Source: Pontibacillus marinus BH030004 = DSM 16465
GTDB lineage: Bacteria > Bacillota > Bacilli > Bacillales > BH030062
Length of the DNA stretch: 64,000 nucleotides
Assembly (NCBI RefSeq): GCF_000425225.1
Contig: NZ_AULJ01000001.1
Location: 1 to 64,000 of the forward strand
Direction of reading: 5' to 3'
This document shows positions 1-64,000 of this stretch, one piece after another. A program made the translations under genes and the position numbers. Below the pieces are notes generated by a model, which was not told the DNA's origin, ran no database searches, and saw only the letters and a list, made by a program, of their open reading frames with translations. Numbering within the stretch: the first letter of the stretch is position 1; the number at the start of each line of letters is the position of its first letter.

Positions 1-74
1 TAACGGGTGCAATAGTGGAACAAGGAGTTGTCGATGCGGTAGTTCCTATTGTGTTAAAGAAGCATGATAATTGA
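1..74 (+). CDS. 3' end of an unidentified gene (cut by window edge)
   Basis: An open frame enters from the left edge and ends at TGA 72-74. Only about 23 codons are visible, ending in the residues VLKKHDN. The frame shows sensible codon use and stops about 40 bp before the next gene's start, with no terminator between, so the two could be co-transcribed. Too little is present to name a family. Confidence 0.45.
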   Translation, partial: TGAIVEQGVVDAVVPIVLKKHDN

Positions 75-114
75 ATAAAGGCTGGAAGATCTAAACTCGA
101 AAGTGGGGGGTTAT

Positions 115-474
115 GTGAAAGGCAATTTATTATTAATAGTTGTACTGGCTACTTGTTTTTTAACATCTTGTAATAATACGGATCAAGTAGATCAAGATGG
201 TGGTCCCCGTTATACAGAAGAAATTTTAGACATTGATTCGTCTGATAACAAAATACTTGTTAAAGGCAACAGTGAATGCGGAGACTTTTGGTTTAACATA
301 ACAAACGAAACATCCTTAACAGAGACTTCAGGCGAAGCAATCACATTTGAAGACCTTGAAGAAGGAGATGTTGTTGACCTTTGGTTTACAGGAGATTTCT
401 CATTGAATTGTTCTCAAGGGGAATTCGTTCAAAAAGAAGAATATACATTAGTCTTTTTAGAAGTTAAGAAATGA
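115..474 (+). CDS. Small secreted lipoprotein (DUF3221-like)
   Basis: This encodes a 119-residue protein with a hydrophobic signal segment and a lipobox LTSC around residues 16-19, so it is probably a diacylglyceryl-anchored surface lipoprotein. I prefer GTG 115 to the upstream GTG 103, because the G-run at 105-110 then serves as the Shine-Dalgarno site. The mature part is acidic with two cysteines (in NSECGDF and LNCSQG) that could form a disulfide. Its size and the E-E-I-L-D-I-D...V-x-G pattern recall DUF3221 (YobA-like) proteins, but this is by eye. A hairpin and a terminator follow. Function unknown. Confidence 0.7.
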   Translation: MKGNLLLIVVLATCFLTSCNNTDQVDQDGGPRYTEEILDIDSSDNKILVKGNSECGDFWFNITNETSLTETSGEAITFEDLEEGDVVDLWFTGDFSLNCSQGEFVQKEEYTLVFLEVKK

Positions 475-490
475 TAATACGAATCTTGTT

Positions 491-556
491 CAACTAAAGG
501 GTGCTTTAGTTGAAGAAGAAAGAGCATTTTCCGATAAGGAATTTGCTCTTTTTTTG
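491..556 (+). terminator. Hairpin plus intrinsic terminator after the lipoprotein gene
   Basis: A 9-bp perfect hairpin (CAACTAAAG / CTTTAGTTG, 491-512) is followed by AAGAGCA...TGCTCTT and a run of seven T's ending near 556. The second hairpin has the classic Rho-independent layout. Confidence 0.75.
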
Positions 557-690
557 TGGTCGAAATTGCATTCGTTCTTTCACCTAAAATTGCAGGTCTT
601 CAATAATTATTGTAGATGTGCAAATTGGGGTGCATTTTCTTATGCAAATAACTACTGAAACCACATATGAACATTGATATAACAACAAAT

Positions 691-735
691 AATGAGCGTC
701 AAATTGCTATGCAATTCAACGCTCATTTTATAATG
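691..735. terminator. Long imperfect hairpin, probable bidirectional terminator
   Basis: The arms AATGAGCGT-C-AAATTGC and GCAATT-C-AACGCTCATT pair around a 3-nt loop (691-729), followed by TTATAATG. It sits in the 430-bp non-coding stretch between the lipoprotein gene and thrE. Apart from this and the upstream terminator I see nothing else in that stretch. Confidence 0.5.
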
Positions 736-903
736 CATTTTTATTGTTTATGCTCCAAAAGTTAACTACTTAGAATGAGTCACCTGTCTATCCTCTTCTC
801 TTCATACTGTTCTCTGTTTGCTATTTCGTTTAGCAGTTGCTTCTCTTGCCCATAATCAGCTACACTTTAAACACATGTATAATGGAAAAAGAGGAGGGTG
901 CAT

Positions 904-1659
904 TTGGATACGGCACATACTCAAAAGCTTGAGATGGTAGAGCTTTGCTTATTAATTGGGAGAATTATGCTTCAAAATGGAGCTGAAACCTATCGCGTAG
1001 AAGATACGATGACAAGAATCGCCGCTTCATATGGGAAGGAAGATGCACAAAGCTTTGTAACGCCTACAGGCATTTTCTTCTCTGTAAGTCGAGTAGAACC
1101 GGCGAAACTTGTTCGCGTTTATGACCGTGCAACGAATTTAAGCAAAGTGACAGCCGCTAACAATATCTCTCGCAACATTACAGGAGGGCGTTTAACTATA
1201 GCAGAAGCTTATGAGCAATTATCTGTAATCGATACCGCAGGCCCTCATTATTCGTTAGCCACACAAGTTGCAGCAGCTTCCATTGCTAGTGGTTGTTTTG
1301 CCATCATGTTTCAAGGAAATTGGTATGATTTCCTTCCGGCCTGCATCTCTGGAGGAGCAGGGTTTGTCGTGCTTTTATTACTGCATCACCTGTTTAAAAT
1401 TAAATTTTTCGCTGAATTCTTAGCTTCGTTATTAATTGGGACACTAGCCTATTTGTTTATATCAGTTGGGGTTGGACATGAGACAGATAAAATCATTATA
1501 GGGTCTGTTATGCCCCTAGTGCCCGGGCTTCATATTACGAATGCAGTTCGAGATTTAATGGCAGGACATTTGGTGTCGGGATTATCGAAAGGAGCGGAAG
1601 CCTTCCTCACAGCTACTGCGATCGGTGGAGGCGTGGCGATTGCTTTTTCAATTTTTTAA
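904..1659 (+). CDS. Threonine/serine exporter, ThrE N-terminal (DUF1212, YjjP-type) subunit
   Basis: The 251-residue protein matches the ThrE/DUF1212 family: a soluble N-terminal part with the conserved pattern QNGAETYRVEDTM near residue 25, then about five hydrophobic segments from residue 120. In known systems it pairs with a DUF3815 protein to export threonine or serine; that partner follows 18 bp later. I chose TTG 904 because AGGAGG (892-897) abuts the upstream GTG 898 and so cannot serve it, but is correctly spaced for TTG 904. The split two-gene form is usual in Firmicutes; Corynebacterium ThrE is a single fusion. Substrate is inferred from family only. Confidence 0.85.
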   Translation: MDTAHTQKLEMVELCLLIGRIMLQNGAETYRVEDTMTRIAASYGKEDAQSFVTPTGIFFSVSRVEPAKLVRVYDRATNLSKVTAANNISRNITGGRLTIAEAYEQLSVIDTAGPHYSLATQVAAASIASGCFAIMFQGNWYDFLPACISGGAGFVVLLLLHHLFKIKFFAEFLASLLIGTLAYLFISVGVGHETDKIIIGSVMPLVPGLHITNAVRDLMAGHLVSGLSKGAEAFLTATAIGGGVAIAFSIF

Positions 1660-1677
1660 AGAGGGAGGGGGACGTAT

Positions 1678-2121
1678 ATGATTGCTGAACAATTTATCAC
1701 AAGTTTTATAGCTTCAGCTTCATTTGGCATACTCTTCCAGGCTCCGAAAAGTACAATCCTTAAATGTGGGTTAGTGGGGACCATAGGATGGGTCATATAC
1801 ATATTATTTTTGGCATCCAATATGGATGCAATGACAGGTGCGTTTGTTGCATCCTTTGTTATTGCCATGATTGGACAGTTCTTTGCCAGGATCTATAAAA
1901 CGCCCGTTATTGTATTTAGTGTAGCCGGTATTATACCTTTGGTACCTGGAGGGCTAGCCTATGATGCCATGCGTCACTTTGTCCAAAATAATTATGGAGA
2001 AGCTTTACCTACAGCAGCAAGTGTATTTATGAACTCAGGCGCAATCGCCATTGGGCTTGTGCTCTCAGAAGTGATGAACCAGGTTTTGAGGAAGATGAGG
2101 AAACGAGAGTTGTGGAGATGA
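1678..2121 (+). CDS. Threonine/serine exporter, ThrE C-terminal (DUF3815, YjjB-type) subunit
   Basis: A 147-residue membrane protein with four to five hydrophobic segments. It contains the family's FARIYKTPVIVFSVAGIIPLVPG-type stretch around residues 69-90 (glycine and proline rich, ending LVPGG), which is also echoed in the upstream subunit (MPLVPGLH). It follows the DUF1212 gene after a strong Shine-Dalgarno site (GGGAGGGGG, about 1662-1671), so the two are almost certainly co-transcribed and form one exporter. The end overlaps no other gene; a bidirectional terminator lies 140 bp further on. Confidence 0.85.
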   Translation: MIAEQFITSFIASASFGILFQAPKSTILKCGLVGTIGWVIYILFLASNMDAMTGAFVASFVIAMIGQFFARIYKTPVIVFSVAGIIPLVPGGLAYDAMRHFVQNNYGEALPTAASVFMNSGAIAIGLVLSEVMNQVLRKMRKRELWR

Positions 2122-2264
2122 TCAAGCCCACACATTGATGTGATTTAACACCATAAAAAACTCCTATCAAAGTGATGGGATGCGTTAGTTGGAGATAGAC
2201 TTGGGAATATCTCGGATCCAAGTCTTCCTGACAGGGCGCGATAGTTGAATAATCCCACAAAATA

Positions 2265-2306
2265 AAAAAGCGTCTAGGGCTATCCCTAGACGCTTTTTTG
2301 TGCTTT
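2265..2306. terminator. Strong bidirectional intrinsic terminator
   Basis: AAAAAAGCGTCTAGGG and CCCTAGACGCTTTTTT pair perfectly over 16 bp around a CTAT loop (2265-2300). A-run and T-run on either side let it end both the ThrE operon (+) and the convergent lacI-type gene (-). Confidence 0.9.
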
Positions 2307-2318
2307 TTTTTGACCAAT

Positions 2319-3356
2319 TTAAGAAATTGAATTCGAACTTTCTTCCTGAACCAAAGGCTTACAGGACTCACGAACAACTAACTCAATCGGCACCACAACA
2401 CTTTCGGCTATTTTCTGTTGTGAATTGATTTGTTTGATGAGTAAATCAGCCGATTCTTTACCGATTAAGGTTGTGTCTTGTCGGACGGTTGTAAGAGGTG
2501 GATTTATGAATTGTGCTAGTTCAATATCATCAAATCCGATGATGGAGAAATCATCAGGTACTTGATACCCAGCTTCTCTAATTGCATCGATCGCACCAAT
2601 AGCTAAATTATCTGCAGCTGCAAATACAGCAGTTGGTGGGTTCTGAAGAGATAAGAGCTTTTTCATGGCATTGTAGCCACCTTCTCGTGAGAAGTAATCT
2701 CCATTAACGATATAATCATCCGGCACATCTAATCCCATTGTTTTGGTGGAAGTTAAGAAGCCATTTCTTCTTTCTTGACCAGCAAATGTTGTTGCGTGCC
2801 CAGCGATATGGGCTATAGATCGGTGACCTAAAGAATACAAGTATTCCACAGCCTTATAACTTCCTGCAAAGTTATCGGAATTTACGACTGCAGATTCTTT
2901 ACTATGTAGGTCTATGACTACAGTAGGGATAGAAGAGTCCATTAACTCTTTTACTTGCTCATCATTAAAACGAGAGCAAACGACCACGACTCCGTCTACA
3001 CCCCGATATTTAAATTGCTCTAAGTAGCTCTTTTGTTGATTGTTTATCATTCTAGATGCAAATAATAAATCATATCCAAGAACCTCAACATTCTTTCTGA
3101 AGCTTTCAATAACTGCATTAAAGAAAGGATGCTTCATTCCAATGCCTAGAGATTCAATAAAGATAACGCCTATGGTCCATGACTTTTTCGTCGTTAATGT
3201 TCTGGCGTGGGAGTTAGGCAAATACCCCATTTCCTCAACAGCTTCTAAAATAGCTTTCTTTGCCTTCTGGCTAACATCAGCATAATTGTTTAATGCCTTA
3301 GAAACCGTCGTTACAGAGTATCCTGTTTTCTTTGCTATATCGTATATCGTTACCAT
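2319..3356 (-). CDS. LacI-family transcriptional regulator
   Basis: The 345-residue protein starts with the LacI helix-turn-helix (TIYDIAKKTGYSVTTVSKAL, residues 3-22) and hinge region, followed by a periplasmic-binding-protein-like effector domain (about 60-335) containing FVTTVRQD-type variants such as PLTTVRQD near the C-terminus. It should repress sugar-related genes until an effector binds. A perfect 18-bp palindrome, 23 bp upstream of its start, looks like its own operator. The SDR dehydrogenase gene is divergent and about 200 bp away, so it may be a target, but no linked sugar transporter is visible and the effector is unknown. Confidence 0.9.
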   Translation of the reverse strand: MVTIYDIAKKTGYSVTTVSKALNNYADVSQKAKKAILEAVEEMGYLPNSHARTLTTKKSWTIGVIFIESLGIGMKHPFFNAVIESFRKNVEVLGYDLLFASRMINNQQKSYLEQFKYRGVDGVVVVCSRFNDEQVKELMDSSIPTVVIDLHSKESAVVNSDNFAGSYKAVEYLYSLGHRSIAHIAGHATTFAGQERRNGFLTSTKTMGLDVPDDYIVNGDYFSREGGYNAMKKLLSLQNPPTAVFAAADNLAIGAIDAIREAGYQVPDDFSIIGFDDIELAQFINPPLTTVRQDTTLIGKESADLLIKQINSQQKIAESVVVPIELVVRESCKPLVQEESSNSIS

Positions 3357-3378
3357 TTATCATTACACCCTCTCAAGC

Positions 3379-3396
3379 ATCGAAAGCGCTTTCGAT
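3379..3396. promoter_or_regulatory. Perfect palindromic LacI-type operator
   Basis: ATCGAAAGCGCTTTCGAT is an 18-bp perfect palindrome with the central CG typical of LacI/CcpA-class operators. It lies just upstream of the lacI-type start codon, in the region shared with the divergent SDR gene, suggesting autoregulation and possible control of the neighbour. Confidence 0.75.
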
Positions 3397-3601
3397 AACA
3401 TCATAATATGTACTTACTAATATTGCAAGGAAAAAATCTCGAAATCACAATAGTTACAAGGCTTGCCATTTATAGTCGGAATACACTAATCATCATTTCC
3501 TAAAAAATTAAAACTTTTCTTTATCTTTTTCTGTTTTCATTATACGTTAGTAGGAAGAAGATGTAAGGGATTCGAGAAAGCCAATTGAGGTGTTATGGAA
3601 A

Positions 3602-4357
3602 ATGAATAAACTAGATAAAAAGATTGCGCTAGTAACAGGTGTGAGTCACAGTGAGGGAATTGGCGCTGCTGTTTGCCGTAAGTTAGCAAAAGAAGGGGCG
3701 CACATATTCTTTTTACATTGGGAGGCAGAAGAGAATTGGACTCGAGCGTTTCAAGAAGAAATTAGAGAACTTGGAGCAGAATGTAACCATTTAGAAGTTG
3801 ATTTATCCCATGCTGACGCTGTGAATGACTTGCTAAAGAGCGTGACCGAACAAATGGGGTTACCAGATATTATAGTGAACAACGCAGCTGTTTCACAAAA
3901 CGGGGGATATGAAGAGTTGAGTGCAAAAATGTTAGATGATCATTATGCTGTGAACATGAGATCAACGTTTCTTTTATGCACAGAGTTCGCTCGTCAATTT
4001 AAGAACTCTAGCAAAAAGAAGGGAAGAATCATCAATCTGACATCAGGCCAGGCTTTAGGGCCAATGATGGACGAACTAGCTTATGTGGCAACAAAAGGAG
4101 CGATATCTGCTTTCACTCAATCTTTATCAGCAGAAATTGCCCACTTAGGTATTACGGTAAATGCGGTGAATCCAGGTCCTACAGATTCAGGATGGATGAA
4201 TGAAGAGATCAGACAACACTTATTGCCGAAGTTTAAATCTGGACGAATTGGAGTTCCCGAGGATGCTGCAAAAGCTATCGCCTTCCTAGCCAGTGAGGAT
4301 GCAGATTGGGTTACAGGTCAGATCCTAAATTCAGAGGGTGGCTTTTTGAGAGACTAG
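3602..4357 (+). CDS. SDR-family oxidoreductase (3-oxoacyl-ACP reductase-like)
   Basis: A 251-residue classical short-chain dehydrogenase. It has a nucleotide-binding TG-x-S-H-S-E-G-I-G loop near residue 12 (slightly longer than the usual TGxxxGIG), NNAA near residue 93, a catalytic serine in NLTSGQ and the Tyr-Lys pair in YVATK, and the PGPTDSGWM segment after the last strand. ATG 3602 is chosen because GAGGTG (3587-3592) is well placed for it and overlaps the alternative GTG 3590. It is the first gene of a run with the kinase and PP2C genes. Substrate cannot be read from the sequence. Confidence 0.88.
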   Translation: MNKLDKKIALVTGVSHSEGIGAAVCRKLAKEGAHIFFLHWEAEENWTRAFQEEIRELGAECNHLEVDLSHADAVNDLLKSVTEQMGLPDIIVNNAAVSQNGGYEELSAKMLDDHYAVNMRSTFLLCTEFARQFKNSSKKKGRIINLTSGQALGPMMDELAYVATKGAISAFTQSLSAEIAHLGITVNAVNPGPTDSGWMNEEIRQHLLPKFKSGRIGVPEDAAKAIAFLASEDADWVTGQILNSEGGFLRD

Positions 4358-4381
4358 TATATGAGTTGAAGTGGTGATCAC

Positions 4382-4903
4382 GTGGAAAAGAACTTAAACA
4401 AAATCCATATTATCGGTTCAGTTGGAAGCGGAAAAACAACACTAGCAAGAAACCTCTCATCACAGTTACGTATTCCACATTATGAGTTAGACAATGTCGT
4501 GTGGAAGAAGTCAGAGAATGGTGATATTCGACGAACTGAACAGGAACGAGATAACTATTTATCAAGTATTGTTCAATCAAAACAATGGACTATAGAAGGG
4601 GTCCATCATAAATGGGTAGGGGAGAGTTTTCACGAAGCAGATCTCATTATTTTTCTAGATACTCCTTATTCAATAAGAAATTATAGAATCATAAAGCGTT
4701 TTTTCTTACAAAAGATAGGGGCCGAAAAAGCTAATTACATTCCGACGTTTCAAATATTTAAGAGAATGTTTGTGTGGAATAAAAACTATGAAAATATAGA
4801 GAAGCCTGAGATCTTAAACATGTTAACTGAATACAATCATAAGCTGGTCATTTTAAAAGATAATAAAGAAATCAAGAAATTATTAGGTGGTGAGCGATTA
4901 TGA
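4382..4903 (+). CDS. P-loop nucleotide/small-molecule kinase-like protein
   Basis: The 173-residue protein has a Walker A motif GSVGSGKTT near residue 12, a following LDNVVWK segment typical of adenylate-kinase-fold proteins called topology modulation or FlaR-like, and a Walker B-like LIIFLDTP near residue 80. It probably phosphorylates a small molecule or nucleotide, though some relatives have no known substrate. It starts with GTG after GTGGTGAT and its stop overlaps the next gene's start (ATGA), so translation of the two is coupled. Confidence 0.75.
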   Translation: MEKNLNKIHIIGSVGSGKTTLARNLSSQLRIPHYELDNVVWKKSENGDIRRTEQERDNYLSSIVQSKQWTIEGVHHKWVGESFHEADLIIFLDTPYSIRNYRIIKRFFLQKIGAEKANYIPTFQIFKRMFVWNKNYENIEKPEILNMLTEYNHKLVILKDNKEIKKLLGGERL

Positions 4904-5742
4904 AAATAGAGTCACTTACGTATAAAGGTGTGGGAGAACTAAATGAAGATTCCCTAATAATAAATGATGAAATGGCTCTATATGGAGTAGCGGATGGTGT
5001 ATCATCTCTAGTGCCTTTTAAAAGTGATGACAATCTTACAGGTGGATACATCGCATCGAACGAAGTGAAAAGGTATTTTGAACATCTACATCAGATCAAT
5101 CATTTATCTGAAGACTTGTTTGTAATCAATCGAAATCTACGAGAGAAAATGGAAGAGAACGGAATTGATATGGTAAAGAAAGAACAGCTTTGGGGGACGG
5201 CTTTAGCACAAGTAAGGGTTAATGAGAATGGAGTAGAATTTATTCAAACAGGGGATTGTATGATCCTTGCTGTTTATCAGGATGATCATGTTCGACCATT
5301 AACTCATCTTCAAACCGAACACTTAGAAAGTAAAGTCCTCAATAGATGGAAAGAGCTTGTACACAATGGAGTGAACAATAGAGATGATTTAATGAAGGAA
5401 GTAAAAGATACTCTTGTTTCTAACCGTATGAAAAGTAATACGCCTGAAGGGTATGGTGTATTGAATGGAGAAGAGGATGCCATTCATTATACAGAGTACG
5501 GAAAAATCAATAAAATTGGATTAAAGTACCTTATTCTTATAACTGATGGATTATTCTTACCCTCTGAGAGTGTGCCTGCCGCTGAGAATTATTGGGGTTA
5601 TGTTGCTCAAAGTCTTCTTCATAAGGGGCTAGAGCAGTATGCAAATGACCTAATTGAGCTTGAGGAATCTGATCCGGAATGTTTGAAGTACCCAAGGTTC
5701 AAAAAGTCTGATGATAAAGCAGGTCTTGTGATTACTTTTTAA
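4900..5742 (+). CDS. PP2C-like serine/threonine protein phosphatase
   Basis: The 280-residue protein shows the order of PP2C metal-binding motifs: G-x-L-N-E-D-S near residue 12, YGVADGVSS near 28, QTGDCMILAV near 120, ITDGLF near 215 and S-D-D-K-A-G-L-V-I-T at the C-terminus. The aspartates that bind the two Mn2+/Mg2+ ions are therefore all present, so it is likely an active phosphatase, although the second motif lacks the usual DGHGG glycines. It overlaps the upstream P-loop kinase gene by 4 bp. Its substrate is unknown. Confidence 0.8.
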   Translation: MKIESLTYKGVGELNEDSLIINDEMALYGVADGVSSLVPFKSDDNLTGGYIASNEVKRYFEHLHQINHLSEDLFVINRNLREKMEENGIDMVKKEQLWGTALAQVRVNENGVEFIQTGDCMILAVYQDDHVRPLTHLQTEHLESKVLNRWKELVHNGVNNRDDLMKEVKDTLVSNRMKSNTPEGYGVLNGEEDAIHYTEYGKINKIGLKYLILITDGLFLPSESVPAAENYWGYVAQSLLHKGLEQYANDLIELEESDPECLKYPRFKKSDDKAGLVITF

Positions 5743-5758
5743 TTTTTGGAGTGATATT

Positions 5759-6037
5759 GTGCGGATCGCCAATAAGATAGGTATGGGACTAATTGTATTG
5801 TTTCTTTGTTGGTTTTCTTACACGTTCTATACATATCAAGAGGCAGCTAAACTAATTCCTCTATTTGTAGGGTTGTTTATTGCTATCCCGTGTTTTATTT
5901 TGTATTTCTTATTCGTGTACTTATATAGGAACTACCCATACACAAGGAAGTTATTATGGGCTATCCCCGTTATCTTGTTCATCTATTACATTTTAATTGA
6001 AACTCATTACCCGAGTTTATGGGAAGAATTATTTTGA
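5759..6037 (+). CDS. Small integral membrane protein
   Basis: A 92-residue protein with three predicted membrane segments (about residues 7-25, 32-55 and 63-82) and a short polar tail. It starts at GTG 5759 after TTTGGAGTG and lies 16 bp downstream of the PP2C-like gene, so it probably belongs to that operon. I do not recognise a family. Confidence 0.65.
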   Translation: MRIANKIGMGLIVLFLCWFSYTFYTYQEAAKLIPLFVGLFIAIPCFILYFLFVYLYRNYPYTRKLLWAIPVILFIYYILIETHYPSLWEELF

Positions 6038-6254
6038 GAAAGGTGGGTTTTATTTTGCTACTGTACCAGCATTTATGTTATTACTTGAATTGTATTTGAG
6101 AATATTTAAAATTAGTTTCACATAAATAACGAGCTTCTGTATAATAGACATATTTCAGTATAGATTAGCAAAAGACACAAATATAACGGTTTTGGATAAA
6201 TGGGATAGGACAAAATCTTACCCAAATTTGAAGTAGTTAGGATGAATAAGATAC

Positions 6255-7118
6255 ATGAATACATTAGAAGTTGGCACGGTCGGTACGTTTACGGTCGCAA
6301 GAACCATTGAACATGGTTATGTACTAACAGATGGTCGCGAAGAGATTATGCTGCATTTCAATGATGCTGTTGAAGAAGTAGAAGTAGACGAGGAGCTTGA
6401 AGCGTTTCTTTATCATGACAAACAAGGGAAAATGGTAGCGACAACTTATATTCCTGAGATCGATTTTGACACATATGCTTGGTGCGAAGTTGTAGATGTA
6501 GTCAATAATCTTGGGGTTTTTGTGGATATTGGTATGCCAAAGCACATTTTGGTTTCGATTGATGATCTTCCTCCAAAGAAGAGTTTATGGCCTTTTGTCC
6601 ATGATGAATTGTACGTTTGTTTAAAATTGGATAAAAGCAATCGCCTCATTGCGAAGCCTGCGACAGAAAACATTATCGAATATGAAGCGGAACCAGCACC
6701 TGAAGACCTTTTGCACAAACCAATTAGTGGTCGCGTTTATCGCCTGAACCCAGAGATATCTGCAATTTATACAGAAGAAGGATATCAAGGGTTTATCCAT
6801 CATACCGAGCGTAAAGAAGAACCGAGACTTGGAGAATGGGTAAAAGGACGCGTCATCGAAGTGAAAGGGGTAGGTTCCTTAAACGTCTCCTTACGTCCTG
6901 TGAAAGAGGAAGCATTAAGTGAAGATGCTGAGCAGATCCTACGCTATTTGGAGAAAAACGGTGGTGAAATGACCTTCACCGATAAAAGTGATCCAGATGC
7001 CATTCGTGATACGTTTAAGATCAGTAAGGCTGCGTTTAAACGTGCATTAGGGACGTTAATGAAGCAAAAGAAAGTGAAGCAGGAGGATGGGAAAACCATC
7101 CTGATTAGTGATCAATAG
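6255..7118 (+). CDS. cvfB: CvfB-type RNA-binding protein with S1 domains (YitL)
   Basis: The 287-residue protein matches the CvfB/YitL family: tandem S1-like OB folds in the N-terminal two thirds (the clear one begins near residue 70, with NNLGVFVDIGMPKHILV) and a C-terminal winged-helix domain (from about 225, with DAIRDTFKISKAAFKRALG). In Staphylococcus aureus CvfB binds RNA and affects virulence gene expression; in bacilli its role is less defined. It is a stand-alone gene, flanked downstream by a strong terminator. Confidence 0.88.
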   Translation: MNTLEVGTVGTFTVARTIEHGYVLTDGREEIMLHFNDAVEEVEVDEELEAFLYHDKQGKMVATTYIPEIDFDTYAWCEVVDVVNNLGVFVDIGMPKHILVSIDDLPPKKSLWPFVHDELYVCLKLDKSNRLIAKPATENIIEYEAEPAPEDLLHKPISGRVYRLNPEISAIYTEEGYQGFIHHTERKEEPRLGEWVKGRVIEVKGVGSLNVSLRPVKEEALSEDAEQILRYLEKNGGEMTFTDKSDPDAIRDTFKISKAAFKRALGTLMKQKKVKQEDGKTILISDQ

Positions 7119-7130
7119 CATTATGTAATA

Positions 7131-7166
7131 AAGAACTTATCTTATTTAAGGTAAGTTCTTTTTTTT
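7131..7166 (+). terminator. Intrinsic terminator after cvfB
   Basis: AAGAACTTA...TAAGTTCTT with an inner CTT/AAG pair is followed by eight T's. The remaining AT-rich stretch up to the opuAC-like start (7167-7434) holds no gene that I can support; it must contain the promoter of the next gene. Confidence 0.85.
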
Positions 7167-7434
7167 GAACAATTAGATTTAATTTGGAAAAAATGCTTCA
7201 AAGAAAGAGAAAAGTGAACAAAATAAAAGAACACCCTTTATATGGTTTATTAAGTTCAAACTTTACGTTCTATATAAACGTATGTAACTGATTTTACTTT
7301 TTGAAACATAGTTTAAAAATCTATATCATTTAATTTGTTTACTGCTTTTTTACATAAGTTTAGAACATTTTATCCAATAGAATGCTTTTCTGTAGCTGAA
7401 AAAGTAGAACCATAAGTGAAGAGGGAGAGGTATT

Positions 7435-8346
7435 ATGTTACAAATGAATTGGAAAAGAATAGGGGTAGTTGCGGGTTTATCTTTATCCCTTGTAGCAGCT
7501 GGCTGTGGACAAGAGAAAGACAATGCAACTAAAAATGAGAATGACACGAGTATTGGTGAAAAAATTGAATACACCATTACTGGAATTGAGCCTGGTGCCG
7601 GAATTACTGAAGCAACGGATAATGCCTTAGAAGAGTATGGAAACCTTGCAGGCTGGGAGCATGATAAATCATCAACAGCTGCGATGTTAACTTCACTAGA
7701 TAATGCAATTAAAGATAAGGAGCCTATTATAGTAGCTGGATGGTCCCCTCACTTTATGTTTGCCAAGTGGGATTTAAAATACTTAGAAGATCCAAAAGGT
7801 GTATATGGTAAAGTAGAACGGATCCAAACAATTGCAAGAAAAGGTTTAAAAGAAGACAAGCCTAAAGCCTATAAGATTCTTGATCGATTCCATTGGGATC
7901 CTGCTGACATGGAATCAGTTATGCTTGATGCCCAAAACATGGATTTTGATGAAGCTGCCCAAAAATGGGTAGATACTAATCAGGAAAAGGTTAAAGAGTG
8001 GACAAAAGGGATTGAATCTGTAGATGGTACGCCTGTTGAGTTAGTATTGACCCCTTGGGATACAGAGCGTTCTTCAGCCAATGTTGCTAAAGTCGTATTA
8101 GAATCAAAAGGGTTTGATGTAACACTTACTGCAGTATCCCCATCTATCATGTTTAAAGCCATTGCATCAGGTGATGGTGATGCTTCACTTGCTCCATGGA
8201 TGCCCGCAACTCACGGTGCCTTCTATGAAGATTATGAAGGTGAGTTTGAAGACCTAGGAGAAAACTTAAAAGGGGCCAAGATCGGTCTAGTTGTACCATC
8301 CTATATGGACATTGAATCGATTGAAGATCTTAAGTCTGCAGAATAA
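7435..8346 (+). CDS. Glycine betaine/proline-betaine ABC transporter substrate-binding lipoprotein (OpuAC type)
   Basis: The 303-residue precursor has a signal peptide with lipobox VAAGC (Cys about residue 23). The mature part reads like B. subtilis OpuAC along its full length, including three tryptophan sites expected to form the betaine-binding cage (AGWSPHFMF, TPWDTE and APWMPATHG) and the final GLVVPSYM. It would capture compatible solutes for osmoprotection at the outer membrane face of the cell. Unusually, no ATPase (opuAA) or permease (opuAB) lies next to it; it is monocistronic and bounded by terminators, so it must work with components encoded elsewhere. Confidence 0.88.
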   Translation: MLQMNWKRIGVVAGLSLSLVAAGCGQEKDNATKNENDTSIGEKIEYTITGIEPGAGITEATDNALEEYGNLAGWEHDKSSTAAMLTSLDNAIKDKEPIIVAGWSPHFMFAKWDLKYLEDPKGVYGKVERIQTIARKGLKEDKPKAYKILDRFHWDPADMESVMLDAQNMDFDEAAQKWVDTNQEKVKEWTKGIESVDGTPVELVLTPWDTERSSANVAKVVLESKGFDVTLTAVSPSIMFKAIASGDGDASLAPWMPATHGAFYEDYEGEFEDLGENLKGAKIGLVVPSYMDIESIEDLKSAE

Positions 8347-8358
8347 TGATATAAAAGT

Positions 8359-8401
8359 AATGCCGTATCACTTTAATAGTGGTACGGCATTATTCTTTTT
8401 T
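8359..8401 (+). terminator. Intrinsic terminator after the opuAC-like gene
   Basis: AATGCCGTATCACT and AGTGGTACGGCATT pair over 14 positions with one mismatch and are followed by a T-rich run. A nearly identical stem recurs at 59510-59551. Confidence 0.9.
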
Positions 8402-8507
8402 TAGTGGTAAAGAGTGAGGATTGGAGGAATTTTGAATTGTATCTTGAAGAAGTAACAATGACATAAAAAGGGAAATTTCACTTAAAAACTACATAAGGAG
8501 AGATTGG

Positions 8508-8936
8508 ATGGTATTACAGCGTGTAAGTTTAATTACAATAGGGTGCTTCGATTTACCACAAGTTCGAAAGTTCTATAATGATTTAGGTTGGGAAGAAACG
8601 GATCATGGTTATGCAGATTATGCAGTTTTTAAAACGGCAGGAGTCATGCTATCCCTCTACTCAGTTAAAAAGTTGGCTCAGGATGCTGGGTTAGAACTGC
8701 CAGACTCCCAAAACGTTTTTAAAGGTGTAACATTTGCCATCAATGTTGATGAGCCCAAGCAGGTTGATGAAATCATTGGGCAGGTAAAGGTTGTTGATGG
8801 AAAAATTATAAGTGAGCCAAAAGATGAGGGAAGTTTTCGTTCGGCTTCTTTCGCTGATCCTGAAAATAACATCTGGGAAGTGGCTTATAATCCAGATTCG
8901 ACTTTTGATGAAAGAGGAGCGATGTTAACGATTTAG
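8508..8936 (+). CDS. VOC (glyoxalase/bleomycin-resistance fold) family protein
   Basis: The 142-residue protein shows the paired beta-alpha-beta-beta-beta pattern of the VOC superfamily: ITIGCFDLPQVRKFYNDLGW at the start and FADPENNIWEVAYNPD near residue 115. Members are metal-dependent lyases, dioxygenases or drug-binding proteins. The usual metal ligands are not obvious here apart from the late glutamate in WEVAYN, so the activity is open. It is preceded by AAGGAGAG and followed 22 bp later by a small membrane protein gene. Confidence 0.8.
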   Translation: MVLQRVSLITIGCFDLPQVRKFYNDLGWEETDHGYADYAVFKTAGVMLSLYSVKKLAQDAGLELPDSQNVFKGVTFAINVDEPKQVDEIIGQVKVVDGKIISEPKDEGSFRSASFADPENNIWEVAYNPDSTFDERGAMLTI

Positions 8937-8958
8937 AGAACCTTTCCAATGGAGGAAC

Positions 8959-9225
8959 ATGATGATATTTATTTTATTAGTGATCTTACTATTCATTTGT
9001 ATTGGTTGTTATATTGAAGGAAAAACAGAGAGAAAAGGGTTGAAGTTGGTTTTAAGCATCTCTTTAGCCATTATGCTTTCTTTTATGATGGAAGCAACAT
9101 TACATAGTTTGGTGGAGAACGAGATAATGGAAGGGATGCTAGCATTAATCTCTTATTATGCCTTACCAATCATTACATTCGGTATTTTTCAGCTTCTTCT
9201 TTATGAGATTAGGATGTTTGAATAA
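8959..9225 (+). CDS. Small membrane protein
   Basis: An 88-residue hydrophobic protein with about three membrane segments (residues 2-16, 27-46 and 60-82). The Shine-Dalgarno site GGAGG precedes two consecutive ATGs (8959 and 8962). It follows the VOC gene closely and is probably co-transcribed with it. No family recognised. Confidence 0.6.
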   Translation: MMIFILLVILLFICIGCYIEGKTERKGLKLVLSISLAIMLSFMMEATLHSLVENEIMEGMLALISYYALPIITFGIFQLLLYEIRMFE

Positions 9226-9311
9226 AGTTATAAGGTTTTACGGTGATTCGGAAGGGAATGGAGTTTAATGGAAATAAACTTGAGATAGGTGTATAAAGTT
9301 TAGGTGGTAAA

Positions 9312-10553
9312 ATGTTCAAGCTCACAAATCGTAAGAAAAATATGAGTGTCATAGTATCCAATCAATTCCTCACTGCATTAGCAGACAGCGTGTATGATGT
9401 AGCGATCTTTTGGTACATCTATGATCAATCAGGTTCCGCCCTGTTAGCTTCAATTGTTACGGCTATTAGTTTTATAACCCAAATCTTAGCAGGACCTTTT
9501 ATTGGAGTGTTAGCCGATTACAAAAATCCGAAATGGACGATGCAATTAGGCTTTACCCTTATGATCTTTGTGGGTATAAGCATGGCTTTTATCTATTACT
9601 TTCTATTAGATTACTTTGTTATTTTACTTTATCTGGGTGTAATTATTCATGACATTGGCATGGCTACTATTAAACCAGCGAAAAGTAAGCTTCTCCCACG
9701 TATTGTAGGAACGGAAAGAATCGTTCAGGTGAATGGGTATATATCATCTTCCTCTCAAATTGCCCTAACTTTAGGCAAATCTATGAGTGGTTTTTTAATT
9801 GCTTTCATTGGATTTATAGGAGTAATGCTTTCTCATGCTGCCTTGTATTTACTAGCTAGCATTTTACTGAAACTTTTAATAGATTTCACTTTATCTCAAA
9901 CAAACGAATCTGAAGAGAATGCAGAAAGTGAAAGGGAAAACAAGAAACAATCCTATATTTCAGATATCAAAGATGCATTTCAATTAATGCGCTCGTTTCG
10001 TCCTTTATTTAAACTGATTGTGATTGGGATGGTGATCAATGTAGCATCTGTAATTGGGCCGTTGTTTGTAGTGATTGTGCGTGAGCAATATAGCTCTGGT
10101 CCCATTGTTTTTGGTTGGTTTAATGCTGTGGGTGCTATAGCCGGAGTAGTCGTTGGTCTATTCGCTAACCGAATTATCAATTTTGTTAAGCCTTACATGA
10201 TGTTTGGTCTAAGTATGAGTGGAGCGGGGCTTTCCATGATATTGGTTGGAACATTGTCTAATATTTATGCAGGTATGGGTGTATATTTTATTATGAGTTT
10301 CTTCCTCACTGTATTTAATATCGCCTTTTCTTCGCTACTGATCACGTTAGTAGAAGATGAGTATCGAGGTAGGGTCAATAATTTAACTACAGCTTTCGCG
10401 ACTATCATGATTCCCGTCTTTTCGGTACTAGGAGGCTTTGTTGCTGATCAAATCTCAGCTAGTATTGTTTATATCTTTGCTGGGGTTTGGGTAGTGGTTT
10501 GGGGGATAATGATATACCTGGATAAAGATATAAGGGAAATTGAAAGTGTTTAA
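9312..10553 (+). CDS. Major facilitator superfamily transporter
   Basis: The 413-residue protein has 12 predicted membrane segments in two halves joined by a charged loop (NESEENAESEREN, about residues 197-209). The pattern FIGVLADYKNPKWTMQ after the second segment is the MFS motif A (G-x-L-A-D-x-x-x-x-K/R) in variant form. The arrangement resembles EntS/YfiS-type MFS exporters for drugs or siderophores. Substrate unknown. It is preceded by AGGTGG and seems to be monocistronic. Confidence 0.85.
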   Translation: MFKLTNRKKNMSVIVSNQFLTALADSVYDVAIFWYIYDQSGSALLASIVTAISFITQILAGPFIGVLADYKNPKWTMQLGFTLMIFVGISMAFIYYFLLDYFVILLYLGVIIHDIGMATIKPAKSKLLPRIVGTERIVQVNGYISSSSQIALTLGKSMSGFLIAFIGFIGVMLSHAALYLLASILLKLLIDFTLSQTNESEENAESERENKKQSYISDIKDAFQLMRSFRPLFKLIVIGMVINVASVIGPLFVVIVREQYSSGPIVFGWFNAVGAIAGVVVGLFANRIINFVKPYMMFGLSMSGAGLSMILVGTLSNIYAGMGVYFIMSFFLTVFNIAFSSLLITLVEDEYRGRVNNLTTAFATIMIPVFSVLGGFVADQISASIVYIFAGVWVVVWGIMIYLDKDIREIESV

Positions 10554-10619
10554 TAATTTATAGAATAGAGTTTTATCATATTATAAAATAGTTTTAACAA
10601 AAGCAAAGGGGTCCTTAAA

Positions 10620-11057
10620 ATGAATACACCACACATTAAAGAACTACAGACAAAAGAAGAAATCCTAGAAGCCTATCCGGTAATAAATCAACTACGTTCA
10701 CACCTAGATGAAATAGAATATCTAGATTTGGTTTTAGAGGCCAAAGAAGTAGATCGGTATAAAATGTTTGCTTTATTTGATCAAGAACAAATAGTGGCTG
10801 TTACAGGTTTCAAGCCGATGACCACGCTTTATTATGGTAGATTCGTTTGGGTCTGTGACTTGGTTACAGATCAAAATAATCGATCAAATGGGTATGGAGA
10901 AAAGCTTCTCTCCTTTGTACATGATTGGGCAAATGAACATGACTTTGCAAGTGTGGCACTTTCCTCAGGGTTAAAACGGACGGACGCTCATCGTTTTTAT
11001 ACGGATCGAATGGACTATGACAAAGTAAGTTATGTTTTTAAAAATTCCTTGAAGTAA
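10620..11057 (+). CDS. GNAT-family N-acetyltransferase
   Basis: A 145-residue protein with the GNAT fold signature: a central strand [23 protein letters not shown] near residue 75-97, where the R/Q-x-x-G-x-G/A loop binds acetyl-CoA, followed by [15 protein letters not shown], a typical motif B helix. It should acetylate an amine on a small molecule or protein. It begins a tight run with the DUF1428-like and methyltransferase genes. Confidence 0.85.
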
Positions 11058-11069
11058 GGAGGAATCAGG

Positions 11070-11432
11070 TTGAGTTATGTATTACTCTATTTTTATAAGA
11101 TAGAACCCGAAAAGGTTGAGCGATTCTTTGAAATATTTAAACAAACGAAAGAAAAATATATAGAATATGGTGGGGAAGCGGAAGAGGTTTTTAAATTAGA
11201 AGAGCCAGACAAGAGCTATGGACTACATACACTTGATAAGGAATTAAATCTCGGTACCCATGAAGAATTATGGTTGGGGTTAGTTAGATTTAATTCTGAA
11301 GAGCATGCCAAAGAAGTTATGGAGAAGTTTGACCGGGATGAGAAAGTTAACGAACTTTATAATGAATTTATTTCATCCGTTACTCCACTGAACAAGATTA
11401 CATTTGGGGAGTTTAAAAAACATAGTTACTGA
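11070..11432 (+). CDS. Conserved hypothetical protein (alpha-beta barrel-like)
   Basis: A 120-residue soluble, acidic protein starting at TTG 11070, set by AAGGAGG at 11057-11063. It starts with YVLLYFYKIEPEKVERFFEIF and has strand-helix alternation that suggests a dimeric alpha-beta-barrel (DUF1428- or NIPSNAP-like) fold, but this is by eye. It lies 12 bp after the GNAT gene and 36 bp before the methyltransferase gene and is likely co-transcribed with both. Function unknown. Confidence 0.65.
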   Translation: MSYVLLYFYKIEPEKVERFFEIFKQTKEKYIEYGGEAEEVFKLEEPDKSYGLHTLDKELNLGTHEELWLGLVRFNSEEHAKEVMEKFDRDEKVNELYNEFISSVTPLNKITFGEFKKHSY

Positions 11433-11468
11433 TTATAGATTAAAAGCTTTTAAAAAGGAGGTGTAAGG

Positions 11469-12077
11469 GTGAAGCAAGAGAAGCTCATTAAAAAGTATAA
11501 TAAACACGTGAACATGTATGAGAAGAACTTGAACAACCCAACTCTAGGTAAGTGGAGAAGTCGGATTATAAAAAGCGCCAAAGGGAACGTACTAGAGGTT
11601 GGGATTGGTGTAGGCTCAAACTTCCCTTACTATGATAAAAATAATGTGCACGTTACAGGTGTCGATTTTAGTCCTGAAATGATCAAGAGTGCTAAACAAA
11701 CAGCTAAGCAGTATGGAATTGATGCTGATTTCATTCAAGAAGACGTGGAAAGCCTTAAGGTAGAGCCTCATTCTTTTGACACGGTGTTATCAACGCTCTC
11801 CCTATGTAGTTATCCAAATCCAAGTGAAGTATTAAATCAGTTTAATGATTGGTGCAAAAAAGATGGTACAGTTCTTTTAATGGAACACGGAATAAGTTCA
11901 AATGCTTTATTATCCTCTACTCAAAATGTTATAGATCCTCTTTTCAAGAAAGTCGCTGGTTGTCATTGGAATCGAAACATTCTTGAGATTGTAGAAAGCT
12001 CTCCATTACAGGTTGAGCATGTGGAAAGATATTGGTCTGGTATGGTCTATTTAATCTGGGCGAAACCTACTAAATAG
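11469..12077 (+). CDS. Class I SAM-dependent methyltransferase
   Basis: The 202-residue protein has the SAM-binding motif I NVLEVGIGVGSNFPYY near residue 35, motif II VTGVDFSPEM near 60, and FDTVLSTLSLCSYPNP near 105. The start GTG 11469 is set by AAGGAGGTG. It resembles YodH/UbiE-like methyltransferases that act on small molecules or phospholipids. The C-terminal tail HWNRN...VERYWSGMVYLIWAKP is typical of this subgroup (related to mammalian METTL7). Substrate not determined. Confidence 0.85.
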   Translation: MKQEKLIKKYNKHVNMYEKNLNNPTLGKWRSRIIKSAKGNVLEVGIGVGSNFPYYDKNNVHVTGVDFSPEMIKSAKQTAKQYGIDADFIQEDVESLKVEPHSFDTVLSTLSLCSYPNPSEVLNQFNDWCKKDGTVLLMEHGISSNALLSSTQNVIDPLFKKVAGCHWNRNILEIVESSPLQVEHVERYWSGMVYLIWAKPTK

Positions 12078-12126
12078 CAACATTTTATCAATAAGACTTT
12101 AGCAAGTATTGAAGGAGGAATACATA

Positions 12127-12333
12127 TTGAGTAAATTAGATGGTTATATGAAGTTTCGGCTCATCTTTCATTCTTTTATTTTGCTATTCATTTCGGCTGT
12201 GATTTGGGCTTATTCAATAAAAGGGTTTCAAATCTCCTATATTATAATCGGAACAGTTATTGCATTAGATAGCATATATGGCTTGTTCAAATTATATCGA
12301 GAGGTTAAATCTCAAAATAAGACGGTAAGTTAA
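12127..12333 (+). CDS. Small two-span membrane protein
   Basis: A 68-residue protein with two hydrophobic segments (about 12-32 and 36-54) and a charged C-terminus. The Shine-Dalgarno sequence GAAGGAGG (12110-12118) would be inside the longer frame starting at TTG 12109, so TTG 12127 is the better start. It is followed closely by another membrane protein gene. No family recognised. Confidence 0.6.
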   Translation: MSKLDGYMKFRLIFHSFILLFISAVIWAYSIKGFQISYIIIGTVIALDSIYGLFKLYREVKSQNKTVS

Positions 12334-12356
12334 GGACAGATAGTGGGAGGTTCGCT

Positions 12357-12773
12357 TTGAAGAATAATGTACGATATTTCATACTATTTATTGTTTTTTC
12401 AGCTTCATTTACTTTTGGAGTATGGTTATTAGATGTGTTAGAAGGAAGTAAAATCACGAATACTGAACATGTTGATTTAAACGGCGGTCTCCTATTCATT
12501 GTTTGGATGTTCACCTGGGTTTTGTTTGGTGCCATCATGGTGCCTTTGACATTGAGCATAGATAAGTTTATCAATCATGTAGTGATTAGAGTTTTGATTT
12601 ACTCGTTAGTAGGTTACCTATTTGGAATGGTGGTATTCCATAGGAGTTTTGAACACATTCAAACTTATGAGCTAAATGAAATGACTTCTTCCCTTATATT
12701 TCTGGGTGTTGGACTACTCTATGCGATAACAGACCAGTATACATATCGAAAGGTAACTGATGATGCTCATTAA
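12357..12773 (+). CDS. Four-span membrane protein
   Basis: A 138-residue protein with four predicted membrane segments (about residues 6-26, 42-62, 70-92 and 106-126). Start TTG 12357 follows GGGAGG by 7 bp. It lies 24 bp after the previous small membrane gene and probably shares its transcript. It is convergent with the antiporter gene. No family recognised. Confidence 0.6.
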   Translation: MKNNVRYFILFIVFSASFTFGVWLLDVLEGSKITNTEHVDLNGGLLFIVWMFTWVLFGAIMVPLTLSIDKFINHVVIRVLIYSLVGYLFGMVVFHRSFEHIQTYELNEMTSSLIFLGVGLLYAITDQYTYRKVTDDAH

Positions 12774-12819
12774 TAAGCCCCCATACAATATGGAGGCGAG
12801 GATAACAGATGTATAAATC

Positions 12820-14019
12820 TTACCTATTTTTCTTCCGCTGCAATAGGTTTGAAAGAGGATAGATCGTTATGCTTTGTAGGATGAGGGATAATAGTACAAC
12901 CCCGAATGTTAAAGTAATAATCGTTTGTCCGTCACCACTAGCCTCTGTTTCGAAGCTTAATAAAAGGGCTACGGTCATCGTCCCTCTTATTCCTGACCAT
13001 GTAATTAAGGAGATCTCCTTCAAATTATATTCGTTCTTCCATTGTGGGAACACCGAAATAATCCCATAAAGTACAATGAATCGTATGAATATAGATAGAA
13101 CAAATATTATCAAAATAAAAATCCAAGCGCTTGGATTAAGATAATTGGTCGTATGAATGCCTATTAATAGAAAGATCAAGGATAAGATCGTTGGCTCAAT
13201 CACTTCCCAAAAGCTATCTAAATACTCTCTATAGTGGGATTCTTTAATGGTATGGTCGAATTCCCAAGATAGCATGATCCCTGCTCCCACAGAAGCAAGT
13301 ACGCCAGAAACGCCAAGATGCTCAGCAATCATAAAGCTGCCATACGCTAACACGATACTTAACATGACTTGATACTGTCTGTGCGAAGTAAGATGAACAG
13401 CTCTACTAACGAGCCAACCAAACAGAATTCCAATCGCTACACCACCAAGTGATACTTTTAGAAAGTCCACAACAAAAGTAGTGAATGAAAAAGAATGCTC
13501 TCCTATATAAATTCCTGTTAGTACTGTAAAGAATACAATACTCGTTCCATCGTTCACCATAGATTCGCCCTCTACCACATCTGCTATCTTTGGGTTATTG
13601 GCTGATTTCTTTAAAATCGAAACCACTGACACAGGATCTGTGGGTGTAAGAAGAGAAGCGATGAGTAATGCACTGATAAAAGATATTGATAGGAAAGGGT
13701 CACTAATGAAGTAAATACTACCTCCTAGCAACATAGCTGTTAAAAGCAACCCCACTGTACTAAGCGTAACAATTATACCTAAATGCTCTTTTAAATTTGA
13801 GAAAGGGAATTGGTAAGCTGATATAAATAGCAGTGCCGGTAAGAAGATTTCATAGATTAAAGTATGAGAAATTGTGATATCTGAAAAAAATGGTATAAAA
13901 GAAAGTCCAATCCCGAGTAATAAAAGAACCATAGGCACAGGGAAATTCTTTTGCTTTTTATCAATTGTAAAAATAAAATATCCAATAAATAATAATAGGA
14001 TGATTTGTTCTAAAGCCAC
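12820..14019 (-). CDS. Monovalent cation/proton antiporter, CPA1 (NhaP-like) family
   Basis: The 399-residue protein has about 12 membrane segments. It contains LLTPTDPVSVVSILKK (around residue 120) and GESMVNDGTSIVFF (around 150), the paired TDP and ND motifs of the sodium/proton exchanger family, as well as WSGIRGTMTVALLLSF near residue 343. It would exchange cytoplasmic Na+ or K+ for H+. It starts at GTG 14019 after AAGGAGG. There is no long hydrophilic C-terminal domain, so it is a short CPA1 form. A role in salt or alkali tolerance is inferred. Confidence 0.88.
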   Translation of the reverse strand: MALEQIILLLFIGYFIFTIDKKQKNFPVPMVLLLLGIGLSFIPFFSDITISHTLIYEIFLPALLFISAYQFPFSNLKEHLGIIVTLSTVGLLLTAMLLGGSIYFISDPFLSISFISALLIASLLTPTDPVSVVSILKKSANNPKIADVVEGESMVNDGTSIVFFTVLTGIYIGEHSFSFTTFVVDFLKVSLGGVAIGILFGWLVSRAVHLTSHRQYQVMLSIVLAYGSFMIAEHLGVSGVLASVGAGIMLSWEFDHTIKESHYREYLDSFWEVIEPTILSLIFLLIGIHTTNYLNPSAWIFILIIFVLSIFIRFIVLYGIISVFPQWKNEYNLKEISLITWSGIRGTMTVALLLSFETEASGDGQTIITLTFGVVLLSLILQSITIYPLSNLLQRKKNR

Positions 14020-14182
14020 AATGGTTTCCTCCTTTTTTCCCTGTTATCAGCCAAGGTATGGGTGATATATATTGAACCTTTACCCACAACCAGGTTCTAA
14101 ACAAACTTTTAAAATTGAGGAGATGGATTTTTAAGAAAAAGACAGGTAAGCCTCGGTGACTATCCTGTCTTTTTACTCTGAA

Positions 14183-15547
14183 TTACGACCAAATTGTTGA
14201 GCGATTTCGACCCTCTATTTTGGCTTGATATAAAGCCTTATCCGCCCGTCTAAATAAGTTCTCCGCGGTTTGAGCGTGGACTGGATATTCTGCGACACCT
14301 ATAGAAACGGTAATGGTTTTCCCTAATGGATTACGGACATTCTGAACAGTTACTCGGATTCTTTCTGCAATGCCGAAAGCACTCTTTGAGGAAAGGTGAG
14401 GTAATAGAACAACAAATTCCTCTCCACCATATCGGAAACATTGTCCATGCTCAGGGAGAACCGATTGTAACGTACTTGCTAAATGTTTTAATACTTCATC
14501 ACCAGCCTGATGGGCATACGTATCATTAATTGACTTGAAATGATCAATATCGATAGCAAGTAAAGAAAATGCGATTCCTTGTCGTGTCCAATCATCCATT
14601 ACTTCATTCATTTTACGACGGTTTGGGATTTCTGTGAGCGGATCCGTAGTCGCCTCTTGTAGAAGTTTATTATTACTTTCTTGCATGGAACTCATGGCGA
14701 TTCTCACACTTTTCGTTAATAGATCAGCTTCTCGGTTCCAATGTTGAGATCTAGGCACAATTGCTGTTTGTCCGGATGCAAGTTTGTTTACAACATTGGC
14801 TAAATCATTAAAAGGCTTAGCAAGCATACGAGCAACTAAAATCGATAGTAATAGTAAAATGAAATAGGGAGGGAGTATATAAAGGACTAAGGTTTGGATA
14901 TTATTAGTAAGTAACTCATCAATATAAGATACAGGTGTTTGTTGGACGACACCCCATCCTGTTTTCGGAACATAACTATAAGCAGCTAGCATTGGAATAC
15001 CAATCGTATTGGTGACTTTCCTCTTTCCGCTTTCGCCCTCCATAAGCTTTTGAACAATAGGGTTATCTGTTACCTCTTGACCTATTCTGTTCCGATTTGG
15101 GTGAAAAAGTAACTTTCCTTCTGGACCGACCACATAATAATAAGACCCATTCTCCTCAACAATATCGTTCCCTAGAAGATCATTCAAAACATTACTTTCT
15201 TGAAGATAAATCGTTCCACCGATCATTCCTCTGTAGGTACCATTTTGGTCGTATAAAGGTTGGCTCATTAAAACAATGAGGCGTCCTGAGGGGCCGATAT
15301 ATGGGCTTGTAAGTGTAGCTTGTCTTGAGTCCAATACCTTCTTTGTCACACCTGTTATTTTTTCACCTTTTAAGCCTACACTAAGCGGGGATAGGCTACG
15401 AACAACCCCGTTTTGATCAATCCATGATAAAGAATTAAAATAATTACTCCCATTTCTCAGTAATTCAATTTGCTCCTGGATATCCTGATCAGATTGCTCC
15501 TCATGGTTAGTTAAATAAGTTGCAGTTTCCTCTAGACTTTTTCTCAT
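14183..15547 (-). CDS. Sensor diguanylate cyclase, main part (dCache, HAMP-like linker, GGDEF)
   Basis: This frame encodes most of an extracellular dCache sensor (DQNGVVRSLSPLSVGLKGEKI and GGTIYLQESN are typical), one membrane segment (about residues 222-244), a HAMP-like linker and a GGDEF domain. The catalytic loop is GGEEF (in CFRYGGEEFVVLLP), an active variant, so it should make cyclic di-GMP. No RxxD inhibitory site is seen 5 residues before it. It has no first membrane anchor; that lies in the overlapping upstream frame (15544-15750). Its ATG overlaps that frame's stop (ATGA). Confidence 0.85.
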   Translation of the reverse strand: MRKSLEETATYLTNHEEQSDQDIQEQIELLRNGSNYFNSLSWIDQNGVVRSLSPLSVGLKGEKITGVTKKVLDSRQATLTSPYIGPSGRLIVLMSQPLYDQNGTYRGMIGGTIYLQESNVLNDLLGNDIVEENGSYYYVVGPEGKLLFHPNRNRIGQEVTDNPIVQKLMEGESGKRKVTNTIGIPMLAAYSYVPKTGWGVVQQTPVSYIDELLTNNIQTLVLYILPPYFILLLLSILVARMLAKPFNDLANVVNKLASGQTAIVPRSQHWNREADLLTKSVRIAMSSMQESNNKLLQEATTDPLTEIPNRRKMNEVMDDWTRQGIAFSLLAIDIDHFKSINDTYAHQAGDEVLKHLASTLQSVLPEHGQCFRYGGEEFVVLLPHLSSKSAFGIAERIRVTVQNVRNPLGKTITVSIGVAEYPVHAQTAENLFRRADKALYQAKIEGRNRSTIWS

Positions 15548-15750
15548 GGATGTAATAATGAATTAACAGAACTACTAATCTTATTAGACTTGGAATAATT
15601 AAGAGAAAGATATGTATTTGTTAAAGATTTCTTTTCTGATTGATAGGAAGAAAACAATAGAATAACAATGGTTAAAATGACAGAAGCAGAAACAAGTCCA
15701 GTTAATAAAGTTATAAATCGAAATTTACGCCCTTTAAAAAAACTCTTCAC
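15544..15750 (-). CDS. N-terminal membrane anchor of the diguanylate cyclase, in a different frame
   Basis: A 68-codon frame starting GTG 15750 after GGAGTTGTTATT. It encodes a basic N-terminus, a membrane segment (about residues 12-33) and the first helix of an extracellular sensor domain, then stops at TGA overlapping the ATG of the next frame. dCache-GGDEF proteins normally carry both parts in one chain, so this is best explained as a single frameshifted gene or a sequencing error. Coupled translation of two polypeptides is possible, but the second would lose its N-terminal anchor. Confidence 0.7.
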   Translation of the reverse strand: MKSFFKGRKFRFITLLTGLVSASVILTIVILLFSSYQSEKKSLTNTYLSLNYSKSNKISSSVNSLLHP

Positions 15751-16031
15751 AATAACAACTCCAATAACACAACTCGGTTTAAGTCTTTCGATACTAGAAT
15801 AATAGGGAAATGGTCCCGAGTTCTATAATAAAATATTTTATCCTGAATTGAAATGGATATATGGATATTTATGTTAAGATGAGGGGGAGATAAGAGTGTA
15901 TTATTTGATGTTAATATTGGAGAATGTGTGTCTGATTATTAAGATGATAAAGGAGCATTAGAGTATATTTCTTCACAATACTGGGTGGGCTTTATAGATA
16001 GATCTCCAAACAAAGGGGGGAGTGGAGTAAG

Positions 16032-16460
16032 GTGCATCCGAAAACAGTATTCGAGATCTTTTTATCTACAATTATTATAATCCTCATTTTCAGTGTTTCA
16101 CTCTTTTTACCAAAAAAGTTTAGAAAATATAGTCTTATTACGGCTTCTTTAGTGACAGTGCTAATATGTTTGTTTTTTCCCCTAAGACCCTATTGGATTG
16201 ATTATCAGGTGTCCATAAAAAGAGAACAATTAAATCACTACCTAGCTGAAACATATCCAAATCAAAAGTGGGAGATTACCCAGCGAGAAGGTAGAAGCTA
16301 TAGTCCATATCAATTTAAAGTGGAATTTGATAATGAAACAAACTGGACTTATACCTATGCAGTGGTAAGTGAGCAAAAGATCTGTCAGGTGGTATGGACA
16401 CCCCCACAAGGTAAATTTCCTGATGAAGGTGAGCATTTTGAAAAGGAAAGTTGTGACTAA
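16032..16460 (+). CDS. Two-span membrane protein with extracellular domain
   Basis: A 142-residue protein starting GTG 16032 behind GGGGGGAG. Two membrane segments (about residues 8-28 and 34-55) are followed by an 85-residue extracytoplasmic region with two cysteines (KICQVV and ESCD). The pattern KREQLNHYLAETYPNQKWEI is seen in small Bacillus membrane proteins of unknown role. A similar-sized membrane-anchored gene follows 120 bp downstream. Confidence 0.6.
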   Translation: MHPKTVFEIFLSTIIIILIFSVSLFLPKKFRKYSLITASLVTVLICLFFPLRPYWIDYQVSIKREQLNHYLAETYPNQKWEITQREGRSYSPYQFKVEFDNETNWTYTYAVVSEQKICQVVWTPPQGKFPDEGEHFEKESCD

Positions 16461-16579
16461 AGTGAAGTTTTCGTGTACATGGAATAATACATGAAATTCT
16501 TAGTACTGAAATAAGTAACTTCTGATCTTGTTTACTCGTCAAATTAAGTAAATCAATTAGTTGAGGGAGAGGGATATTC

Positions 16580-16879
16580 ATTAGAAAGCCCATTTTCTAT
16601 ACGGTTTGTGTTCTAATCCTTATTGCCCTCAGTGTGAATGTATGGAATCTCTATTCTGATTCTATAAACGCGCCAAGCTTAAATAAAGATGAAATTCAAT
16701 CACTGATCGGTGAGGATTCGGGCCAAGAAATCAATATTAAGAACGTAAATCAAATGTCTGAAGCAGGAGAATACGTAGTGGTTTATCATGTCAAAAATGA
16801 TCCATGCGAATATTACCGAGCTTGGATATCACTTGTTAATCAAAAAGTAACTGAAACAATAGGATATAAATGCAAATAG
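16580..16879 (+). CDS. Small membrane-anchored protein, apparently ATT-initiated
   Basis: The 99-residue protein begins with R-K-P-I-F-Y-T-V and a hydrophobic segment (about residues 5-20), giving a normal signal-anchor, then a 75-residue extracytoplasmic region with two cysteines. No ATG, GTG or TTG lies before the anchor in this frame; an ATT at 16580 sits 6 bp after GAGGGAGAGGG (16563-16573), the ideal spacing. The first conventional start, GTG 16634, would remove most of the anchor and has no Shine-Dalgarno site. I therefore propose the rare ATT start. Function unknown. Confidence 0.6.
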   Translation: MRKPIFYTVCVLILIALSVNVWNLYSDSINAPSLNKDEIQSLIGEDSGQEINIKNVNQMSEAGEYVVVYHVKNDPCEYYRAWISLVNQKVTETIGYKCK

Positions 16880-16902
16880 ATCATGAATGAATGGGGGATA
16901 AA

Positions 16903-17508
16903 ATGAAGATACAGAGTAAAATGCCTGAAACGAATGATCGGTTACATATCACTTTAATGGATAGTGGCTGGGTACCATTGAAGGAGCCTAAAAATCTTGT
17001 AACGGCAATTTTTCTTTCGATACCATTAATGTTTATTTCAACACTTCTTTCTCTTGGTATTATAAATCTGTTTTCCAGTTTGTCATTGGAGGAGTATGGC
17101 ATAACAGATGATTCTTTATCCTTCACCATTCATTTAGGAATTTTGTTATGGATTGTCCTTCTTTTAATGTTTCATGAAATCCTTCATTTAGTTTTCGTAC
17201 CGAACTTTCTAAAATCTAATAAAACGTTTGTAGGATTAACGTATTTTGGAGGATATGTGCTATCAGAAGAGGAGATCTCAAAGGCGAGGTACTTAGTCAT
17301 CACACTTGCACCATATGTTATGATCTCAATAGTTTTGCCGATTTTACTTAGTATGATAGACCTGTTAACACCAACGCTGAAATTTTTAATCGTACTTAAT
17401 GCAGCAGCTTCTTCTGTAGATTTACTTAATGTATATCTAATTACCAAACAAGTACCAAACAAATCAATGATCCGGAATAATGGAACCAAAACATATTGGA
17501 GGAATTAG
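16903..17508 (+). CDS. DUF3267-type membrane protein with HExxH motif
   Basis: The 201-residue protein has about five membrane segments and the motif HEILH (in LMFHEILHLVF, near residue 92), which fits a zinc-binding HExxH site as in DUF3267 membrane metalloprotease-like proteins. A later N-x-x-x-S-x-D-L-L-N stretch (NAAASSVDLLN) may give a third ligand. ATG 16903 is preferred to ATG 16891 because GGGGGAT (16893-16899) would lie inside the longer frame. Whether it is a real protease is not known. Confidence 0.7.
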   Translation: MKIQSKMPETNDRLHITLMDSGWVPLKEPKNLVTAIFLSIPLMFISTLLSLGIINLFSSLSLEEYGITDDSLSFTIHLGILLWIVLLLMFHEILHLVFVPNFLKSNKTFVGLTYFGGYVLSEEEISKARYLVITLAPYVMISIVLPILLSMIDLLTPTLKFLIVLNAAASSVDLLNVYLITKQVPNKSMIRNNGTKTYWRN

Positions 17509-17534
17509 CCATTACAAGGAGGCTCAACTTGGTA

Positions 17535-18224
17535 TTAGATAGAATCCTCTTTCTTAACAACCAAAAGTGTGCGATCCTTTTGAAGCTCAGCATAAAGGAC
17601 TTCCTTTACAGAAGAAACGTTATTCATGTGTAATTGGTTGTTCAGCCAAGACCTTGTTACGTTTAACTCTTTTAGATTTTTCTCAACAAGTGCTCCATCA
17701 ACAATCACTTCACTTGGAACAACCAAATTAGGGGGAGGTACGAACTGGAAATCTTCTCGCGTAGGATTTTCATATTCTGGCTTTTTAAGCACACTGATCT
17801 GCCCATTCGGTTCCAAAATAGCATAATCCACTTCAGAGATTGTAAAAATGTTTTTGGCCCGCAGCATCATACTTAGATCATCTATATTTAACCGTTGAGA
17901 AGCTAGAGCTTTTTTTAACAATTTTCCTTTTTTGATCACAATGGTGGGTTGGCCATCTAAAAGAACTCTTGCTTTTCCGGACTTCATCCCAATATAAGCG
18001 ACAAGAAATGTTAGCAATGCCCATAATGTTAAGGAGGAAATCCCTCCGAGCTTAGAAACATCGTGATTAACCATGATCTCTGCGGCCGTAGATCCAAACG
18101 TAATTCCAGTAACATAATTGAAAAATGTTAATTGTCCAATTTGTTTATGACCTAAAATTCTGGTTAATACGAGTAAAACAATAAAAGAAAGCGCAGTTCT
18201 TAAAAGCATTTCGTATGTTGACAT
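17535..18224 (-). CDS. DUF421 (YetF/YcaP-type) membrane protein, copy 1
   Basis: The 229-residue protein has three membrane segments in the first 80 residues (with RILGHKQIGQLTFFNYVTGITFGS, the family signature) and a C-terminal soluble domain with two repeats of the YetF fold (QRLNIDDLSMMLRAKNIFTISEVDYAILEPNGQISV). YetF-type proteins occur widely in spore formers with poorly defined roles. It lies 45 bp downstream of a second DUF421 gene on the same strand, forming a tandem pair. Confidence 0.85.
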   Translation of the reverse strand: MSTYEMLLRTALSFIVLLVLTRILGHKQIGQLTFFNYVTGITFGSTAAEIMVNHDVSKLGGISSLTLWALLTFLVAYIGMKSGKARVLLDGQPTIVIKKGKLLKKALASQRLNIDDLSMMLRAKNIFTISEVDYAILEPNGQISVLKKPEYENPTREDFQFVPPPNLVVPSEVIVDGALVEKNLKELNVTRSWLNNQLHMNNVSSVKEVLYAELQKDRTLLVVKKEDSI

Positions 18225-18269
18225 AGACGTTTTCTCCTTGTTTTTATAAGCTTCGAGAGGAATTGATTA

Positions 18270-18974
18270 TTAATGCAATGTGTCATTTCTGCTATCTATA
18301 TACAGACTTCCATCATTCTGGATTTCTGCGTAGAAAACATCAGAAACAGATTGGATATTTGCTTGGGTAAGTTGTTGATTTACCCAATTCTCATCGAGAT
18401 CCAATTTAGTTAAGTTGTCCTTATTAAGTTTGCCATCAGAAATGATTTCTGTTGGCATATCAACAGGGTTCATCTTAGGTGAGAGGTTCATATCTTTTTG
18501 GGTCACAGGTTTATCTTTATCCTTTTTCATAACAGAAAGCTTGCCATCTGTTTCTAAAATCGCATAATCAACTTCATTTATAGAAAAAACATTCTTTTCA
18601 CGTAATTTTGCATTTAGCTCATTAATGTCCAAACGCAATTTGCGAAGTTCATTCTCCATGACTTGCCCTTGTTTGACGACAATAACAGGTTGCCCTTCAA
18701 TGACATTACGAGCCGCTTTAGATTTAATATCGATATAACCCATAATAATTGTGAAGGCAGTCCAACCAACTAAAGCATAAATTCCGTTTCCAATACTTAA
18801 AGCCTGATCGATTGTTAATGATCCTGCCACTGTCCCCACCGCGATGGCAGATACAAAGTTAAAAAAGGTTAACTGGCTGATTTCTTTTCTACCCATTAGC
18901 CTGGTTAAAAGTAATAAAGTAATGAACGCAATAGCAATTCTTAAAGTTATTTCTAGAATTCCCATGTAAATCAC
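18270..18974 (-). CDS. DUF421 (YetF/YcaP-type) membrane protein, copy 2
   Basis: The 234-residue protein shares the whole architecture of its downstream neighbour: three N-terminal membrane segments with RLMGRKEISQLTFFNFVSAIAVG, then the soluble domain RLDINELNAKLREKNVFSINEVDYAIL. The two copies are clearly diverged paralogues rather than a recent duplication, because identity is concentrated in the motifs. It starts behind AGGAGGTGATTT. Paralogues may form a mixed complex, but this is inference. Confidence 0.85.
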   Translation of the reverse strand: MIYMGILEITLRIAIAFITLLLLTRLMGRKEISQLTFFNFVSAIAVGTVAGSLTIDQALSIGNGIYALVGWTAFTIIMGYIDIKSKAARNVIEGQPVIVVKQGQVMENELRKLRLDINELNAKLREKNVFSINEVDYAILETDGKLSVMKKDKDKPVTQKDMNLSPKMNPVDMPTEIISDGKLNKDNLTKLDLDENWVNQQLTQANIQSVSDVFYAEIQNDGSLYIDSRNDTLH

Positions 18975-19061
18975 CTCCTAACGTTGTATTGTTCCTATAA
19001 AAGAGCAATATATTCTGTTAGGGAAGGTGTGGAAATTCATAAAAAAATGGGAGGTCATTTC

Positions 19062-19385
19062 ATGAATTGGGTTTTAATTCTTTGCACAGGTTTGTTGATC
19101 GTGAGCTTCATTATAAGTTGTAGTTATGCTATTCATTCAGTGAAAAAGAAGGGCGAAGGATTTATGCGCTATGGTAGTGAGGGAGCAGCCATTAATTTTT
19201 TATCAGGAATATTAGCAGGGATTATATGGTTCTTTTATGCAGGTCCTATAAATGTGTTTATGTTGTTTGGTGGAATGGTTTATATATTAGCTTGTACAGC
19301 GGTCTGTATATTGATTTTATGGGTTGTATTATTTGTTTATAAGCAGAGTGGACTTACACAAAAGCAATCTTATATGCAGGATTAA
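19062..19385 (+). CDS. Three-span membrane protein
   Basis: A 107-residue protein with three hydrophobic segments (about 3-23, 45-66 and 72-95). ATG 19062 is chosen because GGGAGG (19049-19054) sits right before it; an earlier in-frame GTG at 18984 lacks a ribosome-binding site. Divergent from the DUF421 pair. No family recognised. Confidence 0.6.
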   Translation: MNWVLILCTGLLIVSFIISCSYAIHSVKKKGEGFMRYGSEGAAINFLSGILAGIIWFFYAGPINVFMLFGGMVYILACTAVCILILWVVLFVYKQSGLTQKQSYMQD

Positions 19386-19398
19386 GGTAAAACAAAAC

Positions 19399-19437
19399 GA
19401 GCATCGAATTCCAGCAGAATCCGATGCTCACTTTTAG
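19399..19437. terminator. Terminator between convergent genes
   Basis: GAGCATCG and CGATGCTC pair with an additional inner AATTC/GAAT pair. It lies between the small membrane gene and fruA, ending transcription from both sides. Confidence 0.7.
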
Positions 19438-19440
19438 TAT

Positions 19441-21312
19441 TTATTGAATTTTCTTCTTCAATGATCCAACCATAATCGCAGTTACAAATGCGCCCGCTAA
19501 AATGGCTAAAAGGTAGAAGAGAGGTGCTAGTGGCACGCTTCCGTTTACCAGGCCAGCGACGAAGACACCGCCGTGTGGTGCTCGGAGTGTGATGCCGAAT
19601 AACATTGTTAGGGCACCTGCTAGAGCTGATCCTGTAATAATAGAAGGGATGACACGTGCAGGGTCAGCTGCTGCGAATGGAATGGCGCCTTCTGTAATGA
19701 AGGAAGCTCCCATTACGTAAGCTGTTTTACCTGCTTCTTGTTCTTGTTTCGTGAACTTGCTTTTGAACATTGTTGTTGCTATCGCTAGGCCAAGTGGAGG
19801 TGTCATACCGCCAGCCATAATCGCTGCGATCGGTGCATAGTTTTCTGCATCAATCATCGCAAGGCCGAATGTGTAAGCCGCTTTGTTGATTGGGCCACCC
19901 ATATCAACTGCCATCATACCACCAAGGACCAGACCAACAAGAATAAGGTTTGTCTCGCCTAAGCCTTCAAGCCAGTTGGTTAAACCATCCATCACATAAC
20001 TTAATGGAGAGTTAATCAGAATCATAATCAAACCAGTAGAAAAGATACCAAGTAACGGATAAATCAGGACTGGCTTCAATCCTTCTAATGATTGTGGTAA
20101 ATCAGCGAACATCTTCTTAATACCTTCAACTAAATAACCAGCTAAGAAACCAGCAATTAAACCACCAAGGAAACCAGAACCCCCGTTAGAGGCAAGCATA
20201 CCACCGACTAAACCAGGTGCAAGACCAGGACGTCCGGCTATACTTTGTGCAATGAAGCCAGCTAGAACAGGAATCATTAGCGCAAATGCCGTGCCGCCAC
20301 CAATTCTACTTAACCACTCAGCAAAAATATTATGCGTTTCATGGTCAGGGTTCGCGGCGTTAATACCGAAAATAAAGGAAATCGCAATTAGGATACCGCC
20401 CCCAACAACAAGTGGAAGCATGTTGGAAACACCGTTCATTAAGTGTTTATAGAAACCAGTACGTTGCTCACCGCCATCACCGTCTTCACTACTGCTTTGA
20501 CCGCGGCCTTGATAAATCGGCGCATCCTTTTTCACAGCACGTTCAATAAGTGATGTTGGTTCATGAATGCCTTTTCCAACAGTGGTTTGGATTACAGGCT
20601 TTCCTTGGAAGCGATCCATTTCTACATCAATGTCAGAAGCCACAATAATCGCATCAGCTTTTTCAATTTCTTCTTTTGTAGGACTGTTTTTAACTCCGCC
20701 AGATCCATTCGTTTCAACTTTAATGCCAACACCTTTTTCTTTTGCAGCTTCCTTCAATTTATCTGCTGCCATGTACGTGTGGGCAATACCTGTCGGGCAA
20801 CCAGTTACGCCGATAATGAATTGATCACTATCTTCTGGTGTATCATCTTCTTGTTCCTCATGCTCTTTACGGTTGATGGCTTCAATCACATCGTCTTCCG
20901 TACGAGCTTGTTCTAGTTCTTTTCTAAAACCTTCGTCCATCAGTAGGGTAGAGAGTTTAGATAACGTGTCTAAGTGCGTTTGATTCGCTCCCTCTGAAGC
21001 GGCAATCATGAAAAAGAGATTAGCTGGCTCACCATCTAGAGAGTTGTAATCAACACCAGATGGCGTGCGACCAAATGCGATCGCTGGCTCTTTTACGGCT
21101 GATGTTTTGGCGTGAGGAATGGCAATCCCTTCACCAATCCCGGTTGAACTCTGCTCTTCACGTTCTTCAATAGCTTTCTTGAATTCGCTTGCATCGTTTA
21201 AACGACCTGCTTGATCGAGCTTGTTCACAAGCCCATCAATCACGTCACTTTTGGAGCGAGCATTCAAATCAAGTGCAATGGTGTCCTTTTTCAATAAATC
21301 AGTAATCTTCAC
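19441..21312 (-). CDS. fruA: PTS fructose transporter, fused EIIA-EIIB-EIIC
   Basis: The roughly 623-residue protein combines three domains: EIIA (residues 1-145, phospho-His in AIPHAK), EIIB (about 165-265, phospho-Cys in VTGCPTGIAHT) and EIIC (about 290-620, 9-10 membrane segments). It takes up fructose and phosphorylates it to fructose 1-phosphate. I prefer GTG 21312 to TTG 21318 because GGGGAGG is only 3 bp from the latter. The regulator gene fruR precedes it on the same strand with only about 100 bp between, so the usual fruK is absent here. Confidence 0.92.
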   Translation of the reverse strand: MKITDLLKKDTIALDLNARSKSDVIDGLVNKLDQAGRLNDASEFKKAIEEREEQSSTGIGEGIAIPHAKTSAVKEPAIAFGRTPSGVDYNSLDGEPANLFFMIAASEGANQTHLDTLSKLSTLLMDEGFRKELEQARTEDDVIEAINRKEHEEQEDDTPEDSDQFIIGVTGCPTGIAHTYMAADKLKEAAKEKGVGIKVETNGSGGVKNSPTKEEIEKADAIIVASDIDVEMDRFQGKPVIQTTVGKGIHEPTSLIERAVKKDAPIYQGRGQSSSEDGDGGEQRTGFYKHLMNGVSNMLPLVVGGGILIAISFIFGINAANPDHETHNIFAEWLSRIGGGTAFALMIPVLAGFIAQSIAGRPGLAPGLVGGMLASNGGSGFLGGLIAGFLAGYLVEGIKKMFADLPQSLEGLKPVLIYPLLGIFSTGLIMILINSPLSYVMDGLTNWLEGLGETNLILVGLVLGGMMAVDMGGPINKAAYTFGLAMIDAENYAPIAAIMAGGMTPPLGLAIATTMFKSKFTKQEQEAGKTAYVMGASFITEGAIPFAAADPARVIPSIITGSALAGALTMLFGITLRAPHGGVFVAGLVNGSVPLAPLFYLLAILAGAFVTAIMVGSLKKKIQ

Positions 21313-21413
21313 TTGCAAAACCTCCCCTTATTGCAAATTTTATCTATGGATCTTCATAAACACATTTTTGAATGAATGAAAAAGAAAAATAGCAAATGCT
21401 TTCAAAGTAGTGC

Positions 21414-22166
21414 TTATGATGAAACAACTTGAATCATGGTTTTCTCCCGATAAGGCTCTGATGCTGTAAAACCACTTTGGTCTGTAATGATGTGCGCCTC
21501 ATGGATGTCAGCAATCTTCGTGAATGTAATTTCATTAAACTTCGAACCATCCGCCAAAATATAAGCATTCTCTGCTTGGTGGAGTGCAGTTCGTTTTAAC
21601 CCAGCCTCTTCAGGATCAGGCGTTGTGTATCCTGCAGAAAGGTCAACACCGTTCGTTCCGAGAAAGGCAAGGTCAAAATAATACCCTTCAAGACTCAGCT
21701 GAGCAGCATTCCCGATAAGAGCACCCGTTTTATGTTTGATGTACCCACCGGTGACATAAGCTGTCATGCCTTGTTCACTTAATGCGTTGAGATGACTAAG
21801 TCCATTCGTAACAACCGTAATGGATTTGTCTTTTAAAAAAGGAATCATCTCAAGCGTAGTGGTTCCGGCATCCAGGAAGATGCAATCTCCTTCACGAACA
21901 AGATTCGCTGCGTGCTTGGCAATTTGTTGTTTCTCTTGAAGGTTTTTGGTGGATTTCTCAACAATACTCGGCTCCTCACTCGTTTGATGAAGTATCGAAG
22001 CACCACCATGAACACGTCTTAAGAGATGTTGATCCTCAAGCTGGCTCAAATCCCTGCGGATCGTGGATTCAGATGAGGAAGTTGCCTCCACAAGCTCTTG
22101 AATCTTAACGGTATGTTTTTCATTTAGGATATTTAAAATAATTTGATGACGTTCTGGAGTTAACAT
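21414..22166 (-). CDS. fruR: DeoR-family regulator of the fructose operon
   Basis: The 250-residue protein starts with the DeoR helix-turn-helix (RHQIILNILNEKHTVKIQELV...SESTIRRDLSQLE, residues 5-50) and has a sugar-phosphate sensor domain (DAGTTTLEM near 98 and VTNGLSHL near 118). It should repress fruA until fructose 1-phosphate accumulates. Start ATG follows AGGAGGTTTGTCGC. A near-consensus cre site lies 39 bp upstream. Adjacent fruA supports the name. Confidence 0.9.
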   Translation of the reverse strand: MLTPERHQIILNILNEKHTVKIQELVEATSSSESTIRRDLSQLEDQHLLRRVHGGASILHQTSEEPSIVEKSTKNLQEKQQIAKHAANLVREGDCIFLDAGTTTLEMIPFLKDKSITVVTNGLSHLNALSEQGMTAYVTGGYIKHKTGALIGNAAQLSLEGYYFDLAFLGTNGVDLSAGYTTPDPEEAGLKRTALHQAENAYILADGSKFNEITFTKIADIHEAHIITDQSGFTASEPYREKTMIQVVSS

Positions 22167-22204
22167 GCGACAAACCTCCTAGATCAACCTTACCTAAATT
22201 CTAA

Positions 22205-22218
22205 CGTAAGCGTTTTCA
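22205..22218. promoter_or_regulatory. Candidate CcpA cre site upstream of fruR
   Basis: CGTAAGCGTTTTCA differs at only one position from the cre consensus TGWAANCGNTNWCA. It lies 39 bp upstream of the fruR start, consistent with catabolite repression of the fructose genes. Further upstream, two TCATAAA words (22225-22245) could be part of the FruR operator. Confidence 0.6.
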
Positions 22219-22327
22219 GAAATCAATCATAAAATTTCATAAACAATCAAATTTAATCAGAAATCATTTTGTTTATCTGTCAAAAACGGTCAGATGGAGG
22301 AGAAGGAGTGCTGGCAAATCAGGGGGC

Positions 22328-22565
22328 GCTCGCATTTGGAGTGGGGCCGCTCGGAAATGAGGGGCGGGCGCTCGTATTTGGAATGGGGCCGCTCGCAAAT
22401 GAGGGGCGGGCGCTCGTATTTGTAGTGAGGCCGCTCGGAAATGAGGGTGGGCGCTCATATTTGGATGAAACCCGCTCGCAAATCAGATTAGGTGCTCATA
22501 TTTGCACCGAACCCGATCAAAAATCACGATAAGTGCTCATACCAGGATCTTCCCGCTCGCAAGAA
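22328..22565 (+). repeat. Array A: 42-bp repeats with 21-bp half units (GCTCGCA / GCTCGGA core)
   Basis: Six tandem units start near 22328, 22370, 22412, 22453, 22494 and 22535. Each unit holds two cores about 21 bp apart: GCTCGYATTTG then GCTCGSAAATG (or variants). The first three units are well conserved and the last three decay (GCTCATATTTG). The two long open frames over this array (22269-22532 plus, 22273-22458 minus) arise from the repeat period and have no ribosome-binding sites; I treat the array as non-coding. Same repeat type as the arrays at 23860, 27307 and 28878. Confidence 0.85.
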
Positions 22566-22599
22566 TAGCTGGAATTTAAAAAAAGCAAAATAACTTACA

Positions 22600-22900
22600 T
22601 AAACCTAACGAGATCGGGACAATATAGTTAGTGAGGTAGGAAACACTGATCAACTGAGATGAGGTGTCTAAGTTGAACACGGATGCTTTGCTTTAGAAAA
22701 TGAGTTTTCAATCAATTGAAAATGAGGTGTCTACAGCAGGCTATTCAATGAACGACCCCAGAGTACACTAAAATACTCATGCCAAATGAGGTGTTTGTGA
22801 TCGACATTTAACGTTTTTCACAAGTTAGCGACTCGAAAGTTGGAAAGACCTACCTCGGACCGAGAGCAAGGTGTATGTAATCCATGCACCTTGCTTTTTT
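22600..22900 (+). ncRNA. Candidate small RNA or leader with three ATGAGGTGT motifs and a terminator
   Basis: Three similar words occur at about 22659 (GATGAGGTGTCTAAG), 22721 (AATGAGGTGTCTACAG) and 22785 (AATGAGGTGTTTGTG). Each resembles a Shine-Dalgarno site and each is followed by a start codon opening a micro-frame of 4 to 7 codons. Next comes a short CTCGG/CCGAG hairpin (about 22854-22864) and then a strong terminator hairpin AGCAAGGTG...CACCTTGCT plus six T's (22865-22900). It matches no riboswitch consensus I know (T-box, SAM, FMN and others checked by eye). Promoter not identified. Confidence 0.35.
22865..22900 (+). terminator. Strong intrinsic terminator
   Basis: AGCAAGGTGTATG and CATGCACCTTGCT pair over 13 positions, with one G-T pair, and run into TTTTTT. 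No annotated gene precedes it on this strand, which implies that the upstream non-coding stretch is transcribed. Confidence 0.85.
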
Positions 22901-22902
22901 GT

Positions 22903-22944
22903 GTGCCTGCCCCCTACCGCTTTAAAGCAGTGGGGGTCAGGCAC
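22903..22944. repeat. 42-bp palindromic repeat, copy 1 (GTGCCTGMCCCC type)
   Basis: GTGCCTGCCCCCTACCGC, TTTAAA centre and a complementary GTGGGGGTCAGGCAC half form a long imperfect palindrome. The second copy at 23779-23820 follows the same TlpA-like gene, so the two bracket it. Palindromes with GTGCCTGACCCC arms are scattered in many Bacillaceae genomes. Confidence 0.75.
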
Positions 22945-23000
22945 CACATTTGAATTTAATTCCCATCGAGAAGTAAACTGAAGGAGAAAGGTGGGATACT

Positions 23001-23771
23001 TTGTTATTACAAAAACTTGATAATGTTGAACTTCTTGATTTAGATGGTAATACAGTGTCCACTGATGATTTTCGTGGGAAAAACACGTTAATTTTCATGT
23101 GGGCGTCTTGGTGACGATGCCGCCAGCAGTTGCCTGGATGGCAGCAAGTATATGAGAAGTATAAAGATGAAGGATTTGAAATTTTATCTGTGTCCGTAGA
23201 TATCCAAGGGGCAGAGGTCGTGAAGCCGTATGTAAAAGATACGACATTTAAGACGGTCATCGATTCAGAGAACAAATTCGCAAATATGTTTGGGTTTAAA
23301 ATTGTTCCGAATGGGATCTTCATTGATCAGGACGGAACGATTCGCTTACTTAAGCAAGGATTTAAAGTGGATGATGATGACCACGTCGAAGCGGTTCGCA
23401 AGCTCATATTTGGAGAGGTAGAAAAGGTAGAATTCGAGGATACCTACTATGATCCAGCCGATTCATCTACGAACATGGAGAAGCAACTTGCTCAAACCAA
23501 GTTCAAATTGGGCATGGAATACTACAACAATGGGAAGAAGGATGAGGCACTGAAAGAACTCGATGAAGCCTTACTCCTTGATACAGAAAACTTCCTAATT
23601 CGAAAACAAAGATGGTACATTCGTTACCCAGAAAAGTTTTCACCTACAATTGATATTGAATGGCAACAAAAGCAATTAAAACAGGAAAAAGAAGCGGAAG
23701 CACAGCAAAAAGGAGACATGATTTGTGGCCCAGAAGGCTGTGTGATCCCAGGAACTTCGAATGATGAATAA
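23001..23771 (+). pseudogene. TlpA/ResA-like thiol-disulfide oxidoreductase interrupted by TGA at the active site
   Basis: From TTG 23001 (after AGGTGGG) the frame encodes a thioredoxin-fold protein: NVELLDLDGNTVSTDDFRGK, then IFMWASW, then TGA (23112-23114), then R-C-R-Q-Q-L-P-G-W and the rest of a TlpA domain (VPNGIFIDQDGTI, cis-Pro site) to residue about 150. A C-terminal extension has a TPR-like helix pair and ends CGPEGCVIP. The TGA is where W-C-x-x-C should have its first cysteine, and one residue of the loop is missing. A 3-bp deletion best explains both. Selenocysteine is possible but less likely. An internal TTG (23130) could restart without the active site. Confidence 0.75.
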
Positions 23772-23778
23772 GGTCTAG

Positions 23779-23820
23779 GTGCCTGACCCCCATCGCTTTA
23801 AAGCGGTGGGGATCAGGCAC
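23779..23820. repeat. 42-bp palindromic repeat, copy 2
   Basis: GTGCCTGACCCCCATCGC, TTTAAA centre and GCGGTGGGGATCAGGCAC form a near-perfect palindrome right after the TlpA-like stop codon. It could act as its transcription terminator (followed by TTTTT), and it matches the copy at 22903-22944. Confidence 0.75.
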
Positions 23821-23859
23821 TTTTTAAGGCACTTTTTAATGCAGTGGGGAGGAGCCTAT

Positions 23860-24170
23860 TGAGCGGTTTGACCTGGATTATGATCGGGTTTTTGTTTTTG
23901 TGATTGCTTTTAGGCATTTGTGAGCGATCTGGGCAATATATGAGCGGGTAGTATGAATTATGAGCGCATATAGGATTATTTGATCGCCCCAGCCAAAAAT
24001 ATGATCGAAGTAGATGGCCAGGACCGCCTGAAAGTTGCTCGCAATCGCCTGCATTCAGCTCTGCACCGCCTGAACATGAAGTCAACCCGCCTGAATCCGC
24101 AGCCAGAGCGCCTGAAAAGCTCAAGCTACCGCCTGAATCCCATCCCGGATCGGCCCGAACCCTATCACGA
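23860..24170. repeat. Array B: cores spaced 20-21 bp, TGAKCG block then CGCCTGAA block
   Basis: TGAGCG, TGATCG or TGATTG begins at 23860, 23881, 23901, 23921, 23941, 23961, 23981 and 24002. Then CGCCTG(AA) begins at 24025, 24046, 24067, 24088, 24109 and 24130, with CGGCCCGAA at 24151. Spacing is 20-21 bp throughout although the sequence between cores is not conserved. TGAGCG is the complement of the CGCTCA core of array A, so the first block is in reverse orientation. It fills the gap between convergent genes. The open frames there (23813-24175 minus, 23980-24324 plus) look spurious. Confidence 0.8.
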
Positions 24171-24184
24171 TCCACATCTCACAA

Positions 24185-24214
24185 AAAAACCTGCACCCTC
24201 ACCGGGCACAGGCT
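24185..24214 (-). terminator. Terminator of the tetR-type gene
   Basis: On the minus strand CCTGTGCCCGGTGAGGGTGCAGG folds with CCTG/CAGG and CCC/GGG pairing and is followed by seven T's, right after the TetR stop codon. Confidence 0.8.
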
Positions 24215-24216
24215 CA

Positions 24217-24837
24217 TTACTCAACAAGTCCATTCCAAAACAAATCAATAATATGTTTGGCAGCTTCTTCAGTCGTGTCAAATATCGTATTTCCGTTGGC
24301 ATCGTGATAGTGGCCAGCTTTTAATAAGGAAATGAAGCTATGTGCCACGAACTTCGTATGAACCTCTCGGATTTCGCCTTTTTCGATAGACTCATTAAAG
24401 GCTTCTTCCAGAGCTTCGTACATATTTTCTTCAGCTTGCTGCACCTTTTTCATTTGCTCCGTTGAAAGAGCATTTTTCATCTCGCGAGTGAAGCCATCCA
24501 TATCCATGTCGCCTACTGCTGAAAGGTGAGCCATGGTTACGTCATAGATACGCTCCTTAAGAGGCTTTTCAGCATGAAGCAACTTGTCCATTTGCTCGCG
24601 AATGCGTAGCATCATTTGAACCATGGTTTCGGTAAAGAGGTCACCTTTACTTCCAAAATAGTAGTAAACCGTCGCTTTTGTGACATTGCAATGATCAGCA
24701 ACATCATCAACCGAAACTTCCTGGTATCCTTTTTCTAAAAATAGCTGAGCAGCTGATTGGAGTATAATTTGATTTGTAGGTTGTTTCTTTTCATTTTGCC
24801 GTGGTCGCCCAGGTGAGCGATTGCTTTTCGCTTTCAA
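24217..24837 (-). CDS. TetR-family transcriptional regulator
   Basis: The roughly 206-residue protein has an N-terminal TetR helix-turn-helix (IILQSAAQLFLEKGYQEVSVDDVADHCNVTKATVYYYFGSKGDLF, about residues 22-66) and a helical ligand-binding domain. TTG 24837 is chosen because AAGGAGAG precedes it; the longer frame to 24954 runs through an interspersed repeat. It is divergent from an MMPL/RND exporter gene about 200 bp away and most likely represses it, in the manner of TetR-YdfJ-type pairs. Ligand unknown. Confidence 0.88.
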   Translation of the reverse strand: MKAKSNRSPGRPRQNEKKQPTNQIILQSAAQLFLEKGYQEVSVDDVADHCNVTKATVYYYFGSKGDLFTETMVQMMLRIREQMDKLLHAEKPLKERIYDVTMAHLSAVGDMDMDGFTREMKNALSTEQMKKVQQAEENMYEALEEAFNESIEKGEIREVHTKFVAHSFISLLKAGHYHDANGNTIFDTTEEAAKHIIDLFWNGLVE

Positions 24838-24867
24838 TATGGGTCTCTCCTTGTGTGTTGTTCCATG

Positions 24868-24936
24868 TCTAGCTCCAGCGCCCAGCAACGAATAGACTTC
24901 CTTCGTTTCTAAACGAGCGCTTCCACTTTTCTTCTT
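24868..24936. repeat. Interspersed repeat of the TCTAGCTCCAGCGCC type
   Basis: The stretch from CCATGTCTAGCTCCAGCGCC through CTTCCTTCGTTTCTAAACGAGCGCTTCCACTTTTCTT resembles a short dispersed repeat that I recall from Bacillaceae genomes. It lies in the tetR/MMPL intergenic region and artificially extends the tetR reading frame. Identification is from memory of the motif, not a search. Confidence 0.45.
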
Positions 24937-25037
24937 AGTGTACCACATCAACACATCGAGGTTATAGTAATCGTTGAAAATTAACTAACCAGTATATATA
25001 ATTAAATAACAGATATAAGGGGGAGGGAAATTCGTAT

Positions 25038-27260
25038 ATGAATGTTTTAAATAAATTAGGAGAAATTGTGGCTGGGGCTAAGACGAGATGGATCACGATT
25101 GTGATTTGGATCCTTTTGGTTGGCGTGGTTTCGACGATTTGGCCGCAAGTAAATGATGAAGAAACAAATTCAAAAAATTTGCTGCCCGATGAGGCGATGT
25201 CAAATGAAGCAGCTAAACTAGCAGAAGAAGAGTTTCCAAATGAATCTGGTGTTCCATTGTTGCTTGTGTGGTACCAAGAGGAAGGCTTGAAAGAAGCGGA
25301 TATCAAAAAGATTCAATCCGTTTTTCAAGAGCTAGAAAGTAACCCTGTTGAGCATCAATCGAAGGTGCCCAGCTTTGCTAAAATTCCTATACCAGCATTA
25401 ATGGAATCTGCCTCAGCAGATGGAAAGGCGCTCACTACACCAGTATTTTTTAAAGAAGAGGCATCCACAGAGGAACTACAAAAATCATTAGATAACTTGA
25501 AAGAAATGATAACGGAAAAAGTGGGAGAAAATCCGTTTGAAACGGATCTTTCTGAAGATAGCTTACACGTAAGAATGACTGGGCCAGTCGGAATTCAGAC
25601 AGATGCTACGGAGTTATTTAGCCAGGCAGACCTGACATTACTGTTAGCGACTGTATTACTTGTGTTAGTTTTATTAATCGTTTTATATCGTTCACCAATT
25701 TTAGCGGTTGTGCCATTGATCGGTGTTGGTTTTGCATATGGATTGATTTCACCGATGCTAGGATTTATGGCGAGTAACGGATGGATTGTGGTCGATTCGC
25801 AAGCCATCTCTATTATGACTGTACTTTTATTTGGTGCTGGAACAGACTACTGTTTATTCCTTGTCTCAAGATATCGTGATGAATTGCAGCTTGAGCCGAA
25901 TAAGTATAAAGCTCTTCATTTAGCCATTGCAAACTCAGGTGGAGCTATTTTGATGTCAGCAGCTACGACAGCACTCGGGTTATTAACTTTATCTTTAGCA
26001 CAGTACGCATCATACGATCGATTTGCTGTACCATTCAGTCTGGCAATCGTGATGATGGCGTTAGCTGTTGTAACCATTTTACCTGCTCTGTTAGCTGTAC
26101 TTGGAAGAACAGCTTTCTTTCCATTTATCCCGAGAACAGACAAAATGGTTGAAGAGCTTGAGAAAAAGAAAGGGAAGCGCGTTCGCAAAGGGAATACGAG
26201 AAGTCGATTCAGTAAAGCTGCTGGTCGATTGGTTACAGAAAAACCCGTTCCCATCATTGTCGTTACACTGATTATTCTAGGTGGATTGGCCGCTCTTGTA
26301 CCGCGAATCGATTATTCCTATGGTGTGCTAGGTTCCTTCCCAGAGGATATGCCTTCACGTGAAGGGTTCACCATTATTAGTGAACATTATCCTCCAGGTG
26401 AAATTGCGCCTACGAACGTCATTATCGATTCTGAAGGAGCAGAGGTCGATGTGAAAGCGCAATTGTCGGACTTAGATTTTGTTGAAAATGTGAGTAAACC
26501 GAGAGAAGGCGAAGATAACAAAGATATGCTTCAATATGTGGTGACGCTATCCTTGAACCCTTATGAGGAAGAGGCCATTGCAAAGGTTCCTACATTGAAG
26601 GAAACTGCAGAAGAAGCATTGGCTGATGCAGGAGTAGAAAATGCGAGCGATCAGGTCTGGATTGGTGGAGAAACAGCAAAACTCTATGATACCGAAAACA
26701 TTACCAGTCGAGATCAGCAGCTTATCATCCCAGTAGTACTGCTTATTATTGCAACGTTACTTCTCATTTATTTGCGCTCTATAGTAGCAATGGCGTACCT
26801 TCTGATTACGGTAGTGCTATCATTCTTCTCCGCGCTAGGACTTGGATGGCTCATTATCCACTATGGTTTAGGAGCCGAAGCCATGCAGGGACTTATCCCG
26901 CTTTATGCATTCGTGTTTTTAGTAGCGCTTGGCGGAGATTACAACATCTTTATGATCTCAAGCATCTGGAAAAACCGAAAGCATATGCCTTTAAAACAGG
27001 CGATCGCAGAAGGTGTAGGAGAAACAAGCAGCGTAATCACATCAGCTGGATTAATTTTAGCTGGAACATTCCTCGTATTAGCCGTGATGCCGATTCAGGT
27101 ACTCGTCCAGTTCGGTATCGTTACAGCGATTGGTGTCCTACTTGATACCTTCGTCGTGCGTCCATTGCTCGTACCAGCGATTACGACTGTCCTTGGAAAA
27201 TACGCATTCTGGCCAGGTGAACTGTGGAAAAAGCAAGATGGTGAAAAAGATCATAGTTAG
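25038..27260 (+). CDS. MMPL-family (RND-type) membrane exporter
   Basis: The 740-residue protein has two homologous halves, each with a large extracellular loop and a block of five to six membrane segments. Signatures include FGAGTDYCLFLVSRYRDEL (about residue 265) and the second-half equivalent VALGGDYNIFMISSIWKNR (about 635), with the acidic residues thought to relay protons. Such MMPL/YdfJ-type proteins move lipids or drugs across the membrane. The divergent tetR-type gene probably regulates it. The intergenic TTAACTAACCAG (near 24980) could be part of the operator. Confidence 0.9.
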   Translation: MNVLNKLGEIVAGAKTRWITIVIWILLVGVVSTIWPQVNDEETNSKNLLPDEAMSNEAAKLAEEEFPNESGVPLLLVWYQEEGLKEADIKKIQSVFQELESNPVEHQSKVPSFAKIPIPALMESASADGKALTTPVFFKEEASTEELQKSLDNLKEMITEKVGENPFETDLSEDSLHVRMTGPVGIQTDATELFSQADLTLLLATVLLVLVLLIVLYRSPILAVVPLIGVGFAYGLISPMLGFMASNGWIVVDSQAISIMTVLLFGAGTDYCLFLVSRYRDELQLEPNKYKALHLAIANSGGAILMSAATTALGLLTLSLAQYASYDRFAVPFSLAIVMMALAVVTILPALLAVLGRTAFFPFIPRTDKMVEELEKKKGKRVRKGNTRSRFSKAAGRLVTEKPVPIIVVTLIILGGLAALVPRIDYSYGVLGSFPEDMPSREGFTIISEHYPPGEIAPTNVIIDSEGAEVDVKAQLSDLDFVENVSKPREGEDNKDMLQYVVTLSLNPYEEEAIAKVPTLKETAEEALADAGVENASDQVWIGGETAKLYDTENITSRDQQLIIPVVLLIIATLLLIYLRSIVAMAYLLITVVLSFFSALGLGWLIIHYGLGAEAMQGLIPLYAFVFLVALGGDYNIFMISSIWKNRKHMPLKQAIAEGVGETSSVITSAGLILAGTFLVLAVMPIQVLVQFGIVTAIGVLLDTFVVRPLLVPAITTVLGKYAFWPGELWKKQDGEKDHS

Positions 27261-27306
27261 TGGATATGCCTGCTCTCCTTATGGGGGGCAGGTTTTGTTT
27301 TGGGGC

Positions 27307-27474
27307 TGCTCGCATTTGGGCCCGAGGCGCTCGCAAACGCCGTCCACCCGCTCGCATTTCAGTCCGAGGCGCTCGCAAACGCCATCCACCCGCTCGCATT
27401 TCGGCCAGAGGCGCTCGAAAACGCCCACCGCCAGCTCGCATATCAGCCCGAGGCGCTCGCAAACGCTCCACCCT
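27307..27474 (+). repeat. Array C: 42-bp repeats left of the IS element
   Basis: Four exact-register units start at 27307, 27349, 27391 and 27433. Consensus unit: CGCTCGCATTTCRGYC, then MGAGG, CGCTCGCAAACGCC and a CATCCACC tail (42 bp), with two CGCTCGCA cores 21 bp apart. The unit at 27433 is the same over 33 bp as the first unit on the far side of the IS element (28878). Three overlapping open frames here have no start signals and are products of the repeat. The array begins 45 bp after the MMPL stop codon. Confidence 0.88.
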
Positions 27475-27610
27475 GGTCTTCTGTCAAGAAAGTGGACACG
27501 TCTCTCAGAGGTATCACCTTGTGAATAACGATTAAAATAATGTTTTTTGACAGATCAAATATGACCCTAATTTAGATTAAACTAACGTTAGGGATATATC
27601 AGGGACATAA

Positions 27611-28459
27611 TTAAGCTGAATGAGATGTAACTTTGTCTTCTTTCCTTTTTTCATAATCCCTTTCAAACTGGTTGGGAGAGTAATAATCAATCGTAGAGTG
27701 TTTTCTTTTGGCGTTATAAAAGGTCATAATGTACTTCCATACTTCCCACTTAGCTTCCTCACGGGTTTTAAAGTGGGTTCTGTAGATGAGTTCCTTCTTG
27801 ATCGTTGCGTGAAAGGATTCGATGCAGGCGTTGTCGAAACAGTCCCCTTTTCGGCTCATACTAATCTTTATGTCATGTTCACTCAAACGTTCAATATACT
27901 CATTTGAGGTGTATTGGCTGCCACGATCTGAATGGTGAATCAATTCATCTGACGGTTCTCTCATCAATGTAGCTCGATCTAGCGCTTGTAATGCCAGGTC
28001 TTTCGTTAAAGATTGATCAATACTCCAGCCCACAATTTTACGCGAAAATAAATCCATGACTGTCGCTAAATAAAGCCATCCCTCTGACGTCCAAATATAC
28101 GTGATGTCCGAGACCCACACACGATCGGGAGCTTCTGAGTGGAAGTTGCGCTGTAGTAAATTTGGATAAATGGGGTTACTATGATTCGAGTCTGTTGTCT
28201 GGATATATTTTTTCTTAGGGGTGGCACAAAGGTTCATTTCTTTCATGTATCGGCCCACTGTCTTTTCTGAGATACAAACTCCTAGATCACGAAGTTCATA
28301 AGTAATTCTAGGACTGCCATATACACTCCGATTTTCATGGAAGATCCTGCGAATCATTTTCATGATTTCTTTCTTTTTTTCCTCACGCTCACCAGGCTCA
28401 TTCAATATCCACTTATAGTACCCGCTCGTTGAGACCTTAAGAACTTCGCACATCTTCAC
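27611..28459 (-). CDS. IS3-family transposase OrfB (integrase catalytic subunit)
   Basis: The 282 residues cover an N-terminal HTH_21 region and an rve integrase core. The DDE triad is visible: Asp in VWVSDITYIW, Asp in IHHSDRGSQY and Glu in NACIESFHATIK, with the usual 35-residue spacing before the Glu. In IS3 elements OrfB is made as an OrfAB fusion by -1 frameshifting; the OrfB frame continues upstream without a stop (to P-K-E-V-R-F-N-F-I-F) past the end of orfA, supporting this. No lesion seen, so probably active. Confidence 0.93.
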   Translation of the reverse strand: MKMCEVLKVSTSGYYKWILNEPGEREEKKKEIMKMIRRIFHENRSVYGSPRITYELRDLGVCISEKTVGRYMKEMNLCATPKKKYIQTTDSNHSNPIYPNLLQRNFHSEAPDRVWVSDITYIWTSEGWLYLATVMDLFSRKIVGWSIDQSLTKDLALQALDRATLMREPSDELIHHSDRGSQYTSNEYIERLSEHDIKISMSRKGDCFDNACIESFHATIKKELIYRTHFKTREEAKWEVWKYIMTFYNAKRKHSTIDYYSPNQFERDYEKRKEDKVTSHSA

Positions 28460-28500
28460 GATTCTGTATTCATCACGGTGTTCAAAGATAAAATTAAACC

Positions 28501-28794
28501 TTACTTCTTTTGGTTCATGAAGATGTGCGCCGCCTTTTTTACGATTTCGTTCTCCTCTTCTAACTCTTGGATTCGATCCAGAAGTTCCTTCTCACGCTTT
28601 CTGTATTCACTGGGCGTAACATAATTGAGTTCTTCAGCTTTAGCTTCCTTTTCCTTTCGGTATTCTCGTGTCCACCGATTCATCGTCTTATAAGGAACAT
28701 CCATTTCTCTAGCTACTTCAGTGGCTGGTTTCCCCTCATCAACTACTAGCCTAGCAACATACTGCTTAAACTCATTATCATAAGTTCTCCCCAT
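28501..28794 (-). CDS. IS3-family transposase OrfA (DNA-binding subunit)
   Basis: The 97-residue protein has the HTH_Tnp_1 domain (YDNEFKQYVARLVVDEGKPATEVAREMDV, residues 5-33) and a C-terminal leucine-zipper-like coiled coil (KRRKELLDRIQELEEENEIVKKAA type, about residues 67-90). Near its 3' end the CCAAAAGAAG sequence offers the A-AAA-G slip site that shifts ribosomes -1 into orfB. It starts 70 bp inside the IS right end. Confidence 0.92.
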   Translation of the reverse strand: MGRTYDNEFKQYVARLVVDEGKPATEVAREMDVPYKTMNRWTREYRKEKEAKAEELNYVTPSEYRKREKELLDRIQELEEENEIVKKAAHIFMNQKK

Positions 28795-28877
28795 TTAAAT
28801 ACACGCTCCATTCCTTTATTAGTATTATCATAAGAATTCTCTCTGAAGCGTGTCCACTATTTAGTCTAACTTTAACC

Positions 28878-29150
28878 CGCTCGCATATCAGCCCGAGGCG
28901 CTCGCAAACGCCATCCACCCGCTCGCATTTCGGCCAGAGCCGCTCGCAAACGCCATCCACCCGCTCGCATTTCGGCCAGAGCCGCTCGCAAACGCCATCC
29001 ACCCGCTCGCATTTCGGCCAGAGCCGCTCGCAAACGCCATCCACCCGCTCGCATTTCAACCAGAGGCGCTCGCAAACGCCGTCCGCGCGCTCGCATTTCA
29101 ACCAGAGCCGCTCGCAAACGCCGTCCACCCGCTCGCATCCCTGCCAGAGA
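28878..29150 (+). repeat. Array D: 42-bp repeats right of the IS element
   Basis: Units start at exactly 28878, 28920, 28962, 29004, 29046, 29088 and (partial) 29130. Cores CGCTCGCAT and CGCTCGCAAACGCC alternate every 21 bp. Units at 28920, 28962 and 29004 are identical. Long open frames on the minus strand (28778-29218 and 28872-29171) would encode highly repetitive Arg/Cys-rich peptides and lack ribosome-binding sites; I regard them as artefacts. This continues array C, now split by the IS. Confidence 0.9.
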
Positions 29151-29256
29151 ATCCACCCATTCCAATCCCAACGCATAAAACCACCCATTCTAAAAGATAA
29201 TAACATCATAATGAACACTCAGGTAAACCATGCCTGTAGAAAGGAGTCTTTACGTC

Positions 29257-30771
29257 ATGCTTAATAAATTCTCTACTGTATTTAAAATATCAGCGGGGAT
29301 TATGTTGGTGCTGGTTATTTTCGGGGTTGTGTGGCCGAAGGGTCTGGAAAATCTCACAACGAACGTGCAAGAGTTTATAGCGAGTAAGCTAGGCTGGTAC
29401 TACCTAATCATCGTTACATTCTTTGTCCTAGTTGCTTTAGTATTCTTAATCACTCCACTTGGGAAAATCAAACTCGGGAAGCAAGGGGAGAAACCTGAAT
29501 TCTCGAGACCGACCTGGATTGCGATGCTGTTTAGTGCAGGGATGGGGATCGGGCTTGTGTTCTGGGGTACGGCTGAACCGATTAGTCACTATGCTGTTAG
29601 TTCGCCGACATTGGAAACAGGGACAGATCAAGCGATAAAAGATGCACTGCGTTTCACGTATTTCCACTGGGGGATTCACGCTTGGGGCATTTATGGAATC
29701 GTCGCCCTTGTTTTAGCGTATTTCAACTATAGACATGATAAGCCGGGTCTTATCAGTGCAACATTGGAACCGGTGCTGGGTGATGCAGCTAGAGGGAAGT
29801 CAGGAAAAATGATTGATATATTCTCTGTTATTGCGACAGTTATCGGGGTTGCAACCACGCTTGGTTTTGGCGCAGTTCAAATCAATGGTGGCTTAGCTTA
29901 TCTGTTTGGTATACCAAGTAACTTTTTTATGCAATTGATCATCATCGTGATTGTGACGGTTCTTTTCATGATCTCTGCCTGGACGGGGTTAGGGAAAGGG
30001 ATCAAAATTTTGAGTAACGCCAACATGGGATTAGCGGGTGTTTTGTTCCTTCTCATTTTTATTTTAGGACCAACGCTACTCATTTTAAATTTATTTACAA
30101 ACTCCTTAGGCTCCTATATACAAAACTTGCCGCAAATGAGTTTTCGCATTGCACCGTTGAATGAAGAAACGCGTGGGTGGATTAAATCGTGGACGATATT
30201 CTACTGGGCTTGGTGGATTGCATGGTCTCCGTTTGTGGGTATCTTTATTGCTCGTGTATCAAAAGGGCGATCCATACGCGAATTTGTCTTTACGGTTTTA
30301 ATCGTTCCATCGATTGTAGGCTTCCTATGGTTTGCAACATTTGGAGGAACAGCGATTCATCTTGAGCACACAGGTGTTGCAGAGATTTCGAAGCTTGCAA
30401 CAGAAGAGTCATTATTTGGAGTGTTCTCGGAATTCCCACTAGGGATGGTGGCATCGATTGTAGCCATTTTGCTCATTAGTACTTTCTTTATCACATCCGC
30501 CGATTCAGGAACCTTCGTATTAGGTTTAATGACAACAGGCGGAACAGGAGACCCAAGTCAAACGATCAAATTGACATGGGGCGTACTTCTTTCAGCTACA
30601 GCATTAGCTCTTCTCTACACGGGAGGACTCCAGGCTTTGCAAAATACCATGATCATAGCAGCCTTACCGTTCTCGATCATCATGTTCTTAATGTGTATAA
30701 GTTTCGTGAAATCCGTTTATAAAGAAGGAAAAGAACTGGGGATCGGCAAAATTAAAGAGAAGAAAAAATAA
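29257..30771 (+). CDS. opuD: BCCT-family glycine betaine transporter (OpuD-like)
   Basis: The 504-residue protein has 12 membrane segments and BCCT signatures: MGIGLVFWGTAEPISHY (about residue 95) and FYWAWWIAWSPFVGIFIAR (about 318), where aromatic residues form the betaine site. It imports glycine betaine with Na+ or H+ and is activated by osmotic stress in B. subtilis OpuD. ATG 29257 has GAAAGGAG upstream; the longer frame from ATG 29230 does not. Together with the OpuAC-like protein it points to compatible-solute uptake. A choline or carnitine transporter is possible. Confidence 0.88.
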   Translation: MLNKFSTVFKISAGIMLVLVIFGVVWPKGLENLTTNVQEFIASKLGWYYLIIVTFFVLVALVFLITPLGKIKLGKQGEKPEFSRPTWIAMLFSAGMGIGLVFWGTAEPISHYAVSSPTLETGTDQAIKDALRFTYFHWGIHAWGIYGIVALVLAYFNYRHDKPGLISATLEPVLGDAARGKSGKMIDIFSVIATVIGVATTLGFGAVQINGGLAYLFGIPSNFFMQLIIIVIVTVLFMISAWTGLGKGIKILSNANMGLAGVLFLLIFILGPTLLILNLFTNSLGSYIQNLPQMSFRIAPLNEETRGWIKSWTIFYWAWWIAWSPFVGIFIARVSKGRSIREFVFTVLIVPSIVGFLWFATFGGTAIHLEHTGVAEISKLATEESLFGVFSEFPLGMVASIVAILLISTFFITSADSGTFVLGLMTTGGTGDPSQTIKLTWGVLLSATALALLYTGGLQALQNTMIIAALPFSIIMFLMCISFVKSVYKEGKELGIGKIKEKKK

Positions 30772-30772
30772 C

Positions 30773-30804
30773 AAAAAGGCATTGCCAGCAGGCGATGCCT
30801 TTTT
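30773..30804 (+). terminator. Intrinsic terminator after opuD
   Basis: AAAAAGGCATTGCC and GGCGATGCCTTTTT pair around an AGCA loop, immediately after the stop codon. Confidence 0.9.
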
Positions 30805-30833
30805 ACGCGCTCTATTTCCTATTCGACAAAAGT

Positions 30834-30910
30834 CGGGAGGTGCCTGTCACCACCCGATTTACAGGCACCTCCCGAAACTACAAAAACCGGGTGGTGACAG
30901 GCACCTCCCG
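30834..30910. repeat. Three-part inverted repeat (CGGGAGGTGCCTGT...)
   Basis: The 23-bp word CGGGAGGTGCCTGTCACCACCCG (30834-30856; 23 bp, written in full as arms of CGGGAGGTGCC and TGTCACCACCCG) has a perfect 23-bp complement at 30888-30910. Between them ACAGGCACCTCCCG (30861-30874) can pair with the first 14 bases of the left arm. Two exclusive hairpins are therefore possible. It lies between opuD and the convergent lipoprotein gene. Confidence 0.8.
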
Positions 30911-30914
30911 AAAC

Positions 30915-31343
30915 CTACTGATTTAAGTTCTCAAGCTGATTAATAATTTCAGAGGTGTTTCGAATGGTTTGAATAAGCTTAGAGTCCTGCACCTTCTCAA
31001 GAGCGAGTTGGCCATCCTCGAATACAGCATCGATCTCTGCTATGATCTGTTCGTTTTTACTTACTATATTTTTGTGTAAGTCTTCAGCAATGGAAGGGGC
31101 GTCTATATTATTAAATGCGTTGATATCATCTTTAAGGGATTTTAATTCATTTGCTAATTTCTCTTTCGCTTCTGGATCTTTGGAAGCTTCTTTATATCGT
31201 TCTTGTGCACCTTCAGCATATTCTTTTAACTGATTAATATGTTCCTTTGCATCATTTCCATAATCTATAGAGTCATTCATTTCTCCTAAAGAACAGCCTG
31301 TTAAAACAAGAGCTAAAACAACACCAGCAAGAAACTTCTTCAT
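30915..31343 (-). CDS. Small lipoprotein with helical domain (DUF6376-like)
   Basis: The roughly 142-residue precursor begins MKKFLAGVVLALVLTGCSLG, a clear lipoprotein signal with lipobox LTGC. The mature protein is helical and charged (coiled-coil-like from 30 to 75). ATG 31343 has GGGAGGAAGG upstream, so the longer frame to 31397 is rejected. Size and helical character recall DUF6376 lipoproteins, but this is tentative. Monocistronic. Confidence 0.7.
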   Translation of the reverse strand: MKKFLAGVVLALVLTGCSLGEMNDSIDYGNDAKEHINQLKEYAEGAQERYKEASKDPEAKEKLANELKSLKDDINAFNNIDAPSIAEDLHKNIVSKNEQIIAEIDAVFEDGQLALEKVQDSKLIQTIRNTSEIINQLENLNQ

Positions 31344-31437
31344 GAACCTTCCTCCCTTTTTAACTATAGTACGGGTGTGATTCCCGAAAAGTTTCATAAT
31401 TAAAAGGGGTCCGTTCAGAAAAATAAGAAAAAAAATA

Positions 31438-31467
31438 AAAAGTCTGTGCCTTGAGGCAACAGACTTT
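31438..31467 (-). terminator. Terminator of the desK-desR transcript
   Basis: AAAGTCTGTTGCC and GGCACAGACTTT pair on the minus strand and lead into a T-rich tract, 20 bp after the desR stop. Confidence 0.85.
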
Positions 31468-31486
31468 ACTGAAATAATGAATCCTA

Positions 31487-32086
31487 TTACTTAAACCAAC
31501 CCTTCTCCTTAAACCGCGTAATCGCTTCGATCCGATTGCTGACTTCCAGCTTCTCCAATATAACCGATATATAGTTCCGAACCGTACCAGGAGTGATGTA
31601 AAGCTCATTCGAGATGTCTTTCGTATTTTTGCCGTCTGCTACGAGTTGCATGACTTCTCTTTCACGTTCGGTTAAAGGGTTCTGGGGGCTAAACGCCAAG
31701 TCGACTAACTCAGGTGAAAAAATGCGCTGGCCGTCCATGATTTTTCGAATAGAAGTGGCTAATTCCTCGCTAGGGCTATCCTTTAATAAATACCCAGCTA
31801 CTCCGGCTTTTTGGGCACGTTCAAAATAGCCAGCCCTTGCAAATGTGGTGAGGATAATTACCTTAGAAGGCTCATCTTTTAACTCTTCAGCAGCATCTAA
31901 GCCGGTTTTAAGAGGCATTTCAATATCCATAATGCAGACATCAGGCTGAAGTTCTTTGACTAATTTAGTCGCTTCCTCTCCGTTTGTTGCTTGCCCCACA
32001 ACTTCCATATCCTCTTCCAAATCAAGCAAGGAACCAAGCGCTCCAAGCAGCATGCGTTGATCTTCAGCTATGACAATACGAATCAT
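31487..32086 (-). CDS. desR: Response regulator DesR (membrane fluidity, NarL/LuxR type)
   Basis: The 199-residue protein has a receiver domain (residues 1-120; acidic pocket EDQ, phospho-Asp in DVCIMDIEMP, Lys in YLLKDSP) and a LuxR-type helix-turn-helix (LTEREREVMQLVADGKNTKDIS, about 136-157). In B. subtilis DesR, phosphorylated by DesK in the cold, activates the desaturase gene des. The start overlaps desK's stop (ATGA). Location right behind desK and des supports the name strongly. Downstream terminator present. Confidence 0.93.
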   Translation of the reverse strand: MIRIVIAEDQRMLLGALGSLLDLEEDMEVVGQATNGEEATKLVKELQPDVCIMDIEMPLKTGLDAAEELKDEPSKVIILTTFARAGYFERAQKAGVAGYLLKDSPSEELATSIRKIMDGQRIFSPELVDLAFSPQNPLTEREREVMQLVADGKNTKDISNELYITPGTVRNYISVILEKLEVSNRIEAITRFKEKGWFK

Positions 32087-33219
32087 ATCGATTCCTCCTG
32101 TTTCGTGTGTTGAATGACATTCGGTACACGAAGGTTCAATGTTGTTCCATTCGTCGAGAGTAGCTCCATGCTTCCGTTAACAAAATCCAGACGTTCGCGC
32201 ATACCCTGTAAACCGTGGGATTGATAGGTGTCAATTTGATCAGAAATTCCTTTTCCATTATCCTCAACGCGAACGTTTACTTCTGTCTGAGACTGTTCAA
32301 TGGTAACCCCACACCATGTAGCCTGACTGTGCTTCACAACGTTTGTGGCAGATTCCTTCAGACACATACTCAATACGTTCTCAACCAATAAGGGCGTATT
32401 TTTAAGGGTAGTGCTTCCTTCGAACTGGAATTCCATATCCGCAGCTTCAATAATTTGTTGAACACGAATGATTTCATCCTCAAGTCTAACTCCCCTCATA
32501 TTGGAGACCATTTCTCGTACTTCGTTTAAGGCTGTACTTGCCGTTTGGCGAATGTCCTTAATTTCATTGGCTGCTGCATCCGGTTTAGCATGAACTAACT
32601 TACCAGCTAGGTCACTCTTCAACCCAATCAGAGACAGTTTATGGCCAAGTACATCATGAAGGTCGCGGGCAATCCGTTCACGTTCTTCCAAAACCATCAG
32701 TTGCGAAATACGCTCATTAGCACTCTCTAATTTCCCTTCCAACCTTTGTTCCTTTTGACGGTATCGAATCGTAAAAGGTAATAGGACGACCCCAATGACA
32801 CTAATAATGATAAAAGGTAATTGAGGGAATAAGGATTCATTTTTCGTGAAAAGCACGATGGTGATCGCGATGATCGTGGTGGACAAGTGAACAATGTATA
32901 ACGAAAGAAATCCACCTTTATGTTGAATCGTGCCAATGAAAAAGGCTAAAAAGAGAGCGAAATAAATATAGCCGAATAAAAGTGTCATAATGAGACTTAT
33001 AGCGATCTCTAAGCTTATCCAAACATAAATGAATCGACTGTTTGAAATAAACGAAAGCCGAAAGAATAGAAAAAATAAAAGCGTCATGATGATCCCAAAA
33101 ATGATTTCTTTAGCCGATGATAATCGGAAAATAAACAAGAATGGGAGCAAACAAAAGATAATCCATATATAAGAGCTAACTCCAGTATTTTTAGGGAAGA
33201 TATTGTTCCATTTTTGCAT
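32083..33219 (-). CDS. desK: Sensor histidine kinase DesK (membrane thermosensor)
   Basis: The 378-residue protein has five predicted membrane segments (residues about 15-155), a coiled-coil linker and a HisKA_3 dimerisation domain with the phosphorylated histidine in RIARDLHDVLGHKLS (near 188), followed by an HATPase with NVVKHS and DNGKGIS. B. subtilis DesK senses bilayer thickness and, in the cold, phosphorylates DesR. The gene is preceded by an AGGAAGGCGG ribosome-binding site and is translationally coupled to desR. Confidence 0.92.
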   Translation of the reverse strand: MQKWNNIFPKNTGVSSYIWIIFCLLPFLFIFRLSSAKEIIFGIIMTLLFFLFFRLSFISNSRFIYVWISLEIAISLIMTLLFGYIYFALFLAFFIGTIQHKGGFLSLYIVHLSTTIIAITIVLFTKNESLFPQLPFIIISVIGVVLLPFTIRYRQKEQRLEGKLESANERISQLMVLEERERIARDLHDVLGHKLSLIGLKSDLAGKLVHAKPDAAANEIKDIRQTASTALNEVREMVSNMRGVRLEDEIIRVQQIIEAADMEFQFEGSTTLKNTPLLVENVLSMCLKESATNVVKHSQATWCGVTIEQSQTEVNVRVEDNGKGISDQIDTYQSHGLQGMRERLDFVNGSMELLSTNGTTLNLRVPNVIQHTKQEESI

Positions 33220-33316
33220 AAAAAGCCGCCTTCCTAAGATCTCTTGTGAATAAAGGATATCCTATATATTCTATGATGTCACGATGTTGGACCATTACAA
33301 AATAAATTAGACAAGA

Positions 33317-33350
33317 CAAAAGCCCATTTATCGCAATGGGCTTTTGTTCA
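33317..33350. terminator. Terminator between des and desK
   Basis: ACAAAAGCCCATT and AATGGGCTTTTGT pair over 13 bp around TATCGC. It sits between the desaturase stop and desK, so des and desKR may be expressed at different levels. Confidence 0.85.
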
Positions 33351-33355
33351 TAAGT

Positions 33356-34420
33356 TTATTCGTCTTGAAAAGAGGGTGTACTCGTATTCATCATCGCTTT
33401 TGCTCGATCAATCGCGCTTGAATCTTTTAGAAGATGCTTTACGTCTTTAAAGCTCACAAACGTTTTATTATTTGTGTCATACAAACGGAAGCGAATGGAT
33501 TCTAAGCTTGTTTTAAGCGTAATTGTCGTAACGTGTTGTAGTGGCGGTGTCGAGTCATGAGCATCCTGTAAATTATAGTTCGGTACGCGAGGGCTTAGGT
33601 GATGAACATGGTGATACCCAATGTTCCCTGAAACCCATTGTAGAACCTTCGGAAGCTTATAGAAGGAGCTGCCATCAACAGCGGCTCTTACAAACTCCCA
33701 CTCATCGTCATGTTCGTAATAAGAATCCTCAAATTGGTGCTGAACGTAGAATAACCAAATGCCTAATACGCCAGAAACGTATAGGATAGGAAGGTTCACG
33801 ATTAGGAAAGCTTCCCAGCCGATCGCCCAGATGAGTAATGCATAGATCCCTGCGATCGTAACATTCGTAAGATACGTGTTCATCTTTTCTTTACGCTTTA
33901 CACCTTTGTCATTAAAACGGTTTGCAACTAGGAACAAAAAGATCGGTCCTAAGCCGAACATAACAATAGGGTTGCGATAGAGTCTATATTTCAATCTGCC
34001 CCAGAATGAAGAGGCTAAATATTCATCGATTGTCATAGCCCAGATATCGCCTGTTCCACGTTTATCTAAGTTGCCACTCGTAGCATGGTGAACATTGTGT
34101 TCGCGTTTCCATTTTTCAAAAGGAAAGAGCGTAATGATGCCTGTGATCGTTCCGATAATTCGGTTTGCTTTTTTATGATTGGTAAAGGATTGGTGTGTAC
34201 AGTCATGGAATATGATAAATAGTCGAATGACGAACCCACCGGCTAACATAGCTGTTGGAATAGCCAGCCATACGGAAATCGATAAGCTTTGATAAGCAAG
34301 GTACCAAAGGATTAAAAAGGGAAGTACCGTGTTGATTAATTGTTTAACAGCTCTTTTATTATCAGGTTTTGCATAGGGAGCTACACTTTTATTTAATTCT
34401 TTCAGTTTTTGTTTATTCAT
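33356..34420 (-). CDS. des: Membrane phospholipid fatty acid desaturase Des (delta-5 type)
   Basis: The 354-residue integral membrane enzyme has the three histidine boxes that hold a di-iron centre: HDCTH (near 90), HNVHH (near 125) and HHVHH (near 275), with membrane segments between them. It introduces a cis double bond into acyl chains of phospholipids, restoring fluidity in the cold. ATG 34420 has AAGGAG upstream and is preferred to the longer frame starting at 34444. The two-component genes desK and desR follow, as in B. subtilis, and a palindrome upstream may be the DesR site. Confidence 0.92.
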   Translation of the reverse strand: MNKQKLKELNKSVAPYAKPDNKRAVKQLINTVLPFLILWYLAYQSLSISVWLAIPTAMLAGGFVIRLFIIFHDCTHQSFTNHKKANRIIGTITGIITLFPFEKWKREHNVHHATSGNLDKRGTGDIWAMTIDEYLASSFWGRLKYRLYRNPIVMFGLGPIFLFLVANRFNDKGVKRKEKMNTYLTNVTIAGIYALLIWAIGWEAFLIVNLPILYVSGVLGIWLFYVQHQFEDSYYEHDDEWEFVRAAVDGSSFYKLPKVLQWVSGNIGYHHVHHLSPRVPNYNLQDAHDSTPPLQHVTTITLKTSLESIRFRLYDTNNKTFVSFKDVKHLLKDSSAIDRAKAMMNTSTPSFQDE

Positions 34421-34514
34421 AGGTCGACTCCTTCTTATCAGCATTTAAATAGCTTATATATTCCATGATAGAGAAAGGCCGCTATGTTTTTAAGACATAA
34501 ACGTCAGGACTTAT

Positions 34515-34530
34515 ATATGACACTTGTCAT
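34515..34530. promoter_or_regulatory. Candidate DesR operator upstream of des
   Basis: TATGACA-CT-TGTCATA is a perfect 7-bp inverted repeat about 100 bp upstream of the des start, where DesR sites are expected. A NarL-type dimer site of this size fits. The assignment to DesR is inferred from position. Confidence 0.5.
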
Positions 34531-34634
34531 ACAACTAAGATATGGAAACTGACCGTCCAATGCCTCTCGTTAAACTAGCAACCTTTTGATACACTTTTCT
34601 TAAAGAGATAAATCGATCAAAGGGAGAGACCTAC

Positions 34635-35156
34635 ATGACATTACAATTCGTAAAATTAACGGAACCAAACGATACAATCGTCGAAGCGTTTAACCGCTGG
34701 GAAAACGATCCGAAGTTAGTACCTTTCACACGCCCAAGCAAAAACCAAGAAGAATTAGAACAACCAAAAGAAGTTACATTGGAAGGCTTAGAAAAACGTC
34801 TCTCAGACCATGATGTGTTTCTCATCTATCAGGATGACAAGCTAATTGGAGAAATGAACTACATGGTGAACCCAAGCCACCTTTATAAAAATGACGAAAA
34901 AACAGCTTGGATCGGGATCAACATCGGTGAACAAGAAGGGCGCGGAAAGGGAGTAGGGTATGACGCGATTCTATACATAGAAGAACAGATCAAAAATGCA
35001 GGTATTAACCGGGTTGAACTAGGTGTATTTGAGTTCAATGAACAGGCGCATAAGCTCTATCAAAAGCTTGGTTACAAGGAAATAACGCGGATCTCAGACC
35101 TAACCTATTGGGACGGCAAGATGTGGTGTGATATTCGTATGGAGAAGTATTTATAA
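34635..35156 (+). CDS. GNAT-family N-acetyltransferase
   Basis: The 173-residue protein has the acetyl-CoA loop in NIGEQEGRGKGVGYDAI (G-R-G-K-G-V-G, near residue 97) followed by motif B EFNEQAHKLYQKLGYKEI (near 135), as in RimJ/RimL- and YjcK-like acetyltransferases. It starts behind GGGAGAG. It probably acts on a small molecule or a protein N-terminus. Followed 17 bp later by an unknown anchored protein. Confidence 0.88.
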   Translation: MTLQFVKLTEPNDTIVEAFNRWENDPKLVPFTRPSKNQEELEQPKEVTLEGLEKRLSDHDVFLIYQDDKLIGEMNYMVNPSHLYKNDEKTAWIGINIGEQEGRGKGVGYDAILYIEEQIKNAGINRVELGVFEFNEQAHKLYQKLGYKEITRISDLTYWDGKMWCDIRMEKYL

Positions 35157-35173
35157 ATGAAGAAGGGGATTGA

Positions 35174-35647
35174 ATGAGGAAAAAGTTCTTTTGGGCGATC
35201 GGTATTCTTTTTGTCTTGTTTATTGGAACACTTTGGGGCATTGAGATCACCGATAAGCAAAAGTTACAAAAAGTAAGCGCTGAAGCTAGAGTCACTCAAA
35301 CATTATATGAACAGGTTGATCAAACCGTCACGATCATGAAGTCTTATGAAGAAGAAGTTATACCTAAGGAAGTGAAAGAATTAGGGGTTCATTCTTTAAA
35401 TACTACTCGTGATTTGTATATGAGGACCATCATAAGCTTAGATCCCAATTATGATGATCGTAAATATCGAACACTCTCGAATTGGATCGGTAAAGTTAAG
35501 TTTCTTATATCAAAGGAAAAGATAACGGATGAAGACCTCGAAACACTGGATGCTTATCGGGTGAAGATAAAGAAGTTCATGGAACAAAAGAACGAAACAT
35601 TAAATCAGTTAGAATATAAGGTGAATCACTATTGGTGGGATTCATAA
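35174..35647 (+). CDS. Membrane-anchored hypothetical protein
   Basis: A 157-residue protein with a single N-terminal membrane segment (residues 4-22, likely uncleaved anchor) and a helical, charged extracytoplasmic domain with no cysteines. It follows the GNAT gene by 17 bp and is preceded by AGAAGGGG. No family recognised. Compare the similar topology of the protein at 53457-53990. Confidence 0.65.
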   Translation: MRKKFFWAIGILFVLFIGTLWGIEITDKQKLQKVSAEARVTQTLYEQVDQTVTIMKSYEEEVIPKEVKELGVHSLNTTRDLYMRTIISLDPNYDDRKYRTLSNWIGKVKFLISKEKITDEDLETLDAYRVKIKKFMEQKNETLNQLEYKVNHYWWDS

Positions 35648-35760
35648 AACTATAACTCCTTCCTAATATCTTTGTGAGAGGCAACAGGAAAATAAACACA
35701 TAAAGTTAGTTGTTTAAATGTGAAATAATTAATGTATTAAATAATTAAAGGGGTATTCTG

Positions 35761-36207
35761 ATGAATGATAACCAAGAGGTAACTGTTAAGAAAGTTTATG
35801 AAGATTTAATAAAGGCTTGGAACGAACGTGATGCTGAAAGAATGTCAAATCTATTCACAGAGAGTGGCGAGAGTATAGGGTTTGATGGAAGTATTTCTAA
35901 AGGCCAAGAGCAGATTTTATCTCACTTAAAGCCCATATTTAGAGATTACCCAACTCCTCCATTTGTTAGCAAAATAAAAGAAGTAAAGTTTATTGGAAAT
36001 TATACAGCTATTTTAAGAGGGATTGCCGGTATGATTCCGCCTAATGAATCTGATATAAATCCGGATTTGAATACTCACCATACTTTAGTTCTAGAACTGA
36101 AGGAAGATGAGTGGAAGATAGAATTATTTCAAAATACACCTGCGCACTTTCATGGCAGACCTGAATTAGTTGATCAGATGACTAATGAACTGAGAAATCT
36201 AATATAA
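35761..36207 (+). CDS. SnoaL/NTF2-like protein (DUF4440 type)
   Basis: A 148-residue single-domain protein with the NTF2-like cone fold: a first helix KKVYEDLIKAWNERDAERMSNLF followed by strands ending in HHTLVLELKEDEWKIELFQNTP. Such SgcJ/EcaC- or YybH-like proteins bind or transform small molecules, but many have no known function. It starts behind AAAGGGG and ends well before the next gene. Confidence 0.78.
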   Translation: MNDNQEVTVKKVYEDLIKAWNERDAERMSNLFTESGESIGFDGSISKGQEQILSHLKPIFRDYPTPPFVSKIKEVKFIGNYTAILRGIAGMIPPNESDINPDLNTHHTLVLELKEDEWKIELFQNTPAHFHGRPELVDQMTNELRNLI

Positions 36208-36288
36208 AGGTGTGCTTAAAAGGTCAGCATTTATTTAATGCTCGCTTTTGTGTGAAATAAGTGGGGAATAAAAACAGAACATTAGTAG

Positions 36289-36312
36289 GCCAACAGTTAT
36301 TGTTGGCTTATT
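36289..36312 (+). terminator. Probable terminator upstream of the HEAT-like gene
   Basis: GCCAACA and TGTTGGC pair around GTTAT, followed by TTATTCTT. It likely ends the transcript of the NTF2-like gene. Confidence 0.6.
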
Positions 36313-36347
36313 CTTACTCTGAAAAATAAATCTTAGGGGGTGTTCCT

Positions 36348-36893
36348 ATGGATGATACAATTAAGTCTTATTTTGTAAATCTTGAAGCGAAAGATAAAAA
36401 TTTACAATATGAAGCATTTCAGAATATCATACATGCAACCAAAGAAAGCGTAGACTGGTCTTATGAAGTATGGGATCAATTGATAGGTTGGCTTACTGAT
36501 CACGATAATCACCGTAGAGCTAGAGCTGGACAGTTTCTTTCTGCTTTAGCAATCAGTGACCCTGAAAAACGGATGCTTCATGATTTCCCGGCGTTATGGG
36601 AAGTAACGAAAGATTCAAAATTTGTAACTGCTCGCCATACTATACAATCAATTTGGAAAGTAGGTTTAGCAGGGCATGAACAAAGAGAAATGCTTCTCAA
36701 TCATTTTATTGATAGGTTTAAAAATGGTATGGACGAAAAAAATTATACCCTGATTCGATACGATATGATTGTGGGTTTAAGAAAGTTATATGATGAAGTA
36801 AAAGATGAGCAAATTAAGGAAATAGCAATGGATTTGATTGAGTACGAACAAGATAGTAAATATCAAAAGAAATATATGTCTGCTTGGAAATAA
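36348..36893 (+). CDS. HEAT-repeat-like helical protein
   Basis: The 181-residue all-helical protein reads as about four to five HEAT-type helix pairs (for example DHDNHRRARAGQFLSALAIS and DSKFVTARHTIQSIWKVGLAG). This suits a small adaptor or DNA-glycosylase-related ALK-type scaffold, but no catalytic motif is visible. It starts behind GGGGGTG. Function unknown. Confidence 0.65.
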   Translation: MDDTIKSYFVNLEAKDKNLQYEAFQNIIHATKESVDWSYEVWDQLIGWLTDHDNHRRARAGQFLSALAISDPEKRMLHDFPALWEVTKDSKFVTARHTIQSIWKVGLAGHEQREMLLNHFIDRFKNGMDEKNYTLIRYDMIVGLRKLYDEVKDEQIKEIAMDLIEYEQDSKYQKKYMSAWK

Positions 36894-36960
36894 GGGACTT
36901 GAAAAAGAATTGCTTAAAAAGTCTTTTGAAATAGAGAACTAAAAAGGAGCTTCAGTTTCT

Positions 36961-36992
36961 AAAAAGAAGCCACAGCACTATGCTGAAGCTTC
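36961..36992 (-). terminator. Terminator of the secreted protein gene
   Basis: On the minus strand GAAGC-TTC-AGCA and TGCT-GTG-GCTTC pair and are followed by TTTTT, 7 bp after the stop codon. Confidence 0.75.
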
Positions 36993-36998
36993 TCTAGT

Positions 36999-37643
36999 TT
37001 ATTTTTTAAATGTCTCTGGAAACTGTTTTACGACTCCTTCAGAAATCGCATCTGCCATTAAAATTATATGAGTCATCCCGTCATCGATCGCAACAATTCT
37101 TTCATCCCATTCTTTTTCTAAACTTGCTTTTAAGTCATCTGTTACCAATTCTAAATGGATATATAGCATTTCTTTTAAATCTTCATTTTTTAAATGGGGA
37201 TTGGCACCACTAAGGAAAGCAGCAATATCATCAGCATTTTGGTACCAGTCTTTGTTAAGCTTATCCATCATTTTTTCGTTCCCATTTTTAGCGGCATCTA
37301 CGATTTTACCAGCTATAACGATATGTTCTTTTAGCAAATCCGTAAGCTTGTTCCCTGCTTTCTCTCCATACAGGGGCTTAATTGCATTTCCTATATCCTC
37401 CTGATTCCTTAGAAGCCTTGATAGCACTTCCTTTTGGTCCTCAGCTCCCGCTGTTGTTGCGCTTGTAATATAATTGCTTGTCCACAACACATGATCAATC
37501 CAAAGTCTTCTGAATTCATTTTTGAACTTTACCTCTGATTGACTAATACCTCGTTCCTTTGTTTTACCATCGACACTAATTGCCCCTGGTAAGGTGTTGA
37601 GCATAAATACTAAAATTACCGTCATAAACATTAACTTTTTCAT
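36999..37643 (-). CDS. Secreted helical protein of unknown function
   Basis: A 214-residue precursor with a cleavable signal peptide (MKKLMFMTVILVFMLNTLPGA). The mature protein is all-helical with two similar segments, FRRLWIDHVLWTSNYITSAT and YIHLELVTDDLKASLEKEWDE, spaced like a four-helix-bundle repeat. ATG 37643 is preferred because GGAAGGAGTAT precedes it. The LWxDHVxWT pattern is shared with other Bacillus hypothetical proteins. Monocistronic. Confidence 0.68.
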   Translation of the reverse strand: MKKLMFMTVILVFMLNTLPGAISVDGKTKERGISQSEVKFKNEFRRLWIDHVLWTSNYITSATTAGAEDQKEVLSRLLRNQEDIGNAIKPLYGEKAGNKLTDLLKEHIVIAGKIVDAAKNGNEKMMDKLNKDWYQNADDIAAFLSGANPHLKNEDLKEMLYIHLELVTDDLKASLEKEWDERIVAIDDGMTHIILMADAISEGVVKQFPETFKK

Positions 37644-37860
37644 CCGATATACTCCTTCCAAAATAAAAGTTCCTTCTTATTATTGTTTTATGAAGTTTTT
37701 TCATTCGTTAAAGTCATGCAAAATCCAATTATTCAGCTTTTGTAAGCGTTTGTTTAATAACCTGTTATCCAAATGTTACCGAATCGTAACTGAAATATAA
37801 GATTCTAAAGCTTAATAGAAAGGAATAGATAAGTAAGCTACAAAAATATGCTTTGAAAGG

Positions 37861-38286
37861 GTGAAGGATGATGTTTCAAAAATTGTTATTGCATTTGATG
37901 GAACAGAAGGAAGCTTAGAAGCCCTTGATTATGCTGCAAAACTAGGAAATCCACAGGAAACTGAAATGACTGTTGTGCATGTTGTTAAAGATACAAAAGT
38001 AGATTCCCCTAATCAAGGTGCGGGTCTATATCCTATTATTAATGAGAGTAATGATCCAGCTATAGCTCAAGCAAGGTCACGTTTAAGAGAGAACAATTTA
38101 TCAGCTAATTTTCTTGTTTTAGAAGGAAAGCCGGCTAAAAAGATATGTGAATATGCTGAACGGCAAAATGCTGATGTCATTGTCATTGGGAGTAGAGGAG
38201 TTAGTGGATATAAGAGGTTCATGATTGGGAGTATAAGTGAGAAAGTTGCAAAAGAGGCTGAGGTCCCAGTGTTCATAGTGAAATAG
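37861..38286 (+). CDS. Universal stress protein (UspA family)
   Basis: The 141-residue protein has the Usp fold: KIVIAFDGTEGSLEALDYAAKL at the start and the ATP-binding motif GSRGVSGYKRFMIGSISEKVAKEAEVPVFIVK at the end (G-x2-G-x9-G-S pattern, beginning near residue 112). It is therefore likely an ATP-binding Usp. GTG 37861 is used; GAAAGG is very close to it, so the start is slightly uncertain. Stress-linked expression is inferred. Confidence 0.88.
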   Translation: MKDDVSKIVIAFDGTEGSLEALDYAAKLGNPQETEMTVVHVVKDTKVDSPNQGAGLYPIINESNDPAIAQARSRLRENNLSANFLVLEGKPAKKICEYAERQNADVIVIGSRGVSGYKRFMIGSISEKVAKEAEVPVFIVK

Positions 38287-38384
38287 GTTGAGAAATAAGA
38301 AAGGCCAAGACAGACTTATTCCATCCAACTCATGATTCATACAGATAAACTTCGATACAAAACAGTCAAATTTAATCTGATCAT

Positions 38385-38425
38385 CCCAATTTCTTTTGGT
38401 TCTAACTAAGAAATTGGGATATTTT
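38385..38425. terminator. Hairpin between the Usp gene and the germination operon
   Basis: CCCAATTTCTT and AAGAAATTGGG pair over 11 bp with a 12-nt loop, followed by an AT-rich tail. It may end the Usp transcript. Confidence 0.5.
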
Positions 38426-38553
38426 AATCCAAAAAATTTTAAAAGTGAGTTTACAAGAAACAATTCATTTATGTTTAACTCTTCCTCATCTTGTTTAAAT
38501 TTCCTCGTCTTGTAAAGAATGAAAAGGAAATACAAATGAAGGAGGGGATTCTT

Positions 38554-40077
38554 TTGGGCTTTAGGTTTTTCAATCGTCAAAGAACAGAAACAGGATTTAA
38601 AGAAAACGATAATAATATGCTGCTTTCTAAACAATTGGACGCTAATACTAGAGAGCTAACAGAGTTGTTTGAACAGCCATTGAATGATGATTTTGTTAAT
38701 CGGGCTGTGAATATAAAAACGCTTGATAAAAAGGCAAGGATTTTCTTCATTAATGAGCTTGTCGACCCAAAAGTTATTGAAGAGTTCATTTTATCCCCCC
38801 TAACAAGTAAACAAACGGATCCGCAAAAAGAAATGAAATCGACTTTAAAGGAACTCTTACCAATTAAGGAGTTCAAAGTGGCTACTGAACTTTCAGATTG
38901 TGTTAAGGGAATTAATAACGGCAACACCTTACTCCTAATAGAAGGGAGCGAACAAGGCTTTCTTTTAGATACAACGAAGCTTGAGCACCGAAATATTGAT
39001 AAGCCACAGAGTGAGGTTGTTATAAAAGGGGCTAATGAAGGGTTTGTTGAATCCGTTTCAGTTAATAAATCCTTGATTCGCAAACAGCTTAGATATGAAA
39101 AGTTAGTCACAGAAAAGGTTCAATTAAAGACTCGGGCGAATAATACCGTTTCGCTTATGTATGTAAGTGACTTAGTAAATGAAGGTGTCGTGGAAGATGT
39201 GAAGAGCCGTCTCGATCGTATCGAGGTGGATAACATTGAAAATATAGCCCTTTTAGAGCAACATCTGGAGGAAAGACCGTATTCCTTAGTCCCGTCAATT
39301 TTATACACTGAAAGGCCGGACAGAGCTGTTTCCTACATGTTAGAGGGGCATGTTGTGTTGCTCACAGAGAATTCTCCTGCTTGTTTAGTAGTACCTGTTA
39401 CATTTTGGTCTTTTTTTCATACTGCAGAAGACAGTTATCAACGTTGGGCTTATGCAAACTTTATACGTTTTGTACGTATGTTTGCGTTTTTTATTGCAAT
39501 CGTTACGCCTTCGTTGTATGTGGCAATAACCAACTACCATATTGAGATGTTACCGACAGACTTGGCATTAGCCATTGCAGCAAAGAGAGAGACGATCCCT
39601 TTTCCTGCGATTATTGAAGTTTTAATTATGGAAGCATCTTTTGAATTGTTAAGGGAGGCTGGCGTTCGTGTGCCTTCGCCCATTGGACCCACGATTGGGA
39701 TTGTAGGTGCCTTAATCCTAGGACAAGCTGCTGTTGAAGCGAACATCGTAAGTCCAATTATGGTGATCATCATTGCCATCACGGGTTTAGCATCATTTGC
39801 TATACCAGATAACAGCTTGGGATTTATGGCACGAATCATAAGGTTCGGTGTGTTATTTTTAGCGGCTATACTTGGTCTATTTGGTATTGCGATAGGCATT
39901 ATTTTAGGATTGGCTTATTTGGTATCCATACGTTCATTTGGAGTGCCTTTTCTTTCACCAGCGGCACCTTCAAATAAATCGTCTGGTGATCTTTTAGTAA
40001 GAAGGACAATACGTAATCAATGGTTCCGTCCTAAAAATATAAAACCTCAAGACGTTAAACGAAAAGGAGGGGGATGA
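38554..40077 (+). CDS. Spore germination receptor subunit A (GerAA family)
   Basis: The 507-residue protein matches the GerA family: a hydrophilic N-terminal domain (about residues 1-265), about five membrane segments with VLIMEASFELLREAGVRVP and GPTIGIVGALILGQAAV, and a short tail. TTG 38554 is chosen because AAGGAGGGG is exactly placed for it. In spores it sits in the inner membrane and senses nutrients together with B and C subunits. It begins a four-gene operon. The germinant is unknown. Confidence 0.9.
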   Translation: MGFRFFNRQRTETGFKENDNNMLLSKQLDANTRELTELFEQPLNDDFVNRAVNIKTLDKKARIFFINELVDPKVIEEFILSPLTSKQTDPQKEMKSTLKELLPIKEFKVATELSDCVKGINNGNTLLLIEGSEQGFLLDTTKLEHRNIDKPQSEVVIKGANEGFVESVSVNKSLIRKQLRYEKLVTEKVQLKTRANNTVSLMYVSDLVNEGVVEDVKSRLDRIEVDNIENIALLEQHLEERPYSLVPSILYTERPDRAVSYMLEGHVVLLTENSPACLVVPVTFWSFFHTAEDSYQRWAYANFIRFVRMFAFFIAIVTPSLYVAITNYHIEMLPTDLALAIAAKRETIPFPAIIEVLIMEASFELLREAGVRVPSPIGPTIGIVGALILGQAAVEANIVSPIMVIIIAITGLASFAIPDNSLGFMARIIRFGVLFLAAILGLFGIAIGIILGLAYLVSIRSFGVPFLSPAAPSNKSSGDLLVRRTIRNQWFRPKNIKPQDVKRKGGG

Positions 40078-40078
40078 T

Positions 40079-41167
40079 GTGGATAATCGTTATAAACTTG
40101 GGACCCGAGAAATGCTAGCGATTATATTACTATCCATAGGTACGAAGTTTACAGACTATACACCTGACCTCTTATTTATGAAGACCTTTATGTCTGCTTG
40201 GATGGTTCCTTTAATTTCTGCAGGTATTTTCTTTTTACCGCTTTTCTTGTTAGTAAGGTTATTAAATACGTACCAAATGTCCCTTACAGATTTAGTTAAG
40301 AATTTAATGGGGAAGTATGTAGGGACTGTACTCTGTTTGTTCCTATTTTTATTTTCCTTAATTGGAACATCACTTCTCATTAATAATTATTCACATATTA
40401 TAGTCACGTTGTATTTTCCTCAGTCACCTAAAGGATTTATCCAATTCGTGCTTATACTCGTTTGTTTCTTAATTGCCTATGGTGGAGCTTACACAATAGG
40501 AAGAACAGCATGGATGATCTTACTGTTTATCAAGATCACACTTCTTATCTTGCTTGTGTTAGCTTTCTCAGTTGAGTTAAACACGGCTTACATTTTTCCT
40601 CTTTTTGGTGAGGGGGTAGATGTTCTGTTGAAAGAAAGTTTTTTATATAGTTCGATTTTTGTAGAGTGTATGCTTTTAGCCACCCTGATTCCTTATATGA
40701 AGAAAACGAAGTATTACTCAAAAGCAGCTCTGATTGGTATAGGTATTGTAGCTATCGAAATTTCTTTGTTTTTCTTCTACTATATCATCATGTTTGATGC
40801 ATCCGTTTATAACATGACCTTACCTTTTCAACATATGACTCGTACGGTTCGGCTCGGGAGGTTTATCTCCAATACGGAGGGTTATTTTCTATTTGGATGG
40901 CTCTTAGCATCTTTTGTGAAATATGCAATGTATTTATTTGTTACAACATCCCTTTATAGCCAGACATTTAAAATCAAATCCACTAGGTCTCTTTTATTAC
41001 CAGTAACTGTCCTTGTCTATTTGCTTGGTATGTTACCTGAAAACGCGATCAAAGGTAATCTTTTATATCGTGATGTGAATTTATATATTGGTTCATTCTT
41101 TTTTGTAGCCTTACCATTTGTATTGTGGTTGTTTTCACTTCGAAAAAAAGCGAGTGGTTCGTCATGA
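40079..41167 (+). CDS. Spore germination receptor subunit B (GerAB, spore permease family)
   Basis: The 362-residue protein has ten membrane segments and belongs to the APC-superfamily spore permeases. It starts at GTG 40079 one base after subunit A's stop codon, behind AAAGGAGGGGG. In B. subtilis GerAB and its paralogues bind the amino acid germinant, so specificity of this receptor likely lies here. The gene overlaps the next one by ATGA. Confidence 0.9.
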   Translation: MDNRYKLGTREMLAIILLSIGTKFTDYTPDLLFMKTFMSAWMVPLISAGIFFLPLFLLVRLLNTYQMSLTDLVKNLMGKYVGTVLCLFLFLFSLIGTSLLINNYSHIIVTLYFPQSPKGFIQFVLILVCFLIAYGGAYTIGRTAWMILLFIKITLLILLVLAFSVELNTAYIFPLFGEGVDVLLKESFLYSSIFVECMLLATLIPYMKKTKYYSKAALIGIGIVAIEISLFFFYYIIMFDASVYNMTLPFQHMTRTVRLGRFISNTEGYFLFGWLLASFVKYAMYLFVTTSLYSQTFKIKSTRSLLLPVTVLVYLLGMLPENAIKGNLLYRDVNLYIGSFFFVALPFVLWLFSLRKKASGSS

Positions 41168-42408
41168 AAAAATGGCTAGTTATTCCTATTCTCCTTATAA
41201 CATTAACCGGTTGTTGGGATAGGGATGAAATTGAAGAAGAGGCATTTGTTGTCGCGATAGGGTTAGATGAGTCGGAGTCGGGAAATGGCCTTCTCATTAC
41301 ATATCAGATCGCCAACCCTCAGGCTGGTATACCAAATACAGGTGGAAGAAAAGAAAAGAGTTCTATTATAACGACATTTAATGCTCCCAATTTTTTAACA
41401 GCTAGAGATTTAGCAAATGCGTACATAGCAAGAAAAATCAATTTTTCACATGCAAAAACAATTGTGATGAGTGAAGCTCTTGCTAAAAAAAAGGAAGGGT
41501 ATAAATATTTGACTGCAGGCTTGAGAGATAGTGGGATTAGAAGAGATATTAAATTAATTGTCTCAAGGGAAAAAGCTTCTGAGTTCATTCATAATAACAA
41601 TCCTATGCTAGAAACAAGACCTCATAAATTTTTTGACTTAATTGCTGGGAGATGGAAAGAAACTGGACTTGTCCCTTTTTCGAATATGATGAAATTCATT
41701 CAAAAATTTGAAAAGAAAGAAGATGGCTTTTTGGCGATATATGCTTCAACCAATGAGTATAAGGAAAATAAAGAAGGGAATGAAGACGATTATTTACCTG
41801 GACAAATTAATCGTCAAGGTGGAGCAAACCCTGCTGAGCTAATCGGGAGTGCTGTTTTTAAAAACGGTTTGATGGTAGGGACTTTGACAGGAGAAGAAAC
41901 GCGTTTTGCTATGATCTTAAGACAGCGTTCTGAAACGAAGTATATGGGATCGACATTTCCTGATCCAGTCAATCCTGAATATCGAGTCGCAGCGAAGTTA
42001 AATAAGCACTTAGCAACAAATGTTAAGATGCATACAAAAAAAGACCCTTTAGTCATCGATGTTCACATCCCTCTAAGTTTAGAAGTTCATGGGATTCCAA
42101 GTGGAGTGAACTACGTTACCAATAAGGAAAAACAAGAGCTGCTTAGAAACGCGATTAAAACTGATTTAGAAGAAAAGTTTCATTCGTTAATAAAGAAAAG
42201 CCAAGAAGAGTATGGTGTGAATCTGTTTAATTGGTCACATGTGGCGAGGAGAAACTTTCTCAATCTACCAGAGTACAAGGCATTTAACTTGAGTAAAAAA
42301 TATCCTAAGGCAAAAGTAAATGTCAACGTTGAAGTGATATTTACTGGATTTGGGATAAAACTAAATCCACACAACTATCAAGATGCAAAAAGGCAAGGGG
42401 AATTTTAA
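41164..42408 (+). CDS. Spore germination receptor subunit C (GerAC family lipoprotein)
   Basis: The 414-residue precursor begins MKKWLVIPILLITLTGCWDR, a lipoprotein signal with lipobox LTGC and the W-D-R-x-E-I-E-E start typical of GerC proteins. The mature protein follows the family through residue 390, including DIKLIVSREKASEFI. ATG 41164 overlaps the GerAB stop codon, so the longer frame from 41125 is rejected. Completes the receptor A-B-C set. Confidence 0.92.
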   Translation: MKKWLVIPILLITLTGCWDRDEIEEEAFVVAIGLDESESGNGLLITYQIANPQAGIPNTGGRKEKSSIITTFNAPNFLTARDLANAYIARKINFSHAKTIVMSEALAKKKEGYKYLTAGLRDSGIRRDIKLIVSREKASEFIHNNNPMLETRPHKFFDLIAGRWKETGLVPFSNMMKFIQKFEKKEDGFLAIYASTNEYKENKEGNEDDYLPGQINRQGGANPAELIGSAVFKNGLMVGTLTGEETRFAMILRQRSETKYMGSTFPDPVNPEYRVAAKLNKHLATNVKMHTKKDPLVIDVHIPLSLEVHGIPSGVNYVTNKEKQELLRNAIKTDLEEKFHSLIKKSQEEYGVNLFNWSHVARRNFLNLPEYKAFNLSKKYPKAKVNVNVEVIFTGFGIKLNPHNYQDAKRQGEF

Positions 42409-42590
42409 TGGCGGAGTGGTTCATCTATATCGTATCGCTTGTCATCTCCTTATTGAGTGTTTGGGAATCTCGGGTGCTATGGAAAAGCGGTAATAAATCT
42501 GGTAGTGTCGCAACCTGTTTCCTTAGTTTATCGATCATTATGATTATTGTGTTACTTATATTGGAAGTGAAAATTAGTGGTTTATTTTAA
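42408..42590 (+). CDS. Small two-span membrane protein, candidate germination receptor D subunit
   Basis: A 60-residue protein with two membrane segments (about 4-21 and 34-56) separated by a short basic loop (LWKSGNKSGS). Its ATG overlaps the subunit C stop codon (TAATG), so translation is coupled and it is the last gene of the operon before a strong terminator. Size, topology and location match the D-type accessory subunits reported for some GerA operons (gerKD, gerUD, gerVD). Confidence 0.72.
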   Translation: MAEWFIYIVSLVISLLSVWESRVLWKSGNKSGSVATCFLSLSIIMIIVLLILEVKISGLF

Positions 42591-42603
42591 AGTGTTAATT
42601 GAC

Positions 42604-42640
42604 AAGACGCAAATTCTTTAAAAGAATTTGCGTCTTTTTG
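42604..42640 (+). terminator. Strong terminator of the germination operon
   Basis: AAGACGCAAATTCTTT and AAAGAATTTGCGTCTT pair over about 15 bp and run into TTTTT. The following 150 bp (42641-42788) show no gene. Confidence 0.93.
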
Positions 42641-42788
42641 GTGATACTAAAAAAGGGTTAAGAATCAATGATAAAATATAAATGAATTAAATTAAGAAAT
42701 GAGGTCAAGATGGAAAATGTGATATCTTTTTTGTGTATAATATTAGTAAAATGGGATGCTTAAAATAAATTTTAAAAATCAAAAACAT

Positions 42789-42814
42789 GTTTAAAGACAT
42801 CTTAAAACGGGTAA
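42789..42814 (+). promoter_or_regulatory. Candidate sigma-B promoter for the RsbR-like gene
   Basis: GTTTAA (42789-42794), a 14-bp spacer, and GGGTAA (42809-42814) match the sigma-B consensus GTTTAA-N12-15-GGGTAT with one mismatch. It lies about 95 bp upstream of the RsbR-like start on the same strand. Confidence 0.65.
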
Positions 42815-42906
42815 TTCCTTTTGGGGAAATTATATTTTATATTCTCTACTCCAACTAAGACACGCTGATTTTTTATAAAAATGCAAAATAACAGGGGGAA
42901 TTAAAA

Positions 42907-43746
42907 ATGGAGATCGTTTTCGAATCAAATTTTACACTCAAAGATTTCTTCGAGGCAAACAAGGAAAATTTTGAGTCTACGTTGTTGTCTGAAGCCGTAA
43001 ATGTGAAAGATAAAATCGATGAAATTTTAAGAATCGGTAACATTGATTTAGTGAATAATGCACACCAGCTTATTGTTTTTATTATTAATGGAGAAGATGA
43101 AGAAGTAAAACAGTTTGCGAAACAAGAAGGAATCGCATGGGCAAGTCATTCTATAGAAGTTACCTTTAAGTTGGAATGGGTTCATGCTATTCGTAGAACG
43201 CTGTGGACTTTCATACATAAGTATTATGAATTATCGAATCAGTATAAGATCGACGACTTTTTTAAGTTGGAACAAGAAATCAATAATCGTGTAGATATGT
43301 TTTTAAATTCATTTTTCATTCATTATTCTACGTACAAGGATTCTTTAATTAAAGCCCAAGAAAAATTAGTTGAAAATCTTTCAGTTCCAATTATCCCAAT
43401 AAATGACACCATAAGTATATTGCCTTTAATCGGCTCCATTGATCGGAACCGGGTAGATATTCTTAAAGAAAAGGTATTAACGGAGGTATCCAATTTACGC
43501 ATTAACACCTTAATTATCGATCTATCTGGGATTGCGAGTATGGAACAGGAGATCATCTATGACCTGTTGAAAATTATTGATGGGATTTCAATGATGGGGT
43601 GCTCTACAGTGATAACAGGCTTACGTGCAGAAGTTGTGAAAGAGATGACATCTTTAGGTATTGAGTTCGGTTCAGACACTAAAAAGTTAGGAACCTTACA
43701 GCAAGCACTAGGGGAATATTTAGTACAAGGCTTACATGCAAAGTAA
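42907..43746 (+). CDS. RsbR-like stressosome protein (globin-like N-domain plus STAS)
   Basis: The 279-residue protein has a helical N-terminal sensor (residues 1-145; RsbR-type non-heme globin) and a C-terminal STAS domain (about 155-270) starting PIIPINDTISILPLIGSIDRNR, as in RsbRA-RD. In stressosomes RsbT phosphorylates two threonines. By eye alignment those sites read Q (in DLSGIASMEQE) and E (in RAEVVKE). No rsbS or rsbT lies nearby. Preceded by a sigma-B-type promoter and AGGGGG. Confidence 0.85.
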   Translation: MEIVFESNFTLKDFFEANKENFESTLLSEAVNVKDKIDEILRIGNIDLVNNAHQLIVFIINGEDEEVKQFAKQEGIAWASHSIEVTFKLEWVHAIRRTLWTFIHKYYELSNQYKIDDFFKLEQEINNRVDMFLNSFFIHYSTYKDSLIKAQEKLVENLSVPIIPINDTISILPLIGSIDRNRVDILKEKVLTEVSNLRINTLIIDLSGIASMEQEIIYDLLKIIDGISMMGCSTVITGLRAEVVKEMTSLGIEFGSDTKKLGTLQQALGEYLVQGLHAK

Positions 43747-43919
43747 ATAAAAAAATATCAGTTTTACACTTCAGAGCATTTCTTGTTAACAAGGAATGCT
43801 TTTAAATTTTTATAGAATATAACATGGAGAAGGATTTATGTTGTAATAAACCTTTTCCATCACAAAATGATATGTATGCTAAAATAATCTGTAATAAGAA
43901 GTCGTTTAGGAGGGATACT

Positions 43920-44291
43920 ATGGAAGTTTTTGCAGAATTCTTAGAGCAAATTGATAACTCGGAACATCGAGATCGAACGGAAAAAGTGCTGGGGTGGGTA
44001 ACTGAGAAATTCCCAAATTTAATGCCAGTAATTAAGTGGAATCAGCCTATGTTTACTGATCATGGTACATTTATCATTGGATTTAGTTTAGCCAAAAAAC
44101 ATTTGGCTATAGCACCTGAAGAGCAAGGGATTCATCAATTTTCTAATGAAATTGTGGAGGCTGGCTATGAACATACTAAGATGCTAGTCCGGATACCTTG
44201 GGATAAAACTGTGAATTACTCATTACTTGAGAAAATGATCGAGTTTAATATTTTGGACAAAGCTGACTGTTCAACTTTTTGGCGGAAGTAA
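43920..44291 (+). CDS. Frataxin-like iron chaperone (DUF1801, YdhG-type)
   Basis: The 123-residue protein matches DUF1801, whose B. subtilis member YdhG/Fra supplies iron for Fe-S and haem assembly and has a frataxin-like fold. Family signs are PNLMPVIKWNQPMFTDHGTFIIGFSLAKKHLAIAP (K-W-N-Q-P-M-F) and the acidic residues near the N-terminus. ATG 43920 behind GGAGGGAT is preferred to the longer frame from 43824. Confidence 0.8.
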   Translation: MEVFAEFLEQIDNSEHRDRTEKVLGWVTEKFPNLMPVIKWNQPMFTDHGTFIIGFSLAKKHLAIAPEEQGIHQFSNEIVEAGYEHTKMLVRIPWDKTVNYSLLEKMIEFNILDKADCSTFWRK

Positions 44292-44349
44292 TGCGAAAAC
44301 TAGGTTCATAGCAGACATCATACATAGAAGTTCAAAGGGGGCTGTTTAT

Positions 44350-44733
44350 ATGAAAGTGATTGTGACTAGTATTTTTGTGGACGACCAGGACAAGGCATTA
44401 GAATTTTATACCGAAACGCTTGGTTTTGTGAAAAAGCATGACATTCCAATGGGAGAATTCAGGTGGATCGCTCTGGTTTCTCCGGAAGATCAAGACGGTA
44501 CAGAGCTTTTGCTTGAACCGAATAACCATCCGGCAGCAAAAGAGTATCAAAAAAAGATCTTTGACGATGGCATCCCAGCGACAATGTTTGGTGTGACAGA
44601 TGTTCATGACGAATACAAACGACTAGTGAACCTCGGCGTGAAGTTTACGATGGAACCTACTGACATGGGAGAAGTTAAAGTGGCTGTCTTTGATGATACA
44701 TGCGGGAACCTTATACAGATCGCGCAGAAGTAA
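44350..44733 (+). CDS. VOC-family protein (glyoxalase fold)
   Basis: The 127-residue protein has the two beta-alpha-beta-beta-beta modules of VOC proteins: VTSIFVDDQDKALEFYTETLGF at the start and VFDDTCGNLIQIAQ at the end. Metal-ligand-like residues (the late H is replaced) are partial, so the chemistry is open. The gene is preceded by AAGGGGG and ends in a strong terminator. Monocistronic. Confidence 0.85.
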   Translation: MKVIVTSIFVDDQDKALEFYTETLGFVKKHDIPMGEFRWIALVSPEDQDGTELLLEPNNHPAAKEYQKKIFDDGIPATMFGVTDVHDEYKRLVNLGVKFTMEPTDMGEVKVAVFDDTCGNLIQIAQK

Positions 44734-44768
44734 TGGGTATTCAAAATAAGATAGAATCGTTTTATTCA

Positions 44769-44805
44769 TAAAAAGCATTCCTTTACGTGAGGGATGCTTT
44801 TTTTA
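44769..44805 (+). terminator. Intrinsic terminator after the VOC gene
   Basis: AAAAAGCATTCCT and AGGGATGCTTTTTTT pair around TTACGTG. Confidence 0.88.
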
Positions 44806-44906
44806 ATTATTTTTCAGTAAATAAAACCTTATTATCAATAAAAATTTATTGTAAAACAATAAATGAATGTTAAAATAAGTCTATAATGAAAAAGTGAGGT
44901 GCTTTT

Positions 44907-45389
44907 ATGAAAAGAGGCTCAACGCTCTTTTTAAAGATAGCTGTTTTTCTAATAGGAACTCCGGTACTTGCATTGTGTATATTTATCGTTCCTGAGGTAG
45001 CCAATTTTGCAGCAGTACTTTTCCCTGATATTCCATATATAAACGCTCTCGTTTACATCTATTTGTATGCTACAGCGATACCTTTCTACGTTGCTTTGTA
45101 TCAAGCTTTTAACCTTTTAAGTTATATTGATCAAAACCATGCTTTCTCGGAATTATCCGTAAGATCTTTAAAGAACATAAAATTTTGTGCAATTCTAATT
45201 AGTGCTTTGTATGTATTAGGCATGCCATTCATCTATCTAATGGCTGAGGTAGATGATGCTCCGGGTCTAATCGTGATTGGAATGGTCATTATTTTTGCTT
45301 CTACGGTGATCGCGGTTTTTGCTGCTGTTCTTCAAAGACTTTTACAAGAAGCCATCCATATAAAATCTGAAAATGATTTAACAGTCTGA
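44907..45389 (+). CDS. yoaS: DUF2975 membrane protein (YoaS-like)
   Basis: The 160-residue protein has four membrane segments and fits DUF2975, which is nearly always encoded next to a small XRE-family regulator, as here (9 bp downstream). In B. subtilis the order is yoaS-yozG-yoaT; the same order is kept in this window. It may form a membrane-bound sensor or antagonist of the adjacent regulator. Start behind GTGAGGTG. Confidence 0.85.
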   Translation: MKRGSTLFLKIAVFLIGTPVLALCIFIVPEVANFAAVLFPDIPYINALVYIYLYATAIPFYVALYQAFNLLSYIDQNHAFSELSVRSLKNIKFCAILISALYVLGMPFIYLMAEVDDAPGLIVIGMVIIFASTVIAVFAAVLQRLLQEAIHIKSENDLTV

Positions 45390-45398
45390 GGTGATAAC

Positions 45399-45608
45399 AT
45401 GGCGATCATAATTAATATTGATGTAATGTTGGCAAAAAGGAAAATGAGTGTAACAGAACTTACAGAAAGAGTTGGGATTACAATGGCTAACCTTTCGATA
45501 TTGAAAAATGGAAAGGCGAAAGCCATACGCTTTTCAACCTTAGAGGCGATATGTGAAGCTCTTGAATGCCAACCTGGAGATATCCTGGAGTACCGAAGCG
45601 ATGAATAG
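45399..45608 (+). CDS. yozG: XRE-family helix-turn-helix regulator (YozG-like)
   Basis: A 69-residue protein that is all one Cro/C1-type domain: MLAKRKMSVTELTERVGITMANLSILKNGKAKAIRFSTLEAICEALECQPGDILEY. It is close to the YozG subgroup that pairs with DUF2975 membrane proteins. It starts behind TGAGGTG and is co-transcribed with the gene 9 bp upstream. Target unknown. Confidence 0.9.
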   Translation: MAIIINIDVMLAKRKMSVTELTERVGITMANLSILKNGKAKAIRFSTLEAICEALECQPGDILEYRSDE

Positions 45609-45657
45609 AATCAGGTAGTTATTTTACGATCATTAAACGGAAGCGGGGGAGTCATGC

Positions 45658-46482
45658 ATGGATATAACCGTACAAAAAGATGCTCAGAAAAAAACGTTGA
45701 GGATGCAATTCATGAGAGGGCTAAAACAACTTGTTCATTTTGGCTGGGAACAGGCTCTCTCATGTTTGTTTCCTGTAGTTATTTTTGCCTCTTTGGCTTT
45801 AACCAAGTTCATCCCGCTCCCCTTCTTTCCTCGTTATGATTGGTTGCTTTTGATCTGTTTGTTGATGCAGTGGTGGATGGTGCGTTCTGGGCTTGAAACG
45901 CGAGATGAGCTAAAGGTAATCACCTTGTTTCACCTCATTGGTCTTGCTTTAGAGCTTTTTAAGACGCAAATGGGATCATGGTCTTATCCAGAGGAAGGAT
46001 ACTTTAAATTTTTCGGAGTTCCTTTATACAGCGGGTTCATGTATGCAAGTGTAGCGAGTTATCTGTGCCAGGCGTGGAGGAGGCTAAGGGTAGATCTAAT
46101 AAAGTGGCCACCTTTTCTAATAGTTGTCCCTCTTGCGTCTGCAATATATTTGAATTTTTTCACTCACCATTATTGGATTGACGTTCGTTGGTGGTTATCT
46201 GGACTTGTTATCGTCGTCTTTTGGCGATCATGGGTTACATATGAAGTTGATGGCTCTCGTTATCGAATGCCAGTTGCGCTTTCTTTCGTCCTCATCGGAT
46301 TTTTTATATGGGTAGCTGAAAATATCGCAACATTCTTTGGAGCGTGGGAATATCCAAATCAAACGGATGCTTGGAGCCTTGTTCATGTAGGAAAGGTGAG
46401 CTCATGGCTATTATTAGTCATTGTGAGCTTCCTTATCGTAGCAACGCTAAAGCAGGTAAAGGGAAGAATTCCAACAGAATAA
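45658..46482 (+). CDS. yoaT: DUF817 membrane protein (YoaT-like)
   Basis: The 274-residue protein has about eight membrane segments and matches DUF817 (KTQMGSWSYPEEGYFKFFGVPLYSGFMYASVASY is the family's most conserved region, near 100-135). It follows yoaS-yozG as in B. subtilis. ATG 45658 behind GCGGGGGAG is used. Function unknown. Confidence 0.87.
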   Translation: MDITVQKDAQKKTLRMQFMRGLKQLVHFGWEQALSCLFPVVIFASLALTKFIPLPFFPRYDWLLLICLLMQWWMVRSGLETRDELKVITLFHLIGLALELFKTQMGSWSYPEEGYFKFFGVPLYSGFMYASVASYLCQAWRRLRVDLIKWPPFLIVVPLASAIYLNFFTHHYWIDVRWWLSGLVIVVFWRSWVTYEVDGSRYRMPVALSFVLIGFFIWVAENIATFFGAWEYPNQTDAWSLVHVGKVSSWLLLVIVSFLIVATLKQVKGRIPTE

Positions 46483-46548
46483 TGGTTAATTTAAGAAATC
46501 ATGACAACAATCCAGCCTTCTTTCATACAATACTTTTGGGGTGAGAAT

Positions 46549-46986
46549 ATGCCAAGAGTGAAATATACAGATTCAGATGTTGCCTTAGTTGCAAGGATGA
46601 TGCGAGCGGAAGCTGTAGCTGAAGGAAAACAAGGAATGTTGTATGTAGGAAATGTGATTGTAAATCGTGCGAAAGCCGATTGCTTGGACTTTAAAGACCT
46701 ACGAACCATTAGAGACGTCATATTTCAAGTTCAAGGAGGAAATTATTCATTCGAAGCTGTTCAAAAGGGAAATTTATTTTATAACAGAGCAAGGTCTACT
46801 GAGAAAAGATTAGCCAGAAAAACATTAAACTTTTGGAGAGACCATCCAGCTAAATATGCTCTTTGGTATTTCAATCCAGAAGGTAATTGTCCTCCAACTT
46901 GGTACGGTCAACAGTTTACGGGTCCATACAAAAATCACTGTTATTATGAACCACAACCTGGAACATGTGACAGTATTTATAGCTAA
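46549..46986 (+). CDS. cwlJ: Spore cortex-lytic cell wall hydrolase CwlJ
   Basis: The 145-residue protein matches B. subtilis CwlJ along its whole length: VALVARMMRAEAVAEGKQGMLYVGNVIVNR at the start and CPPTWYGQQFTGPYKNHCYYEP at the end. It is a Hydrolase_2 (SleB-type) domain without a peptidoglycan-binding region. CwlJ degrades the cortex during germination and sits in the coat. ATG 46549 is set by GGGGTGAG. CATACAAT (46524-46531) just upstream resembles a sigma-E -10 box, agreeing with mother-cell expression. Confidence 0.93.
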   Translation: MPRVKYTDSDVALVARMMRAEAVAEGKQGMLYVGNVIVNRAKADCLDFKDLRTIRDVIFQVQGGNYSFEAVQKGNLFYNRARSTEKRLARKTLNFWRDHPAKYALWYFNPEGNCPPTWYGQQFTGPYKNHCYYEPQPGTCDSIYS

Positions 46987-47011
46987 AGGTAAGCATAATC
47001 AGCTTTAACTG

Positions 47012-47039
47012 ACGTCTAGGGTTTTCCCTAGGCGTTTTT
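47012..47039 (+). terminator. Terminator of cwlJ
   Basis: ACGTCTAGGG and CCCTAGGCGT pair around TTTT, followed by five T's. Confidence 0.9.
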
Positions 47040-47132
47040 CATTCATGTGCGATAACTTGATGGTTATTTATGATATGATGGATATATTAACCATTTATTG
47101 GGGTGGAGAAATTATATAAAAGGGGATTGTTT

Positions 47133-47786
47133 ATGAAAGCCATAATTTTTGATTTCGACGGGACTTTAGCCAATACCTTACCTATTTGTTATGTGGCATT
47201 TCAGCGTGTATTTAAGGATTTTGATGATAAAGAGCTATCTCCGGCTGAAATAAGATCGATGTTTGGACCTTCTGAAACAGGTATTATTTATGAAAACTTA
47301 AATCATAGTAAAAAGGAAATGGCAATCGAATTATTTTATAAGGAATATGAGGAAAAACATCAACAGTCCGTAACACAAAATAATGAAATGATTGAATTGA
47401 TTACATATGTAAAAGAAAAAGGAATGAAAATAGGTATCGTAACTGGTAAAGCAAGGAGAAGTTTAGATATCTCATTAAAACAACTTCAAATGGATCAGCT
47501 TTTCGACGTCATCATCACAGGGGATGATGTGATTGAGCCTAAACCTCATCCAGAAGGCTTGTATAAAGCGTTGTCAGCTTTAGAGGTTGAACGAAATGAT
47601 TCAATGTTTATTGGGGATAGCGATGCGGATATTGAAGCTGGATTAAGAGCGGGTATAACCACTGCAGGGGTCCATTGGCTTCCGAATTATACGCCCAATG
47701 AATTTTTAGTTGAACCACATTATATGTTTGAACATGTTTGTGATTTGAAGAAATGGCTGGAAGCTTATATTAAAAGCAATGCATAA
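47133..47786 (+). CDS. HAD-superfamily phosphatase (Cof/PGP-like, subclass IA)
   Basis: The 217-residue protein carries the HAD motifs: FDFDGTLANT (nucleophile Asp near residue 8), IVTGK (motif II, near 112), K in PKPHPEG (near 147) and GDSDADIEAG (near 171). It is a small-molecule phosphatase such as phosphoglycolate phosphatase or pyrophosphatase PpaX-like; exact substrate unknown. ATG 47133 behind AGGGGATT is chosen over the longer frame. Confidence 0.88.
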   Translation: MKAIIFDFDGTLANTLPICYVAFQRVFKDFDDKELSPAEIRSMFGPSETGIIYENLNHSKKEMAIELFYKEYEEKHQQSVTQNNEMIELITYVKEKGMKIGIVTGKARRSLDISLKQLQMDQLFDVIITGDDVIEPKPHPEGLYKALSALEVERNDSMFIGDSDADIEAGLRAGITTAGVHWLPNYTPNEFLVEPHYMFEHVCDLKKWLEAYIKSNA

Positions 47787-47834
47787 TGCCATATACACAA
47801 CCATTTGATGATGGTTGTGTATATGGCATTTATT
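47785..47834. terminator. Long bidirectional terminator hairpin
   Basis: AATGCCATATACACAACCAT and its complement pair over 20 bp around TTGATG (47785-47830), followed by TTATTC. The HAD stop codon forms part of the left arm. Confidence 0.9.
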
Positions 47835-47984
47835 CTATGTAGGTTTTGGCAGTATGTTTATTAGCATAGTGAAATAATTAAACGCTCATTCAAATGTATA
47901 AAGAATTGTATGAAAATGGCATGGTTTTTATCATATGATATAATTAAAATTAAGAATAACGATGATTTAGGTGGTGAATTAATT

Positions 47985-48158
47985 ATGCTTGAAAACAACG
48001 AAAATTTAAGTAAAAGAAAGTATGGTTGGGTTGATCAATGGGCTAAAATGACGGGAGAAAGAGCTAAAATAGATGCTAAAGTAAACAATACCTACATTGT
48101 TTACGCTACAAAGGATGGTTTAGTCAAGGAATTCCCTAATGGTGAAGTAAAGCCATAG
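47985..48158 (+). CDS. Small hypothetical protein
   Basis: A 57-residue soluble protein with ATG 47985 set by AGGTGG. It has a basic helical start (KRKYGWVDQWAKMTGERAKID) and a strand-rich end (NNTYIVYATKDGLVKEFPNG). I do not recognise it. It lies just ahead of the mercury module and may or may not belong to it. Confidence 0.6.
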   Translation: MLENNENLSKRKYGWVDQWAKMTGERAKIDAKVNNTYIVYATKDGLVKEFPNGEVKP

Positions 48159-48270
48159 AGCTGGCCGTTCAGCCATTAAATTAGCAACTTATGTATTTAA
48201 TTAGATTGTGAAGAAGTACACCTAAACAAACGGGGCAGAACACTTGAAGAAGAAAAGTTTAAAAATAGAC

Positions 48271-48301
48271 TTGACCGTGTACTATGGTACACGGTTTATT
48301 G
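48271..48301 (+). promoter_or_regulatory. MerR-type promoter/operator
   Basis: TTGACC (48271-48276) is followed by a 19-20-bp spacer and TTATTG/TATTGT. Overlapping it is the dyad CCGTGTAC-TATG-GTACACGG (48275-48294). An over-long spacer with a dyad between the two boxes is the hallmark of promoters that MerR twists into activity upon metal binding. Confidence 0.82.
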
Positions 48302-48321
48302 TTGTTCTAGAGGTGAAAAAA

Positions 48322-48717
48322 GTGAGTTATCGCATAAGTGAATTTGCAAAAAAATGTGAAGTAAATAAAGAGACAATTAGATATTACGAAAAAAGGAATT
48401 TATTAAGTGATCTCAAAAAAACAAATGCTGGTTATCGGTTATATTCAGATGATGATGTTAAGCGTGTACATTTTATTAAGCGAATGCAAGAGCTTGGCTT
48501 TTCATTGAGTGAAATTTATAAATTACTTGGTGTTGTAGATAAAGACAAGGTTCGCTGCAAAGATATGTTTGAATTTGTTTCTAAAAAAGAAGACGAAGTT
48601 CAAAAACAAATAAAAGACTTAAAGAGGATTGAAGCCATGTTAAAAAATTTAAAACAATGCTGTCCAGATGAAAAACAATTACATGATTGTCCGATAATTG
48701 AAACACTGTTTGAGTGA
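48322..48717 (+). CDS. merR: Mercury-responsive regulator MerR
   Basis: The 131-residue protein has a MerR winged helix-turn-helix (RISEFAKKCEVNKETIRYYEKRNLL, residues 3-28), a dimerisation helix, and a metal-binding loop with Cys in VRCKDMF and QCCPDEKQLHDCP. These cysteines fit the three-Cys Hg(II) site. GTG 48322 is chosen: AGAGGTG precedes it and the frame upstream runs through the promoter. It regulates the downstream merA gene. Confidence 0.9.
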   Translation: MSYRISEFAKKCEVNKETIRYYEKRNLLSDLKKTNAGYRLYSDDDVKRVHFIKRMQELGFSLSEIYKLLGVVDKDKVRCKDMFEFVSKKEDEVQKQIKDLKRIEAMLKNLKQCCPDEKQLHDCPIIETLFE

Positions 48718-48748
48718 TAAAATTATTTTTTTAGGTGAGTGATGAAAC

Positions 48749-50401
48749 TTGGGTAAAAAAAACAAAAAAATCAGAATGAAAGTTAGTGGCATGACTTGTG
48801 AAGGTTGTGAAGAGCATGTAGCAGTAGCACTTGAAAATATAGGAGCTAAAAATATTGAAGCTAGTTTTCGAAGTGGTGAGGCAGTATTTGAATTACCCGA
48901 TGATATTGGTGTTGAAAGTGCAAAAAATGCAATTAATGAAACAAAATATCAACCTGGAGAAATAGAAGAAGTTTCACCACAAGAAAATGTGGTGTTGGGT
49001 TATGAGGGAGATTATGACTTAATTATCATTGGTTCTGGTGGGGCTGCTTTTTCGGCTGCGATTAAAGCGATTGAATACGGGGCAAAAGTAGCCATGATTG
49101 AGCGTGGAACCATTGGGGGAACATGTGTAAATATTGGTTGTGTGCCATCAAAAACCCTTCTTCGTGCTGGGGAAATCAATCATTTAGCAAAAGTTAACCC
49201 ATTTATAGGTTTACAAACATCTGCTGGAGAAGTGGAATTAGCTCCCTTAATTAAGCAAAAAGATGAGTTAGTGAGTGAGCTTCGGAATCAAAAATATGTT
49301 GATTTAATTGATGAATATGGCTTTGATTTAATTGAAGGTGAAGCAAAATTTGTTGATGAAAATATAGTTGAAGTTAACGGGAAGAAATACTCTGCAAAGC
49401 GTTTTTTAATTGCAACGGGTGCGTCTCCTTCTTTACCGCCGATTTCAGGACTTGATGAAGTCGATTATCTAACAAGCACAACATTACTTGAATTAAAAAA
49501 GGTGCCTAAACGATTAACGGTAATCGGTTCAGGATATGTTGGAATGGAACTTGGGCAATTGTTTCATAATTTAGGTTCAGAAGTAACGATTATACAAAGA
49601 AGTGGGCGACTTTTAAAAGAATATGACCCAGAGATTTCAGAAGCTGTAGAAAAAGCGTTAATTGAACAAGGTATTAACTTTGTTAAAGGGGCAACTTTTG
49701 AGCGTGTAGAACAAGATGGAGAGATAAAAAAGATTCATGTAACAGTAGATGGCAAGAAAAAAGTGGTGGAATCAGAGCAGTTACTTGTTGCAACAGGAAG
49801 AAAACCAAATACAGATTCTTTAAATTTAAGTGCAGCAGGGGTGGAAGTCGGGAAACGAAAAGAAATCCTGGTAAATGATTATGCTAGGACAAGGAATGAA
49901 AAGATTTATGCAGCAGGTGATGTCACATTAGGACCTCAATTTGTCTATGTAGCAGCCTATGAAGGTGGACTTGTTGCTGATAATGCGATTGGTGGATTAA
50001 ATAAAAAATTAGATTTATCGGTTGTTCCTGGTGTTACATTTACTAATCCTTCGATTGCAACGGTTGGTTTAACAGAAGAACAAGCCAAAGAAAAAGGTTA
50101 TGAGGTAAAAACCTCTGTATTGCCTTTAGATGCCGTTCCAAGAGCGATAGTAAACCGTGAAACTACAGGTGTTTTCAAGCTTGTTGCTGAAACGAAAACA
50201 TTAAAAGTGTTAGGGGTTCATATCGTATCTGAAAATGCAGGCGATGTGATATATGCAGCAACTTTAGCCGTTAAGTTTGGTTTAACAGTAGAGGATTTAA
50301 AAGATAGCCTTGCACCATATTTAACAATGGCAGAAGGATTAAAATTAGCTGCCCTTACCTTTGATAAAGATGTATCGAAATTATCTTGTTGTGCAGGCTG
50401 A
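48749..50401 (+). CDS. merA: Mercuric reductase MerA
   Basis: The 550-residue FAD/NAD(P)H-dependent enzyme reduces Hg(II) to Hg(0). It has an N-terminal heavy-metal-associated domain with GMTCEGC (near residue 14), a pyridine-nucleotide-disulfide core with [13 protein letters not shown] (redox cysteines, near 128) and [10 protein letters not shown] (near 253), and the C-terminal SCCAG pair that hands Hg to the active site. It starts at TTG 48749 behind AGGTGAG. No merT, merP, merB or merE accompanies it. Confidence 0.95.
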
Positions 50402-50585
50402 TAAAAGAGGTTCCACTTCAGGGAACATTTTTGTTGGAAATAGAATAAGAACGAAGTTATGAGCGATAAAAATAAAGTATAAAGAATCAAACAAGATCCT
50501 TTTGATAGGTATCAGTTCTCCTATTTTAAGTTTGTGAAGTTATACACTTAAAGTAACGGATGCTTTAGCGAAAGAAGGATGTAAA

Positions 50586-50750
50586 TTGGAACAATTAAAA
50601 GCCTGCTTAGATAATTTATGGGCAAATGTTATAGATGACATGGATATTGATGTTTTTAATCATAAAATTACTTTTACTACAAAAGCAATTGATAATGGAA
50701 CTATAACGAATTACCAATTAACTTTTGAAGAAGTATCATCATTCAAGTAA
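50586..50750 (+). CDS. Small hypothetical protein downstream of merA
   Basis: A 54-residue frame beginning TTG 50586 behind AGAAGGATG, too short for most gene callers. It encodes LEQLKACLDNLWANVIDDMDIDVFNHKITFTTKA-like text (helix then strands) and ends at 50750, 30 bp before a strong terminator. The frame stays open about 16 codons upstream, so it might be a truncated remnant of a longer protein. Not recognised. Confidence 0.45.
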   Translation: MEQLKACLDNLWANVIDDMDIDVFNHKITFTTKAIDNGTITNYQLTFEEVSSFK

Positions 50751-50782
50751 TCCACAAACGGGCGCTAAACTGGAGTAACAAA

Positions 50783-50834
50783 AAAACAGACCGGCAAAAT
50801 ATGCATAGTTTTATTTTGCCGGTCTGTTTTAATA
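50783..50834. terminator. Strong terminator ending the mercury module
   Basis: AAAACAGACCGGCAAAAT and ATTTTGCCGGTCTGTTTT pair over 18 bp with a 12-nt loop (50783-50830), flanked by A's and T's, so it works in both directions. Confidence 0.92.
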
Positions 50835-50921
50835 TGCAGAATACATACTGCTAATTCATACATAAATTAAATGACAAATACAGGTTGTGCTTTTTATATT
50901 GAGAGATCACTCAAACACAGC

Positions 50922-51074
50922 TTAGTCTCTCATAGACCCTGCCTCTCGAGCGGTCATCGACCCTATTCCTTCACTTTCATCTTTTTTTATTTCCTGTTTT
51001 ACCTTTTGTGCATCTGTGCCTGCATATCCTGGTTGGGTCATGGAATTCTTTTTTGAATTTTTGTTTTGTGGCAT
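50922..51074 (-). CDS. Tiny gamma-SASP-like protein
   Basis: A 50-residue, cysteine-free, hydrophilic protein starting at ATG 51074 behind a perfect AAGGAGGAT. Its middle, AGTDAQKVKQEIKKDE, resembles the G-T-x-x-Q-x-V-K-Q repeat of gamma-type small acid-soluble spore proteins. The rest (GIGSMTAREAGSMRD) differs from known SspE. It is probably expressed in sporulation, but promoter evidence is lacking. Confidence 0.6.
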   Translation of the reverse strand: MPQNKNSKKNSMTQPGYAGTDAQKVKQEIKKDESEGIGSMTAREAGSMRD

Positions 51075-51465
51075 ACAGATCCTCCTTAATTTGTGATCAA
51101 CCTTATTATTTACAGAGATGTTTATTTTATTTGAGTTAAACTACACTAATTTAAAAAGTCAAAAAGCCCATTGTGACGGTTCTCAAGAAGGATGAATTTT
51201 GAGATGAAAATAGTGAATGATCTAAATAAAAAAATTATGTAGGAAAGCCATTTTATACAGCATATATTTTACAAACTTTTTTATACAAATTCTTGAAAAG
51301 TAGTGTCAACACCCACTCAAACGTGGTATATTTCAAAATAAGCCCTTGGATATACGTGAGTACCAAATAAGCGAGGATATCTTGACTAGAATTCAAATTC
51401 CTTAGTTTTACTCTCAAATGCAAGGGGTATCCTATTAACAAATATTTTTAAAGGAGGGTTACAAA
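51075..51465. other. Intergenic region between two divergent microgenes
   Basis: About 390 bp with no supported gene. It contains the ribosome-binding sites of both small genes. The open frame on the minus strand (51253-51441) has no ribosome-binding site and is rejected. Promoters for both small genes must lie here; no certain sigma-G boxes were seen. Confidence 0.5.
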
Positions 51466-51609
51466 ATGAACATGTTTATCAAAGCTCGTGAACTTTTCGA
51501 AAGAGATTTTGCATCTAGCCAAGAAGTAAAACAAGTAAACGCTTCTGTTCAAGGCGGAAAAGAAAAAGCGAAAAAATCACAACCAAAAGTAAAACGATTC
51601 AAGAAATAA
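51466..51609 (+). CDS. Tiny basic protein with SASP-like segment
   Basis: A 47-residue protein starting at ATG 51466 behind AAAGGAGGG. The part DFASSQEVKQVNASVQGGKEKAKK resembles the EFASETNVQEVKQQN repeat of gamma-type SASPs, including the F-A-S at which the GPR protease cleaves. The C-terminus is strongly basic (KSQPKVKRFKK). It is divergent from the other SASP-like gene. Function inferred only from the resemblance. Confidence 0.6.
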   Translation: MNMFIKARELFERDFASSQEVKQVNASVQGGKEKAKKSQPKVKRFKK

Positions 51610-51642
51610 AAAGGAGCACGAGTTTATTTTTATGACATGAAA

Positions 51643-51724
51643 TTGGAAAGTACCTGATTTGAAAATGGTTAAACGCTACAAGTGAGATACGATATTCATT
51701 ACAAATCACACAGGTACTTTCCAA
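51643..51724. repeat. Inverted repeat with long spacer (TTGGAAAGTACCTG)
   Basis: TTGGAAAGTACCTG at 51643-51656 is the perfect complement of 51711-51724. Inside it TGATTTG (51655-51661) pairs with CAAATCA (51702-51708). The loop is about 40 bp. It could be a small mobile-element remnant or an RNA hairpin that ends the upstream transcript. Confidence 0.6.
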
Positions 51725-51897
51725 ACTTTGTTTTACTCCTCTAAAAATCCAATTCCCCTAGTTTTTTTCTCTCTTCGATTACCCATTTTTAATAAAGAAA
51801 CTATTTAAGTTTATTTCTCCACCATAAATATACAGCCATTGATAAGTAGGTGCTATGTAAGAGAAGTAGGAATAATAAAGTATGCATCGAATCAACC

Positions 51898-52413
51898 TTA
51901 TTTTAATTTTTCTAAAGGAATAGGGAAAAATTGAATTAAAATGATGGTAATAACTATGGAAAGCATAAAGGTTAAGAAAGGCTTGAGGTAATGAAGCCTA
52001 ATCATACTAAACATTAAAACATTAAACCAGAGAGTTTGAAGAATCCCCCATCCATTGTCATATCTGAACATCCCCATCGAATAAAATAGAAATTCAATAA
52101 ATGTGTAAAAGAGCACCCAATAACATATGTAAAAGGCTTGATGGATTTTCGATTTAGGAAAGTACTTCAAATAAAGCATAATGCCAACAGGAAGAATGAT
52201 AAAAGTAAAGGTAAGTTCAATAAATGTATGGTTTAGTATGGGAGTCGTAATCGCTTGGTATTCCCATAATGTATGATTGTAATAAAGAAAGTTGTACACA
52301 AGATTGTATATCATGAAATATTGTACAGTTGAATAGGTTTGTTGAATGGTTTCTTTATCTAGAAAAATAAAAGCAAAGATGATCCAAACAAGAACGACCA
52401 TGAGTAGATACAT
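51898..52413 (-). CDS. CBO0543-family membrane protein
   Basis: The 171-residue protein has six hydrophobic segments and fits the CBO0543 family of small spore-former membrane proteins (conserved W-x-Y...H-T-x-I-E-L and Y-x-x-Y-W-V-L-F-Y-T-F-I-E stretches). It starts behind GAGGTG. Function unknown. Monocistronic on the minus strand. Confidence 0.75.
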   Translation of the reverse strand: MYLLMVVLVWIIFAFIFLDKETIQQTYSTVQYFMIYNLVYNFLYYNHTLWEYQAITTPILNHTFIELTFTFIILPVGIMLYLKYFPKSKIHQAFYICYWVLFYTFIEFLFYSMGMFRYDNGWGILQTLWFNVLMFSMIRLHYLKPFLTFMLSIVITIILIQFFPIPLEKLK

Positions 52414-52491
52414 AAATACACCTCAAAAACTCAGTTAACTAGCCTTCTTCATTATTTCCATCCTGCATGATCTAAATACATGGAGAGCCTA

Positions 52492-52533
52492 TAAAAGAAG
52501 CCAGCTACCGCAAAAGGGAGCTGGCTTCTTTTA
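52492..52533. terminator. Bidirectional terminator overlapping the GNAT stop codon
   Basis: TAAAAGAAGCCAGCT and AGCTGGCTTCTTTTA pair over 15 bp. The right arm includes the minus-strand stop codon of the acetyltransferase gene. Confidence 0.88.
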
Positions 52534-53292
52534 TTCATGTAGCATTAAATAATCGGCTTCCTTCTCATAACCGAATTTGCCGTAAAAGCGGTGGAGATGA
52601 GGCAGGTGGTCTTCAAAGAATAAATAGGGTGTGATGCCTTGATGATGAAGATGTTGGGTTAGGGCTAATACGCTATAATAAGCTAGGCGTTGGCCTTGGT
52701 AGTCTGGATCCGTGTAGACGGCTCCTATTAAACAGAAGTCCTTGGTAGTCGAATGAGCTAATGCGCTTGATATCACTTTTTGTCCATCTTTTACAATGAA
52801 GACCAAACCTCTGTCAATTAAATGGGGGAGTATCTCTTCCATCTCTAATTGAATATTTTTGCCTTCGTAGAACTCAAGCAAAGGTAAGAAATCTTGTTGG
52901 GTTGCTTGAACAACTTTTTGAGGAACATCGTCTGCAACCTTCCCAATAGGTAGTTTTCCATAGCTATAAGGATGGTCTTTCCGATTCGGTAATGGGGAAA
53001 CGCTTTGTAAAATGTTTTTCTTTCCATAAAGGAATTTGGATGGCAAAGTTGAAAGTTTTTCTTTGAATGGTACAGGATTAAAGCCATCCTTTACAGTGAT
53101 GCCCATATTAAAAGGGCTGAAGTAGAGAGCTCCGACAAGTTCTTGGTTTTCAAAATATCCATAAAATCCAAAACGAGGATCATGGTTGTCCAGAAAAGGA
53201 TAATACTCGATAAATTGTAGGTTATGTATAAGATCTTGTTCGATTAGTGTGTTTAATTCATTTTTGTGTAGTGGTGTCAATTTTTTTATCAT
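52531..53292 (-). CDS. GNAT-family N-acetyltransferase
   Basis: The 253-residue protein has a variable N-terminal region and a C-terminal GNAT domain with TDPDYQGQRLAYYSVLAL (Q-x-x-R/G-x-x acetyl-CoA loop, near residue 192) followed by a final LHRFYGKFGYEKEADY. ATG 53292 behind GGAGCGAG is preferred over a longer frame. Two-part GNATs of this type include YhbS/Eis-like enzymes; substrate unknown. Confidence 0.8.
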   Translation of the reverse strand: MIKKLTPLHKNELNTLIEQDLIHNLQFIEYYPFLDNHDPRFGFYGYFENQELVGALYFSPFNMGITVKDGFNPVPFKEKLSTLPSKFLYGKKNILQSVSPLPNRKDHPYSYGKLPIGKVADDVPQKVVQATQQDFLPLLEFYEGKNIQLEMEEILPHLIDRGLVFIVKDGQKVISSALAHSTTKDFCLIGAVYTDPDYQGQRLAYYSVLALTQHLHHQGITPYLFFEDHLPHLHRFYGKFGYEKEADYLMLHE

Positions 53293-53456
53293 GTTATCTC
53301 GCTCCTTCGGTATTAGTATACATAAAAATCTGTGCTTTCTCATCTTTGTGGTGAAGGGTGAAAAGAGATTGCAGTAATTGTGATGTTTTGAAATAATTGG
53401 TATAAGGTTAGAAGGGTACATGGATTAAAATGTGCCTTTTGTATTGGGGGATCAGA

Positions 53457-53990
53457 ATGAAACGAAAGCTTTATTGGATTGGTGCGATCGTAATAGTAGC
53501 ATGCCTGTTATTTGTCTACTTTGACTTACGAATTCAAATTAAAGAGAAGCAAGCTGTTATCGATGCGGTTGAAGATGATATTTATAATTATGCCTTACAT
53601 CCAGAAGCATTAAGTAATGCGCTTCAAAGGGCAATTAAACAACCAACTAAAGAAAATTTCGCTCAACTTCTTCCCATATGGGAGAGTACAGAGCATAATT
53701 TACAGGCCCTTTTTCAGATACATAAAAATGAAATCGATGAAAAGGTTTATGAGGAATACTATAAATATAGACATAACCAAGTCAATGCGATGTTCTATAC
53801 ATATGCAGACCCAGAGTTAAAACCATTTGAAGATGACCGAAAAGATGATTTAAAAAGAATATTAAAAGCTTGGGAGAAGTTTTCGGGGTATTTAGATGTA
53901 TTTGGAGGCTATAGAGAAATCGAGAATCCAAATCAATTTGCAGAAGAGTACACCAAGTTTCTAAAGGGAGTGCAAATAAACTGGCCTTAA
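53457..53990 (+). CDS. Membrane-anchored hypothetical protein
   Basis: A 177-residue protein with one N-terminal membrane segment (about 5-24) and a long helical extracytoplasmic domain. ATG 53457 behind GGGGGATC is used rather than the longer frame from 53430. Topology resembles that of the protein at 35174-35647. It lies 37 bp upstream of a lipoprotein gene. No family recognised. Confidence 0.65.
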   Translation: MKRKLYWIGAIVIVACLLFVYFDLRIQIKEKQAVIDAVEDDIYNYALHPEALSNALQRAIKQPTKENFAQLLPIWESTEHNLQALFQIHKNEIDEKVYEEYYKYRHNQVNAMFYTYADPELKPFEDDRKDDLKRILKAWEKFSGYLDVFGGYREIENPNQFAEEYTKFLKGVQINWP

Positions 53991-54027
53991 TGGATTTTGC
54001 TTTCTAAAAATACGAGGAGTGACGTAA

Positions 54028-54561
54028 TTGAAAAGATTTATAGTTTCAATAACTTATGTATCTTTTATATTATTTCTTCTGGTTGGCTGTGAAACGGAAA
54101 GTGAACCTGAAGAAACAACTAAAGAATTAAAATATGAAGGTTCCACAATTGAAATAGGGGATCAAAGTAATTTATGGAAGCTAACACCTAAATATGATTA
54201 TCAAACGGAAGGTAGAAATGGCGAGCGTAAAACTTATGAGGTTATTGGAAAAAAAGACGGTTTTGGCATTACGACCAGCTTTCCAATTACAGCAAAGAAA
54301 GGGCAAAAGTTTTTTTGGTTTTACTGGGGAGAAGAAGACATCAAGAATCAACCTGTGAAAGTATTGGGCTATAAAAAGGGCTCTAACGAAATAGTAACGT
54401 TATTCAGAGGAGAGTTTTATGAAGAAGCTCAAATTAATGAAGATGAAGTGAATATGCCATCGAATTTAACGTTTCAGTCACCAGGGATATGGAATGTCTT
54501 GGTTTATATGGATGGTGAAGTGAAAGGGAATCTAGTCGTTAAGGTTGTTCCTAGGAGATAA
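54028..54561 (+). CDS. Secreted lipoprotein (DUF4871-like)
   Basis: The 177-residue precursor has a signal peptide with lipobox LVGC (Cys near residue 21). The mature protein appears to be an Ig-like beta sandwich (repeated strands, final PGIWNVLVYMDGEVKGNLVVKVV), as in DUF4871 proteins. It starts at TTG 54028 behind GAGGAGTG. Possibly co-transcribed with the YkvA-like gene 37 bp downstream. Confidence 0.7.
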   Translation: MKRFIVSITYVSFILFLLVGCETESEPEETTKELKYEGSTIEIGDQSNLWKLTPKYDYQTEGRNGERKTYEVIGKKDGFGITTSFPITAKKGQKFFWFYWGEEDIKNQPVKVLGYKKGSNEIVTLFRGEFYEEAQINEDEVNMPSNLTFQSPGIWNVLVYMDGEVKGNLVVKVVPRR

Positions 54562-54598
54562 TTTGAACCAATAGTAAAAATACAATTTAGGAGAAGTT

Positions 54599-54979
54599 AT
54601 GAACAAAATAAAAGCATGGGCGAAACAATTAAAACAACAAATCTATGTCCTTTACTTAGCTTATAAAGATGAAAGAGTTCCTTGGTATGCTAAATTACTT
54701 GCAGCTAGTGTTGTTGCATACGCATTTAGTCCGATTGATTTAATACCTGATTTCATACCGATCCTGGGGTATATAGATGATATCATAATTGTACCTTTAG
54801 GGATTATGCTAGCTTTAAAGCTGATACCTCGGGAAGTTATTATGGAATGTGAAGCAAAAGCAGAAGAGATGATGTTAAACGGTAAGCCCAGAAACTGGGT
54901 TATGGGTTCACTGGTTATTCTCATTTGGATTCTATTGGGAATTTGGGTGGGCATTGTGCTTTATGAGTTATTAAATTAA
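54599..54979 (+). CDS. YkvA-family (DUF1232) membrane protein
   Basis: The 126-residue protein contains the DUF1232 signature: KDERVPWYAKLLAASVVAYAFSPIDLIPDFIPILGYIDDI (about residues 22-61), where S-P-I-D-L-I-P-D-x-I-P is diagnostic. It has a hydrophobic C-terminal anchor (about 100-122). Function of the family is unknown. It starts behind AGGAGAAG. Confidence 0.87.
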   Translation: MNKIKAWAKQLKQQIYVLYLAYKDERVPWYAKLLAASVVAYAFSPIDLIPDFIPILGYIDDIIIVPLGIMLALKLIPREVIMECEAKAEEMMLNGKPRNWVMGSLVILIWILLGIWVGIVLYELLN

Positions 54980-55016
54980 GCAGGTACACTTAGGAACTAT
55001 AAAGGGAGTGGGCAGT

Positions 55017-55421
55017 ATGAAGCAACTTCTATATGTTTTTACTCTAGTAACTCTATTAGTACTAGTATATTCATCAGGTTGTACTGCTACTTACAATAAT
55101 GAAATGGGTTTTAGGGAATCTTCTCTAAATGATAGTATTCCAATCCCTGAAAAAGCTAAGAAAGTAAAGGATATTAAGAATCCAAGTAACGACAACATAA
55201 AAAAAGGTGTTACCTATAGGCTAAACAATATAGGTGGTGATCAAGGAATTACGCCACCTGAAAATTATTTTGAAGAATTAAAGAACCATGGTTGGATCAG
55301 GTTAAAACAAAAACAAATGGGGCATGTAAATTTCTTTAAAAACGGTGATCAAGTGATAGCTATCGAGATTCATGAAGATACACTTGACATTTATGAGTTG
55401 AAAGAAGATGCGCCTTATTAG
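55017..55421 (+). CDS. Lipoprotein-like hypothetical protein
   Basis: The 134-residue precursor has a hydrophobic N-terminus ending in S-S-G-C (Cys near residue 20), which suits a lipobox of weaker type. The mature part is short with charged loops and ends in strand-rich sequence (GHVNFFKNGDQVIAIEIHEDTLDIYEL). ATG 55017 is set by AAGGGAG; the GTG 55008 overlaps that site. A terminator follows. Confidence 0.65.
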   Translation: MKQLLYVFTLVTLLVLVYSSGCTATYNNEMGFRESSLNDSIPIPEKAKKVKDIKNPSNDNIKKGVTYRLNNIGGDQGITPPENYFEELKNHGWIRLKQKQMGHVNFFKNGDQVIAIEIHEDTLDIYELKEDAPY

Positions 55422-55465
55422 AATACATTCAATTAAAATAAGGAAAGGTTATTAGGTTATTAATC

Positions 55466-55501
55466 GCTATAAAATCGTTTAGGTTTTATAGCTTTTTTTA
55501 T
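55466..55501 (+). terminator. Terminator upstream of the ECF sigma gene
   Basis: GCTATAAAA and TTTTATAGC pair around TCGTTTAGG and are followed by seven T's. Confidence 0.85.
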
Positions 55502-55508
55502 TCCTAAA

Positions 55509-55537
55509 TGAAACCGATTCATTCCTAGCTTTGTCTA
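55509..55537 (+). promoter_or_regulatory. ECF-type sigma promoter
   Basis: TGAAAC (55509-55514), a 17-bp spacer and TGTCTA (55532-55537) match the ECF consensus TGAAAC-N16/17-CGTCTA with one mismatch. It lies 26 bp before the start of the ECF sigma gene, suggesting autoregulation. Confidence 0.7.
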
Positions 55538-55562
55538 AGCTAGTAGAAGGGAGGTTGGGCAC

Positions 55563-56087
55563 TTGAATGTTGATGAAAAAGAGCGATATTTAAATGAGGC
55601 TATGGAACAACATGGTGATTATTTAAAGCGATTAATTTATACATATGTGAAAGATTTTCAGAAGTCAGAAGATATTGTCCAAGAGGTTTTTGTGAAGTTC
55701 TATCAAAACCTTGAGAACTTTGAGGGGCGTTCTTCTATCAAAACCTATTTATACCGTATTGCAGTAAATGAGTGTAACAATTATTTAAGAAGCTGGCATT
55801 ATAGAAAGCTAGAAGTAACAGAAAAGATCAAGAAGATAAAGAAAAGAATTTCAGTAGAAGGTGAATATATACAAAAAGAACAAAGTCAAACTGTAGCCCA
55901 GCTAGTTAGTGGATTACCTGTTAAATATCGAGAAGTCATATGGTTATATTACTATGTAGAATTAACGGTACCTGAAATTGCTGAAGTTATAAAATGTCCG
56001 GCTAATACCGTGAAAACCCGTTTAGCGAGAGGAAGGAAGTTAGCGAAATTAACAGTGGAGGAGAGTGAGATGGAGTATGAATATTAA
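55563..56087 (+). CDS. ECF-family RNA polymerase sigma factor
   Basis: The 174-residue protein has region 2 (YTYVKDFQKSEDIVQEVFVKFYQNLENFEGRSSIKTYLYRIAVN, about 26-70) and region 4 (GLPVKYREVIWLYYYVELTVPEIAEVIKCPANTVKTRLARGRKLAK, about 118-163) joined by a short linker, so it is a minimal ECF sigma factor like SigV, SigX or YlaC. Start TTG 55563 behind GGGAGG. The next gene overlaps it and probably encodes the anti-sigma factor. Confidence 0.9.
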   Translation: MNVDEKERYLNEAMEQHGDYLKRLIYTYVKDFQKSEDIVQEVFVKFYQNLENFEGRSSIKTYLYRIAVNECNNYLRSWHYRKLEVTEKIKKIKKRISVEGEYIQKEQSQTVAQLVSGLPVKYREVIWLYYYVELTVPEIAEVIKCPANTVKTRLARGRKLAKLTVEESEMEYEY

Positions 56088-56907
56088 AGGTGAATTAGAA
56101 AGTTCAATTCCAGATAATATGAAAATGACAGAAAAAGAAAAAGCTACGATTCGACACCGTGTCCATTCCCCTTATTCCTCTAAATGGTCTTGGAAACCGG
56201 TATTTGGGTCCGTATTATGTATGATGATCATAGGTGTTTTAATCATTTCCAATATACAATCAATCGAAAAAGGTCAAAATGCTACAATTCCACTAAATAT
56301 CCCGAGTCCTGTTCATGATGCTCATCAAGTTTCTACTCCACTAACTAAAGAACAGAAGGAACATTATTATGAGCAATATAAAAAGATAATAGATACGGCA
56401 ATGGAGAAGAAAACAGGGGTTGTGATCAAGGTCCCTTCAATGGAGATGCTTAATGAAAATTCAGATTGGGTCTCACCTGAAATCTATAAAGAAAGAGTTC
56501 AAAAAATTGTAGAGGGGCATATACAGAGAGAACGTGAAATGAGAGAGGGTATGTCTGAATATGTTGAACCAGCTGTAACTGAAAATGGTATCTCGGGTAA
56601 ATCTAAATATTTTTATTTCTCCGGTATTATTAGAGAAATTATCGTTACAGCGCAATTTGATACACAATATAGTGAGGAGCTTGATCGTCAAGTTTTTGTA
56701 GGAATAGACAATATTTCTTCTCAAATTGAAAGCCCTGAAGTCATTGATAAAGGCGATTGGGAGCAGACTTCTTCAGATTTTTCTTTAGTAGATGGTAGCA
56801 GAACCTACAGTATTCAGATTGAGGGAGTCTTTTCGTATAATTCAGCAACATATGAAAAAGCCTTCACAATTGAATTTCACTGTGATGAAAATGGTAAGAT
56901 CTATTGA
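56077..56907 (+). CDS. Membrane protein, probable anti-sigma factor partner
   Basis: The 276-residue protein has a short cytoplasmic N-terminus (about 1-40), one membrane segment (about 44-64) and a 210-residue extracytoplasmic domain. Its start overlaps the end of the ECF sigma gene, a typical sigma/anti-sigma arrangement. The N-terminus lacks an obvious zinc-finger (ZAS) motif, so it may be a different class. GTG 56065 is too close to GGAGGAG, so I use ATG 56077. Confidence 0.75.
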   Translation: MNIKGELESSIPDNMKMTEKEKATIRHRVHSPYSSKWSWKPVFGSVLCMMIIGVLIISNIQSIEKGQNATIPLNIPSPVHDAHQVSTPLTKEQKEHYYEQYKKIIDTAMEKKTGVVIKVPSMEMLNENSDWVSPEIYKERVQKIVEGHIQREREMREGMSEYVEPAVTENGISGKSKYFYFSGIIREIIVTAQFDTQYSEELDRQVFVGIDNISSQIESPEVIDKGDWEQTSSDFSLVDGSRTYSIQIEGVFSYNSATYEKAFTIEFHCDENGKIY

Positions 56908-56932
56908 AGAACGATTGCAAGTTCTAAGAGAG

Positions 56933-56970
56933 AATCCAGCCCTCCTTTTTTAAATAATGAGGGGCTGGAT
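56933..56970. terminator. Hairpin between convergent genes
   Basis: ATCCAGCCCTC and GAGGGGCTGGAT pair closely across an AT-rich loop. There is no long T-run, so its terminator activity is uncertain. Confidence 0.55.
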
Positions 56971-56971
56971 C

Positions 56972-57397
56972 TTACTCATCTTCTTCAGGGTATAACTCTT
57001 CAGCCGTTTCCGTTTGATAATTTAAACGGGCTGGCTTTTGACGTTCTTCTTCATTAAAATCCATATTTGTTTCGACGTAATAATGAAAATAGAATTCAAT
57101 TATGGTCACTCCAATAGAGGCGATCAATGAGGTGAAAACAAGATTTCCCCCAACTGTGAGTGCATCACTCATCCAATAGATGATAATGTATGATAGACCA
57201 AAGTCCGCAATGGAAGCGACATAGTTATTGGTTTTAGGCAATATCAACATATCTCCTGCGATATAGGAACCAGCCACTAACACGAGTGTGGTTAGGAATA
57301 CGTTGCCAAAGGACATTCCGTATCCTGCACCTAAAATAAGGTATAATCCGATAAGGGAAGCGATCCATTTCACTGCCAAAAGTTTTACATGATTCAT
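56972..57397 (-). CDS. DUF2512 membrane protein (YndM-like)
   Basis: The 141-residue protein has four membrane segments in the first 110 residues and an acidic cytoplasmic tail (ending YPEEDE), as in DUF2512 proteins. ATG 57397 is preferred since GAGGAGTG precedes it. The longer frame to 57544 overlaps the next gene's promoter area. Function unknown. Confidence 0.78.
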   Translation of the reverse strand: MNHVKLLAVKWIASLIGLYLILGAGYGMSFGNVFLTTLVLVAGSYIAGDMLILPKTNNYVASIADFGLSYIIIYWMSDALTVGGNLVFTSLIASIGVTIIEFYFHYYVETNMDFNEEERQKPARLNYQTETAEELYPEEDE

Positions 57398-57538
57398 TTC
57401 ATCACTCCTCATCGTATATGTTTTGTTTAGTATGCTTGAAGTATGTATGGTGAAGGTGATGACGACAATTTGAAAATTAGTTTCATGTAACTTTTGCTCC
57501 TTAATGACGTCAAATAATGGTAAAGGGAGTGGGGATTC

Positions 57539-57937
57539 ATGCACAAAGCGCTACTAACGATCGCATCACTTTTCATGTTTGCTTTTTTAGCTGGGTGCGG
57601 ATTGGAACAAAAGTCATTCTCACAGTTTTATGAAGGAGACCTGAGTGAGGTAACGAAGGTCGTCATCACCGATGGAAATACGGGTTATAAGAAAGTTGTT
57701 GAAAAAAAACCTAAAATTCAAGCCTTACTCGAGCAAATTAAAGATGTACAGTTCATACCTGATGAAAATCAGGAAGAACGAACTGGTTTTAATTACTCTA
57801 TATCTCTATTTGAAAAAGGAGAAAGTACATTTCAATTTGGCCTAACAAAAGTAAATGATCATTACTATCATACCGAACCTGATTTATATCCGATCATAGA
57901 TCAATTTTATAAGCAATTAAAAGTGAAAAAAGAATAA
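57539..57937 (+). CDS. Small lipoprotein
   Basis: The 132-residue precursor has a signal peptide with lipobox LAGC (Cys near residue 20). The mature domain is about 110 residues, with strands such as FYEGDLSEVTKVVITDGNTGYKKVV and TFQFGLTKVNDHYYHTEPDL. It starts behind GGGAGTGGGG. Not assigned to a family. Confidence 0.7.
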   Translation: MHKALLTIASLFMFAFLAGCGLEQKSFSQFYEGDLSEVTKVVITDGNTGYKKVVEKKPKIQALLEQIKDVQFIPDENQEERTGFNYSISLFEKGESTFQFGLTKVNDHYYHTEPDLYPIIDQFYKQLKVKKE

Positions 57938-58066
57938 TTTGAAAAGAGGCGTAAATCAGAATGGTTACGTCTATTTCGTTATTTAAAAAGTTACTTTAGT
58001 TAAATAATCCAGGTTTATCTGCTAAACTTTGGAAGATAGTCAGTTGTTAATAGGGAGAGGAACCTA

Positions 58067-58726
58067 ATGGCACAAGCAATCATTTTTGATATGGATGGAA
58101 CACTATTTCAAACAGATAAAATACTCGAATTATCACTAGAAGATGCATTTAACCGTTTACGAGCACAAGGTGAATGGGATATAGAAACACCGATTGATCA
58201 ATATCGAGAAATTATGGGGGTGCCGTTACCTAAAGTATGGGAAGCCTTGCTACCGCATCATTCGATTGAAGTCAGAGAACAAACAGATGCTTATTTTCTC
58301 GAAAGATTACTCGAGAATATAAAAAGTGGTAAAGGTGCTTTGTACCCTAATGTTAAGGAGGTTCTCAGCCACTTGGTGGACCATGAATATTCCATTTTTA
58401 TAGCTAGTAATGGGTTAAAGGAATATTTAGAGGCGATCGTAAGCTATTATCATTTGGATCAATGGGTGACCGAAACGTTTAGTATTCAGCAAATTGATTC
58501 GTTACATAAATCAGATTTAGTAAAAAGTATTATGGATAAGCATCAAGTTACGAATGCAGCGATTGTAGGAGATCGGCTATCGGATATTAAAGCGGCAAAA
58601 GATAATGGACTCATCTCGATTGGATGTAATTTTGATTTTGCTAGAGAGGATGAACTTGCTCAGGCGGATATGGTGATTGATGATTTGAGTGAGTTGGAAA
58701 CCGTATTACCAAAAAGAATCAACTAA
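58067..58726 (+). CDS. HAD-superfamily hydrolase (phosphatase, subclass IA)
   Basis: The 219-residue protein carries IFDMDGTLFQTD (motif I, near residue 6), IASNGL (motif II, near 110) and GDRLSDIKAAKD (motif IV, near 167). It is likely a small-molecule phosphatase. It is followed, with only 16 bp between, by an aminoglycoside phosphotransferase-fold gene, so the two probably act together. The substrate is unknown. Confidence 0.88.
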   Translation: MAQAIIFDMDGTLFQTDKILELSLEDAFNRLRAQGEWDIETPIDQYREIMGVPLPKVWEALLPHHSIEVREQTDAYFLERLLENIKSGKGALYPNVKEVLSHLVDHEYSIFIASNGLKEYLEAIVSYYHLDQWVTETFSIQQIDSLHKSDLVKSIMDKHQVTNAAIVGDRLSDIKAAKDNGLISIGCNFDFAREDELAQADMVIDDLSELETVLPKRIN

Positions 58727-58742
58727 AAGGGAGAGGGAAGTC

Positions 58743-59483
58743 GTGGGTTTAGGTTCTCCAATTGCAAAAGGGAATACAGCAATGATCTACCTTCAGGACG
58801 AGAAGATCGTTAAGGTATATAATCATGATTTACCGAACTCGGAATCTCAAAATGAAGCCTTCAAACAAAGATATGCTTATTCGTGCGGACTATCTGTACC
58901 AAAGATATTAGACATTACGAAAATAGAGGGAAAACAAGCACTCGTGATGGAGTATGTGAAGGGAACAACTATGGGGGATCTTCTATTTAATAATAAGGGT
59001 CAAGCCAAGTACTATTTAGATCTCTCAATTGATATTCAACAAAACATACATAGCAAACCAGCTGATGTTCTTGAACCTATGACCGAGAAGCTAGAGAGGC
59101 AAATCCGTTCAGCTCCTTATATAGCAAGTGGAGTGAAAACAGCCTTAATTGAAAAACTTCATTCAATGTCGTTTGAAAATCGGTTATGTCATGGAGATTT
59201 TCATGTGTATAACTTAATCTTATCCGAGGACAACGTAACCATTATTGATTGGGTGGATTCGAGCGCTGGGGATATTCGGGCTGATGTATATCGATCCTAT
59301 CTTTTGTATTCTCAGGTGTCTGAAGAGTTAGCTGAACTGTATGTCAGTCGGTATTGTGAAAAGAGTGGACTGTCTAGACGTGACATGTTTGAATGGGCTC
59401 CGATTGTAGCGGCCGCTAGGTTGGCGGAAAATGTATCGACAGAGGATAACGAGCGGCTTTTGGAGATAGTTGAAGGAGATTAA
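58743..59483 (+). CDS. Phosphotransferase of APH/choline kinase fold
   Basis: The 246-residue protein has an N-terminal nucleotide-binding lobe (GNTAMIYLQDEKIVKVYN) and the catalytic loop CHGDFHVYNLIL (near 160) with the metal-binding IIDWVDSSAGD (near 180), as in aminoglycoside and choline kinases. GTG 58743 behind GGGAGAGGG is used. The genomic pairing with a HAD phosphatase suggests a small-molecule modification cycle, not necessarily antibiotic resistance. Confidence 0.8.
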   Translation: MGLGSPIAKGNTAMIYLQDEKIVKVYNHDLPNSESQNEAFKQRYAYSCGLSVPKILDITKIEGKQALVMEYVKGTTMGDLLFNNKGQAKYYLDLSIDIQQNIHSKPADVLEPMTEKLERQIRSAPYIASGVKTALIEKLHSMSFENRLCHGDFHVYNLILSEDNVTIIDWVDSSAGDIRADVYRSYLLYSQVSEELAELYVSRYCEKSGLSRRDMFEWAPIVAAARLAENVSTEDNERLLEIVEGD

Positions 59484-59509
59484 GTTAATTGAAAAGTTTA
59501 TATTAGATC

Positions 59510-59551
59510 AAATGCCGTATCAGTTTCTTCATTGTGATACGGCATTTTTTT
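59510..59551 (+). terminator. Terminator after the APH-fold gene
   Basis: AAATGCCGTATCA and TGATACGGCATTT pair and are followed by seven T's. The stem is nearly the same as at 8359-8392. Confidence 0.9.
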
Positions 59552-59674
59552 GACTAAGATTCTTAGTACCATGGTAGCTTATGCATAATTGAAAACTGCA
59601 TAAAACTAAAGGAATCACAAACGATAAAATATAAAACATGATCTAAAAACCTAAGGAGAAAAGGAGGTATTAGC

Positions 59675-59926
59675 ATGAGTGATGACTTACATGATTTAAA
59701 AAAAGAATTATTGCATGCGGAAGAAGCTGTGGGACGATCTCAGGAGGGGAATGCTGGCTTTGCTGAAGCGCAAGCTAGTGTGAAGCAAGCGGAAGAAAAG
59801 CTTTCTGATGTTCAGAAGCTTCAGGGGAATGAAACTGAAGCAAGTAAGAAAGAATTACAACGAGATCAAGATTTACTTCGTTTAATTAGAGAAACGAATG
59901 AAGCAGTAAATAGCCGCCGTTCTTAA
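59675..59926 (+). CDS. Small helical protein
   Basis: An 83-residue, highly charged, all-helical protein, probably a coiled coil, with ATG 59675 set by AAAAGGAGG. Alanine-rich (AEAQASVKQAEEKL) and no cysteine. It may be a small cytoplasmic or spore protein; no family recognised. Confidence 0.7.
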   Translation: MSDDLHDLKKELLHAEEAVGRSQEGNAGFAEAQASVKQAEEKLSDVQKLQGNETEASKKELQRDQDLLRLIRETNEAVNSRRS

Positions 59927-60017
59927 CATTGAAGAGGGCCGCTAACCAGAGTTCTATATCAAATGTTTTCGAATATAAATGTGGTACAAGCTATATTGAA
60001 CTCTGGGAGTGGATGTT

Positions 60018-60647
60018 TTGGCTATTTTTTTAAGCTATGTTTTTCTTGGATTGTCGTTAGGTGCACCAATAGGTCCGATTAATGCAGCTCAAATTAATCA
60101 GGGAATTAAAAATGGTTTTTTTCATTCGTGGTTTATAGGACTTGGATCGATTTTAGCAGAATTATTCTTTATTTCAGCGGTGTTCTTTGGTGTCGTACAC
60201 TTTTTAGAGACGGAATTTGTTAAGACATTTTTGTGGTCCTTCGGTGCTTTTGTACTGATCTATACAGGGATTGAAAGCATGCATCAATCACAAAAACTAG
60301 AACAAACACGTGATGGTGGGAAGGATTCTGTTTTTAAAGCATTTTTTTCTGGCTTTTTGATATCGATAAGTAATCCGTTATCTATCTTGTTTTGGCTAGG
60401 GATATACGGATCTGTTCTTGCCAATACCATTCATAAGTATGACAATGAACACTTGATTCTATACGGGGCAGCAATCATCCTTGGCCTCATGCTTTGGGAT
60501 GTATTTATGGCTTCTGTTTCAAGTGGTTTTCGAAATTTTTTAACCGATCGTATGTTAAAAGGCATATCTAATGTTACCGGATTGTCTCTTTTATGTTTTG
60601 GCATTTACTTTGGATATCAGGCTATTGTGTTACTCTTTTTTAGCTAA
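60018..60647 (+). CDS. LysE-family amino acid exporter
   Basis: The 209-residue protein has six membrane segments and the LysE/RhtB start: LSLGAPIGPINAAQINQGIKNGF (G-x-x-x-G-P-x, near residue 15) plus ISNPLSILFWLGIYG near 112. It exports an amino acid, lysine or threonine-like by family. TTG 60018 is preferred because GGGAG directly abuts the GTG 60009. Confidence 0.85.
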   Translation: MAIFLSYVFLGLSLGAPIGPINAAQINQGIKNGFFHSWFIGLGSILAELFFISAVFFGVVHFLETEFVKTFLWSFGAFVLIYTGIESMHQSQKLEQTRDGGKDSVFKAFFSGFLISISNPLSILFWLGIYGSVLANTIHKYDNEHLILYGAAIILGLMLWDVFMASVSSGFRNFLTDRMLKGISNVTGLSLLCFGIYFGYQAIVLLFFS

Positions 60648-60746
60648 TCCCTAAAGCCACCAGTTCTGCTAAGACTTCCTTAAAATAAGTGCCACCAAAC
60701 TGTACAACCTATAACAGACGAATTAAAAGTTAAGGTGGCATACATC

Positions 60747-62078
60747 ATGAGTCAGTCAGATTCGGGTAACACAACGTCTTCATCTCTAAAATGGTGGCAG
60801 CTATCCTTAGCAGGAATCGGCTGTACAATTGGAATCGGATATTTTCTTGGGTCAGCGATCGGAATTAAATTAACTGGCCCTTCTTTTGTGTTCTCGTTCT
60901 TTTTAGCGGCAATTGGAACCTATTTTGTTTATAACGTCCTGGCCAAAATGACAGTAGAGGACCCACAGGAAGGTTCTTTTTGTTACTATGCCTACAAAGC
61001 ATTTGGAAGATGGGCGAGATTTGGCTGTGGGTGGAACTTTTGGTTCTCCAATATCCTGATCATGGGGAGCCAACTAATTGGATTAGCTCTACTTACACAG
61101 TTATGGTTTCCAAACATTCCACTATGGGTTTTCTCAGCCATATATGCAGCATTGTCCATTGTCGTTGTATTGCTTGGGACGGATGGTTTCGATAAGGTTG
61201 AAGATATTTTAGCAGTTATTAAAACAGCAGCTATTTTCATGTTTATTCTTATCGGAGGTCTTGTAGTTTTCGGAGTAGTAGCAGATGAACCAGTAACCGT
61301 GAACGATTTACCTTTATCATCAGGTGAACTTTTTATAGATGGTTTTACAGGGTTTTGGTCTTCTCTTATTTATGCTTTCTACGCATTTAGTGGCATTGAA
61401 GTGATTGGGATCATGGCGATTCGATTGAAAAAGAAAGAGGATGCGCCTAAGGCAGGGAAAATCATGCTGGGGCTTCTTACTGTGATCTATGTTCTATCTA
61501 TAATGATTGCAGTCCTCTTAGTTCCAATTGAATCCTTTAGTCAGGATGAAAGCCCGTTTGTCACGGCTCTACAGGATTACACGTTTTCCATTTTTCCAGT
61601 CCTATTTAATGGCGCCATTATAATTGCAGGATTTTCAACGTTAACTGCTGCTTTATTTGGTGTCACTACGTTATTGGTTACATTAGCCAAAGACAAGGAT
61701 GCTCCATCTTTATTTGCGAAAAAGCTGAAGCGGTACAAGGACTTGCCGATTTACTCAATTGCGCTTGGTGCTGCTGGTCTTTTCCTGTCTGTCATTACTG
61801 CATTATTGCTTCCAAATAAAATATATGAGTACATCACTACAGCTGCAGGGATATTAATTTTGTATAACTGGTTCTTTATTATTATGTCTGCTTTTAAGAT
61901 ATTAAAAATGACCATGTATATGAAGGTGGGCAGTTCAGTGGGGATACTTCTCATTTTACTGGCTGTTAGTGGTACAGTAATGGATGAAACGATTCGGCCA
62001 GGTTTGTATCTCAGCTTCCTTTTAACTGGGGTTATCTGTGCGGTAACATTTGTGATGAATAGGAAATGGAAACATTAA
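60747..62078 (+). CDS. APC-family amino acid permease
   Basis: The 443-residue protein has 12 membrane segments and the APC-family signatures IGCTIGIGYFLGSAIGI (near residue 25) and FYAFSGIEVIGIMAIRLKK (near 213). It imports an amino acid by proton or sodium symport; the substrate is unknown. ATG 60747 is set by AAGGTGG. The gene follows the LysE-type exporter. Confidence 0.87.
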   Translation: MSQSDSGNTTSSSLKWWQLSLAGIGCTIGIGYFLGSAIGIKLTGPSFVFSFFLAAIGTYFVYNVLAKMTVEDPQEGSFCYYAYKAFGRWARFGCGWNFWFSNILIMGSQLIGLALLTQLWFPNIPLWVFSAIYAALSIVVVLLGTDGFDKVEDILAVIKTAAIFMFILIGGLVVFGVVADEPVTVNDLPLSSGELFIDGFTGFWSSLIYAFYAFSGIEVIGIMAIRLKKKEDAPKAGKIMLGLLTVIYVLSIMIAVLLVPIESFSQDESPFVTALQDYTFSIFPVLFNGAIIIAGFSTLTAALFGVTTLLVTLAKDKDAPSLFAKKLKRYKDLPIYSIALGAAGLFLSVITALLLPNKIYEYITTAAGILILYNWFFIIMSAFKILKMTMYMKVGSSVGILLILLAVSGTVMDETIRPGLYLSFLLTGVICAVTFVMNRKWKH

Positions 62079-62106
62079 AAACCCCACATGGTTAGTGGGG
62101 TTTTTA
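62077..62106. terminator. Bidirectional terminator between convergent genes
   Basis: AAAAACCCCAC and GTGGGGTTTTT pair around ATGGTTA, at the stop codon of the permease gene. Confidence 0.9.
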
Positions 62107-62108
62107 GG

Positions 62109-62918
62109 TTAATAAGGATCATTTGTACGAGGCTTTCCAGGATCACAGTCCGGAAAGTCAGTTTTTGTGGACTCTGCTAATTTATATAGATAATAGCACT
62201 CTTCTCTTGCCATATGATCAACCATTAAGCCGGAGAAGGTTCCAAGTACTTTTTCCGAAAGCTCCATTTCCTCAAGCTCCCGAAGAAAACCCTTAAATAA
62301 ACGCATTTCCACTTCGACATCACTATTGAAACGATGGAGAGCAGGGAACTCACTTAGGTTCGTGCGCAAGTATCCTGTGAGTTCAACGGCTTTTAAGTAA
62401 AACTGCTCAAAATGTTTGGTGAATTCGCTACTTTTCTCTTTTAGCCGCTTTTCGACTCCATCCAGTTCATCATTGATGGCTCCAGCATGGCCGCTAGCAT
62501 CAAGGAGCCATAGCATATGGTGATGTAACTCATGGAAAATGGGGGGCACCTCACCTTTATTTAGATAGCTGATCACAAGTAAGTATTCATCAAGTTCATT
62601 CACCATATGATTGATAAAAGTTGGAGGTAGGTGGATTCCAACCTTCCCCTGTAGTTGGTCTTCCATTATGTTCAGCTTGAACTGCCGCATCTGTTTGACT
62701 ATGCCTTCAACTTCTTTGGAGAACTGCTTAAAATCACTCACATTTCCTTCACGAACGGACGTTAAGTATTGATCGAAAACAGTGACGAACTCTTTTGCCT
62801 GATTAATCTTTTCGGTTTCAGATGGATATAGTGAATCTCGAATAAACCTCGCATGGTCCCCTAACACTTGCAGCCAGAAGGTGTGTTCAAACACAGCGCT
62901 GTCCTGATAATTTTTCAT
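62109..62918 (-). CDS. DUF2935 family protein
   Basis: The 269-residue, all-helical protein fits DUF2935 in two similar halves, each with H/E residues on helices that suit a metal-binding ferritin/hemerythrin-like bundle (EHTFWLQVLGDHARFIRDSL at the start, DHMAREECYYLYKL near 240). In Bacillus members the metal and role are not established. Start behind GGGAGGGAAAG. Confidence 0.82.
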   Translation of the reverse strand: MKNYQDSAVFEHTFWLQVLGDHARFIRDSLYPSETEKINQAKEFVTVFDQYLTSVREGNVSDFKQFSKEVEGIVKQMRQFKLNIMEDQLQGKVGIHLPPTFINHMVNELDEYLLVISYLNKGEVPPIFHELHHHMLWLLDASGHAGAINDELDGVEKRLKEKSSEFTKHFEQFYLKAVELTGYLRTNLSEFPALHRFNSDVEVEMRLFKGFLRELEEMELSEKVLGTFSGLMVDHMAREECYYLYKLAESTKTDFPDCDPGKPRTNDPY

Positions 62919-62988
62919 TCTTTCCCTCCCATCTTAGATTCCTATAAATATATATGAGAGGGGAGGGGGGAAAAGAAGATTCTTTTGG

Positions 62989-63825
62989 TTAATGTGGGCG
63001 GTCTTCTGGCGTAGCTTTTTCATAAAAGTTATCGAGCAAATCTTTTAAGGAAGCTCTTAGTTCTTCACCTTCCATCGACATACCGTGCCCAGTGACTGCC
63101 TTTTTTGGAGATAAGGCAGCTAACTCCTCGATCGAGTGTTTGGCTTTAATCCAGTCTGATGTGAAATACCTTGGTGGTCCGCTGATGTGTTTGTTTTGTG
63201 TGATTACGTTGTATAAGGACTCTTGTTTTACCGTTACAAATGCATCACCTGCAATAAGAAATCCATCTTCTTCACGGAATAGGGAAATATGTCCTTCTGT
63301 ATGTCCTGGTGTGTGAACCCATTTCCATCCGGCCATTTCTGGGACTTCCCCATTGCTTGGGAGCTTTCTTACATTCTTTGAAATATCAATGCCGTGATTC
63401 GGAAACATGGGGGACATGCTACTGACTAACCCTCCGCCAGCTTCTGGATTCCCCTTTGGATAGTTCTTCTTACCGGTTAAGTAGGGTAGTTCTTGTTCAT
63501 GAGCATAAACCGGAACGTCCCATTCTTCTAATAAAGGTTCAAGCGCTCCAACATGGTCGAAGTGCCCATGTGTCAAAATAATAGCCGCTGGTTTCCCTTT
63601 GTTTTCAAACCGTTCTTTCGCCACATTTATAATGTCTTCTTTCGCATGGGGCATCCCTGCATCAATTAATACCCATTGATCTGAAGTAGCCTCACCATAG
63701 AAAAATACATTAACAATTTTGTTGACGTATTGGTAAAGGTCTTCGACTACTTCTTCTCCAAAGCCATTTTTTAAGCTGAAAACGGGCAGGTGGCTTTCAG
63801 AGAAATCATTATCGATCTGTTTCAT
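62989..63825 (-). CDS. MBL-fold metallo-hydrolase
   Basis: The 278-residue protein has the metallo-beta-lactamase motif LTHGHFDHVGALE (HxHxDH, near residue 83), HTPGHTEGHISL (third His, near 175), GDAF (near 195) and a final H in TGHGMS (near 245). All the zinc ligands are present. YflN- or YqgX-like hydrolases are the closest known types. Starts behind AAGGAGGATGATG. Substrate unknown. Confidence 0.88.
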   Translation of the reverse strand: MKQIDNDFSESHLPVFSLKNGFGEEVVEDLYQYVNKIVNVFFYGEATSDQWVLIDAGMPHAKEDIINVAKERFENKGKPAAIILTHGHFDHVGALEPLLEEWDVPVYAHEQELPYLTGKKNYPKGNPEAGGGLVSSMSPMFPNHGIDISKNVRKLPSNGEVPEMAGWKWVHTPGHTEGHISLFREEDGFLIAGDAFVTVKQESLYNVITQNKHISGPPRYFTSDWIKAKHSIEELAALSPKKAVTGHGMSMEGEELRASLKDLLDNFYEKATPEDRPH

Positions 63826-63981
63826 GTCATCATCCTCCTTGTATTAGAATTTGCCTCGAGGATTTAAATATGTATGAAGGAATTTTTCTTGTGTGAAAAT
63901 TTGGTTGTGAATCGTGTGGGGGTTTGAAATAATTGGTATAAATTGTTTGTATTCACCTACATAGACAAGGGGGGAGATCAT

Positions 63982-64000
63982 TTGAAGAAGAAAATCATTT
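63982..64000 (+). CDS. 5' end of a gene cut by the window edge
   Basis: TTG 63982 lies 6 bp after GGGGGGAGAT and opens a frame starting L-K-K-K-I-I, typical of a signal peptide. Only 19 bases are visible, so nothing more can be said. Confidence 0.4.

Follow-up and report, generated by a model that had tools for sequence, protein, structure and literature searches.

Opposed rows of short DNA words at a two-turn pitch between genes of Pontibacillus marinus: candidate docking tracks for a DNA-binding protein

The intergenic array B of Pontibacillus marinus BH030004 is one of dozens of arrays in the host genome in which a short core word recurs at a fixed step, and it is composed of two abutting arrays of opposite orientation rather than of one array with a single phase. 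That the words differ while the spacing stays suggests docking tracks for a DNA-binding protein. Our preferred reading, to which we assign a probability of roughly 0.45, is that the arrays are DNA-level rows of protein-binding sites of about 8 bp, one every two helix turns, and that they most likely form an architectural nucleoprotein block. The pitch of about two turns and the sharp 8-bp cores amid unlike spacers point to protein sites on one face of the DNA helix, as do the use of both strands, the occurrence in every gene context, and the negative results for RNA structure. No description of these arrays was found in the open-access literature. The window, i.e., the whole stretch of 64,000 nucleotides that was analysed, contains the following features.

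Positions 22327 to 22559, plus strand: array A, CGCTCR cores at a pitch of 20-21 bp, in a divergent gap next to a gene of the DeoR family; its counterpart in the sister species G002 is smaller and in part different.
Positions 23130 to 23771, plus strand: AhpC-TSA/thioredoxin-fold gene, the upstream flank of array B, with a profile match from position 45 on.
Positions 23779 to 23820, plus strand: terminator-like 21-bp inverted repeat (90% complementary), then a T run, behind the thioredoxin-fold gene.
Positions 23860 to 24007, minus strand: array B1, eight CGMTCA-type cores (TGAKCG on the plus strand, one of them TGATTG) in steps of 20-21 bp; the ortholog in the sister species G002 has colinear cores.
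Positions 24025 to 24135, plus strand: array B2, six CGCCTG(A/C)A cores exactly 21 bp apart, with a decayed seventh to 24158; ortholog in G002.
Positions about 24183 to 24213, minus strand: hairpin resembling a terminator, G-U pairs included, with a T run, located behind the TetR-family gene and recognised by eye.
Positions 24217 to 24954, minus strand: TetR-family regulator gene, the convergent flank.
Positions 27308 to 27473, plus strand: left part of array C, CGCTCG cores at 21 bp in a 42-bp dimer pattern.
Positions 27474 to 28874 (approximate limits), minus strand: IS3-type insertion (HTH_Tnp_1 and rve ORFs) that splits array C and is absent at the G002 site.
Positions 28875 to 29149, plus strand: right part of array C, with 13 CGCTCG cores exactly 21 bp apart; at the orthologous site, G002 has CGCCTG-type cores.

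In array B1, the cores start at 23860, 23881, 23901, 23921, 23941, 23961, 23981, and 24002, i.e., in steps of 21, 20, 20, 20, 20, 20, and 21 bp (mean pitch 20.3). The initial annotation, which had listed eight TGAKCG cores here, was right in number and spacing, but the core at 23901 reads TGATTG and the word is matched by the other seven. Read on the minus strand, the B1 word is CGMTCA, the core kind of array A. In array B2, exact CGCCTG words start at 24025, 24046, 24067, 24088, 24109, and 24130 (mean pitch 21.0); seven cores at exactly 21 bp had been reported, of which six are exact, whereas the last (24151, CGGCCCGAA) has decayed and carries one extra base. When any lag of 8-60 bp was allowed, the best exact 6-mer chain in array B comprised six copies (CGCCTG at lag 21), versus a maximum of three, reached in 3 of 1000 shuffles, in shuffled DNA; the strict TGAKCG chain of B1 numbered five versus at most one in 2000 shuffles. 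Since the B1 motif lies on the minus strand and the B2 motif on the plus strand, two opposed arrays abut at this place. With pitches of 20.3 and 21.0 bp, B1 drifts by about 5 bp off the 21-bp lattice along its length, and the step from the last B1 core to the first clear one of B2 measures 23 bp in the host and 35 bp in G002, i.e., the junction is not phase-locked. The proposal that helical phase is kept across the switch of cores is thus contradicted.

The genes on either side are convergent, as described initially, but terminator-like hairpins separate each of them from the array. The inverted repeat at 23779..23820 has no accepted Rfam match; it is one of two near-copies in the window (22905-22945 and 23779-23820) of the palindrome GTGCCTGMCCCC...GGGGNTCAGGCAC, which is probably a dispersed terminator-like repeat. 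As the AhpC-TSA match begins at profile position 45, the true start of this gene may lie upstream, or else its ORF may be cut short; the copy in G002 is of equal extent. A tandem protein-coding repeat was rejected, because the 20-bp steps of B1 break any reading frame and the ORF that overlaps array B (23813-24175) has no Pfam match. Only about 8 bp are conserved per unit, as opposed to the near-identical repeats of more than 20 bp expected of CRISPR, and no short-range inverted repeat such as the 20-40 bp palindromic unit of REP/BIME was detected inside array B.

The host genome has dozens of places with paired CGCTCR or paired CGCCTG cores. Counted by hand over an open range of 11-41 bp, the whole host genome contains 71 CGCCTG pairs, of which 59 are spaced at 21 bp, five at 20, five at 41, and two elsewhere; 69 thus fall at 20, 21, or 41 bp, versus 2 for the reversed control. 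In G002, CGCTCR pairs number 101 versus 1 for the reversed pattern, with a spacing of 20 or 21 bp among the matches listed. In 424 kb from the host (G000) and 380 kb from G002, a blind scan for 6-mers that recur four times at a lag anywhere from 9 to 89 bp returned chains almost only at 20-22 bp and near multiples thereof, whatever the core (CGCTCA, CGCTCG, CGCCTG, or CGCTCGGGT). The exceptions were a family at 39 bp (with 78) that lies within a coding gene, a single G000 bin at 51-53 bp, and three stray single chains in G002 at lags of 36, 37, and 87 bp. Among chains selected by a spacing of 19-22 bp, CGCTCA arrays prefer a pitch of 20 bp, and CGCCTG and CGCTCG arrays one of 21 bp. An array typically comprises 6-8 sites over about 125-145 bp.

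Array B stands at the same place in G002, where the upstream gene is 97% identical. The alignment to G002 runs without internal gap through B1 and likewise through the six clear units of B2; a 12-bp gap falls at the B1/B2 junction, where G002 retains an additional core (CGCTTG), and another, of 16 bp, where the array ends. Over 33 units in 10 ungapped blocks, identity between host and G002 is 94.4% at core positions 0-5 versus 72.7% at the other 14 positions. In the same units, positions 6 and 7 are 91% identical each, and no phase rotation of the unit reaches the identity of the core. Because the cores are conserved far above the spacers, spacing and core both appear to be constrained, which bears out the earlier interpretation in part: a 20-21 bp step is indeed common to unlike cores in this genome, in genus members, and in other families, but the strong conservation of the cores speaks against selection on spacing more than on sequence. 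Insertions and deletions had also been expected to come in 21-bp steps, and some deletions of 20 or 21 bp do occur elsewhere, whereas the gaps in array B measure 12 and 16 bp and ignore that step, a mixed outcome. Gapped alignments gave 48 gaps inside arrays, many of 1-5 bp and a few of 20, 21 bp, or larger; many of these lengths are not multiples of 20-21 bp, and as they are at least in part confounded by ambiguous alignment of repeats, direct, alignment-free spacings are relied on instead, nearly all of which are 20, 21, or sums thereof. Downstream of an MMPL gene lies a CGCTCG array in G000, interrupted by an IS3-type insertion, and a CGCCTG array of about 7 units in G002; in both genomes the array follows a terminator-like hairpin and precedes a conserved stretch; the kind of core differs at this orthologous site, while place and pitch are unchanged.

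Using ORF-based gene calls, and with G000 and G002 orthologs both counted so that the counts are not fully independent, 62 array clusters outside long ORFs (two within long ORFs were dropped) were assigned to 33 tandem, 21 convergent, and 8 divergent gaps. Convergent gaps are enriched, as they account for 21 of the 62 clusters versus 25 of the 252 gaps in the background (p about 1e-5). Where the gap is tandem, 28 of 33 arrays stand closer to the 3' end of the upstream gene (median distance 69 bp versus 206 bp). The ten flanking proteins are unrelated in function, on which ground a regulon was rejected, and no gene for a linked binding protein was found among them. According to GC skew, the replication origin of G002 lies near 0 and its terminus near 1.95 Mb. 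After six single-pair or mixed places (814530, 899515, 1042642, 1442509, 3434715, and 3531439) were dropped, G002 cores stand in the leading sense at 27 of 30 places (CGCCTG at 12 of 12), slightly above the expectation from gene orientation (p 0.04 against 0.75). In G053, a genome from another family, they stand in the lagging sense in 28 of 35 places (first 100 of 105 matches, grouped by hand). The sign is opposite in the two genomes, and a conserved replication polarity of the Chi or KOPS kind is therefore rejected.

Beyond the host and G002, the same pitch recurs with other words. Among the genus samples, G005 has GGCTCAAG and CGTCAGAAC and G003 has CGCTC and GCGATC at this pitch, while the samples of G001, G004, G006, G007, and G008 (76-140 kb each) gave no chain or one weak chain. 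Arrays were present in 2 of 20 named loci (197 kb). Piscibacillus halophilus carries six TGAGCG words exactly 20 bp apart, and Neobacillus terrae four TGCACG words at 21 bp. Within the order, a run of three CGCTCA words at 20-21 bp was found in 43 of 397 genomes, which represent 24 of 135 genera; order-wide, matches sum by hand to about 1496 versus about 172 for the reversed pattern, and at least nine matches are found in 25 genomes versus 6 for the reversed control. The presence of arrays is patchy within genera. The reversed control (ACTCGC at 20-21 bp) has many matches in G249, G329, G263, G325, and G344, which may be arrays built on a further core. Of 112 genomes sampled outside the order, 3 match the CGCTCA pattern, all from one family and one of them with 14 matches. 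In a check bearing on a possible phage origin, 90 viral stretches matched.

In G053, a leader, TTTACGGTACGTGTT...ACACGTT, stands before CGCTCA cores at 20-21 bp. Of 30 leader matches in its genus, 26 are followed by six cores, three by five, and one by a single core; one mismatch was allowed in this count, all loci were retrieved through CGCTCA matches, and some overlap (L214 coincides with L222). Leader and cores make up a dispersed element in G053 (L222-L241, also L213, L218, L220, and L221), with the same ordered units at several loci. G/C-rich and A/T-rich stretches alternate about every 10 bp in these units (G+C of 0.18, 0.53, and 0.28 after the core). In the host, array types 1-2 show a weak G/C alternation in the second half and type 3 shows little; no G053-like leader was found at host type 1-2 arrays.

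Type-3 arrays, which are 21-bp repeats of CGCTCGGGT, are homogeneous, vary in copy number, and have the strand flipped at two orthologous sites of G000 and G002. They were located at L113, L117, L118, L121, L124, L125, and L131 in G002 and at L134, L136, and L148 in G000, and many are embedded in a dispersed, BOX-like element whose flanks are conserved over about 125 bp on the left and about 70 bp on the right. These flanks look able to form stems. In a coarse test on G000, every 9-mer common to at least four array flanks was a type-3 word, apart from a single T-run word (GGCTTTTTT). In Streptococcus pneumoniae, BOX elements follow the order boxA-boxB(n)-boxC, with modules scattered between genes and a repeated unit in their interior, and the type-3 elements share this layout, with conserved modules on both sides. 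Array B, in contrast, lacks conserved modules at its sides, and all that its units have in common is a core of about 8 bp at a two-turn pitch.

If the arrays are rows of protein-binding sites, molecules bound two turns apart would lie on nearly the same face of the helix and could assemble side by side. The candidate reader would be an oligomerising DNA-binding protein that occupies one helix face every two turns, and the pitch may be kept because the assembly needs it, whereas the core word would change when the specificity of the reader changes or the array is replaced. As its most likely role, the resulting nucleoprotein block behind transcription units would insulate or topologically buffer neighbouring units. 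The homogeneity, copy-number changes, and strand flips of the type-3 arrays count against such a site array and are as expected of repeats without this role; so do the patchy presence, the reversed-control matches in some genomes, and the strand polarity that is not conserved.

The foremost alternative, possible but in our judgement rather unlikely, takes the arrays for functionless BOX-like or minisatellite repeats that spread by slippage, recombination, or mobilisation, with the 21-bp unit as a mutational preference. Type-3 arrays, lodged in a dispersed element with conserved flanks and differing in copy number and strand, fit such an origin, as do the same ordered units behind one leader at several G053 loci and the preference for 3' sides of genes, where insertions are tolerated. 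However, it would leave unexplained that cores are conserved between species far above spacers, that spacers are unlike within one array, that 24 genera have the same CGCTCA core, and that exactly six sites follow the leader in 26 of 30 matches. It is improbable that the arrays are instead gyrase-attracting DNA, in which a helically phased G/C-A/T alternation would render the DNA bendable and let it wrap on gyrase behind genes, like the strong gyrase sites and BIME-2 of E. coli. The location at gene ends and in convergent gaps, the length near 140 bp, and the alternation of about 10 bp in the G053 units agree with this, and the relevant passages of PMC6379681 place E. coli gyrase sites with phased 10-bp G/C variation downstream of operons; yet bendability requires no invariant 8-bp word, the word is nearly invariant, and the alternation is weak in host types 1-2 and slight in type 3.

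It is very improbable that the arrays are att-like or transposon-end-like accessory sites for a recombinase or transposase, or remnants of such elements. The G053 leader has an ACGTGT...ACACGT dyad that adjoins six direct repeats, at about 35 dispersed places, but the host type 1-2 arrays are without such a leader, and orthologous arrays remain in place with their cores conserved. Least probable of all is an RNA-level element, in which transcribed arrays would offer their repeated words to an RNA-binding protein. Regular repeats behind terminators could serve as targets in read-through transcripts, but opposed strands in one gap, terminator-like hairpins bounding the arrays, and the occurrence in all gene contexts argue otherwise; the two-turn pitch of B-DNA has no obvious meaning in RNA, and 20-bp steps fit no codon frame. 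This candidate was rejected on the folding and Rfam results, as the arrays gave no RNA folding signal (z of -1.1 and -0.25) and no Rfam family match.

Plasmid iterons and ParR-type centromere repeats are direct repeats about two turns apart that are read cooperatively by an oligomerising protein. The arrays are likewise direct repeats spaced by whole helical turns, but whereas iterons and ParR repeats form one plasmid locus beside the gene of their own protein, there are here dozens of chromosomal loci and several cores. By analogy, iterons and ParR centromeres would be the nearest known systems in working principle, and E. coli gyrase sites in location and bending. REP/BIME-2 elements of enterobacteria (PMC6379681; PMC3733652) resemble the arrays in being intergenic, repeated, and near gene ends, with gyrase and nucleoid roles proposed, but differ in that REPs are palindromes, whereas the array cores are non-palindromic direct repeats with a fixed helical pitch. 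The intergenic TAACTGA direct repeats of Beggiatoaceae likewise come in many sets of short repeats with no known reader; core and lineage are different, and a two-turn pitch is not described in the relevant passages of PMC4679880.

More tentatively than for the single arrays, it can be proposed that Bacillales chromosomes carry, behind their transcription units, a class of tracks not described before, with about 6-8 sites locked to two helix turns. A family of oligomerising readers, whose word would vary among lineages and even at orthologous sites under an unchanged geometry, would turn them into helix-phased filaments that insulate or topologically buffer the genes nearby. If this holds true, a bacterium would have dozens of dispersed chromosomal platforms, set by helical geometry and a short word, that stand apart from promoters and from known repeat families. 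It would then be possible to test directly whether phased protein filaments behind genes organise transcription and supercoiling, and 24 genera with several words and one pitch would offer a natural series for the co-evolution of protein and word.

A further 21/42-bp family, with GCGTG..GATTCTC words, is found at L064 11309-11671 (G000 C2:91309-91671) and L085 11334-11507 (G002); it is probably intergenic, and its array lengths differ between G000 and G002. Lastly, a NERD-domain gene is flanked on both sides by CGCCTG arrays in L063 (G000 C2:71116-71247 and 72319-72450), and also in G002.
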